Positions 1-38,674 of a DNA stretch of 38,674 nt are shown here, one piece after another; within the stretch, counting starts at the first letter, position 1; each line of letters starts with the position of its first letter. The notes under the pieces were generated by a model. That model had not been told where the DNA came from. It was given only the letters and a program-made list of their open reading frames with translations, and did not search any database. This stretch comes from Verrucomicrobiales bacterium (lineage in GTDB: Bacteria > Verrucomicrobiota > Verrucomicrobiia > Limisphaerales > UBA1100). The DNA lies in the NCBI GenBank assembly GCA_005809105.1, contig SYLI01000059.1, positions 1 through 38,674 of the forward strand, read 5' to 3'. Both the position numbers and the translations under genes were made by a program.

Positions 1-2
1 GC

Positions 3-413
3 AACATCGGCCACTTCGACAATGAAGTGCAGGTGGATCGCCTCCATGCCTTGAAAGGCGTGCAGCGGATCACCATCAAGCCCCAGTACGATCGCTACAT
101 CCTGCCCGGCGGCCGCAGCCTGTATCTTCTGGCTGAGGGCCGGCTGGTAAATCTGGGCTGCGCCACCGGCCATCCAAGCTTTGTGATGTCCAATTCCTTC
201 TCCAATCAGGTGCTGGCACAGCTGGATCTCTGGCAAAATCGTGACCGGTACGGGCGCGAAGTCTATCGCCTTCCCAAGAAGCTCGACGAAGAGGTGGCCC
301 GGCTGCATCTGGGGAAAATCGGCGTCAAACTCACCCGCCTTTCGGCGCGGCAGTCAGAATATTTGGGGGTGCCCGTTGAGGGGCCGTACAAGCCCGAACA
401 CTACCGCTACTAG
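3..413 (+). CDS. ahcY: Adenosylhomocysteinase, C-terminal 136 residues (5' truncated by window)
   Basis: This is the end of S-adenosyl-L-homocysteine hydrolase, the cytosolic NAD-dependent enzyme that splits SAH into adenosine and homocysteine in the methyl cycle. The reading frame is already open at base 3. It starts with [11 protein letters not shown], followed by [30 protein letters not shown] and the classic C-terminal tail KPEHYRY, whose Lys and Tyr reach into the partner subunit's NAD site in this family. The [10 protein letters not shown] block carries the conserved catalytic-domain segment. The true start lies upstream of the window. The next gene begins 66 bases downstream on the same strand. 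Identification is very secure because the tail is diagnostic. Confidence 0.97.
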
Positions 414-479
414 GATAGGAAACGGGCTCTTCCAATCAGGCTGGCCAAAGGGTGCTGGCATGCGCAGATTGGGTGGCCC

Positions 480-3400
480 ATGTCAGATCTGGAAATGCAA
501 CCGGCGCCGGGAGGGCGCTTGGTCCGCTTCGTGGGAGACCGGATCTGCTTCACGCTGCAGGGGAGTCCCGACGCCTCGCGCGCGTTCCTTCGCACCAATC
601 TGGGTTCGGCGGCCGCGATTCGCCGCGAGATCATCCGCCCGGTTCACGGCTCCGGCCTCAAGGTCATGGAGTCATGGCGGGACATCGCTTTGATTCGGGA
701 GGGTGCGGGCTGGAAAGTGGACCTGGCATTGACCGAGGTGGGTTACTTTCAGGCCAAGGCCTACGTGGTGGACGCGCGCGGATTCCAGTCGTGGCCCCAT
801 GGCGAGGACGTCGGAGTCTCAGTGCATCCCAATCATTGCCGCACGGCGAACACGATCTACTGCGCGTTTCCACGGATGTTTGGGCCCGGCAAGGCGCATC
901 GTGACACTTCGGCGACGCACGATTCGCCGGCCATCGACCGGCTGGAGAAGGCCGGGTACACGGTCATCCCTCCCTCGGGCACCTTGCGGGATCTGGCGCG
1001 CGAGCTGCCGCACATCTTCGACACGCTCGGCTGCCGCATCCTGCACCTGCTTCCCGTGAGCCCGACACCAACGGTGTATGCGCGGATGGGCCGGTTCGGC
1101 AGCCCTTACGCCTGCGGTGATTTGACGGCCATTGATCCGGCATTGGTGGTGTTTGATCGCCGCACCACCGGTGTGCAGCAGTTCCAAGAACTGGCCGACG
1201 CCGTGCACGGACGCGGCGGCTGGCTGTACATCGACCTGGCGGTCAATCACACCGGATGGGGGTCTGTCCTGCAGGAGAACCATCCCGAATGGTTTCGCCG
1301 GGATCCAGACGGTGCCTTCGCAAGTCCGGGTGCATGGGGCAACACGTGGGCGGACCTTGTAGAATTGGAGCCGCACCATCGCCAGCTCTGGGAGACGCTG
1401 GCGCAAGCCTTCCTCACTTGGTGCCGACGCGGCGTGGATGGTTTTCGGTGCGACGCCGGATACAAAATCCCCATGCCTCTCTGGCGTTATCTCATCGCAC
1501 GCGTGCGCGAGGAATTTCCGGACACGGTGTTTCTACTCGAAGGCCTTGGTGGTGGATGGGACGACACGCAAACGCTGCTGACGCAGGGCGGCATGCAGTG
1601 GGCCTACTCCGAATTGTTTCAGGAGCTGCGTGGCGCCCAAGTCTCGCGCTACCTCGACCATGCCTTGGCGCAAAGCCAAAGGGTCGGCACACTGGTTCAC
1701 TACAGCGAGACGCACGACAATCCGCGCCTTGCGGCGAAGGGCCGCGTGTGGTCGCTGCTCCGCAACCGCCTCTGCGCGCTCACTAGCGTTCAGGGAGCCT
1801 TTGGTTTCACCAACGGCGTGGAGTGGCTGGCACCCGAACGGGTCAATGTCCATTCGTCCCGGGGCCTTTCCTGGGGCGGCGCACCCAATCTGGTGGCCGA
1901 ATTGTCGCGCCTCAATCATCTGCTCGCGCAGCACCCCGCCTTCTTTGATGGGGTCGAACTCACCCGGCTGAGCCCCATCGACTCAGGCGTCTATGCGCTG
2001 CTCCGTGTGCCCTCCGATGCGAAGCACACCGTCTTGGTGATTCTCAACACCGACGCCGATTCGCCCGGCAGCCTTGTGCTCAAGCGCGCGGATCTCGCCC
2101 CGATGACCGGACCGCATGGGGAATGGCGGGATCTCCTGGGACAAGCATTGCCGGAGATACGAGCCTCGGGCGACGCCCTTCATTTCACACTGCCAAAAGG
2201 CGCGGTGTATTGTCTTGCAACGAGGGACATCGCCGGCGACGAGGGCGACGGATACCGGGCCCACAGGGCGCGCATGGCTTGGGCTCTTCAATGTCTGGCC
2301 ACGATTCTTCGCCCTGAGCAACTGGGCCTGATGGATGGGCCGGCCTTGGCGCAACTCGTATTAAACAATCCGGCCGGCTTCCTCGCAGCATTGGAGAGGC
2401 TGCGCGATGGAACGCCGCCCGAGGCATCTTTGGCAGATACCCTTCACAGGTACGCATCCGCTGAAGAGTATGCGCCGGTGATCGAGTGGCGGCTTGAGGA
2501 TTGCCGGAGAGTCCTCATGGTTCCTGCGCGGCATTGGTTGCTCGTGCAGCTTCCCCAGCCATTCCGAGCAACCCTGCAACAGGTTGAGGGGGCTTGTGTG
2601 CATCATGCGGGGAGCATTTTGGTGGAGCAGGGGCACATCGTAGCCTTTCCTCCCGCTCACATGGGGCGATGGAATCTGCAGATTCGCGCAGCCGACTCTG
2701 CGCAAATTGAGCATTGCGGCGACATCATCGTGTTGGGCGAGGGTTCATCCGCAGCCGCCGATTTTCCAGAACTTGCGCGCGACGCCACGGGTCTGGACGC
2801 GCCGTTGGTTCTGTTGACGAATGGACGTGGAGCAATGGCGCGCATGGCGGTGGATTTGGGAAGGGTGAAGTCCAAGTATGATTGCCTGCTCGCGGCCAAT
2901 CTGGATGGGGCTTTGCCGGTGGATCGGCACGTGTTGGCAAAGCGACTGCGCCTTTGGGCCAATGCCGACGGCTTCATTTCGCCACTGGACGCGGCCAATC
3001 TGGTGGAGTTTAAGCTTGGGCCTCCGGCGTGCTGGAAGTTTCTCATCGATGCTGGCGATGGCCGGACAGTGATGGTGGAAACCAGCATCGACATGGTGCC
3101 CAATGAGAACGTGGTCGAAATCCAGATAAAGCACCTGCCGATGACTCTGCCTGCGGACTCACGGCTCTCCATCACGGCGCGTGTGGATATTGAGGATCGC
3201 AGCTTTCATGGCCAGACCTGCGCCGATGCAGGCACACGGCGGCATCTTGAGGAGCACACGCGCACCTTACCCAACCAAATCGGATTTGAGTTTCGACCTT
3301 CGGCGGAGCGTGGACTGCGTGTGATTGCCAGCCATGGCATATACCACCCTGACGCTGAGTGGAGCATGGGCATCGCTCATCCGGTGGAGGTCAGCCGCGA

Positions 3401-4763
3401 TCAAGTGGGTGCGGGCGATGCTTATAGCCCCGGCTGGTTTGATCTGCCGATGGAAGTGGGTGATGAGGTCGAGATCCGCGTCAGCGCGGAATCGAAAGAC
3501 ACCGCAACGGGTGTGCTTCGAGGCTATGGGGATCCGGCGCACACAGCTCAAGCCAGACTCAAACGTGCCTTGGATGCTTTTATCGTTCGGCGTGGCAGCG
3601 GCAAAACCGTGATCGCCGGTTATCCGTGGTTTCTAGACTGGGGGCGCGACGCATTGATTGCCACTCGGGGGATTATCGCCGCTGGCAGGCAGGATGTGGC
3701 GCGGCAAATTCTGTTGCAAATTGCCGCATCGGAAAAAAGCGGCACTCTCCCCAATGCGCTGCATGGTGCCGATGTGTCCAATCGCGACACCTCCGATGCG
3801 CCGCTCTTGTTTGCTTTGGCCTGCCGCGATCTCGCGGCGGTAGAGGGCAGGGGATGGTACGCCCACAAGGTGGGGAGCGGCAGTCGTACGATTGCGCAAG
3901 TCCTTGAGTCCATCGCAACCCACTATCGATCGGGCACGCCTAACGGCATCCGGATGGATCCCACTTCGGGTCTGGTGTGGAGCCCGGCGCACTTCACGTG
4001 GATGGACACCCATCATCCCGCGTGCACGCCGCGAGAAGGCTACCCGGTGGAGGTGCAAGCCCTCTGGATTGGCTTGCTGCGACAACTTTCGGAACTGGAA
4101 AAGGGCCGTGAATGGGAGGATCTGGCCCGTCTTTCGGAATCGTCATTCGCGTCCTTCTTTGTCCGCGACGGAGAAGTGTCGGTCGTCGATCTGCTCATGG
4201 GTGGATCGAATGTGCCGGCCCGCGCCACTATCCCCGATGGTCTGTTGCGACCCAACGCACTCTTTGCCATCGCCGCGGGATTGGTGCCGCCAGCGGCGGC
4301 CCGCGCATACGTTAGCTCGGTGCAAAGGCACTTGCTGGTTCCGGGTGCCGTGCGCACGCTGGCGCCATTGCCGGCCACTGTGCCACTGGAGGCGCGGGCT
4401 GCTGATGGACGACTCCTCAACGATCCGGCGAACCCGTATTGGGGCCGATATGAAGGTGACGAGGACACGAGACGAAAGCCTGCCTACCACAATGGAACAG
4501 CGTGGGTGTGGTTGCTTCCCATGTTCTGCGAAGCACTCGTTATTGCATGGGGCGGCTCGTCCGTCGCACTTCGTGCTGCGAGGGGTTACCTGCAAGGCAC
4601 CGAAGGGCTTCTTGACGCTGGCTGCATCGGTCAGCTTCCAGAAATTCTTGATGGCGACGCACCTCATCAGGAGCGCGGCTGCGACGCGCAGGCCTGGAGC
4701 GTTTCTGAAACATTGCGAGTGTTAAGTTGGATCGAAGACAAAATGAAAATCCAAACTCCATGA
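480..4763 (+). CDS. Glycogen debranching enzyme, fused GH13 (4-alpha-glucanotransferase) and GH133 (amylo-1,6-glucosidase)
   Basis: A 1427-residue two-activity debranching enzyme for cytosolic glycogen. Residues 1-140 look like an N-terminal beta-sandwich. The GH13 barrel follows, with region I DLAVNHT near residue 250, the nucleophile Asp in GFRCDAGYK near 324, the acid/base Glu in LLEGLG near 354, and the transition-state pair in SETHDNPR near 410. From about residue 770 there is a bacterial-type GDE_N-like segment (LTNGRGAMARMA...). From about 1020 the GH133 (alpha/alpha)6 toroid begins, with GYPWFLDWGRDALIATRG near 1045 and REGYPVEVQALW near 1187. Most bacterial debranching enzymes are either GH13 GlgX or the shorter GDE_N/GDE_C type, so this length and order recall the eukaryotic AGL protein. 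The ATG at 480 has no strong ribosome site, so the start is moderately certain. The stop overlaps the next start as ATGA. Confidence 0.93.
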   Translation: MSDLEMQPAPGGRLVRFVGDRICFTLQGSPDASRAFLRTNLGSAAAIRREIIRPVHGSGLKVMESWRDIALIREGAGWKVDLALTEVGYFQAKAYVVDARGFQSWPHGEDVGVSVHPNHCRTANTIYCAFPRMFGPGKAHRDTSATHDSPAIDRLEKAGYTVIPPSGTLRDLARELPHIFDTLGCRILHLLPVSPTPTVYARMGRFGSPYACGDLTAIDPALVVFDRRTTGVQQFQELADAVHGRGGWLYIDLAVNHTGWGSVLQENHPEWFRRDPDGAFASPGAWGNTWADLVELEPHHRQLWETLAQAFLTWCRRGVDGFRCDAGYKIPMPLWRYLIARVREEFPDTVFLLEGLGGGWDDTQTLLTQGGMQWAYSELFQELRGAQVSRYLDHALAQSQRVGTLVHYSETHDNPRLAAKGRVWSLLRNRLCALTSVQGAFGFTNGVEWLAPERVNVHSSRGLSWGGAPNLVAELSRLNHLLAQHPAFFDGVELTRLSPIDSGVYALLRVPSDAKHTVLVILNTDADSPGSLVLKRADLAPMTGPHGEWRDLLGQALPEIRASGDALHFTLPKGAVYCLATRDIAGDEGDGYRAHRARMAWALQCLATILRPEQLGLMDGPALAQLVLNNPAGFLAALERLRDGTPPEASLADTLHRYASAEEYAPVIEWRLEDCRRVLMVPARHWLLVQLPQPFRATLQQVEGACVHHAGSILVEQGHIVAFPPAHMGRWNLQIRAADSAQIEHCGDIIVLGEGSSAAADFPELARDATGLDAPLVLLTNGRGAMARMAVDLGRVKSKYDCLLAANLDGALPVDRHVLAKRLRLWANADGFISPLDAANLVEFKLGPPACWKFLIDAGDGRTVMVETSIDMVPNENVVEIQIKHLPMTLPADSRLSITARVDIEDRSFHGQTCADAGTRRHLEEHTRTLPNQIGFEFRPSAERGLRVIASHGIYHPDAEWSMGIAHPVEVSRDQVGAGDAYSPGWFDLPMEVGDEVEIRVSAESKDTATGVLRGYGDPAHTAQARLKRALDAFIVRRGSGKTVIAGYPWFLDWGRDALIATRGIIAAGRQDVARQILLQIAASEKSGTLPNALHGADVSNRDTSDAPLLFALACRDLAAVEGRGWYAHKVGSGSRTIAQVLESIATHYRSGTPNGIRMDPTSGLVWSPAHFTWMDTHHPACTPREGYPVEVQALWIGLLRQLSELEKGREWEDLARLSESSFASFFVRDGEVSVVDLLMGGSNVPARATIPDGLLRPNALFAIAAGLVPPAAARAYVSSVQRHLLVPGAVRTLAPLPATVPLEARAADGRLLNDPANPYWGRYEGDEDTRRKPAYHNGTAWVWLLPMFCEALVIAWGGSSVALRAARGYLQGTEGLLDAGCIGQLPEILDGDAPHQERGCDAQAWSVSETLRVLSWIEDKMKIQTP

Positions 4764-6343
4764 ACGGGACTCAACGGCAATTTGAAGGTCTGCTGGATCG
4801 GTATTTCGAGGAAACCCTGGCCGATCATCCCGTGTGGGCGAATCGGGCCGGTCTTCGGGATGGCGAGGGAAAGCTGGGGAAGGCGTCGTATGCGCACTTG
4901 GTGCGCCTTGAACGCCGCCGTCAACGGACTCTGGTGTCACTTGACTCCATCAATCCGCGGGAGCTCGAAGCCGAGCAGCACTTGGACCGACTGGCATTGC
5001 GAGCGATGATCCGGCAGGAGTGTGACGAATACGCGCGCAAGCGAACCGAGCTCGAGCCTGCGGCAGTGGGTGCCGTGCTGGATGTCTTGCAGTTTGAACT
5101 CCAACGCGGAGAAACCGAGCGCGCCCGGGCAAAGCGCAATGTGCTCTCCCTGTTGCGGGCTGCTCCAGGATTCTTGGAAGAAGCAGCCATGGCCGTGGTG
5201 CGCCCCGAACGGGTGTGGTGCAAAGTAATGGAACAAACCTGCGCTGGAGCCCCCGCGCTCTTTGATGCCGTTGACGCGTTCACGAGGGAAGACCATTCCA
5301 CTGCTGCTGCAAGGAAGGCTGTGGTTGCCTATCGCGACCGGGTGATGAGTCTCGCGCCTGCGCCGGAGGGTTCCTTTGCCATTGGAGCCGTGTCGCTCCA
5401 ACGGCTGGTGCACGAACAACTGGGCTTGGATTATTCGCTGGGCGAAATCGAAGCGCTGGCGATGGCGGAAACCCGCCGAATCAGCGCGCTACTGGAGCAT
5501 GCCTGCCGTCGGTTTGGAAAGGGCCGCACGGCAGAGAGCATCATCGCCGAGGCCCGGGCGCAGTGGCAACCGGGCAACGACTTGCTGGGGTTGTACCGGA
5601 AGCAGGTGCAGCGCATCGCTGGGGGCTTTCGTGCGGCGCGTGCCCTGTCATTCCCCGAAGCGGAGGAACTTGAAGTGCGGCTGGTGCCACCGTTTATGCG
5701 GCACCTCTTCCCCACGGCGGCCTACTCCAGTCCCGGTGCGTTCGAAAAGCGGCAGCGAGGCATCTTCTGGGTGAACGATCTTGGACTGGCCAAGTCCGCG
5801 CCGGCTGAGAGACAAGCAGAGCGGCAGCAGCACTTTGGCGTGTCGCTCACGGCTGCACACGAGGCCTATCCGGGGCATCACTTGCAATTTGTCACCGCCA
5901 ATCGGCATCCGCGCCAGTGGCGTCGCCTGTTTGCCCACGCGGTGTTTTACGAGGGCTGGACTCTTTGGTGTGAGCAGATGATGGTGGACTTGAAGATCGA
6001 CCCTTCGCCCTGGGTTCCCGTGCAACAGCTCCACGATGCGCTGTGGCGTGCGCACCGCATCCTGGTGGACCTCCGTTTGCAAACTGGGCGTTACAGCTAC
6101 GCACAGGGAGTGACGCACCTCAAGCGGCACCTCGGTTTCACACGAACCCGCAGCGAGGCGGAGATCAACTGGTACAGTGCCGCGCCGGGCGTGCCGATGA
6201 GTTACTGGCTTGGGCGATTAGAAAATGAACGGCTGCGGTTGCGTTTGATGCAGGGTGGAGGCTGGAGCCTGAGGCGATTTAATGACTGGCTGCTGAGCTT
6301 TGGGACATTACCTCAGTCGTGGATTGAGAAATACGGAATCTGA
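4760..6343 (+). CDS. DUF885-family zinc metallopeptidase-like protein
   Basis: A 527-residue protein of the DUF885 family, thought to be gluzincin-like zinc peptidases. The motif HEAYPGHH (His367, Glu368, His373) and the downstream EGWTLWCEQM with Glu398 supply the expected two metal His, the catalytic Glu and the third ligand. The C-terminal half also has the family block YSYAQGVTHLKRHLG and the tail SYWLGRLE. No signal peptide is visible, so it is probably cytoplasmic. I chose the ATG at 4760 because it overlaps the stop of the debranching-enzyme gene (ATGA), implying translational coupling; an in-frame TTG at 4727 is less likely. Its own stop touches the next gene's ATG (TGATG). The substrate is unknown. 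Confidence 0.88.
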   Translation: MNGTQRQFEGLLDRYFEETLADHPVWANRAGLRDGEGKLGKASYAHLVRLERRRQRTLVSLDSINPRELEAEQHLDRLALRAMIRQECDEYARKRTELEPAAVGAVLDVLQFELQRGETERARAKRNVLSLLRAAPGFLEEAAMAVVRPERVWCKVMEQTCAGAPALFDAVDAFTREDHSTAAARKAVVAYRDRVMSLAPAPEGSFAIGAVSLQRLVHEQLGLDYSLGEIEALAMAETRRISALLEHACRRFGKGRTAESIIAEARAQWQPGNDLLGLYRKQVQRIAGGFRAARALSFPEAEELEVRLVPPFMRHLFPTAAYSSPGAFEKRQRGIFWVNDLGLAKSAPAERQAERQQHFGVSLTAAHEAYPGHHLQFVTANRHPRQWRRLFAHAVFYEGWTLWCEQMMVDLKIDPSPWVPVQQLHDALWRAHRILVDLRLQTGRYSYAQGVTHLKRHLGFTRTRSEAEINWYSAAPGVPMSYWLGRLENERLRLRLMQGGGWSLRRFNDWLLSFGTLPQSWIEKYGI

Positions 6344-8163
6344 TGGCGCGGCTGAAAAAGCGCTTTCCCTTCGCGGGAAACGCACCGTATGTTTGCCGGA
6401 GAATCAAGACGACCATGACCCTATTGCCCTTTGGAAATCTGCCGCCTCATCGCGCTCGGACATTTCTGCCCGCCAAAGCACGCATGACCCAATGGGCTGC
6501 GATCGAACCCCATTTCGACCGACTGGAATCCGAGGCGGCAGCCTGCACCACGCCAAAGGACTTCGAGCGGTGGTTGCACCATTCGAGCGAGCTGGCCTCG
6601 GCTCTGGATGAGGAAGGTTCGGGTCGGTACATCGCGATGACCTGCCACACCGATCATCCCGACGCCAAGAAGGCGTACCTGCATTTTGTCGAGACGATTG
6701 AGCCGAAATTGAAAGAGCGGCAATTTAGGCTGGCGAAAGTATTCCTAGCTCATCAGCAGCGCGCCAAGCTTCCCGGCAGACGCTATGAAGTGCTCAATCG
6801 CGACACGGAACTTTTGGTTGAGCTGTTCCGGCCCCAGAACATTCCACTGGAAACCCAGGAAACCAAACTTGGGCAACAGTATCAGGAACTCATTGGGGCC
6901 CTCACGGTGCGGTTCCGCGGAGAGGAGAAGACGCTCGTGCAGATGGGTGTTTACCAGCAGGAGACGGACCGCAGCCTTCGACACACAACTTGGGAGGCGG
7001 TGTGCCGTCGACGCCTCAAGGAAGCAACGCGAATCGATTCCCTCTTCGACAAGCTCCTCTCCCGTCGCGTGCGCATGGCTAGGAATGCCGGTTACTCCAA
7101 TTACCGCGATTACATGCACCGAGCCAAGGGCCGTTTTGACTACCGTCCTGAGGACTGCTTTGAATTTCATCGCGCGGTTGAGACCGAAGTCATGCCCTTG
7201 GTGCGCCAATTGCATGCGGCTCGGCGAAGTCAAATGGGATTGAAGGCATTGCGTCCTTGGGATCTGGCCGTGGATCCGCTGGGGCGTCCTCCGCTCAAGC
7301 CCTTCGTGGAAACCGACGAGATGGTGCGCCGGACGCAGCGGATCTTCGATCGGATGGATGGCGAACTCGCATCGGGCTTTCGTGGCATGAAACGCCTCAA
7401 GCTCCTCGATTTGGCAAATCGCAAAGGCAAGGCGCCGGGCGGCTACCAGAGCTGCCTGGCGGAATCTCGGCTACCCTTCATCTTTATGAACGCCGTGGGA
7501 ATGCAGCGCGACGTGGAGACGTTGTTGCATGAGGCGGGCCATGCGTTCCATTCGCTTGCGGCGCAGGAGGAGGATCTGCACTCCTACCGCAGTGCGCCGC
7601 TGGAATTCTGCGAGGTCGCGTCCATGAGCATGGAACTACTCGGCAATGCGCACCTCGATGAGTTTTACACCCCTCCGGACGCCGCGCGGGCTTGTCAGAC
7701 GCATCTGGAGAATATCATTTTGCTTCTGCCTTGGGTCGCCATGGTGGACGCCTTCCAGCACTGGCTCTACACCCATCCGGAGCACACCCGTGCGGAGCGT
7801 GACGGAGCCTGGCTCAAGCTGATGGAGCGATTCGGCGGTGAAGTGGACTGGTCGGGATATCACGACGCAAAGAGGAAGTCGTGGCACCGGCAGCTCCACA
7901 TTTTCCTCTGTCCCTTTTATTACATCGAGTATGGCATTGCACAGCTGGGGGCCTTGCAAGTTTGGGCCAACTCGCAGCGCGATCTGCCCAAAGCCCTGCG
8001 CCAATACAAAGATGCGCTTTCCTTGGGCGGCTCACGTCCCCTGCCAGAACTCTTCGCCAAGGCAGGCTGCCGGTTTCGATTTGATGCCCGCACCGTGAAG
8101 CCCTTGATGGCGATGGTGAAGCGGCAACTGGCCAGAATGGCAAACGGCACACCGGTCCGCTAA
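6343..8163 (+). CDS. M3 family oligoendopeptidase (PepF-like)
   Basis: A peptidase of family M3, a zinc enzyme that cuts oligopeptides in the cytoplasm. The active site HEAGHAFHS is at residues 396-404 (His396, Glu397, His400), and the third-ligand region LEFCEVASMSMELL comes about 25 residues later. The tail FLCPFYYIEYGIAQLGALQVW is typical of the oligoendopeptidase F branch, and the 606-residue length is normal. The first ATG (6343) overlaps the upstream stop by one base. However, the recognisable family sequence begins with LPPHRARTFLPAK, so an internal ATG at 6418 is a realistic alternative giving 581 residues. The gene forms a coupled pair with the DUF885 peptidase, which suggests joint peptide recycling. 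Confidence 0.92.
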   Translation: MARLKKRFPFAGNAPYVCRRIKTTMTLLPFGNLPPHRARTFLPAKARMTQWAAIEPHFDRLESEAAACTTPKDFERWLHHSSELASALDEEGSGRYIAMTCHTDHPDAKKAYLHFVETIEPKLKERQFRLAKVFLAHQQRAKLPGRRYEVLNRDTELLVELFRPQNIPLETQETKLGQQYQELIGALTVRFRGEEKTLVQMGVYQQETDRSLRHTTWEAVCRRRLKEATRIDSLFDKLLSRRVRMARNAGYSNYRDYMHRAKGRFDYRPEDCFEFHRAVETEVMPLVRQLHAARRSQMGLKALRPWDLAVDPLGRPPLKPFVETDEMVRRTQRIFDRMDGELASGFRGMKRLKLLDLANRKGKAPGGYQSCLAESRLPFIFMNAVGMQRDVETLLHEAGHAFHSLAAQEEDLHSYRSAPLEFCEVASMSMELLGNAHLDEFYTPPDAARACQTHLENIILLLPWVAMVDAFQHWLYTHPEHTRAERDGAWLKLMERFGGEVDWSGYHDAKRKSWHRQLHIFLCPFYYIEYGIAQLGALQVWANSQRDLPKALRQYKDALSLGGSRPLPELFAKAGCRFRFDARTVKPLMAMVKRQLARMANGTPVR

Positions 8164-8169
8164 GGCGCC

Positions 8170-9087
8170 ATGCTCGACGACCGCTCTTACATGCGCGAGC
8201 CCGGCGGGGCGCCCACGCGGACTCTCGCGGCCCCGCTCTGGCTGGTGTTGGTGGTCGTCAATGTGCTGATGTACGGCGCGCAAGAGCTAGCGCCTGCGGC
8301 ACTGGACCGCCTAGTGCTGGTGCCAGTGGAATTGGCGCGCGGGCACGTGTGGCAGCTTCTCACCTTTCAATTCCTGCATGGGGGGCTGTTTCATCTCGTC
8401 ATCAATTGCGCCATGATCTGGATGTTTGGGCGCACCCTGGAGCTTCAGTTGGGACGGGGGCGCTTCTTGGGATTGTATCTCTGCTCCGGGGTGATGGGGG
8501 GGCTCTTGCAATGTGCCGTGCCGTGGATCTTAGGCGACGCGCAGGCCTTGGGCGTGGGTGTTGTGGGTGCCTCTGCGGGGATCTTTGGACTGCTCGCAGC
8601 TTTTGCGTTGCTGCACTGGGAGCAGGAGCTCACGTTGCTGCTGCTCTTCATCATCCCGGTCACAATGCGCGCCAAGTGGATGCTTTTGGTGCTCGCCGTC
8701 ATTGGTGCTTTGGGGATGCTAGATCGCTCCTCGGGCATCGGCCACGCCGCGCATTTGGGGGGCATGATGGGCGGAATCTGGTTCACGGCCCAGTTCGTCC
8801 TCTCGCCTCACGAGGATGAGCCTAGATGGCTTGGATGGCTGCGTTTCACGTGGCGCGCAAGGAAGTCCCGCAAGGGGCGCAAGATCATTCCCTGCGACGA
8901 AGTGCTCGTGCCCGCGGGCATCAAGAAAGCCACCGGCGTGTTTAGTGCGTCCGCGGACGGCCCGGAAGATTCGATCCATCAAGAGGTGGACCTCATCCTC
9001 GACAAGATTTCCGAACAAGGCATCGGAAGCCTCACCGAACAGGAGCGCAAGACACTGGAGCGCGCGCGCAGCCAGATGGGGCGTTGA
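8170..9087 (+). CDS. Rhomboid-family intramembrane serine protease with cytosolic tail
   Basis: A 305-residue integral membrane protease. About six transmembrane segments lie between residues 20 and 210. The L1/TM2 signature HGGLFHLVINCAMIW (residues 70-84) precedes the catalytic serine in GASAGIFG (Ser135) and the catalytic histidine in GHAAHLGG (probably His195). After the membrane core comes a hydrophilic tail of about 90 residues, basic at first (RARKSRKGRK) and then acidic and helical (EVDLILDKISEQG), resembling the tail found on several PVC-group rhomboids. The start lies 6 bases after the preceding peptidase gene, so it probably shares that transcript. Substrates cannot be predicted. 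Confidence 0.93.
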   Translation: MLDDRSYMREPGGAPTRTLAAPLWLVLVVVNVLMYGAQELAPAALDRLVLVPVELARGHVWQLLTFQFLHGGLFHLVINCAMIWMFGRTLELQLGRGRFLGLYLCSGVMGGLLQCAVPWILGDAQALGVGVVGASAGIFGLLAAFALLHWEQELTLLLLFIIPVTMRAKWMLLVLAVIGALGMLDRSSGIGHAAHLGGMMGGIWFTAQFVLSPHEDEPRWLGWLRFTWRARKSRKGRKIIPCDEVLVPAGIKKATGVFSASADGPEDSIHQEVDLILDKISEQGIGSLTEQERKTLERARSQMGR

Positions 9088-9134
9088 CCCTTCCGTCTCG
9101 ACGCGCCAGCGGCGGCGTCCTACGATGGCGCGGC

Positions 9135-10469
9135 ATGATGCTTCGCTATTCCCGGCCCGAGATGCGGGCCCTCTGGGCAGAGGAGAACAAGCTGCGAATC
9201 TGGCTTGAGATTGAACTTCACGCTTCGGAAGCACTGGTGGGAGAGGGGATCGTCCCCCGTGCCGACTTCGCAAGAATCAAGGCGGGCTGTGAGAAATGGT
9301 TTGCCGATCTGCCCGGGCTGGTGGCGCGCCAGCGCGAGCTTGAAAAGGTTCTCAACCACGATGTCATCGGTTTTACCACCGCCGTCACCGAAGCCATCAA
9401 CCACAAGGCCAGCCGCTGGTTTCATTATGGGCTGACCAGTAGCGACGTGGGCGACACCGCTTGCGCCGTGCAGATGATGCAAAGCGCCGACCTGCTGATT
9501 GCCAACGTCAAGGCGCTGATCCCCGTCATTGCCCGTCGGGCACGCGAGCACAAGCACACGCCCTGCATCGGGCGCAGCCACGGCATTCACGCCGAGCCGA
9601 CAACCTTCGGGTTGAAAATGGCCCTGATGCACGATGAGTTTGCGCGCGCATTGCGCCGCCTTAAGTCGGTGCGTCCGGTCGTCGCCGTCGGCAAGCTCTC
9701 CGGCGCTGTCGGCACAGCCGCGCATCTACCGCCGCACGTTGAGGCTCACGTGTGCCGGCAGTTGGGACTTCGCCCCGCCCCCATCGCCACGCAAGTAGTC
9801 CAGCGCGACATCCACGCAGAATTCCAATCCACGCTGGCGCTGGTGGGTGCCAGCATCGAACGGTGGGCGGTGGAGTTTCGCCACCTGCAACGTACGGAGG
9901 TGCTGGAAGCGGAGGAGCCTTTCACCAAGGGACAGAAGGGCAGCAGCGCCATGCCGCACAAGCGCAATCCCATCACCTGGGAGCGACTGACCGGACTGGC
10001 GCGCGTGCTACGGGGCAACGCGCTCGCCGCTCTGGAAAATGTCGCGCTGTGGCACGAACGCGACATCAGTCACAGCAGCGTCGAGCGCATCATCCTTCCC
10101 GATTCCTGCACGCTCTTGGACTACATGTTGGGTTTGCTCACGCGCCTCATGGAGGGACTCGTCGTCTATCCCGAGAACATGAAGCGCAACCTGGGCCTCT
10201 CGCTGGGAATGTGGAACAGCCAGACGGTGTTGCTCGCACTCATCCGGAAGGGACTAACCCGCGAGGACGCCTATGCCTTGGTACAGGATGCCGCTATGCG
10301 CACGTGGGCGGTGAAGCATGGGGGGCGCGATGACGCCGATTTTCTAGGGGAGTTAAAGTCCAACCCCGCAGTGGCCAGCCATTTCAAGGATGGTGAGCTT
10401 GAGAAACTCTGCTCGCTTGAGTTTCATTTCAAGCAAGTCAATGCGCGCTTCAGGAAGCTTGGGATTTAG
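9135..10469 (+). CDS. purB: Adenylosuccinate lyase
   Basis: Catalyses two beta-eliminations of fumarate in purine synthesis (SAICAR to AICAR and adenylosuccinate to AMP). The fumarase/aspartase superfamily signature GSSAMPHKRNP is present near residue 277 with the catalytic loop serines. The segment TSSDVGDTA and the region GRSHGIHAEPTTFG, which carries the catalytic His, also match PurB. The frame is open back to 9084, but the family N-terminus begins MLRYSRPEM, so the tandem ATGs at 9135/9138 are chosen; this gives 444 residues, close to the usual 430-480. The 3' end overlaps the convergent MFS gene by 20 bases. Confidence 0.96.
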   Translation: MMLRYSRPEMRALWAEENKLRIWLEIELHASEALVGEGIVPRADFARIKAGCEKWFADLPGLVARQRELEKVLNHDVIGFTTAVTEAINHKASRWFHYGLTSSDVGDTACAVQMMQSADLLIANVKALIPVIARRAREHKHTPCIGRSHGIHAEPTTFGLKMALMHDEFARALRRLKSVRPVVAVGKLSGAVGTAAHLPPHVEAHVCRQLGLRPAPIATQVVQRDIHAEFQSTLALVGASIERWAVEFRHLQRTEVLEAEEPFTKGQKGSSAMPHKRNPITWERLTGLARVLRGNALAALENVALWHERDISHSSVERIILPDSCTLLDYMLGLLTRLMEGLVVYPENMKRNLGLSLGMWNSQTVLLALIRKGLTREDAYALVQDAAMRTWAVKHGGRDDADFLGELKSNPAVASHFKDGELEKLCSLEFHFKQVNARFRKLGI

Positions 10470-11673
10470 CCGGTTGCGGCGTTTCTTGGGCGCGCCCACG
10501 ATAGGCGCAGAGGAAATAGAGGCACACGCTCGCAGCGGCAAGAGTGATGCCCATCCAGAAACGCGGCCAGTGAACACCTCCCTTCGCCGTGGTATTGGTC
10601 CAGAGCCATGCGCCGGTGCCTAGATAGCCCAGCAGATTGCCGACGCCCCCCGTGAGCAAAGAAAGCAGGGCCTGTGCGCGCGCGCGCCACGTGTCGTCCA
10701 CGCGCTCGTCGAGATAGATTTGGGCGGTGATAAAAACCAGCGTGTAGGAGAAGCCGTGGAGGGTGATGCCCAGAAGCAGGAAGGGGCCGTCGTTGCCGAC
10801 GCAGAGGCCAAAGCGCAGGACGCACAACGCAAGCCCGGTGGCAAACACCCATTTAAGCCGCCAGCGGGCGAGGATGCCCGCCAGCCCCAGCATGGAGATG
10901 ATTTCGGTGACTTGCCCCAAGGTCATCCATGCCGTGGCGTGCGTGAAACCCAGTTCCGCAAGATGCGGTGGCGTGCAGGGGTAGAATGCGGCCATCGGAA
11001 TATTGAGCAAGGTGACGGTGATGAAAACCACCCGGTGATTCGGATTCTTCAGAAGTGAAAGGGCGTCCAGCCCGAAGCGTTCGCGCAGGGTGAGTGCCCC
11101 GTTGGTTTTCGGCGGGTTCGTGGCGGGCAGCCCGTACGCGAAGGCCGCCACGAGCAGCCATGTGATGGCGCCCCCATACGCCGCGCGGGGCGATGCGTCG
11201 GCATTAAGCAGGCTCACCACCCAGCAGCCGGCCATCCAGCCCAGCGTGGCTGCGGCGCGCACCGGGCCGAACTCGCGCTTAGAATCGGTAAGGCGCGCGA
11301 AACAGATGGCAGAGGCAATGCTCCAGGTGGGAGTGGAACACAGTGCGTGCAACTGGATCGTGGCCAGCACCACCCACCGGTTCCACCCGCTCTCCATGGC
11401 GTAGGCGGCAAGAGCCATCGCTGCGGCCGTGGCGAGCGAGAGCCCGCGAAGTACCTTCACGGGGGCAACGTGCCGGTCGGCCATGGCTCCAAAGAAGAGG
11501 GGCGAAATGAAAGCCGCCGCGGCTGAGGTGGCAAATGCGAAGGGCTTGATGGATTGCAGACCATGCGAGTCGAGTACGCTGCTCAGCGGCACGAACCACA
11601 TGCCCATGGCTGCACCTTGAATGAGGAACAGCACGGCCAATTCGAGATGTTGGGAAAGAGACCGCGTTACCAC
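10450..11673 (-). CDS. MFS transporter, nucleoside:H+ symporter-like
   Basis: A 407-residue permease with about 12 transmembrane helices. The opening LAVLFLIQGAAMGMWFVPLS, the loop after helix 2 (GAMADRHVAPVKVL) and WRARAQALLSLLTGGVGNLLGYLGTG in the second half resemble the nucleoside:H+ symporter group (NupG/XapB-like) of the major facilitator superfamily. Nucleoside transport is an inference from fold similarity only. The GTG start at 11673 is preceded by AAAGGG only a few bases away, and a good sigma-70-like promoter lies just upstream (11688-11716), giving a very short leader. The gene converges on purB with a 20-base overlap. Confidence 0.85.
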   Translation of the reverse strand: MVTRSLSQHLELAVLFLIQGAAMGMWFVPLSSVLDSHGLQSIKPFAFATSAAAAFISPLFFGAMADRHVAPVKVLRGLSLATAAAMALAAYAMESGWNRWVVLATIQLHALCSTPTWSIASAICFARLTDSKREFGPVRAAATLGWMAGCWVVSLLNADASPRAAYGGAITWLLVAAFAYGLPATNPPKTNGALTLRERFGLDALSLLKNPNHRVVFITVTLLNIPMAAFYPCTPPHLAELGFTHATAWMTLGQVTEIISMLGLAGILARWRLKWVFATGLALCVLRFGLCVGNDGPFLLLGITLHGFSYTLVFITAQIYLDERVDDTWRARAQALLSLLTGGVGNLLGYLGTGAWLWTNTTAKGGVHWPRFWMGITLAAASVCLYFLCAYRGRAQETPQPAKSQAS

Positions 11674-11687
11674 CCTTTGAGGCGCTG

Positions 11688-11716
11688 ATAAAACTCGACG
11701 GGCGGGAAGGTGTCAA
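11688..11716 (-). promoter_or_regulatory. Sigma-70-type promoter for the MFS gene, with -35 inside a palindrome
   Basis: On the minus strand a perfect TTGACA (11716-11711) is followed after 17 bases by TTTTAT (11693-11688), 15 bases before the GTG start. The -35 hexamer sits inside the inverted repeat GGTGTTGACACC (11709-11720), so a repressor could compete with polymerase there. Promoter strength and operator function are inference. Confidence 0.5.
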
Positions 11717-11719
11717 CAC

Positions 11720-11753
11720 CACGCCCGCACAAGCACACCTTACGCGGGGCGTG
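11720..11753 (-). terminator. Candidate terminator hairpin after the sulfatase gene
   Basis: Just past the sulfatase stop on the minus strand, CACG(C)CCCGC can pair with GCGGGCGTG across a 15-base loop: nine base pairs with one bulged C. No T-tract follows, so factor-independent termination is uncertain. It may instead stabilise the message end or insulate the MFS promoter, which begins immediately downstream. Confidence 0.4.
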
Positions 11754-11767
11754 TGGGAGGGGGGACG

Positions 11768-13147
11768 TTAAGGCTTAGGCGGGTTGTTGGCCTTCGCTTT
11801 GTTCTTGGCCTTTCCCTTCTGATTGGCGGGCGCAGGCATCCAGAGTGGGGCGGCCTGCTCAGCATTCCACTTGTCCCACGCGGCTTGAAGCTCCTTGGCC
11901 TTCCCGGGGTTGGACTCGGTCAAATCCTTTGCCTCGCCCACGTCCTCGGCCAGATTAAAAAGCCGCAGCTTGTTGCCATCGGCATTGGCGGCGACGAGTT
12001 TCCAGTCGCCTTTGCGAATGGCGCGCTGGGCGCCAAACCGCCAGTAGAGCGCCTCGTGGGGCGGCTCCTTGCTATCGCCCAAGAGGTGGGGCAGCAGATT
12101 GACGCCGTCAAGCTTCCACGCCGGTTCGACCTTCACGCCTGCGGCGGCCAAGCTCGTCGGCAGGATATCAAGTTGGATGATCGGTAGCGTGTACGTGCTG
12201 CCTGCCGGCAAGGTTCCTTTCCATTGCACGCAGAAGGGCACGCGCACGCCCCCTTCCAGGGTGCTGGCTTTGAAGCCGCGTAGCGGGCCGTTCTTGGACG
12301 AGGTGCTCTGCGTGGGGCCGCCGTTATCAGAATGAAACCAAATGAGCGTGTGCTCCTCCAGTTCAGCCTTGCGAAGGGCGCCCAGCACAGCGCCCACCGC
12401 GTCATCCATCGCCGACATGATGGCGGCAAAGGTGCGGCGCTTCTCGTCGGCGATGTCCTTGAAGCGGTTCAGGTATTTCTCCGGCGCCTGCAGGGGTGCA
12501 TGCTGCGCGTTAAATGGCAGGTAGAGCAGGAAGGGCTTCGTCTTGTGGTTTTGAATCCACTCCACGGCGCGAGCTGCGTAGGCGTCGGTGGTGTAGAAGT
12601 CTTCCGCCTCGATGGGATGAGCCTCGGGCGACTTGCGCGAGTCCACGAAGGCGCGCGGCTTGTAATACGCGGTGTTGGCCACCGTGCCGTAGAATTCATC
12701 GAACCCGCGCTTCATGGGAAGATGCTGTGGCGAGGCGCCCAAGTGCCACTTGCCGATGGCAATGGTCTCATATCCCGAAGCCTTGAACCGGTCGGCCATG
12801 GTGCGCTCGGAGAGTGGGAGGCCAAATTTGCCTCCGACTCCTGCGCCGCCGCCCTCGTTGAATTCGTGGCCGAAGCGCGTCTGATAGCGGCCCGTCAAGA
12901 GCCCTGCGCGCGTGGGGCTACAATACGGTCCGGAGACATAGCCATGCGTGAAACGAATGCCGTTGCGCGCGATGGAATCAATGTTCGGCGTGGGAATCTG
13001 CCGGTTGCCTTGGAAGCCAAACTCGCCCCAGCCGACATCGTCGCAGAGGAAAATGATGACATTAGGTTTGCGGCCTTCCGCCCCCGGGACAGCGATCGTG
13101 AACCCGAGGAGTAATGCGAAAGCACGCAGAAGGAAAAGGGGATTCAT
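11768..13147 (-). CDS. Secreted sulfatase (formylglycine-dependent, arylsulfatase A-like)
   Basis: A 459-residue type I sulfatase that hydrolyses sulfate esters, probably in the periplasm or outside the cell. The N-terminus is a signal peptide (MNPLFLLRAFALLLGF with cleavage near AEG). Metal-binding Asp36 and Asp37 occur in LCDDVGWGEFG. The maturation motif is Cys76-Ser-Pro-Thr-Arg80 in YCSPTRAGLLTGR; Cys76 would be converted to formylglycine. Further core blocks are GKWHLG and HSDNGGPTQ. The Lys/Asn/Ala-rich tail (NQKGKAKNKAKANNPPKP) is low complexity. Verrucomicrobia and Planctomycetes usually carry many sulfatases for sulfated polysaccharides; the substrate here is unknown. No sulfatase-maturing enzyme is in the window. 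Confidence 0.94.
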   Translation of the reverse strand: MNPLFLLRAFALLLGFTIAVPGAEGRKPNVIIFLCDDVGWGEFGFQGNRQIPTPNIDSIARNGIRFTHGYVSGPYCSPTRAGLLTGRYQTRFGHEFNEGGGAGVGGKFGLPLSERTMADRFKASGYETIAIGKWHLGASPQHLPMKRGFDEFYGTVANTAYYKPRAFVDSRKSPEAHPIEAEDFYTTDAYAARAVEWIQNHKTKPFLLYLPFNAQHAPLQAPEKYLNRFKDIADEKRRTFAAIMSAMDDAVGAVLGALRKAELEEHTLIWFHSDNGGPTQSTSSKNGPLRGFKASTLEGGVRVPFCVQWKGTLPAGSTYTLPIIQLDILPTSLAAAGVKVEPAWKLDGVNLLPHLLGDSKEPPHEALYWRFGAQRAIRKGDWKLVAANADGNKLRLFNLAEDVGEAKDLTESNPGKAKELQAAWDKWNAEQAAPLWMPAPANQKGKAKNKAKANNPPKP

Positions 13148-13194
13148 TGGCGCACTCTAGGAGATGCGCCTACCCTGTCAAGAGGCGTGAGCAA

Positions 13195-14100
13195 TCAGCT
13201 TTCGCGCTCGAGCAGGTGATGGGCAAAGGCTGCTAGGGCATCTGCGCGATCCCCGAACGGGCGGAGTGCAGCGAATGCCTTGGCGGTGAGTGTGGCCGCG
13301 ATGCGTCGCGAGCGTTCAAGACCAACCACCGACGGGTACGTGGCCTTCTTGGCGGCAACATCTTTGCCTGCCGTTTTGCCCAGCCGCTCGCTGGTCTGGG
13401 TGACGTCCAGAATGTCGTCAATCACCTGGAACGCCAGCCCGACGTTGCGGCCAAAGTCCGTGAGCGCGCGCAGTTGGGAGGCGGTGCAATTGGCGCTCAT
13501 CCCGCCCATGCGTACGGCACAACAGAGCAGCGCGCTCGTTTTGCGCTCGTGAATGTAGCGCAGCTGCGCCAGCGTCAGCCGCTTTCCCTCGCCCTCCAAG
13601 TCAGCCGCCTGTCCCGCAATCAATTGAAGCGATCCGGAGGCGCGGGCCAATTCCATCACCAATTCTGAGTGAGGGTAGCGCAAGGGCGCTTTTGCCTGCG
13701 CCACCATCTCGAAGGCTTGAGTGAGCAGCGCGTCGCCGGCGAGGATGGCAATGGCTTCACCATAGACCTTGTGGTTGGTGGGTTTGCCGCGCCGCAGGTC
13801 GTCATTATCCATCGCCGGCAGGTCGTCATGAACCAGCGAGTAGGTGTGGATACACTCCACGGCGCAGGCCAGCGGCAGCGCGCACGCCTCTTTGCCGCCG
13901 CAGGCACGGGCTGCCGCGAGCAGTAGAGCCGGGCGCAGGCGCTTGCCGCCCGCAAAGAGTGAGTAGCGCATGGCGCGGTGGAGGGTCGCCGGCCGTGTGG
14001 TGGCGGCGGGCAGCAGCCGGTCCAGCGCCCGATTGACGCCAAGGGTAGACCGTTGGAGATAGGACTCGAGCGCGAAGGGCTTGCGCATCGGGCGGGACAT
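13195..14100 (-). CDS. ispA: Polyprenyl (farnesyl/geranylgeranyl) diphosphate synthase
   Basis: Condenses isopentenyl diphosphate with allylic diphosphates to make C15 or C20 isoprenoid precursors in the cytosol. The first aspartate-rich motif is DDLPAMDNDDLRRGK (Asp92 onward), the second is VIDDILDVTQ, and SLFAGGKRLRPAL binds the diphosphate. The two residues between the first Asp pair and the third Asp are extended (DDx4D), as in bacterial FPP/GGPP synthases. The frame stays open upstream to 14934, but that extension overlaps rpoZ and smpB and is not conserved sequence. I chose the ATG at 14100, giving 301 residues, the normal size. Product chain length cannot be fixed from sequence alone, so the symbol is tentative. 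Confidence 0.93.
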   Translation of the reverse strand: MSRPMRKPFALESYLQRSTLGVNRALDRLLPAATTRPATLHRAMRYSLFAGGKRLRPALLLAAARACGGKEACALPLACAVECIHTYSLVHDDLPAMDNDDLRRGKPTNHKVYGEAIAILAGDALLTQAFEMVAQAKAPLRYPHSELVMELARASGSLQLIAGQAADLEGEGKRLTLAQLRYIHERKTSALLCCAVRMGGMSANCTASQLRALTDFGRNVGLAFQVIDDILDVTQTSERLGKTAGKDVAAKKATYPSVVGLERSRRIAATLTAKAFAALRPFGDRADALAAFAHHLLERES

Positions 14101-14151
14101 GCGCGGCAGTTGTACGGAGGGCGAGGGCGCGGGGCAAGCGGAGTTTTTATG

Positions 14152-14179
14152 TTGCGCCAGTTTGGCAGACGGGTACAGT
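14152..14179 (+). promoter_or_regulatory. Possible promoter upstream of rpoZ
   Basis: TTGCGC (14152-14157) and TACAGT (14174-14179) are separated by 16 bases, 35 bases before the rpoZ ATG, in the 114-base gap between divergent ispA and rpoZ. The match to sigma-70 consensus is moderate, and this could be chance. Confidence 0.25.
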
Positions 14180-14214
14180 TCGCGGTTCTTTGGAGTGGTT
14201 CGCATCTTTTGCAA

Positions 14215-14472
14215 ATGAACACTGAACTGTGTCGGAAAGCGTTGGATCACGTCGGCAATCCCAACGTCCTCGTCAATCTGATTTCTCGGCGCGTGCGCCA
14301 GTTGAATACCGCCGGCGCGAGCAACCGGCCGTTGCTGACGCAGGACGTCCACATGGGGATGGCCGACGTTGCTCTGGCGGAGTTGGTGGAAGGCAAGATG
14401 AGTTTTGAGATGATGGAGCCGGAGCCGGCTCCAGAGAAGAAGGCGCCCAAGAGGCGGCGCCGCAGCTCGTAG
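14215..14472 (+). CDS. rpoZ: RNA polymerase omega subunit
   Basis: An 85-residue omega subunit, the small RNA polymerase subunit that helps the beta' subunit fold. The recognisable core is NPNVLVNLISRRVRQL near residues 16-31, then RPLLTQDVHMGMADVALAELVEGKM, matching the omega pattern of a helix carrying two Arg, a short linker, and D-x-A-L-x-E-L. The tail is Lys/Arg/Pro-rich (KKAPKRRRRSS). The ATG at 14215 begins MNTELCRKALDHV; longer upstream extensions of the frame run into the divergent ispA gene and are rejected. It lies 48 bases before smpB and is probably cotranscribed with it. Confidence 0.88.
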   Translation: MNTELCRKALDHVGNPNVLVNLISRRVRQLNTAGASNRPLLTQDVHMGMADVALAELVEGKMSFEMMEPEPAPEKKAPKRRRRSS

Positions 14473-14498
14473 CCAGACAAAGCACTCGCCGGAGGTGC

Positions 14499-14516
14499 AT
14501 GATTCCGGCGCCGTGA
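14499..14516 (+). other. Five-codon mini-ORF with strong ribosome site in front of smpB
   Basis: GGAGG at 14491-14495 is spaced 3 bases from an ATG that encodes Met-Ile-Pro-Ala-Pro-stop, ending 4 bases before the smpB ATG in a different frame. It could be a leader peptide that feeds ribosomes to smpB, or accidental. Ending in Ala-Pro before a stop is notable because such ends can stall termination. Confidence 0.25.
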
Positions 14517-14520
14517 GCCC

Positions 14521-14979
14521 ATGGCGGACATCGTCACCAATTCCAAGGCGCGGCACGACTACCACATCACCGAGACGTACGAGGCGGGGCTGGCCCTGCG
14601 CGGGACGGAGGTCAAGGCGCTTCGCGCCGGCCGTGGACAGATCCGCGAGGCATTTGCCCGGATCGATCGCAATGGAGAGGCGTGGTTGCTCAACGCGCAC
14701 ATCGAGGCGTACTCCCATGGCAATCTTCACAACCATGATCCCATCGCGCAGCGCAAGCTCCTGCTTCACCGCCGCGAACTGGCGCACTTGCAAGCGCTCA
14801 CCCAGGCCAAAGGGCACACGCTGGTGCCGCTCAAGCTTTACTGGAAGAATGGCAAGGTGAAGGTGTTGTTGGGAGTAGGCAAAGGCAAGGAGGACCCGGA
14901 CAAGCGCCATGACCTGCGGACGCGCGAGACCCAACGACAGATGCGCGACGCCACCATGCGCCGCATCAAGGACAGGTAG
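14521..14979 (+). CDS. smpB: SsrA-binding protein SmpB
   Basis: A 152-residue tmRNA-binding protein that delivers tmRNA to stalled ribosomes. The OB-fold N-terminus has NSKARHDYHITETYEAGLAL and the hallmark GTEVKALRAG. The middle carries LLNAHIEAYSHGN, and the C-terminal helix contains KGKEDPDKRHDLRTRE before a basic end that inserts into the decoding site in this family. The length is standard. A strong GGAGG at 14491-14495 is 25 bases from the ATG and is better placed for a five-codon mini-ORF just upstream (14499-14516). The tmRNA gene itself is not in the window. Confidence 0.97.
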   Translation: MADIVTNSKARHDYHITETYEAGLALRGTEVKALRAGRGQIREAFARIDRNGEAWLLNAHIEAYSHGNLHNHDPIAQRKLLLHRRELAHLQALTQAKGHTLVPLKLYWKNGKVKVLLGVGKGKEDPDKRHDLRTRETQRQMRDATMRRIKDR

Positions 14980-15005
14980 GGGAGAGAGGCCGGCCCAGAA
15001 TCGCC

Positions 15006-15272
15006 TTAGGCCGACTTGGCCTCGGGCTTCCAGCGCCGCTTGGGCGCCTTGATGACCATGCCCTTCTTGATCGCGCTGACCGCCACAATGACGTGGCGCA
15101 CCTCTCCACTGGGAAGTTGCACTTTCACGCGTTGAAGGTTCGGGCTAAACGTGCGCTTGGTGACGGCGGTGACGTGGCGGCCAATGCCACCTTCCTTCTT
15201 CGCCTTACCGCTGCGGACAATGCTGCTTCCCCGCGTCGGGTGTTTCCCGGTGATGCTACAAGTGCGTGACAT
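15006..15272 (-). CDS. rpmB: 50S ribosomal protein L28
   Basis: An 88-residue L28 of the large ribosomal subunit. It begins MSRTCSITGKHPTRGSSIVRSG, the family opening of a Cys followed by a TGK-like turn. It continues with GGIGRHVTAVTKRTFSPNLQ, the N-L-Q block that contacts 23S rRNA, and ends in a basic tail. Only one zinc-type Cys remains at the N-terminus, so this is probably the zinc-free form. The gene stands alone, convergent with smpB (26-base gap) and divergent from the SPFH gene. A candidate promoter and a small hairpin lie directly upstream. Confidence 0.95.
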   Translation of the reverse strand: MSRTCSITGKHPTRGSSIVRSGKAKKEGGIGRHVTAVTKRTFSPNLQRVKVQLPSGEVRHVIVAVSAIKKGMVIKAPKRRWKPEAKSA

Positions 15273-15281
15273 GGTAAGAAT

Positions 15282-15328
15282 GCCCCGTTAAGGGGCGGGC
15301 ACCGTATCAGCACCGGCTGCGCTTGCAA
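15282..15328 (-). promoter_or_regulatory. Candidate rpmB promoter plus leader hairpin
   Basis: On the minus strand TTGCAA (15328-15323) is followed after 16 bases by TACGGT (15306-15301), 28 bases before the rpmB ATG. The inverted repeat GCCCC-gttaa-GGGGC (15282-15296) covers the expected transcript start and first leader bases. A link to ribosomal-protein control is speculative. Confidence 0.35.
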
Positions 15329-15413
15329 GCAGATTTGGGGTTTCCCCACCTTGGGATGGCATTCGTTGCGGTGATGGAGTAGAACTCCCTCCATCCCTGC
15401 GGGCAAAGTTATC

Positions 15414-16457
15414 ATGAGTGCAATAACGACAAAATCTGGAGGCGCAGCCGCGCCGAGCGTGGAGCGCGAAGGCAGCGTGAGGAGTGGATGGGGCATGCTG
15501 GCCCTCAACTTGTCGCTGATGCTGGGCGCGCCCATCGCGTTCGTGGCCTTGTTGGTTCAATACAATCCCCACGACCAAGCGACAGGTATTAACCACCTGC
15601 TTCCATTGCCGTTCTTGGCGTTCTTGGAGTTGGCCGCCATCATCTCGCTTTGCGGGCACTTCACGTTGCAGCCCAACGAAGCGCGCGTCTTGGTGCTCTT
15701 TGGCGAATACCGTGGCACCGTTCGTGGCAATGGATTCTGGTGGGCCAACCCCTTTTTCTCACGGGTGCTTTCGCGCGTGCCGCTGCCGATGGCCGCTAAC
15801 ACGCCCGAGGCGCTGAGGGGCGCCCATGCCGCCGGAGTGGGTGCCACCGCGTTCTGGCGAGTGGTTCCTTCCAAGATTTCGTTGCGCGCCCGTAATTTCA
15901 ACAGCGAGCGCCTCAAGGTCAATGACCGGCGCGGCAATCCCATCGAAATTGCCGCGGTGATTGTCTGGCGTGTGGAAGACACCGCCAAGGCCGCCTTCGA
16001 TGTGGACGACTATGAGAGCTACGTCCACATCCAAAGCGAGTCGGCCATTCGCCACCTAGCCAGTCTTTACGCGTACGACCGCGGCGAGGATCATGAACCC
16101 AGTCTGCGCGAAAGCGCCGACGAAGTGGCTGCCGCGCTGCGCAAGGAGCTGGGCGAGCGGCTGACGAAGGCCGGAGTGTGCGTGGAGGAAGCGCGGCTGA
16201 CGCATCTGGCCTACGCCCCGGAAATCGCCCAGGCCATGTTGCGCCGGCAGCAGGCCGAAGCGGTGATCGCCGCGCGCCAGAAAATTGTTCAGGGTGCCGT
16301 CAGCATGGTGGAGATGGCGCTGCGCGAGCTTTCTGACAAATCCGTGGTAAAGCTTGATGAGGATCGCAAGGCTGCCATGGTGAGCAATCTGCTTGTCGTG
16401 CTCTGCGGCGAGACGGAGGTGTCGCCGGTCATTAACACGGGTGCTGGCAAAGCCTGA
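15414..16457 (+). CDS. SPFH/Band 7 (stomatin-like) membrane protein
   Basis: A 347-residue protein with two N-terminal membrane segments (about residues 25-45 and 62-82), followed by an SPFH/prohibitin-homology domain starting at [26 protein letters not shown]. The domain continues with a strand-rich middle ([32 protein letters not shown]) and a helical coiled segment ([25 protein letters not shown]), as in stomatin and HflK/C relatives. Such proteins oligomerise on membranes and are linked to microdomains or protease control. No NfeD partner gene is next to it, so a specific role cannot be given. The ATG is preceded by a 141-base divergent gap shared with rpmB. Confidence 0.9.
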
Positions 16458-16506
16458 ATCAGAAAAGATTTGCCCCTCGCGGGCCTCCCGGCAGAATCGC
16501 CACAAT

Positions 16507-17835
16507 ATGACCCCTCACCGGATTCTGGCAGCGTTGTGTTTTGCCTTTCTGGTTGTGACCGCGCTCGCGGAAGGCACCGTCAAGGATCGTGAGGCCGCCG
16601 TCCGCAAGGACAAGGCCGCGATGCAGGACGACGCCCTGTGGCGGTACAACGACCACGAGGCGGGCTTTGCCGAGGCGCGTCGCACGGGCAAGCCGCTCTT
16701 GGTGGTGTTGCGCTGCGTGCCGTGCCTTTCGTGCATGGGCTTGGATGCGGGGGTGCTCTCCGCGGAGGAACTCAAGCCTCTGCTGCGCCAGTTCGTGTGT
16801 GTGCGCCTCATCAACGCCAACGCCATTGATCTGGCCCGATTCCAATTCGACTATGACCTCTCCTTTTCCGCGATCATGTTCAACGGCGACGGGACGGTGT
16901 ACGCGCGGTACGGATCGTGGAAACACCAGAAAGACTCGTCGGACAAGACCACGACGGGTTTTAAGCGCGCGCTGGAAGGCGGCCTCAAGCTTCACGCGGG
17001 CTATCCTCAAAATCAGGCTGCACTGGCCGGCAAGCAGGGCGGCCAGACGCCCTTCAAGTCACCCTTGGAAATCCCGGGCCTTGCGGGCCGCTACAAGCGC
17101 GATCTGGATTGGGACGGCAAGGTGCTCGCCAGTTGCGTGCATTGCCACATGGTGGGCGAGGCTTACCGAAACTCCTTTCGAGTCCAGTCCAAGCCCATTC
17201 CAACCAACCTGATTTTTCCGATGCCGATGCCCGAGACCATTGGGATCACGCTTGCGCCCGACCAGATGGCATTGGTGCAGGGTGTGGCGGCCGGTTCCAT
17301 CGCTGCGCGATCGGGCATTCGTGCGGGCGATCAGTTGCTCGCGCTTGACCGGCAGCCATTGGTGTCGCCCGCCGATGTCTCGTGGGCTCTTCATCGTGCG
17401 CCGGACGACGGCATGATACTGGCAAGCCTGCGAAGCGGGCAGGCGGAGCGGTCGGTGCGGATCACCCTTCCTGATGGTTGGCGAACCAAGGCGGACATTT
17501 CAAAGCGTGTGGGCACTTGGGACATGCGCGGCATGGCCACCGGCGGTCTCGTGCTGGCGGACTTGGGGGATGAGGAACGCAGCCAGCGTGGCCTTGCTCT
17601 GGACGCACTCGCGCTCAAGGTGATGTTCGTCGGACAGTACAATCGCCATGCGGCGGCGAAAAACGCGGGCTTTCAGAAGGATGACATCCTCGTGGACATC
17701 GGGGGGAAAACGGGACGAATGACCGAGGGGCAGTTTATCGGCCACCTTTTGCAGACTACTAAGCCTGGTCTGCGCGTCGCCACCACGGTGCTGCGCGGCA
17801 GCCAGCGGGTGCGACTGCAACTGCCCATGCAGTGA
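16507..17835 (+). CDS. Secreted thioredoxin-like protein with two PDZ-like domains and a CxxCH motif
   Basis: A 442-residue exported protein. MTPHRILAALCFAFLVVTALA is a signal peptide. Residues 40-165 resemble a thioredoxin-like fold with three closely spaced cysteines, Cys70-x2-Cys73-x2-Cys76 (RCVPCLSCMG). A second cysteine motif, Cys210-V-H-Cys213-His214, has the form of a c-type heme attachment site. PDZ-like domains follow at about 243-325 and 380-440 (GIRAGDQLLALDRQPL; GFQKDDILVDIGG). The layout resembles a Trx/PDZ family reported in PVC bacteria, some members of which are selenoproteins; here all codons at those places are Cys. The frame stays open upstream to 16393, but the ATG at 16507 places the signal peptide at the start. 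Function unknown; envelope redox is a guess. Confidence 0.8.
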   Translation: MTPHRILAALCFAFLVVTALAEGTVKDREAAVRKDKAAMQDDALWRYNDHEAGFAEARRTGKPLLVVLRCVPCLSCMGLDAGVLSAEELKPLLRQFVCVRLINANAIDLARFQFDYDLSFSAIMFNGDGTVYARYGSWKHQKDSSDKTTTGFKRALEGGLKLHAGYPQNQAALAGKQGGQTPFKSPLEIPGLAGRYKRDLDWDGKVLASCVHCHMVGEAYRNSFRVQSKPIPTNLIFPMPMPETIGITLAPDQMALVQGVAAGSIAARSGIRAGDQLLALDRQPLVSPADVSWALHRAPDDGMILASLRSGQAERSVRITLPDGWRTKADISKRVGTWDMRGMATGGLVLADLGDEERSQRGLALDALALKVMFVGQYNRHAAAKNAGFQKDDILVDIGGKTGRMTEGQFIGHLLQTTKPGLRVATTVLRGSQRVRLQLPMQ

Positions 17836-17855
17836 AGTCTCTTAAGAGCCTCCTG

Positions 17856-19712
17856 CTAGCGCCGTTCGCGGATGGCGGCGAGGATTTCAGAAACGACCTC
17901 CGCGCGCGGTTTTGCCCCAAGATTGCCCTTGCCGTGGAGACGCACTGACAGGGCGCCGGCCTCCAAATCCCTTGGGCCCAGCACGAGCATGGTGTGCACC
18001 CGCGCCGTCTCGGCGTCGGCGATCTTGGCTTTGATGGGGTTCGCGGAAAAGTCACCCTCGGCTCGCACCATCTGCGCGCGCAGCTCCGACACCAGCGCCC
18101 GACCGGATTCCGTGAGAGCGGCATCGTCGCCGACCGTCAGCACGCGAACCTGGTCGGGGGCAATCCAGAGCGGAAAGTTTCCTGCGTAATGTTCGATGAG
18201 AAAGCCGATGAAGCGCTCGTGCGTGCCCAGCGGCGCGCGGTGGATGCACAGCGGCGTTTTGTCCGTGTTGTCGCGGTCGCGGTAGGTGAGGCCAAACTTG
18301 GCGGGCACGGCAAAGTCCACCTGATTGGTCGCGATGGTGAACTCCCGTCCGATGGCGCTCCACACTTGGACATCAATCTTGGGACCATAGAAGGCAGCTT
18401 CGTTTGCCACCTCGACATAGTTTATGCCGCTTTCGTTGAGGACGCGGCGGACCATGTCCTCGGTTTTCTTCCACAACTCCGGCTCGTTGACGTATTTCTT
18501 GCCAAAGCCTTCCGGCGCGGAAGTGCTAAAGCGCATCTGGTACTTCTCAAGGCCAAAGATTTTGAAGTACTTCATGTACATCTCGTTCACGGCGCGGAAT
18601 TCGTCGGCGAACTGCTCCGCCGTGCAGTAGATGTGCGCGTCATTCATCTGCATCGAGCGCACGCGCATGAGCCCAAAGAGTTCGCCGGACTGCTCGTAGC
18701 GGTAGCAGACGCCGTACTCCGCCAGTCGCAGGGGCAGGTCGCGATAGCTGCGCGGCTCGGCAGCGAAGATGCGATGGTGATGGGGACAGTTCATCGCCTT
18801 GAGATAGTAGCGGTCGGAGTCGCCCTCCTGAGTGGCGCCCGTTTCCTTCAGCTCCATCGGAGGGAACATACTCTCAGCATAGTAGGGAAGGTGGCCGCTG
18901 GTTTTGTACATCTTCTCCCGCGCCAGATGAGGCGATTTGACGCGCACATAGCCGGCGGCAAATTCCGTCTCCTTCGCCAGCCGCTCCAGTTCCTCGATCA
19001 TGGCGCCGCCCTTCGGCAGCCACAGCGGCAAACCCGGCCCGGTGAAGTCCGGGTCGAATGAGAACAACCCCATCTCCACACCAATCTTGCGGTGGTCGCG
19101 ACGCTTGGCTTCCTCAAGCATTTTGAAATGCTCGTCGAGCGCCGTCTTGTTCTTGAAGGCCGTGCCGTAGATTCGTTGAAGCTGCGGATTCTTTTCGTCA
19201 CCCTTGTAGTACGCACTGGCCACGCTCGTGAGCTTGAAGGCGCCGATGTTGCCCGTGCGCATCACGTGAGGCCCGGCGCAGAGGTCAATGAAGTCGCCAT
19301 TCTTATAGTAGGAGATGGGCTCGCCCTCGGGGATGTTCTTGAGGAGGTCCAGCTTGAACTTGCTGGAGTTGCCGGGCCGCTCGGCGAGGCCGCCAAGCCG
19401 CCCGCTCTGGGCGTCAGCGATGGCTTGCTCACGCGTGAGCGTGAGCTTTTCAAAGACATGATTGGCTTTGATTTCCTTCTTCATCTCCTCCTCGAGTTTG
19501 GTGAAGTCCTCTGGAGAGATGCGGTGCGAACACTCCAGATCGTAGTAGAAACCGTTCTCAACCGGCGGCCCGTAGGCGAACTGCGCGTCCGGCCAAAGTC
19601 GCAGGATGGCAGTGGCCATCACATGCGCGCATGAGTGACGGATGCGCTCAAGCTCCGTCATCTTATTGCGGTCTTCGAGTGTCTTGCGGTCAGCGTCTTG
19701 AGACTGCTCCAT
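17856..19712 (-). CDS. thrS: Threonyl-tRNA synthetase lacking the N-terminal TGS domain
   Basis: A 618-residue class II synthetase charging tRNA-Thr. It opens only about 25 residues before the editing-domain motif HSCAHVMATAI, whereas the usual enzyme carries a TGS domain of roughly 60 residues before this point. An in-frame TAG lies 12 bases (four codons) upstream of the ATG, so the domain is absent rather than missed. Editing residues remain (HSCAH; DLCAGPH). The catalytic core has the zinc Cys in MNCPHHHRIF, motif 2 FGLMRVRSMQMNDAHIYC, and motif 3 with CIHRAPLGTHERFIGFLIEH. The C-terminal anticodon-binding domain is intact (PLWIAPDQVRVLTVGDDA). A possible promoter with a palindrome lies directly upstream. 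Confidence 0.96.
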   Translation of the reverse strand: MEQSQDADRKTLEDRNKMTELERIRHSCAHVMATAILRLWPDAQFAYGPPVENGFYYDLECSHRISPEDFTKLEEEMKKEIKANHVFEKLTLTREQAIADAQSGRLGGLAERPGNSSKFKLDLLKNIPEGEPISYYKNGDFIDLCAGPHVMRTGNIGAFKLTSVASAYYKGDEKNPQLQRIYGTAFKNKTALDEHFKMLEEAKRRDHRKIGVEMGLFSFDPDFTGPGLPLWLPKGGAMIEELERLAKETEFAAGYVRVKSPHLAREKMYKTSGHLPYYAESMFPPMELKETGATQEGDSDRYYLKAMNCPHHHRIFAAEPRSYRDLPLRLAEYGVCYRYEQSGELFGLMRVRSMQMNDAHIYCTAEQFADEFRAVNEMYMKYFKIFGLEKYQMRFSTSAPEGFGKKYVNEPELWKKTEDMVRRVLNESGINYVEVANEAAFYGPKIDVQVWSAIGREFTIATNQVDFAVPAKFGLTYRDRDNTDKTPLCIHRAPLGTHERFIGFLIEHYAGNFPLWIAPDQVRVLTVGDDAALTESGRALVSELRAQMVRAEGDFSANPIKAKIADAETARVHTMLVLGPRDLEAGALSVRLHGKGNLGAKPRAEVVSEILAAIRERR

Positions 19713-19730
19713 AAGCGTTGGCGGCTATTT

Positions 19731-19760
19731 AGTCTATTGGCTGCGCTTGCGGACAGCCAA
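19731..19760 (-). promoter_or_regulatory. Possible thrS promoter with palindromic spacer
   Basis: On the minus strand TTGGCT (19760-19755) and TAGACT (19736-19731) are 18 bases apart, 19 bases before the thrS ATG. A perfect 7-base inverted repeat TTGGCTG / CAGCCAA (19737-19760, 10-base centre) fills the -35 and spacer. A T-run precedes rather than follows it on this strand, so it is not a terminator. Operator function is inference. Confidence 0.25.
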
Positions 19761-19806
19761 AAAAACGCGGGCTGGATTTTCCACAATTCCCGCCTAACGT
19801 CGCCGC

Positions 19807-20376
19807 ATGGAAAGCTGGGTTGCCGATTACATCCATCGACAGAAAGCCGCGTTGGATTCGATTCCCGTCACGCAGGTGTCGGCCTTGATCCAGACGCTGC
19901 GCGAGGCACTCAAAGAGGACCGGCAGGTGTTCGTGTTTGGCAACGGTGGCAGCGCGGCCAATGCCTCGCATTTCGCCACCGACCTTGGGAAAGGGGCGTC
20001 CGACAAGCTGGGCCGGCGCTTCCGCGTGCTTTCGCTCAATGATAACGTGAGCTGGCTGACGGCCCTGGGCAACGACTTCAGCTATGACGATGTGTTCGTG
20101 CGGCAGCTTGAGAACTACGCGCGCCCCGGTGATCTCGTGCTGGCGGCCAGCGTCAGCGGCAGTTCGCCCAATCTGGTGAAGGCGTTCGGATGGGCCAAGG
20201 CTCACGGCGTTCGCACCGTGGCGCTGGTCGGAGGCAAACGGGGCTCACTCGCTGAGATTGCCGATCATTGCATCGTCGTTAACGACACCCATTATGGGCG
20301 CGCTGAGGATGGCCACATGGGGATCTTTCACATGCTCTGCTACGCATTCATGGAGCATCCCGAGTGGGCGAACTGA
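19807..20376 (+). CDS. SIS-domain sugar-phosphate isomerase (phosphoheptose isomerase-like)
   Basis: A 189-residue single SIS domain. The phosphosugar-binding loop is VFVFGNGGSAANASHFATDL near residues 40-59, followed by SVSGSSPNLVKA with the second serine-rich phosphate loop, and VALVGGKRG. The C-terminal part, DTHYGRAEDGHMGIFHMLCYAF, carries the Glu-Asp-x-His arrangement expected for GmhA-type enzymes, which convert sedoheptulose 7-phosphate to heptose 7-phosphate for LPS core. The size fits GmhA, but GmhA-like SIS proteins acting on other sugars are common, so no symbol is assigned. It is divergent from thrS and precedes uvrC by 90 bases. Confidence 0.85.
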   Translation: MESWVADYIHRQKAALDSIPVTQVSALIQTLREALKEDRQVFVFGNGGSAANASHFATDLGKGASDKLGRRFRVLSLNDNVSWLTALGNDFSYDDVFVRQLENYARPGDLVLAASVSGSSPNLVKAFGWAKAHGVRTVALVGGKRGSLAEIADHCIVVNDTHYGRAEDGHMGIFHMLCYAFMEHPEWAN

Positions 20377-20466
20377 CGGCGCAGTCAGGGCGTCCTCGCT
20401 GCCGACGATGAGGCGTGCCTCCACATTTGTTTTGCTACCTCGCAGGCGGCATGGCTTCTAGGCGCT

Positions 20467-21957
20467 GTGGTCTCTCTTAGCGATCGCCTCAGGGAGAAGC
20501 TGGGGGCCGTGCCGCACCGGCCGGGCGTGTACCTCATGCGCGACCGATTCGGCACCGTCATCTATGTGGGCAAGGCGCGAGACTTGCGCCGGCGAGTGAG
20601 CCAGTATTTTCATCCGTCGCGGCGCATGAGCTGGGATCGCAAACTCAATGCGCTCATCGAAGCCATCCACGATTTTGAAATCGTGGTGGTGCGCGGGGAA
20701 CCCGAGGCATTGCTTTTGGAGGGGCGCCTCATCAAGGAGTATAAGCCGCGGTACAACGTCAGCTTCCGTGACGACAAGCGCTTTCTGATGCTGAAGGTGA
20801 ACCTCAATGATCCCATCCCGCGCTTCTCGCTGACGCGGATCAGGACGGGTGACGGCGCGCAGTACTTTGGTCCATTTTCAAACTCTGGGGCGCTGCGGAG
20901 AAGCCTGGAGCTGGCACGTCAGAAGTTCCATCTGCGCGCCTGTCGGGCGCTTACTCCCGGCGTCGCCGAGCACAAGCACTGCTTGTACGCGCACCTGCAA
21001 GTCTGCAGCGCTCCCTGCGTGGGGCAGGTGACGCGCGAGGAGTACCGTGGGCAAGTGGCGGCCGCGTGCGAATTTCTCCTCGGTCGAAGCGAACAGATGA
21101 TTGAGGAGATGGAGGCGGAGATGCAGAAGGCTGCGGGTCAGCTCGACTATGAGCGGGCTGCGAAGCTTCGCAACCAGATCGAGGACCTTCGTGTCGCGAC
21201 AAGAAAGACCACCACCTACCAACGCCTGCCCGGCCAGCTCCGCATCCACGGTCAGCGGCTCGATCCCGCAGCCGACCTCAAGGAACTCTCCCGCATTCTG
21301 GGCCTAAAGGCGCCACCCGGCCGCATCGAAGGCTTCGACATCTCGAACATCAGCGGCACTTTTCTGGTCGCCTCGATGGTGGTGTTCAATCGCGGCCGTC
21401 CCGCGCGTGCGGAGTACAGGCGATTCAAGATGAAGTCGGTGGGAGCGCAGGACGACTTTGCCTGCATGGCTGAAACGGTTCGGCGGCGCTATGTCCGAGT
21501 CTTGGCCGAAGGGAAGTGCCTGCCCGACCTCATTCTAGTGGATGGAGGAAAAGGCCAGCTCAATGCCGCGCGGGCGGAATTGATGGCGTTAAAGGTTGGT
21601 CACATTCCCATCGTGGGTCTGGCCAAGGAATTTGAGGAAATCCACCTGCCGGGAAAGGGGGCACCGCTTCGGCTGGACAAGACCTGTGGCGCCCTCAAGC
21701 TGTTGCAGCGTGTGCGCGACGAATCGCACCGGTTTGCCAATGCGTTTAACGCCAGCCTGCGTACGCGGCGGATTTCGGAGAGCATGCTCGATGAATGCCC
21801 TGGCATCGGAAGTAAGCGCAAGGCTGCCTTGCTGCGTCACTTCGGGTCGCTCCATAGGTTGCGCCAGGCTTCTGCTGGAGACTTGTTGGCCGTCGAGGGA
21901 TTTGGGCGCGCATCAGCACTAGCCTTGCACGCGTTTCTAAAGGCGCGACCGGGTTAA
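20467..21957 (+). CDS. uvrC: Excinuclease ABC subunit C (short form)
   Basis: Makes both incisions around DNA lesions together with UvrB. The N-terminal GIY-YIG nuclease reads RPGVYLMRDRFGTVIYVGKA (residues 18-37). The UvrB-contacting UVR motif LDYERAAKLRNQIEDL lies near 225-240. The RNase H-like 3' nuclease domain has GFDISNISGT, LILVDGGKGQLNAA and DESHRFAN, supplying the acidic and His residues. Two helix-hairpin-helix turns close the protein (CPGIGSKRKAALLRHFGS; VEGFGRASALALHAFL). At 496 residues it is about 100 shorter than the E. coli protein, mainly between UVR and the RNase H-like domain. GTG at 20467 is the only start that keeps the family N-terminus. Confidence 0.96.
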   Translation: MVSLSDRLREKLGAVPHRPGVYLMRDRFGTVIYVGKARDLRRRVSQYFHPSRRMSWDRKLNALIEAIHDFEIVVVRGEPEALLLEGRLIKEYKPRYNVSFRDDKRFLMLKVNLNDPIPRFSLTRIRTGDGAQYFGPFSNSGALRRSLELARQKFHLRACRALTPGVAEHKHCLYAHLQVCSAPCVGQVTREEYRGQVAAACEFLLGRSEQMIEEMEAEMQKAAGQLDYERAAKLRNQIEDLRVATRKTTTYQRLPGQLRIHGQRLDPAADLKELSRILGLKAPPGRIEGFDISNISGTFLVASMVVFNRGRPARAEYRRFKMKSVGAQDDFACMAETVRRRYVRVLAEGKCLPDLILVDGGKGQLNAARAELMALKVGHIPIVGLAKEFEEIHLPGKGAPLRLDKTCGALKLLQRVRDESHRFANAFNASLRTRRISESMLDECPGIGSKRKAALLRHFGSLHRLRQASAGDLLAVEGFGRASALALHAFLKARPG

Positions 21958-21975
21958 CGCACGGGCCTTTGTCAG

Positions 21976-22800
21976 TCAGGGTCGAATCCGCTGCGCGTTG
22001 GCGTACGCGTTCAGGGTGTTCCCGCGCAGAAAGCCAATCAAGGTCTGGCCGCTTTCCTCGGCGAAACTCACGGCAAGGCTAGAGGGTGCCGACACCGCCG
22101 CGACGATGGGGAAGCCGGCGCCGAGGGCTTTTTGCAGAATCTCGAATGAGGCGCGCCCACTGACGAGCAGGATGTGCCTGTCAAAGGGCAGCAGGCTCTG
22201 GAGGTAGCCATGGCCAATCACTTTGTCCACGGCGTTGTGTCGGCCGACATCCTCCCGGGCCACGACCATCTGCCCCTTGGTGTCAAACACCGCCGCCGCG
22301 TGAAGCCCGCCTGTCTGTGAAAACGCGGGCTGGGCCGCGCGCAGCAGGTCCGGCAGCCCCTGCAGTATCGGAATGGAAACCCGCGCCCTGCCGCGAAGCT
22401 TGGGAAAGTGCTGCCGCACGGCGTCAATGCTGGCCTTGCCACACAAGCCGCAACTGGACGTGGCGAACACGTGGCGGGTGAGCCGGTCGAAGTCCACGGC
22501 CACGTCAGCAGATAGAAACACATTGAGTGTGTTGCCCGCGTGTGCCGTGCCGCGCTGGCAGTGGGCGATCTCCACGACATCGGCGCGCTGATGGATGATC
22601 CCTTCGGTCAAGAGGAAGCCTGCGGCCAACTCTTCGTCATGCCCGGGAGTGCGCATCGTCACGGCCACATTGCGGCCACGCAGGCGAATTTCGAGCGGCT
22701 CCTCGACGCTGAGCGCATCGGGCGCTTTGCTCCAGCGGCCATCGCGCCAGCGCAGGACTTGCGCTTTCTTGCTAGCGGGCGTGCGCGTTTTCGGGCTCAC
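21976..22800 (-). CDS. fdhD: Formate dehydrogenase sulfurtransferase FdhD
   Basis: A 274-residue FdhD, which transfers sulfur from a cysteine desulfurase to the molybdenum (or tungsten) cofactor so that formate dehydrogenase becomes active. The substrate loop is ATSSCGLCGKASIDAV with its two reactive cysteines. Other family blocks are GHDEELAAGFLLTEGI, GGLHAAAVFD, AREDVGRHNAVDKVIG and VSGRASFEILQKA. The frame is open to 22944, but that part lies inside fdhA and is unlike FdhD; the GTG at 22800 gives the normal length. It then overlaps the end of fdhA by 29 bases, which fits cotranscription and coupled translation. This is the last gene of the minus-strand formate cluster and converges on uvrC. 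Confidence 0.94.
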   Translation of the reverse strand: MSPKTRTPASKKAQVLRWRDGRWSKAPDALSVEEPLEIRLRGRNVAVTMRTPGHDEELAAGFLLTEGIIHQRADVVEIAHCQRGTAHAGNTLNVFLSADVAVDFDRLTRHVFATSSCGLCGKASIDAVRQHFPKLRGRARVSIPILQGLPDLLRAAQPAFSQTGGLHAAAVFDTKGQMVVAREDVGRHNAVDKVIGHGYLQSLLPFDRHILLVSGRASFEILQKALGAGFPIVAAVSAPSSLAVSFAEESGQTLIGFLRGNTLNAYANAQRIRP

Positions 22801-25546
22801 GAGGGTCGTGGGCGGATTCAAGTGTGACGGGAGCACGTTCGATGCGCACCGCGCACACCTTGAGCTCCGCCGTGTGTGTGGTGGGGTCGTAGCCGCTGCC
22901 GGTGAGATTGTTGACCGGCACGTCAGCAAAACTAAAACTGGCAAAGACCGTTCCGCGCGGCGAACGGTCGGTGGAGCGCACCTTGATTTTTACTTCTCCG
23001 CGCCGGCTGGTGACGATTGCCCAATCGCCATCAAGGAAGCCCCAGGCTTCGGCATCGGCGGGATTTACTTCAAGACTCTCCTCGGAGAGCAGGTAATCAA
23101 TGCCGCTGGCGCGGCCGGTTTGTGTGCGTGTGTGGTAGCTCTGCAAGCGTCTCCCCGTGGTGAGCCACACGGGGAATGCGTCATCGACGACCTCTGCTGG
23201 ATCGCGGTAGCCCAACACCATGAAACGGCCTCGGCCGTTGGTGAAACCCTCGGTGTGAAGGATTGGCGTGCCCGGATGATCCTTTGTCGGCACGGGCCAG
23301 TTCAGGCTCTCGCGGGAGACGCGCTCCCAATCGAGACCGCCGTAGGTGGGCGAGAGCGAGCAGAGTTCGTTAAACACATCGGCGGGTGATTGGAAATCAA
23401 AGCCGGGAATGCCAAGCCGCTTCGCAATCTCCGCGATGATCCACCAGTCAGGTTTCGCCTCGCCCGGCGGCGGCACGGCGGCCCGCAGTCGCTGCACGCG
23501 GCGTTCTGTGTTACAGGCCACGCCGTCAGTCTCAGCCCACGCGGTTGCGGGCAGCACGACGTGGGCGAGTTTCGCTGTCTCGGTCATGAAGATGTCGATG
23601 ACGACCAAGTGGTCGAGCGACTTGAGCGCGTGCTCGCAGTGATTGCGGTCAGGGTCAGAGACCACCGTGTTCTCGCCATCAATGAGCATCGCGTGGATGC
23701 TCTTGCCGCATTCCTGCAAGCCCGTGACCTTGGTCATCGCCTGCCCCAGATCGAGGTCAGGCCGCTGATAGGCGTTGGCAAACTTGTCGCGAGCTGCCAC
23801 GTCGTCAATCTTCACGCTGCCGGGAAACACGAACGTTTCCGCACCGCAATCTCCGCAGCCTTGAATATTGTTCTGGCCGCGCATGGGATTGATTCCGCCG
23901 CCTTCGACACCCAGGTTGCCGGTCATGAGCGCGAGATTGCAAAGGCTCTGCACGTTGTCCACGCCACAGATGTGCTCGGTGATGCCCAGCGTGTAGTAAA
24001 TCGCCGCGGGCCTGCCGCGGCCGTAAATCAACCCCGCGCGTTCGATGTCTGCGGCGGGCACCTCGCAAATGGCCGCGGCCCATTCTGGCGTGAAGGCTTT
24101 TAGGTTCCGGCGAAAGTCCTCCCAACCTGCCGTGCGATGCTCGATGAATGCGCGGTTCATCAAGCCTTCCCGTTCGATGACGTGCGCCATCGCCAGCAAG
24201 AGCGCCACGTCGCTGCCGACACGGATGGGCAGATACACGTCGGCCAGTTCAGCGAGCTTGATGCGGCGCGGGTCGGCGACGATGAGCTTTGCGCCGCGCG
24301 CCATCGCCTTCTTGAGCCCGGTCGCGGCCACCGGGTGACACTCGGTCATGTTCGTGCCGATGCAGAAAATGACGTCGGGCTTTGCCATGTCCGCGAGCGG
24401 ATTGGACATGGCTCCTCTGCCGATGGTAATCGCCAGACCGACGACAGTCGGGCTGTGTCAAGCACGGCTACAGTTGTCGATGTAATGCGTGCCGAAGCCC
24501 GCGCGGATGAATTTCTGCATCGAGTAAGCCGCCTCGTGCGGCGCGCGGCCCGAAGCGATGCCGTAGATGCTGCGCCGCCCGTGCTCCTTTAGTGAACGGC
24601 GGAAACCCGCCGCCGCAAGATCGAGGGCTTCGTCCCACTCCGTCTCCTTGAACGAACCATCGGGCTGTCGCACCAGCGGTTTTTTCAGGCGGTCGTCGTG
24701 CTGCACAAAGTCGAATGCGAACTGGCCTTTGATGCAAAGCGCGCCTTGATTGGCCGGACCATCCATCGCGGGCTGGACGCCGATGAGTCGGTCGCCCTTC
24801 GTCAGCAAGTCCACCGAGCAGCCCACGCCGCAGTAGGGGCAAATCGTGCGGGTCTTGGCGATCTCGCCGGGCAGATCCGCCGCGCGAAGCGCCTTCTTGT
24901 CAGCCAAGGCGCCCGTCGGGCACGTCTGCACGCACTGTCCACAAAAGGTGCAGGCCGAGTCCTTGAGCCTGCCGTTAAACTCAGTCGTGATCTGCGTGCC
25001 AAAGCCACGGTTCATCATCGTGATCGCATAGTCGCCCTCCTGCTCGGCACACACGCGCACGCAGCGGTAGCATGAGATGCACAGGTCGTAATCGCGCAGG
25101 ATAAAGGGATTATCGTCCGTCTTATTGCTCGTGCCCGACTGCCTGCCTTTGAAGCGTCCCGTGCGCGCGCCGTAACGGTCTACGAGTGTGGTGAACTCCT
25201 GCGAAGCAAACCCGCGCAAAGGACTCACGTCCACCTCACGGTTCTCACTCACAACCAGTTCAAGCAGCGTCTTGCGATACTTCTCGATGATTGGCGAATC
25301 GGTCCGCACCACCATTCCCGCCGTGGCCTTCGTGGTGCAGGACGCCACAGGCGCCTTCACTCCATCAACCTCCACCACGCACAGCCGACACGCGCCAAAC
25401 GCCTCGAGCCGCTCGTCGTAGCACAACGTCGGGATGCTCTTCTTCGTTCGCTGCGCGACCTGATAAATCGTCTCGCCGGCACGGAAGCCGACTGCCTCGC
25501 CATCGAGAGTCATCGTCAATTCGCGTTCGGTTGCTGTGGCGCTCAT
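22772..25546 (-). CDS. fdhA: Formate dehydrogenase catalytic subunit, selenoprotein (Sec363)
   Basis: A 924-residue Mo/W-bis-MGD formate dehydrogenase that oxidises formate to CO2. The gene is interrupted by one TGA at 24460-24458. The sequence before it ends IDNCSRA, and the sequence after it continues HSPTVVGLAITIGRGAMSN with no loss of frame. This is precisely where E. coli FdhF has its active-site selenocysteine, so residue 363 is read as Sec. Domains: a [2Fe-2S] ferredoxin (Cys42, 53, 56, 70); two [4Fe-4S] sets (Cys156/159/162/166 and 199/202/205/209); the catalytic-domain cluster (Cys236/239/243/271); then the molybdopterin domains and the dinucleotide-binding C-terminal domain (AEAWGFLDGDWAIV). 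The NuoG-like His/Cys cluster near residue 100 is missing. The ATG overlaps the upstream stop as ATGA. An E. coli-like SECIS hairpin follows the UGA. Confidence 0.93.
24419..24453 (-). promoter_or_regulatory. Bacterial SECIS element in fdhA mRNA
   Basis: Starting 5 bases after the UGA, the transcript can fold into a lower stem GCC(C)GA / UCGGC, an internal loop CU / UACCA, an upper stem GUCGUC / GGCGAU (six pairs, two of them wobble) and the apical loop GGUCU. The GGUCU loop begins at base 19 after the UGA, the same place as GGUCU within the AGGUCU loop of E. coli fdhF as I recall it. SelB would bind this hairpin. The helix is also coding sequence. Pairing was done by eye. Confidence 0.8.
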
Positions 25547-27240
25547 CGGTTGTTGGGCTCTTTGGATACGACGTAATTGTCGACCTGCTCCGGGAAGAAC
25601 TTTAACAAACTATCCGTGACGAAGGGTGCGGCCATGCCGAGGCCGCAGGCGCTGGTGGCGCGCATCACAGTGCCGATGTCGCGGACTTCTTGCGTCCATG
25701 CGGCGAGGTCGGATGGGCCGGCTTCCCCGTTCAAGCGCTCCGTGAGTCGCTGCGTGCCGATGCGGCAGGGGAAGCATTTGCCGCAGCTTTCGTGGGCGAA
25801 GAATTCCATCGCGGCGTGTGCGGCAGCCACCATGTCGCGGCTGTCGTCAAACACGATGATGCCGCCCGCACCAAGAAAGGAGCCCTTGCCGCGGATGCTC
25901 GGCTCATCAAGCGTGCAGTCAAGCGCGTCACCAGCGAGGAAGCCGCCGCTTAGTCCCGCCATGGTCACGGCCTGGATGGTGCGTCCCGTTTGCGGGCCGC
26001 CGGCCCAATCATGGAGCAGCGTCTTGAGTGGCAGGCCAATCGGCACTTCGTAATTGCCGGGGTGCTGGATGTCGCCGGAAAGGCTGATGAGTTTCGTGCC
26101 CGCGTGTGCATTGCGGCCCAGTCCGCGATACCACGCCGCGCCTTTGCGCACGATGGGAGGCACGGACGCGAGCGTCTCGACGTTGTTGACGGCGGTGGGG
26201 AGATTCTCAAAGCCGTGCGTCACGGGGAAGGGCGGCTTGTTCCGGGGAAAAGGATGTTTGCCTTCGAGGCTGTTGAGCAACGAGCCTTCTTCGCCGCAGA
26301 TGTAAGCGCCCGCGCCGCGGCGCAAGTGGATTGTGAAATTGAACACTCCGCCGAGAATGTTCACGCCCAGCAAGCCCGCCTTTTCCGCCTCGGCAATGGC
26401 GCGCTCCAGAATGCGAAACGTCTCCGGATATTCGTAGCGCAGGTAGATGAAGCCGCGCGGCGCGCCGGTGGCAAATCCCGCCAGCGCCATGCCTTCAAGC
26501 AAAGCGTGCGGATCGTAGTCCATGATCGCGCGATCCTTAAAACAGCCCGGCTCGCCCTCATCGGCGTTGCACACAATGCTCTTGGGCTGGCCGGGCGCAT
26601 CGGCCACGGCCTGCCACTTCACACCGGTCGGGAAGCCCGCGCCGCCGCGTCCAGCGAGTTTGCTCTCCGTGACGAGGGCAAGCAGTTGCGTGGGTGTCAT
26701 CTCGCGCACGGCTTTGGAGAGCGCCTCGTAACCGCCGGTGCGGCGATAGCCCTCGAGCGTCGCGCGGCCCGGCTCGCGGATGCTTTCAAAAATGCACTCC
26801 TCGCAGCCGCCGGGGTTCGGCGCGGGCAGCGGAGTGGGCTTGGCCGCAAGACTCGTTGCGGAAGTCCCGACGAGTTGCTCGTGTCCGCGCAAGACCGGCA
26901 CGGGTTCGTCGCAGCGTCCCGCGCAGGGCATCGCGGTCGCGCCCTGCGACTTGAGCGCGGCAAGCAGTTCGTTGCCGCCATGCAGGCAACAAACGTTGCC
27001 GGTGCAGATGCGCGGTTTGTTCAGCCCACCGGGCTCGCGCGAGAAGTGATGGTAAAACGTGACCGTGCCAAAGAGGTCTGCGAGAGGAATCCTGAGTGCT
27101 TGCGAGACGGCGCGGAGCGCGTCCTCAGACAAGAAACCGTCGCGGTCGTGCAACGCGTGGAGCAGGGGAAGCAGCGGCGCAGGCTCGTCGCGCCAGCGGG
27201 CGACGAGGTCGGCCGTGGAAGGCGCCGCGTGGGCGCTCAC
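25543..27240 (-). CDS. fdhB: NAD-linked formate dehydrogenase diaphorase subunit, NuoE-NuoF fusion
   Basis: A 565-residue fusion of two subunits that are separate in complex I and in many NAD-dependent formate dehydrogenases. Residues 1-135 are a NuoE-like thioredoxin-fold domain with its [2Fe-2S] ligands Cys79-x4-Cys84 and Cys106-x3-Cys110. Residues 155-565 are NuoF: the NADH loop AGRGGAGFPTGVKW, the FMN segment CNADEGEPGCFKDRAIM, and the [4Fe-4S] set in ESCGKCFPCRIG plus a distal Cys in TSACGLG. It passes electrons from formate to NAD+ (or the reverse). The frame is open to 27318, but the GTG at 27240 overlaps the channel gene's stop as GTGA and starts the conserved part. Its stop overlaps fdhA by ATGA. 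The symbol is used loosely. Confidence 0.92.
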   Translation of the reverse strand: MSAHAAPSTADLVARWRDEPAPLLPLLHALHDRDGFLSEDALRAVSQALRIPLADLFGTVTFYHHFSREPGGLNKPRICTGNVCCLHGGNELLAALKSQGATAMPCAGRCDEPVPVLRGHEQLVGTSATSLAAKPTPLPAPNPGGCEECIFESIREPGRATLEGYRRTGGYEALSKAVREMTPTQLLALVTESKLAGRGGAGFPTGVKWQAVADAPGQPKSIVCNADEGEPGCFKDRAIMDYDPHALLEGMALAGFATGAPRGFIYLRYEYPETFRILERAIAEAEKAGLLGVNILGGVFNFTIHLRRGAGAYICGEEGSLLNSLEGKHPFPRNKPPFPVTHGFENLPTAVNNVETLASVPPIVRKGAAWYRGLGRNAHAGTKLISLSGDIQHPGNYEVPIGLPLKTLLHDWAGGPQTGRTIQAVTMAGLSGGFLAGDALDCTLDEPSIRGKGSFLGAGGIIVFDDSRDMVAAAHAAMEFFAHESCGKCFPCRIGTQRLTERLNGEAGPSDLAAWTQEVRDIGTVMRATSACGLGMAAPFVTDSLLKFFPEQVDNYVVSKEPNNR

Positions 27241-27872
27241 TTGTCCTCCGGATTGATGAACTTGAACGCGAACGCCGCCATTGCGCCGCCGCCGAAATTG
27301 GCAGCGAGATAAATCCACAGGGAATCCGTGGGAGCCAAACCCATGACGGTGGCGGCGAGGGCGACGGCGGGATTGAACGCGCCGCCTGAAATGGAGCCGA
27401 CGGTGAAGGCGCCCGCCATCACGGTCATGCCGATGGCAAGGCCGTAGAAGGAATTGCCCGACGTGGCCTTCGCGGTCGCAACGTTCAGCACGACGTAGGC
27501 GAGTGCAAAGGTGAAGAGAAACTCAGCCAGCAGCGCCTTCTTCACGGTCAATGCCGAAGCGGCCTGAGCGGGCGAACCCACGAGCGCCTTTACGGCGAGC
27601 GTCGCCAAGAGGGCACCGGCTACTTGGGCGATGATGTAGGGGATGAATTCGCGCGAGGAACAGCGGCCGCGAATGCACAATGCCAGCGTTACGGCCGGGT
27701 TGAAGTGGGCACCGGAGATGTGCCCGTTGGCATAGACCATCACCATGAGCGCGGCGCCGATGGCCAGCGGTGCCATGGCAACGCCGCCAATGACGCTGCA
27801 GCCAATGGTGAGAACAAGGACAAACGTGCCGATCAATTCGGCGGCGCACTTGGAGGTGAGTGAATGGGGCAT
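27237..27872 (-). CDS. MIP/aquaporin-family channel coupled to the formate dehydrogenase genes
   Basis: A 211-residue inner-membrane channel with six transmembrane spans and two half-helices. The two NPA boxes are at 58-60 (GAHFNPAVTLAL) and 167-169 (GGAFNPAVALAA). In water and glycerol channels the second NPA is normally followed by the Arg of the selectivity filter; here it is Val170, so the constriction should be wider or less cation-repelling. The helix 1 motif AAELIGTFVLVLTIG is typical of the family. The stop overlaps the start of the diaphorase gene (GTGA). Its genetic coupling to formate oxidation suggests formic acid or formate passage, but water, glycerol or another small solute cannot be excluded. 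It starts 30 bases after the tricorn-type gene. Confidence 0.9.
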   Translation of the reverse strand: MPHSLTSKCAAELIGTFVLVLTIGCSVIGGVAMAPLAIGAALMVMVYANGHISGAHFNPAVTLALCIRGRCSSREFIPYIIAQVAGALLATLAVKALVGSPAQAASALTVKKALLAEFLFTFALAYVVLNVATAKATSGNSFYGLAIGMTVMAGAFTVGSISGGAFNPAVALAATVMGLAPTDSLWIYLAANFGGGAMAAFAFKFINPEDK

Positions 27873-27902
27873 AGGTTAAGAATGGATTGGGTCGTGTTCT
27901 GC

Positions 27903-30900
27903 CTACTTCTTGCCAGCCTGCGGGGGAGGAGGCAGCAGCAACTCGATGGCTTTGTCAATCTGGGGATCTTTTCCCGCGATCCAGTCTTCGGCGGTGAGGT
28001 CCACCTGCACGTCGGGCTTCTCGCCGTGGTTTTCCATGTTCGTGCCGTCCATCCTCCAAACTCCCTTGCCGGGCAGACGCGCGCGCGTTCCATCGGTGAG
28101 AGTGAAACTGGAAGTCCAGATGACGTAGCCCGGCGTGGGCATGCCCACGAGCTTGCCCAAGCCGCGCTGACGCACCGCGTAGGGAAACATCTCCGCATTG
28201 GAAAAACTGTGCTCGTGCATGACGACCACGATGGGCTTGGCCCACGCGCGCTGCGGCGCCGGCTCGGGCGCCCCGTCGCGACCGCGGTAGATGCCGTGCT
28301 GCTTGCGCTCAAGCATATCGATGAGGTTGTCGGAAATACGGCCGCCACCGTTGAAGCGCACGTCGAAAATGATGGCCTCTTTTCCCGTGATGTACTCATA
28401 GGCCTCGCGCTCAAACTGCGTCTGGCTGCTGTCATCCATCGCAGGGATGTGTAGATAGCCAATCTTTCCGCCGGACTTGGCCTCCACATGCGCCCGGGTT
28501 CGCGCGACCTGATTGCGCTGTTGCAATTGGGCCCAATCTTCCTGACTGAGCGCCCGGTAGCGAACCACCCTCGCGCCCTCGCGTTTGGGCTCGCCATTCA
28601 CCAGTAGTTCCACCATGCGCCCAGCGCCCTTGTTGAGCACCTCATGCAATCGCTCGTCGAGATTCACCAATTGCCCATCAATGCCCATGATGTACTCGCC
28701 CGGCTTGATCTGGGTCTTCTCGAAGGAGCCAGGCGCATTCGATGGGACTTCCTTCACACGGATGCCGGTGGCTTGGTGCGTGTAGTCGATGCGGAAACCC
28801 AAGTGCGGCGTGGGGGCACCGGGAAAGGAAGAGGCCGCTGCCGTGACTTCCGAGTGGGACGCGTCCAGTTCGCCCACCATCATTTGTAGCAGCGTGGCGA
28901 AGCCCTCTGAAGTGTCCACGCTTTCGAGAAGGCGTTCGTACTTCGACCGGAGGGCATTCCAATCGCGCCCGTGAAACTGGCTGTCGTAGAAGCCATGATG
29001 ATAGCTTCTCCAGAATTGCTGAAAAGAGGCGCGGCGCTCGGCGGCCACGTCGCGCGTCCAATCGGCCACAAAGCTGATGCGCTGGGGTGCGCCGCCGGGA
29101 AGGGAGATGAGAAACATTTCGCCGTTGCTGATGAAGGTTGCGCGCTGGCCGTCGCGCAGGATGCGCAAGGCCACCTTGTCGCCGCCGGTGGTCACCCGCT
29201 TTACATCGCCGCCGTCCAGCGTGGCGCGCCAGATGTCGCGCTCGGAGGTGAAGTAGAGGGTTCCATCCTTTGTGGCGATGATGTTGCCGTCCGGGGCTTG
29301 CGCGCTGATCTTGCGGATGCGGCGCGTGATGTCGTTAAAATCAATCTCCACCTTCACCGGGTCGGTCGGCTTCTCATACTTGAAGTCCACATCCCCCTTG
29401 CGAAATCCCTCGGCCTTGAGGGCCATGGCGTAGAGGCCGGCGCCGTCCCGATCGCTCTGGAAGAACAGAAACTTGCCATCCGGCGACCATGCCGGGTGAT
29501 TGTGCGCCGCGTTGAGCCTCGTGACATTCACCGGTTCACCGCCCTCTGCGGGGATGATCCACAGGTTGTAGGCGCCATTGCCGCTGCGACGCGTATAGGC
29601 AATCCACTTCCCGTCGGGCGACCATTCGTAGTCCGCGCCACCGTCGCCGCGCATGTGCGTGCCGGGCAACGCCACGAGTTTCTTGAGTGTCCCATCCTTC
29701 AACTTCAACCGGTGCAGCCCGCCCTCCGGTCCCGCCATCCAGAAGAACAGGTGCTCGCCGTCTGGGCCCACACGCAGATGGGTGACATCCTCCGTCCGTT
29801 TCCAGATGGGCTGGACCTGGCGCGTGGCGATGTCCAATTCGTAGATGCGCGTGTTGCCCTCCCGATCGGAGGTGAAGAAAAGCCGTCGCCCGTCCGGCGC
29901 CCACGAGAAGTCGGAGTCATCCCCGGCCCAGGTCGTGAGTTGCTGGGCCACTTCGGAGCGCCCGGTGAGTACGCCTTCGGGCTTGGCGGTCAACACCAGC
30001 CAGATGTCGCCCTTGAGCCCGAAGGCCATGTGCCGGCCATCAGGAGACGGTTCGGCTTCCATGACCCCACGCGAGACGCGCTCGCTCGTGCGCATGTTTT
30101 GCTTGTGATCGGTCGCCACAAGCAGGGGAACGCGCACCGGAGTGTCTCCGCCCTTCTTGAGCAGCCAGATGCCATCGTCGTATTCAAAGGCCACGTCGCC
30201 TGACTTCGCCGCCATCGATGGGTAGCGCACGCCATCGCCTGAGAAGCGCGTTAGCTGCCGCGCCTTTCCTTGGAGGTCAAATTCCCAAAGATTGGGCGTG
30301 CGTGCGGGGCTGTCGGCCAGCTTTTGCGGTTTCGCATCCAGCTGATTGTTGACGGGTGTCGTCTCGCCCGTGGTGACGGCCACCACGTGGGTGCCGCCGG
30401 GCACGAACTGGGGGAAAAGGTGCTGCCGGTCTGCGGTGGAGATTTGCCGGCGCACGCCGCTCTTGATGTCCTGCACCCAAATCTGGGCCGCCGCCGCGCC
30501 CGAGTAACGGGGGCGATACCACGGCATGCCATTTCGTGTGTACACCACCCGCTGGCCGTCCGGCGAGAGGGCCGGATAACGCAGCGGCGCGTAGTCTTCT
30601 CCAATCAATTGGGTGCGCAACGAGGCGATGTCCACGGTGTAGATGCCGTAGTGGGGCGGATCGCGGCGCGCAGCAAACACCACGCGCTGGCTGTCGGGCG
30701 ACCAGCCAAAGGCAATGTCGCCGCCGGTGTGCCAGGTGAGTTGCTGCGGGGTGCCTCCCTCTGCGGGCATGAGATAAATGTCCCAGTTGCCATTGCGCTT
30801 GCTGGAAAAGGCCAGCCAGTTTCCGTCGGGGGAGAAGATGGGATAGGCGTCAATTTCCAGATGCGAGGTGAGCGGCGTGGCGCGCCCCCCGGTGCTTGCA

Positions 30901-31067
30901 GTCAGCCAGATGTCCTCGCGATAGACGAACGCCAGCTTCTTTCCGTCCGGGCTCAATGCCGGATGCCGCGCTCCCACGATGGGCTTGGGAACGGGCGGGG
31001 TGAGTTGCGCGGGCACCGCACACACGAAAGCCAACAAGAGTGGCACCGTCCATCGCAGTGGAATCAT
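27903..31067 (-). CDS. Tricorn-type protease (PD40 beta-propeller, PDZ, S41 peptidase), exported
   Basis: A 1054-residue secreted or periplasmic protease. The signal peptide is MIPLRWTVPLLLAFVCAVPA. Residues 30-600 carry many WD40/PD40 repeats of the TolB kind, seen as recurring SPDGK/SPDGN/SPDSQ turns (ALSPDGKKLAF, IFSPDGNWLAF, AWSPDGKFLFF), enough for two propellers. A PDZ domain near 745-830 contains IKPGEYIMGIDGQLV. The S41 core follows (GKIGYLHIPAMDD; IIFDVRFNGGGRISD), with the probable nucleophile Ser956 in HEHSFSNAEMFP and the late block LTDGTRARLPGKGVW. The order equals that of archaeal tricorn protease and its bacterial homologues. Residue Asn957 occupies the place where tricorn has Asp. 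Peptide substrates are not predictable. Confidence 0.93.
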   Translation of the reverse strand: MIPLRWTVPLLLAFVCAVPAQLTPPVPKPIVGARHPALSPDGKKLAFVYREDIWLTASTGGRATPLTSHLEIDAYPIFSPDGNWLAFSSKRNGNWDIYLMPAEGGTPQQLTWHTGGDIAFGWSPDSQRVVFAARRDPPHYGIYTVDIASLRTQLIGEDYAPLRYPALSPDGQRVVYTRNGMPWYRPRYSGAAAAQIWVQDIKSGVRRQISTADRQHLFPQFVPGGTHVVAVTTGETTPVNNQLDAKPQKLADSPARTPNLWEFDLQGKARQLTRFSGDGVRYPSMAAKSGDVAFEYDDGIWLLKKGGDTPVRVPLLVATDHKQNMRTSERVSRGVMEAEPSPDGRHMAFGLKGDIWLVLTAKPEGVLTGRSEVAQQLTTWAGDDSDFSWAPDGRRLFFTSDREGNTRIYELDIATRQVQPIWKRTEDVTHLRVGPDGEHLFFWMAGPEGGLHRLKLKDGTLKKLVALPGTHMRGDGGADYEWSPDGKWIAYTRRSGNGAYNLWIIPAEGGEPVNVTRLNAAHNHPAWSPDGKFLFFQSDRDGAGLYAMALKAEGFRKGDVDFKYEKPTDPVKVEIDFNDITRRIRKISAQAPDGNIIATKDGTLYFTSERDIWRATLDGGDVKRVTTGGDKVALRILRDGQRATFISNGEMFLISLPGGAPQRISFVADWTRDVAAERRASFQQFWRSYHHGFYDSQFHGRDWNALRSKYERLLESVDTSEGFATLLQMMVGELDASHSEVTAAASSFPGAPTPHLGFRIDYTHQATGIRVKEVPSNAPGSFEKTQIKPGEYIMGIDGQLVNLDERLHEVLNKGAGRMVELLVNGEPKREGARVVRYRALSQEDWAQLQQRNQVARTRAHVEAKSGGKIGYLHIPAMDDSSQTQFEREAYEYITGKEAIIFDVRFNGGGRISDNLIDMLERKQHGIYRGRDGAPEPAPQRAWAKPIVVVMHEHSFSNAEMFPYAVRQRGLGKLVGMPTPGYVIWTSSFTLTDGTRARLPGKGVWRMDGTNMENHGEKPDVQVDLTAEDWIAGKDPQIDKAIELLLPPPPQAGKK

Positions 31068-31118
31068 GGCGCCGGGACTCTATCCAGTGAGAAGGGCGAA
31101 GGGAAGGGGAGATTGCCC

Positions 31119-31571
31119 TCAGCGATGCCAGTGCTGCAGCTCAACTATGTTTCCCTCGGGGTCACCCATGTAAACCAAAGTCAGCTTGCCTGCCCCGGCG
31201 ATGTCCAGCGTCACCACTTCGCCCACGTCACTGCCGCCCAGTCGGAGAATCACCTGCCGAGTGGCATCCACATCGTCCACTTCAAACGCGAGATGCGCGA
31301 GGCCAGGCCGATGCAGCAGGCGAGGCAACTCGGGCGCATTCTCAGCGTAGCTGAACACCTCCAGCGTCGGCCCCTGTTCGCCATGGCCGGGCACGCGCAG
31401 ATGGCGACCACGGATGCGCGCGCCGGGCAGGGCTGTCAGCCGATCGATGTGTGGCCCATGATGGTCACGCTCCTGACTTACGGGGACGCAGTCAAACGCC
31501 TCCTCATAAAACGCGCAGAGCCGGCGCCAGTCACGGGCGATGAGGTTGACATGCGCGTATCGCGTGGCCAT
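31119..31571 (-). CDS. VOC-superfamily (glyoxalase/dioxygenase fold) protein
   Basis: A 150-residue vicinal-oxygen-chelate protein made of two beta-alpha-beta-beta-beta modules. Module one starts YAHVNLIARDWRRLCAFYEEAF, and module two starts RPGLAHLAFEVDDVDATRQVILRLGG and ends LVYMGDPEGNIVELQHWH. Likely metal ligands are His7 in the first strand, His in GLAHLAF and Glu in NIVELQ. The substrate is unknown; glyoxalase, fosfomycin-resistance and extradiol-type functions share this fold. The frame is open to 31709, but the extension runs into queD, and the ATG at 31571 begins the first strand. It lies 51 bases upstream of the tricorn-type gene and 41 bases after queD. Confidence 0.88.
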   Translation of the reverse strand: MATRYAHVNLIARDWRRLCAFYEEAFDCVPVSQERDHHGPHIDRLTALPGARIRGRHLRVPGHGEQGPTLEVFSYAENAPELPRLLHRPGLAHLAFEVDDVDATRQVILRLGGSDVGEVVTLDIAGAGKLTLVYMGDPEGNIVELQHWHR

Positions 31572-31612
31572 GCGGGCAGGATGGTCGTGGAGTCGGGAGT
31601 TGGCAATCCCGC

Positions 31613-31975
31613 TCAATCGCCGCGATAGACGCAACTGGCATTGCAGGTTTCGCCAACCACCACTTCCTTGAGCAGCGGCAACCGGGGTCGCAGCCGCCGC
31701 CAGATCCACCGCGCAATGTGCTCGCTGGTGGGGTTCTCCAAACCGGCGATCTCATTGAGGTGCCGGTGATCCAGCCGGCGCCACAAGGGATCAAACGCCG
31801 CGCTCAAGTCCGCGTAATCCATCACCCAGCCGAGCCGCTTGTCGCACTCACCTTCCACGACAATCTCCACGCGAAAACTATGCCCGTGCAGCCGATGGCA
31901 CTTGTGCGACCGGGGCACTTGGGGCAGTGAGTGGGCGGCTTCAAATTGGAAGCCCTTGCGCAGTTCCATTTTCAT
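31613..31975 (-). CDS. queD: 6-carboxy-5,6,7,8-tetrahydropterin synthase / 6-pyruvoyltetrahydropterin synthase family
   Basis: A 120-residue T-fold enzyme. Zinc ligands are His15 (FEAAHSL), His30 and His32 (RLHGHSF), and the catalytic Cys26 lies in SHKCHRLHGH. Other family positions are DYADLSAAFDPLWRRLDHRHLNE and NPTSEHIARWIW with the conserved Glu. In the queuosine pathway QueD turns dihydroneopterin triphosphate into carboxytetrahydropterin, the precursor of preQ0. No queC or queE is in the window. The ATG sits 6 bases after the luxC stop, making it the fourth gene of the tight luxE-luxC cluster; whether this is functional or only shared transcription is unclear. A folate- or biopterin-type role for this family member is possible. 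Confidence 0.92.
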   Translation of the reverse strand: MKMELRKGFQFEAAHSLPQVPRSHKCHRLHGHSFRVEIVVEGECDKRLGWVMDYADLSAAFDPLWRRLDHRHLNEIAGLENPTSEHIARWIWRRLRPRLPLLKEVVVGETCNASCVYRGD

Positions 31976-31981
31976 TTTGGT

Positions 31982-33343
31982 TTAATGTTCCCAGTCCGTC
32001 CAAGTGAGCCAGTCGGCCATCGGCGGGCGCCCGTCCTGTCGCCATGACAGCGGCGGATCCTGCATCCTGCCGATGGGGCAGACCCGCGGGACACCCCAAC
32101 GGGCCAGCCTGCGAACCAGTTCGACTTGGGCTGTCTTCGCCGCCGCCAGCGCCACGGTGGAAACCTTTCCACGGATGGGCTCGATGGCGCGCAGCGCGTG
32201 GTCGAGGTTGTCCACCTCCTTGACGTACACGAAGCGGTGCATACAGGAGTGGGTGAACTGCGGATCCTGTTCCAGAACCACCGTCCATGCAGTACTATCA
32301 CGGCTGCACCAGAGCCGCACATCGCCGGTGTGCGCCTCTCGCACCTCGTAGAACGCGCGCCGGTGGGCGATTTCACCAGCGACCATCGCCGACACCTCGC
32401 CTCGAGGAGCCACCTTTTCAATGGCTTCCAATTCGGTAGCAAGCATCGCGGCAAATTCCTTGGGATCCACCACACCGCCCGCTTCGACATAAAAGGCATG
32501 CGGTGAAAGGCAGCCCAGCTGGTTCCAAGCGGCCACGTCGGCGGCGGCCAGCGCGGCGAGTTCGCGCGCCTGCGCGCGACCGAGACGATCCTGTGTGATG
32601 TAGCCAAAACTGACGCGATGGCCGTGGCTTAGGAATCGCTTGCCAGAGGGCATGCGCCGCTGGAGATCCGCGATGGTGCGGTCGCTGCCGTTGGCAAGGA
32701 CACAGTCGGCCTCGTGCAAGAGCGGCGTCTCAAGGTCCTCGCGGCCCCCGGGCCAGATCGCAAGCTCGATGCACGAGCCTAACTTGGGGTAGGCGTCGTA
32801 GAGAGAATGGGCGAACATGCGCGGCAGAAAACCAGTGCCCGTGGCGCACTTGGTAAAATGTGCTGAGCCCGAGAGCAACCCTTGGATGAGGCTCATCCAA
32901 GCCGGGCAGGGCAGGGTGCCCGGCGCAATGTGGACGAGCAACTCGGGCGCCGAGGCGATGGCCGAGCGGTCTTCGGCGCGTTCTTCTGCCGTTGCCACGG
33001 GGGCGTCCAATCGGCGGGGATCACCCACCTCTTGGGCCAGCAGATAGTGCAGGTTCTCTCGCGTGATGCGGCCAAAAAACTGGTCAAGTCCGCGGGAGAG
33101 TGTGGGGCGCGAAAACCCCGTGAGAGCGGCATTCTCCAGCACATGGCGGCGGAACACGAAGTCATCCTCGCGCCACCGCGCGGCCATGGTGGCCACGGCC
33201 TCGAGCACCTGCAAGGTGGTCAAGGCGTCGCGATAGCGCGCGCGGTTCCGTTTAAGTTGCTGGCAGGCTTGGCTCACCAGCTCGCCCGAAAGGCGGGTTT
33301 CGCCCGGCAGGTCGGCAAGAAAGTATTGAGGCAAGTCCATCAT
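31982..33343 (-). CDS. luxC: Acyl-CoA/acyl-enzyme reductase, LuxC family
   Basis: A 453-residue member of the LuxC family (aldehyde-dehydrogenase-like), which reduces an activated acyl group to a fatty aldehyde with NADPH. The probable catalytic Cys278 lies in NQLGCLSPHAFYVE, equivalent to the reactive Cys of Vibrio LuxC. The nucleotide-binding part includes LVHIAPGTLPCPAW and LANGSDRTI, and SHGHRVSFGYI and HRFVYVKEVD also match. The frame extends to 33721 but runs in a different frame through the mini-MFS gene and is not family-like there. The paired ATGATG at 33343-33338 overlaps the upstream TGA, so coupling is expected. No luxA or luxB is present. The physiological product (aldehyde, alcohol or hydrocarbon) is unknown. 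Confidence 0.9.
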   Translation of the reverse strand: MMDLPQYFLADLPGETRLSGELVSQACQQLKRNRARYRDALTTLQVLEAVATMAARWREDDFVFRRHVLENAALTGFSRPTLSRGLDQFFGRITRENLHYLLAQEVGDPRRLDAPVATAEERAEDRSAIASAPELLVHIAPGTLPCPAWMSLIQGLLSGSAHFTKCATGTGFLPRMFAHSLYDAYPKLGSCIELAIWPGGREDLETPLLHEADCVLANGSDRTIADLQRRMPSGKRFLSHGHRVSFGYITQDRLGRAQARELAALAAADVAAWNQLGCLSPHAFYVEAGGVVDPKEFAAMLATELEAIEKVAPRGEVSAMVAGEIAHRRAFYEVREAHTGDVRLWCSRDSTAWTVVLEQDPQFTHSCMHRFVYVKEVDNLDHALRAIEPIRGKVSTVALAAAKTAQVELVRRLARWGVPRVCPIGRMQDPPLSWRQDGRPPMADWLTWTDWEH

Positions 33344-33759
33344 GTTTGGGAGGCCTCTGCATTGCGCCGCAACTGTCCCATGTGGTGGAGAAAGACCAGT
33401 CCCGCCGTGGACGCCAACACCAGCGCGCGAAGGCCGGCAATCAGCATGCTGCACACGGCCCACGCGTAGTTTGGCGCAAGAGACATGCCGATGAAACCCG
33501 CCGCGTTGAGGGCAAGGCCGCAGCCAAGCAACGTGCGCCTGTCCATCCGATCGGCAAGCATGCCGGCAAAATAACTGGGCGCGAAGTAGGCGATCATCAT
33601 CACCGTTTGCAGCAGGGTTACCTCGGGCAGGCTTCCCAGGTGCAGGTCGTGTTGAATCAATAGAAAGAGCGGCAGCAGCGCGACATGATACACGTGCGTC
33701 AGGCCGTGCAGCATGCCGCACAGCCGCAACACGCGGCGGCGATGAGTGTGAGGCGTCAT
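33340..33759 (-). CDS. Short MFS-like membrane protein (four predicted spans) between luxE and luxC
   Basis: A 139-residue protein that matches only the first third of a major-facilitator permease. Helix 1 is LCGMLHGLTHVYHVALLPLFLL; helix 2 is VTLLQTVMMIAYFAPSYF, followed by the MFS loop motif GMLADRMDRR. Helix 3 is LLGCGLALNAAGFIGMSLA and helix 4 YAWAVCSMLIAGL, then ALVLASTAGLVFLHHMGQLRR, which could be the start of a fifth segment or the end of a twelfth. Full permeases have about 400 residues, so most of the protein is absent. Both ends are precise: its ATG overlaps the luxE stop (ATGA) and its TGA overlaps the luxC ATG. It is either an in-frame internal deletion or a small functional membrane partner; I cannot decide. 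Confidence 0.75.
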   Translation of the reverse strand: MTPHTHRRRVLRLCGMLHGLTHVYHVALLPLFLLIQHDLHLGSLPEVTLLQTVMMIAYFAPSYFAGMLADRMDRRTLLGCGLALNAAGFIGMSLAPNYAWAVCSMLIAGLRALVLASTAGLVFLHHMGQLRRNAEASQT

Positions 33760-34835
33760 GCCATTGAGGCGGTCAGTGAACAGCCGCGGGGCTCGGAGTG
33801 CTCGGCGCGGCCCATCCACTCGAAACCCTCACCGCGTCGCACCGCCACATCGGCCGTCTGCACCGCCAGCACAGAACGAACGTTTGCCAGATCCACCACC
33901 TCAATAAGGCCCGGTTCGCCCTCGTCCGCCAAACGGCCGGTTTCAGGGGAGACGATGCGCGCCCGTGCCCAATGTGGAAACCGGAAATGCCGGGGAGCAT
34001 CAACGCCAGCGGCGTGGTCGTAGGCCTGCGAAGCCAGCTCGCACATGCCGTATTCGCACACGATGTTTCGCTGCGGCAGGCCGAAAGTTTTGGCGAGCAG
34101 CGAATGCAATGCGGTGCGGGTAAGCTCGCGGGACTGGCCCTTGTAACCGCCCGTCTCCATCACACAGGATCCGGGCGAAAGGGTAAGGCGAACACCGCGC
34201 TCTGCAAGTGCATCACAGAGTTGCACGAAGCCGAAGGCCGTGCCCAAGAGCAATCGGGGCGAGGGATCATTTTGGTCACAGAGCGTGTGGGCTGCGGCAT
34301 CCACATCCACCAACCACCGCCCGTCTGGCGCGCAGAATCCAACGTGCGTCACACCTCGGGTGGCGGGCAGACAGGACATCATGTGCGCCAGTGATGAATG
34401 CGGGACGATCTTGGGTGCCGGCGTGAGCGACACGGCACGAAACTCTGCTGCATCTGGAAAATGCGGCGCGAAGCCGAGTCGCACGGATTTCTCGTAGAGC
34501 TTGAGGGAAGCGAGGTCGTGAAAGCTGCGGCTGCGGCGTTGGGTTGTAGTGCCGCTCGATTCAAAGTGCGATATTTGCGCCGGAGGGGTCAGGCTCGTTA
34601 TCTCAAAGTCCCTAAATGCGCCCGTGGGAAGAGCAGGAATGTCTCTCCAGTCCAGCGTGTCGCTGGGAACGACGCCGCGGTGCCGGCAAAAATCTGCATA
34701 CAGGGGAATATGCTGATACTGCAACGCAAACAATTCGCGCGCCAGCGAGGCAAATGAAAGGTCGGCAGAGGTCCCCCGTTCCATGAAGGACTCCAGGCGC
34801 GAAATATAACGAGCGAATGGCGCGTGCGCTTCCAT
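33756..34835 (-). CDS. luxE: Acyl-protein synthetase, LuxE family
   Basis: A 359-residue ANL-fold enzyme that activates a fatty acid with ATP and loads it on its own cysteine for reduction by LuxC. The ATP loop is FESSGTTTQRRSRSF near residues 101-115. The central blocks are LLGTAFGFVQLCDAL and VCEYGMCELASQAYDH. The acyl-carrying cysteine of the family sits close to the C-terminus; here it is Cys352 in EPRGCSLTASMA, which matches. The ATG at 34835 gives the normal size; the open frame to 35033 is not conserved and collides with the NHL gene. This is the first gene of the luxE / mini-MFS / luxC / queD cluster. The chain length of the acid cannot be inferred. Confidence 0.9.
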   Translation of the reverse strand: MEAHAPFARYISRLESFMERGTSADLSFASLARELFALQYQHIPLYADFCRHRGVVPSDTLDWRDIPALPTGAFRDFEITSLTPPAQISHFESSGTTTQRRSRSFHDLASLKLYEKSVRLGFAPHFPDAAEFRAVSLTPAPKIVPHSSLAHMMSCLPATRGVTHVGFCAPDGRWLVDVDAAAHTLCDQNDPSPRLLLGTAFGFVQLCDALAERGVRLTLSPGSCVMETGGYKGQSRELTRTALHSLLAKTFGLPQRNIVCEYGMCELASQAYDHAAGVDAPRHFRFPHWARARIVSPETGRLADEGEPGLIEVVDLANVRSVLAVQTADVAVRRGEGFEWMGRAEHSEPRGCSLTASMA

Positions 34836-34908
34836 GCGGTTTTTAGGGGCTGGTTGTCCGCGACAGCCTGTCTGACACAAGGCTACCGGTGGATGGGGGC
34901 GGGCGCAA

Positions 34909-35943
34909 TCACCGCGTGTGCCGGACGAATTTTTGAAGACGCTTGCCGATGATGTCCCCGGCAAAGATGTTCCCGGACGAATCGATCGCCAGACAGTGAA
35001 CCCAGTTAAGTTCGCCGGGACGCTCCTTTCCATCCTCCGCCTTCGGGATGCTCACCAACTGGACAGGGCGACCGTCGGGCCTAAATCGCATCAACACTTG
35101 ATCCTTGGGGGGGCAACCCAAGGGCGCCCCGGGATACTTGGGATCGCGGCGCCATGTCATCGGGCTGGAACCGCAGACCCAGATGTCGTCCTCAGGTGTG
35201 ATGCTGAATCCCCAGGGAATGAGCACGTCCTTCCACGAATCCAAGAGTCGACCTGAGGTGTCAAACACCTGGATGCGCGCGTTGTTTCGGTCGGCGACGT
35301 AAAGGCGGTCTTTGGAATCAATGGCGATGGCGTGGGGAATGCTAAAGTTACCGCTGTAATTGCCCAGCGAGCCCCAGTCCTTCACGTAGGTTCCATTTCG
35401 GTCGTAGTGCACGATGCGCGCGTTGCCGTATCCGTCAGAGATGAAAACATCGCCATTGGAGGCGATGGCCATGTCGGTGGGCTGATTGAGGTGCCTCGTG
35501 CTGGTGCCTGCCAATCCCGTCGTGCCTAGGCGCAGCAATTCCTTACCTTCAGGCGTGAACTTGCGCACGAGGTGAAGGCCAATATCCGCCAGCCAGACGT
35601 TGCCATCGCGGTCGATTTTGATCTGGTGCGCCGTGCTGTTGGCTTCGGTGGCCCAGCTGCGCACGAGCTCTCCCGCGGGCGAGTACACCTGCACGGCAGG
35701 CTGGGTGCGCGTGTAGCACCAGATGTTGCCATCTTTTGAGATGGCCACACCGGGCATGTCCGACCACGGCGCGCTGGCCTGCCGTTTGGGCCACGCGGCG
35801 TCCACCTCATACCAAGGAGTGGGGTTGACGCGGGGATAGGCTGACTCTTCGCTTGCTTGGGACGCAGCAGTGGGAGCCTCGGGCAGCCCTCCACAGCCTG
35901 CCGCCCAGGCCATCACCGGGGTCAGCAGCCAGAAAAATTTCAT
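34909..35943 (-). CDS. NHL-repeat beta-propeller lipoprotein
   Basis: A 344-residue envelope protein. The N-terminus MKFFWLLTPVMAWAAGC has a lipobox-like end with Cys17 as the probable lipidated residue. About six NHL repeats follow, with turns such as AISKDGNIWCYTR, KIDRDGNVWLADIG, AIASNGDVFISDGYGNARIV, AIDSKDRLYVADRNNARIQVF, SITPEDDIWVCGSS and AIDSSGNIFAGDIIGKRLQKF, which would close a six-bladed propeller. NHL lipoproteins with this plan are common in Verrucomicrobia and Planctomycetes, and their ligands are unknown. I chose the ATG at 35943 because it places the signal sequence first. It lies 73 bases before luxE on the same strand and is not overlapped with it. Confidence 0.88.
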   Translation of the reverse strand: MKFFWLLTPVMAWAAGCGGLPEAPTAASQASEESAYPRVNPTPWYEVDAAWPKRQASAPWSDMPGVAISKDGNIWCYTRTQPAVQVYSPAGELVRSWATEANSTAHQIKIDRDGNVWLADIGLHLVRKFTPEGKELLRLGTTGLAGTSTRHLNQPTDMAIASNGDVFISDGYGNARIVHYDRNGTYVKDWGSLGNYSGNFSIPHAIAIDSKDRLYVADRNNARIQVFDTSGRLLDSWKDVLIPWGFSITPEDDIWVCGSSPMTWRRDPKYPGAPLGCPPKDQVLMRFRPDGRPVQLVSIPKAEDGKERPGELNWVHCLAIDSSGNIFAGDIIGKRLQKFVRHTR

Positions 35944-36036
35944 GGCGGAACGATGCCAGAATCCGGTCCGGGGGCAATGCGATTTGCGCGTTTTAACTCG
36001 ACAGCCGCACACCATTGACCCACTTGCTACCACCCG

Positions 36037-37335
36037 ATGCTGGCGATGAATCCGGCGAAAATCGAAGACCACCTGCGGCTGGTGCTGCTGGCTTGGATGG
36101 TCATCATTGCCGTCGCGTTCCTGTTTGGAAGACTGGGTCGCAGATGGGGCCAGCCTCTGGCGGTGGGAGAGATCATCGGGGGCATCCTGTTGGGGCCATC
36201 AGTTCTGGGCGCCCTCTGGCCTGATGGCATGGCGGCCCTATTCCCGCAAGAGTCGCAAGAGTCGCTTCAGCTGCTCGCGAAAATCGGCATCATCCTGTTG
36301 ATGTTTCAGGTGGGAATGGAATTTGACTACGGGCACCTGCGCGACCGCTCCAAGTCGGTCATCGCCATTTCCCAGATGGGAATCCTCGCGCCGTGCGCTT
36401 TGGGGTTGTGCATTGGGCCCTGGCTTTACAAGCATTTCCCGCCATCGCAGCCGGGAAGTTTTCTGGGGTTCCAACTCTTCATCTGCATTGCGCTTTCCAT
36501 CTCGGCGCTTCCCATCATGGGGCGCATTCTCCTCGAGATGGGCTTGGAACGGACGGCATTGGGAGCGCTCTCCATCAGCGCCGCCGCGATTGACGATGTC
36601 ATCGGCTGGGTCTTTCTGGCTGCCGCCACCGCGCTCGTGGGTTCGGCTTTCGAATGGTCCAGGCTTGCGGCGCAGCTTGCGGGCATCGTGTTGCTGGTGG
36701 CGTCGCTGCAACTGGGAATCGGCCCGTGGCTGGGGCAATACTGGAGACGCTTGAGGGCGCGCCCCGGCGCCTCGGAATTCCCCGCGCAGTTTCTGGCCGT
36801 CATCCTGATCGTGCTCTTCGCCTGTTGTTACGTCACCAACCGGCTGGGAATCTTTTCCATCTTCGGCGCCTTCCTCTTGGGCGTGACCCTTCACCGCGAG
36901 CGCGAATTTGTCGCCGCATGGCGTTCGCGATATTCCAGTCTGGTGCTGGTCGCCTTCGTGCCCATCTTCTTTACCAACACGGGGCTCAACACCAAGGTGG
37001 GCGGGCTCAATCACCCCATGGCATGGCTGGGATGCGCCGCGGTGTTTGTGGCGGCCATCGTGGGCAAGCTGGGTGGCTGCTGGCTTGGCGCGCGCCTCAC
37101 GGGCTCTTCACCGCGAGAGGCGGCTTGCGTGGGTGCCCTCATGAACACGCGGGCCTTGATGGGCCTGGTGGCCATCAACATCGGGCGCGACTTGGGCTTG
37201 CTCAGCGACGAGCTCTTTACAATGTTTGTCCTGATGGCCCTCTTCACCACCATCCTGTGCGGCCCTTTGCTGCGCCTCTGGCTGCCGCCGGAATTGCGGC
37301 AGCTTGAATCGTCATCGCGCGGCACCCAGGCTTAG
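36037..37335 (+). CDS. CPA2-family cation/proton antiporter (Kef/NapA type), membrane domain only
   Basis: A 432-residue membrane antiporter of about 12 spans that exchanges Na+ or K+ for H+. Signature stretches are LAVGEIIGGILLGPSVLG in helix 2, LLMFQVGMEFD in helix 3, and the ion-binding Asp pair Asp186-Asp187 in SAAAIDDVIGW. Late blocks such as FFTNTGLNTKVGGL and CVGALMNTRALMGLVAINIG also fit. There is no C-terminal RCK/TrkA-N domain, so control by NAD(H) or glutathione of the KefB/C kind is not expected. Starts at 36037 (MLA) or 36046 (MNPAK) are both possible. It is divergent from the NHL lipoprotein gene across a 93-base gap. Confidence 0.92.
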   Translation: MLAMNPAKIEDHLRLVLLAWMVIIAVAFLFGRLGRRWGQPLAVGEIIGGILLGPSVLGALWPDGMAALFPQESQESLQLLAKIGIILLMFQVGMEFDYGHLRDRSKSVIAISQMGILAPCALGLCIGPWLYKHFPPSQPGSFLGFQLFICIALSISALPIMGRILLEMGLERTALGALSISAAAIDDVIGWVFLAAATALVGSAFEWSRLAAQLAGIVLLVASLQLGIGPWLGQYWRRLRARPGASEFPAQFLAVILIVLFACCYVTNRLGIFSIFGAFLLGVTLHREREFVAAWRSRYSSLVLVAFVPIFFTNTGLNTKVGGLNHPMAWLGCAAVFVAAIVGKLGGCWLGARLTGSSPREAACVGALMNTRALMGLVAINIGRDLGLLSDELFTMFVLMALFTTILCGPLLRLWLPPELRQLESSSRGTQA

Positions 37336-37345
37336 GGGCGGCGCT

Positions 37346-37534
37346 TTAGCAGGGCTGATGGCCCCAGTCGTCTTCTTTTAGGGCGTGCTCGTAGCGGGCC
37401 ATCTGTTCCTCCGGCGAAAGCGCTTTCGCTTGGGATGCGGGTGCCGGGACATCGCCGGCCGTAGGTTTCGCATCAGTCGACGGCGCAGCGCAGGCCAACG
37501 CAGTGTTATCGCGATGGGGTTGGGCCGGATTCAT
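37346..37534 (-). CDS. Small hypothetical protein
   Basis: A 62-residue ORF beginning MNPAQPHRDNTALACAAPS and ending EEQMARYEHALKEDDWGHQPC. It has an Ala/Pro-rich disordered first half and a short charged helix. AAGTGAG lies just before the ATG at 37534, and an in-frame TAG shortly upstream limits the start. I do not recognise it. No hydrophobic core precedes the early Cys, so lipidation is unlikely. It is convergent with the antiporter (10 bases apart). Coding status is plausible, not proven. Confidence 0.45.
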   Translation of the reverse strand: MNPAQPHRDNTALACAAPSTDAKPTAGDVPAPASQAKALSPEEQMARYEHALKEDDWGHQPC

Positions 37535-37561
37535 TCTCACTTCAATCTAACGCAATGGGGA

Positions 37562-37602
37562 CCCGGCGGCAACCCTTGGACTTCTTGAGAAGGCTGCCGG
37601 GG
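37562..37602 (-). terminator. Candidate terminator hairpin after the left copy of the beta-barrel gene end
   Basis: CCCGGC and the following AGCCTT on the minus strand can pair imperfectly with AAGGGTTG and GCCGGG across about 12 bases, starting 3 bases after the stop at 37605. The stem has an internal bulge and no T-tract, so it is a weak call. A similar but degenerate sequence follows the right-hand copy at 38385. Confidence 0.35.
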
Positions 37603-37604
37603 AT

Positions 37605-37652
37605 TTAGAATTCCCACTTGAGTCCGAGGTAGACCCTGACGTCGGGGCCGCC
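37605..37652 (-). pseudogene. Remnant 3' end of an outer-membrane beta-barrel gene (left copy)
   Basis: On the minus strand this encodes GGPDVRVYLGLKWEF plus a stop (TAA), the same 15 residues that end the beta-barrel gene at 38385-38674. The 45 coding bases differ at only four places, all synonymous (TTG/CTC for Leu, GAG/GAA for Glu, TTT/TTC for Phe). Upstream of the glycines the sequence no longer matches and no long open frame exists, so only the tail survives. Confidence 0.7.
37608..37652 (-). repeat. Direct repeat, left copy (45 bases, four mismatches)
   Basis: It matches 38388-38432 in the same orientation, with 41 of 45 identical. The 24 bases farthest from the stop are fully identical. 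The pair flanks the HNH endonuclease gene. Confidence 0.85.
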
Positions 37653-37665
37653 AAGCATGGCGCGC

Positions 37666-37694
37666 TTGACGGTGTTTTTTGCGTGGCTTAGTGT
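37666..37694 (+). promoter_or_regulatory. Possible promoter of the HNH gene
   Basis: TTGACG (37666-37671) and TAGTGT (37689-37694) are 17 bases apart and end 7 bases before the HNH ATG, so the message could be nearly leaderless. The -10 match is weak. Confidence 0.3.
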
Positions 37695-37701
37695 AACTTT
37701 G

Positions 37702-38250
37702 ATGGAAATCAACACCATCGGCGAATTGCTGCATTCCTCCTATGCCAATTTCGCCATGGCGCACGCAGCTCTCAGCAAGAAGGTCGAAAAATACGGACGA
37801 ACTGAGTACATGATTCGTGCGCGTCTTTACGCAGGCTTGAACAAACAGACGATGAACATCGGCCCACTCGTCCATGATGAGCGTTTGAAAATGACCCTGC
37901 CTCAAGCATGCTGCTACTGCGGAAGTAGGGAGTTCTTGGCTGCAGACCATCTCATTCCCAAGAATCGAGGAGGTGCAAATTCTGGAGACAATCTGGTTTG
38001 GGCTTGCCGCACCTGCAATAGTTCAAAGAGCGATCGGGACATGCTGGAGTGGTTGCAAAAAAAGGAACAGTTTCCTTCCATCCTACTGCTGCGTCGATAT
38101 ATCAAGCTCGCCATCGAGATCTGCCGCGAACGTAAGGTCATGGATGTTCCCTTAGCTAAAGCCCCTGAGCTTCCATTTTCATTGGCCGCAATTCCAAGGT
38201 CATTTCCTCAGCCTGGCGAATTGCAACTGTGGATTATAGATCTGGACTAA
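37702..38250 (+). CDS. HNH endonuclease, probable homing-type or mobile
   Basis: A 182-residue nuclease. The HNH core is CCYCGSREFLAADHLIPK followed by NRGGANSGDNLVWACRTCNSSKSDRD: two CxxC-type zinc pairs (CCYC and CRTC), the catalytic Asp-His of ADHLIPK, and the N-x-N-K-S-D ending. The N-terminal third is helical and unknown, and the C-terminal part (LLLRRYIKLAIEICRER) may bind DNA. Codon use and AT content are clearly different from the neighbours, so recent transfer is likely. The ATG at 37702 is preferred over the upstream GTG-type extension to 37657. The gene runs opposite to the beta-barrel gene whose 3' ends flank it, the layout expected of an inserted endonuclease cassette. Confidence 0.85.
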   Translation: MEINTIGELLHSSYANFAMAHAALSKKVEKYGRTEYMIRARLYAGLNKQTMNIGPLVHDERLKMTLPQACCYCGSREFLAADHLIPKNRGGANSGDNLVWACRTCNSSKSDRDMLEWLQKKEQFPSILLLRRYIKLAIEICRERKVMDVPLAKAPELPFSLAAIPRSFPQPGELQLWIIDLD

Positions 38251-38384
38251 CTCGCTGTTCGGATGATCAGGAATGAGTCTGGCGGAATCTCCCTCGTGGT
38301 AGAGAGCTAGGAAAATGTCTAATGCGCATTGGGTGCCCTGTTGTAATGGACAGGCTCTCATCGCGAGGCGGCTTCCGAGCGTTT

Positions 38385-38674
38385 TCAAAACTCCCACTTG
38401 AGTCCCAAGTAGACCCTGACGTCGGGGCCGCCGCGGTTGCCTTCGCGCAGGCTTTTTCCGATGGCGCCGTGGATGGCAAGGTCGTCCCGCAGCTTGTGCT
38501 TAAAGCCAATGTTCGCGGCCAGACGATGGGGGTCGGCAGCTTCCTCGCGGCTCACAAAGTACACTTCCGAGAGCAACTTGGTTCGCGGGCCCACCTGATA
38601 TTCCTGGGCGAAGGACGCCAGCCACGAATTCATCTTGTGGGTTCTCTCGCCATTCAACTCCGAGTCGGTCAAGA
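38385..38674 (-). CDS. Outer-membrane beta-barrel protein, C-terminal part (5' end beyond window)
   Basis: At least 95 residues of a protein whose start lies past the right edge. The pattern alternates polar and hydrophobic residues in strand-length units (KLLSEVYFVS, RLAANIGFKHKL, LAIHGAIGKS, VRVYLGLKWEF) and ends in Phe, the hallmark of proteins inserted by the BAM machinery. The layout resembles the end of the MetA-pathway-of-phenol-degradation type porin family, but this is tentative. A TTG near 38672 is only where the visible frame begins and is not a credible start. The last 15 residues are duplicated at 37605-37652. Confidence 0.6.
   Translation of the reverse strand, partial: LTDSELNGERTHKMNSWLASFAQEYQVGPRTKLLSEVYFVSREEAADPHRLAANIGFKHKLRDDLAIHGAIGKSLREGNRGGPDVRVYLGLKWEF
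38388..38432 (-). repeat. Direct repeat, right copy (45 bases, four mismatches)
   Basis: This is the partner of 37608-37652 and lies at the coding 3' end of the beta-barrel gene. All four differences are silent in the shared reading frame, which points to selection on the protein or to recoding. Confidence 0.85.

Follow-up and report, generated by a model that had tools for sequence, protein, structure and literature searches.

The window, by which we mean the whole 38,674-nucleotide stretch of DNA analysed here, is one entire contig (C43) of a metagenome-assembled genome that comprises 2.99 Mb in 106 contigs. Its right-hand part holds a free-standing gene for an HNH endonuclease, framed by two copies of the last codons of an outer-membrane barrel gene (Table 1). 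The HNH gene is antisense to the barrel gene. The window ends inside the barrel gene, and its final 141 bp (38534-38674) overlap exactly with the end of contig C18; the gene is therefore complete only after joining C43 to C18, which gives a protein of 250 amino acids belonging to the Phenol_MetA_deg family. The exact overlap at a contig end suggests a branch in the assembly graph, with possible strain variation at the barrel gene. On the other side of the insert lies a native small gene without a Pfam match, the C-terminal half of whose product (ARYEHALKEDDWGHQP) is conserved across the order. A structured RNA or an intron at this locus was ruled out, since an Rfam search of the locus gave no match.

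Table 1. Coordinates of the features at the HNH locus of the window and of attC-related sequences in HNH gene cassettes of other genomes.
Feature	Position	Strand	Evidence and remarks
Native small gene, 64 amino acids; backbone marker to the left of the insert	37346..37540	-	64 of the 293 genomes from the order carry it
Left copy: detached last 15 barrel codons and stop TAA; probably the displaced native end	37605..37652	-	Codon alignment, repeat statistics, polarity against orthologues
Spacer of 49 bp, left copy to HNH start codon	37653..37701	+	Equal length in L059
HNH endonuclease gene, free-standing, 182 amino acids	37702..38250	+	PF01844 (1.3e-11); family alignment; 44 relatives; AlphaFold model
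Spacer of 134 bp, HNH stop to right copy	38251..38384	+	Low GC; L059 has 109 bp here
Right copy: functional last 15 barrel codons and stop TGA	38385..38432	-	In frame with the barrel reading frame
3' part of the outer-membrane barrel gene (Phenol_MetA_deg, PF13557); 5' part on C18	38385..38674	-	141-bp overlap; PF13557 (1.8e-10)
attC-related, HNH cassette L021	5544-5611		
attC-related, HNH cassette L024	4927-4996, 5547-5612		
attC-related, HNH cassette L025	5544-5611		

The HNH protein scores 44.9 bits against PF01844, for which the gathering cut-off is 21.4, and in the family alignment the four cysteines C70, C73, C102 and C105 (Cys4), together with D82, H83 and N106, are invariant in 34 relatives. 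Score and conserved metal and zinc residues thus place it within this family. The same alignment shows that the start conserved in relatives is the ATG at 37702 and not that at 37657. The AlphaFold model is confident (pLDDT 92.5), and the best profile matches of residues 57 to 162, approximately, are the IscB/Cas9-type HNH domain and the nicking enzyme GmeHNH (4h9d). The protein was nevertheless rejected as an IscB/IshB (OMEGA) protein: at 41.5 bits it falls far below the cut-off of 175, the HNH part alone matches, and its 182 residues include neither a RuvC nor a bridge/PLMP domain. Searches of Pfam returned no other domain in the protein beyond weak HNH and GmrSD_C matches, and PADLOC and PHROGs gave generic HNH matches only. 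VIA-align found no match to the model at Z >=5, the N-terminal third having no clear structural match.

Relatives of this protein, 44 in number and 44-75% identical to it, occur in Pseudomonadota, Acidobacteriota, Planctomycetota, Myxococcota and other phyla, and the gene is single-copy in 38 of 39 genomes. It is present in one of the 293 genomes sampled from the order and in 3 of 392 sampled from the phylum of a Planctomycetaceae locus discussed below (L059); the window protein has no well-supported partner in the family tree. GC content drops sharply at the insert, to about 49-51% from 59-65% outside. The sporadic presence in the order, the relatives in many phyla and the drop in GC support the view that the HNH gene was acquired and inserted here. 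No plasmid-borne copies were found, phages contributed only distant HNH proteins (about 35% identity) among the matches listed, and no copy was confirmed in IMG/VR. Three of the relatives (L025:5001-5600, L031:4995-5549 and L051:4935-5573) carry one in-frame TAG and are probably decaying copies.

Both copies of the barrel-gene end, read on the minus strand, encode the same 15-residue peptide (GGPDVRVYLGLKWEF) followed by a stop. In the codon alignment they differ at 4 of 45 coding nucleotides, every one silent (left/right CTC/TTG, with two changes, GAA/GAG and TTC/TTT), and the stops differ too (TAA/TGA). This agrees with the first-pass annotation, which had described 15 C-terminal codons of the gene on both sides of an AT-richer HNH gene, with four differences, all silent. 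The gene-proximal 24 nucleotides (GGCGGCCCCGACGTCAGGGTCTAC) are the same in both copies, the differences being confined to the distal half, and the likeness breaks off abruptly at both edges. The repeat is far beyond chance: blastn aligns the left flank to the right flank over 44 bp at 93% (E 5.7e-15), and the repeat score is 36.5 against a shuffle maximum of 10.

How did the two copies come to differ by silent changes only? In simulations, five silent-only differences had a P of about 0.006 when the left copy drifted neutrally from an identical duplicate, against 0.22-0.44 when both copies evolved as constrained gene ends. A simple target-site duplication that later decayed is therefore less favoured than the joining of two gene ends already diverged. 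The pattern might also have arisen if the functional copy recombined with another allele afterwards. The polarity of the two copies can be read from two close orthologues of the barrel gene (G259 and G057; 67-69% identical), which are single-copy and have no HNH gene. Both have TTC, as does the left copy, where the right copy has TTT, and their GCC is closer to the CTC of the left copy than to the TTG of the right one. In this comparison the left copy comes out nearer, and looks like the more ancestral of the two, as far as the scanty evidence of two informative codons and two orthologues allows.

The silent-only divergence would also suit two functional paralogues, one of which was removed, save for its last 16 codons, by a deletion accompanying the acquisition of the HNH gene. 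A decayed tandem paralogue of this kind had been named at first pass as the case that would overturn its interpretation; two complete tandem barrel genes were not seen, however, both orthologues being single-copy. Moreover, no second close paralogue was found in the same genome, the left copy shows no barrel-like sequence beyond codon 16, and the insertion at L059 would be left unexplained. We consider this scenario improbable.

We surveyed flanking repeats at 42 HNH loci by comparing the 300 bp upstream of the gene with the 400 bp downstream, using shuffles as a control. A clear repeat above shuffles was found in two of them, the window and L059, the latter in a Planctomycetaceae metagenome-assembled genome, and was absent from the remaining loci (about 40). 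At L059, an exact 29-bp direct repeat (29/29; positions 4094-4122 and 4899-4927) flanks the HNH relative, with the caveat that coverage of this contig is low (2.8x), and its right copy is formed by the following gene's leader and start codon. In both loci the intact gene lies on the 3' side of the HNH gene and the detached copy on the 5' side, with exactly 49 bp between its end and the HNH start codon; by our own estimate, such equal spacing could arise by chance in roughly one case in fifty to a hundred. L059 is a second, independent HNH insertion with a duplicated gene edge. Homologues of its genes were found, none of them with both flanks of an empty site.

There is no likeness between the window repeat and the L059 repeat. 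We also considered, and rejected, the idea that elements at HNH loci have conserved ends: unrelated loci show no conservation of the flanks on either side of the gene, the window and L059 do not share significant similarity in their spacers (p 0.06 on the left, 0.29 on the right), and the right spacer of the window has no relative among the loci compared.

The exact duplication at L059, together with the equal 49-bp spacing and the 5' position of the detached copy in both loci, is what a long target-site duplication would leave. A widely staggered break (about 29-47 bp) would have been filled in, and drift, or recombination involving the functional copy, would afterwards have introduced the differences in the window. 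We regard this as rather unlikely, given how seldom neutral drift yields the silent-only pattern in the simulations, the unequal repeat lengths (29 against about 47), the lack of a repeat at any other insertion and the fact that no transposase was identified. Alternatively, the two copies may be the attL and attR of a site-specific integrative element, now a remnant, whose attP carried a replacement end as in e14/icd and whose integrase was lost or acted in trans. Gene restoration by attP predicts a core that is identical, here over 24 bp, with silent differences on the distal side only, and precedents exist both at a 3' end (icd) and at a 5' end (ttcA, with Rac) [PMC6379469, PMC10111431]. However, the insert measures only about 0.73 kb and contains no integrase gene, the HNH gene being the only gene-sized reading frame of a known family between the repeats. 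In addition, the L059 repeats are unlike those of the window, and close relatives of the HNH gene have no such repeats. An att remnant is thus quite unlikely.

The first-pass annotation had proposed that the cassette inserted near the 3' end of the gene and supplied a recoded end, thereby destroying the target of the endonuclease. In its strict form this would mean that the HNH protein cleaves the uninterrupted barrel end and that the recoded right copy is immune. The recoded end does adjoin the nuclease gene, and the left copy is the more ancestral one at the informative codons. However, the two copies agree throughout the proximal half of the repeat, those at L059 are identical, and relatives of the HNH gene occupy unrelated sites, with no barrel gene found near any of them; besides, a target could be interrupted by insertion alone. 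Such self-protection is very improbable in our opinion, and these comparisons lend no support to target destruction by recoding. What is supported of the proposal is the insertion itself, with an acquired HNH gene, an intact gene on the right and a displaced end on the left.

Other insertions of this family took different forms. In two Bryobacterales-type genomes the HNH gene directly follows a thioredoxin gene (L043:3797-4348 and L044:1996-2547). Relatives without the HNH gene have a terminator-like hairpin at this site, although for L043 their flanks differ; the HNH gene replaced the hairpin and left no repeat. A 13-bp repeat in L044 was treated as chance, because its sibling L043 does not preserve it. 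Furthermore, several relatives from Rhodocyclaceae/Azonexus are integron gene cassettes, with an attC (66-68 bp) overlapping the 3' end of the HNH reading frame in L021, L024 and L025. In G293, which harbours L021, the HNH gene lies about 170 bp from a divergent intI, and in G296 an integron integrase lies 3.6 kb away. The scan that finds these attC elements detects no attC-like structure in positions 36501-38674 of the window, which led us to reject the window copy as an integron cassette; no integron integrase above the cut-off was found in its genome either. The HNH gene is therefore mobile by more than one route.

The best reading of the locus is that the insertion duplicated or replaced the gene edge and displaced the native end to the left. 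More precisely, we tentatively favour an event in which a foreign, free-standing HNH gene inserted just after the barrel gene and left its last 16 codons in two copies, the incoming end on the gene and the native end displaced. The incoming DNA would have carried a version of the gene end, now the right copy, and used it for the joint with the barrel gene, and its other side would have joined non-homologously inside the resident gene end. As a result of these two joints, the native end would be displaced as the left copy and the gene would stay whole. A natural route would be a one-sided transfer of a homing-like kind, in which a break was repaired from a donor whose own, slightly diverged barrel gene already had the HNH gene next to it. 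The layout, the wholeness of the joined gene, the foreign nature of the insert and the second insertion at L059 are established; the direction of replacement, the break repair and any part of the HNH protein in it are inferred.

This insertion with replacement of the gene end is consistent with the silent-only differences, the match of the left copy to the orthologues at TTC and CTC, the drop in GC, the L059 repeat with its 49-bp spacing, the sporadic occurrence of the HNH gene and a layout like that of fungal mitochondrial mORFs [PMC3630166]. Against it stand a polarity drawn from two codons and two orthologues, the 40 or so repeat-free loci, the antisense orientation of the HNH gene, and the thioredoxin site, where sequence was replaced without a repeat. 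Neither a donor containing the HNH gene with a diverged barrel gene nor an empty, HNH-less allele of the window site was found.

If this reading is correct, an element of a single gene can move into bacterial genes and keep them whole, by bringing the gene edge along or duplicating it. The way in which free-standing nuclease genes reach unrelated sites could then be tested directly in this system, which would also link a family of such nucleases to integron cassettes. Fungal mitochondria and integrase-driven islands already provide examples of edge-carrying entry; for a lone HNH gene in bacteria, no report of entry with the gene edge carried or duplicated was recovered from the literature. It is a more doubtful proposition that the whole family forms a bacterial class of minimal mobile genes (about 0.75 kb) that insert at gene edges, duplicate or supply the edge and leave the host gene whole, some members also being integron cassettes, as a counterpart of the mitochondrial endonuclease reading frames that replace gene ends.

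Among the closest parallels are these mORFs, in which the order is gene core, inserted foreign C-terminal end, endonuclease reading frame and native end, as in atp6 of Allomyces and atp6, atp9, cox2 and nad3 of Glomus; in Glomus atp6, the native end differs only synonymously from its relative [PMC3630166]. The window presents the same succession of gene core, gene end, endonuclease gene and second C-terminal end, the latter being probably the native one, as judged from two codons in two orthologues. The fungal enzymes, however, are of the LAGLIDADG or GIY-YIG type and mitochondrial, and some are encoded in frame with the gene, whereas the endonuclease gene of the window is bacterial, of the HNH type and antisense to the barrel gene, of which the last 16 codons alone are involved. 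Prophages and islands that integrate in gene ends, such as e14 in icd and Rac in ttcA [PMC6379469, PMC10111431], likewise bring a replacement gene end and move the native end to the far side; the window insert differs in its size of about 0.73 kb and in lacking an integrase. With integron cassettes it shares close HNH relatives bearing attC near intI, and differs in having no attC of its own. Overall, the feature may plausibly be a bacterial variant of the known insertions that replace gene ends.
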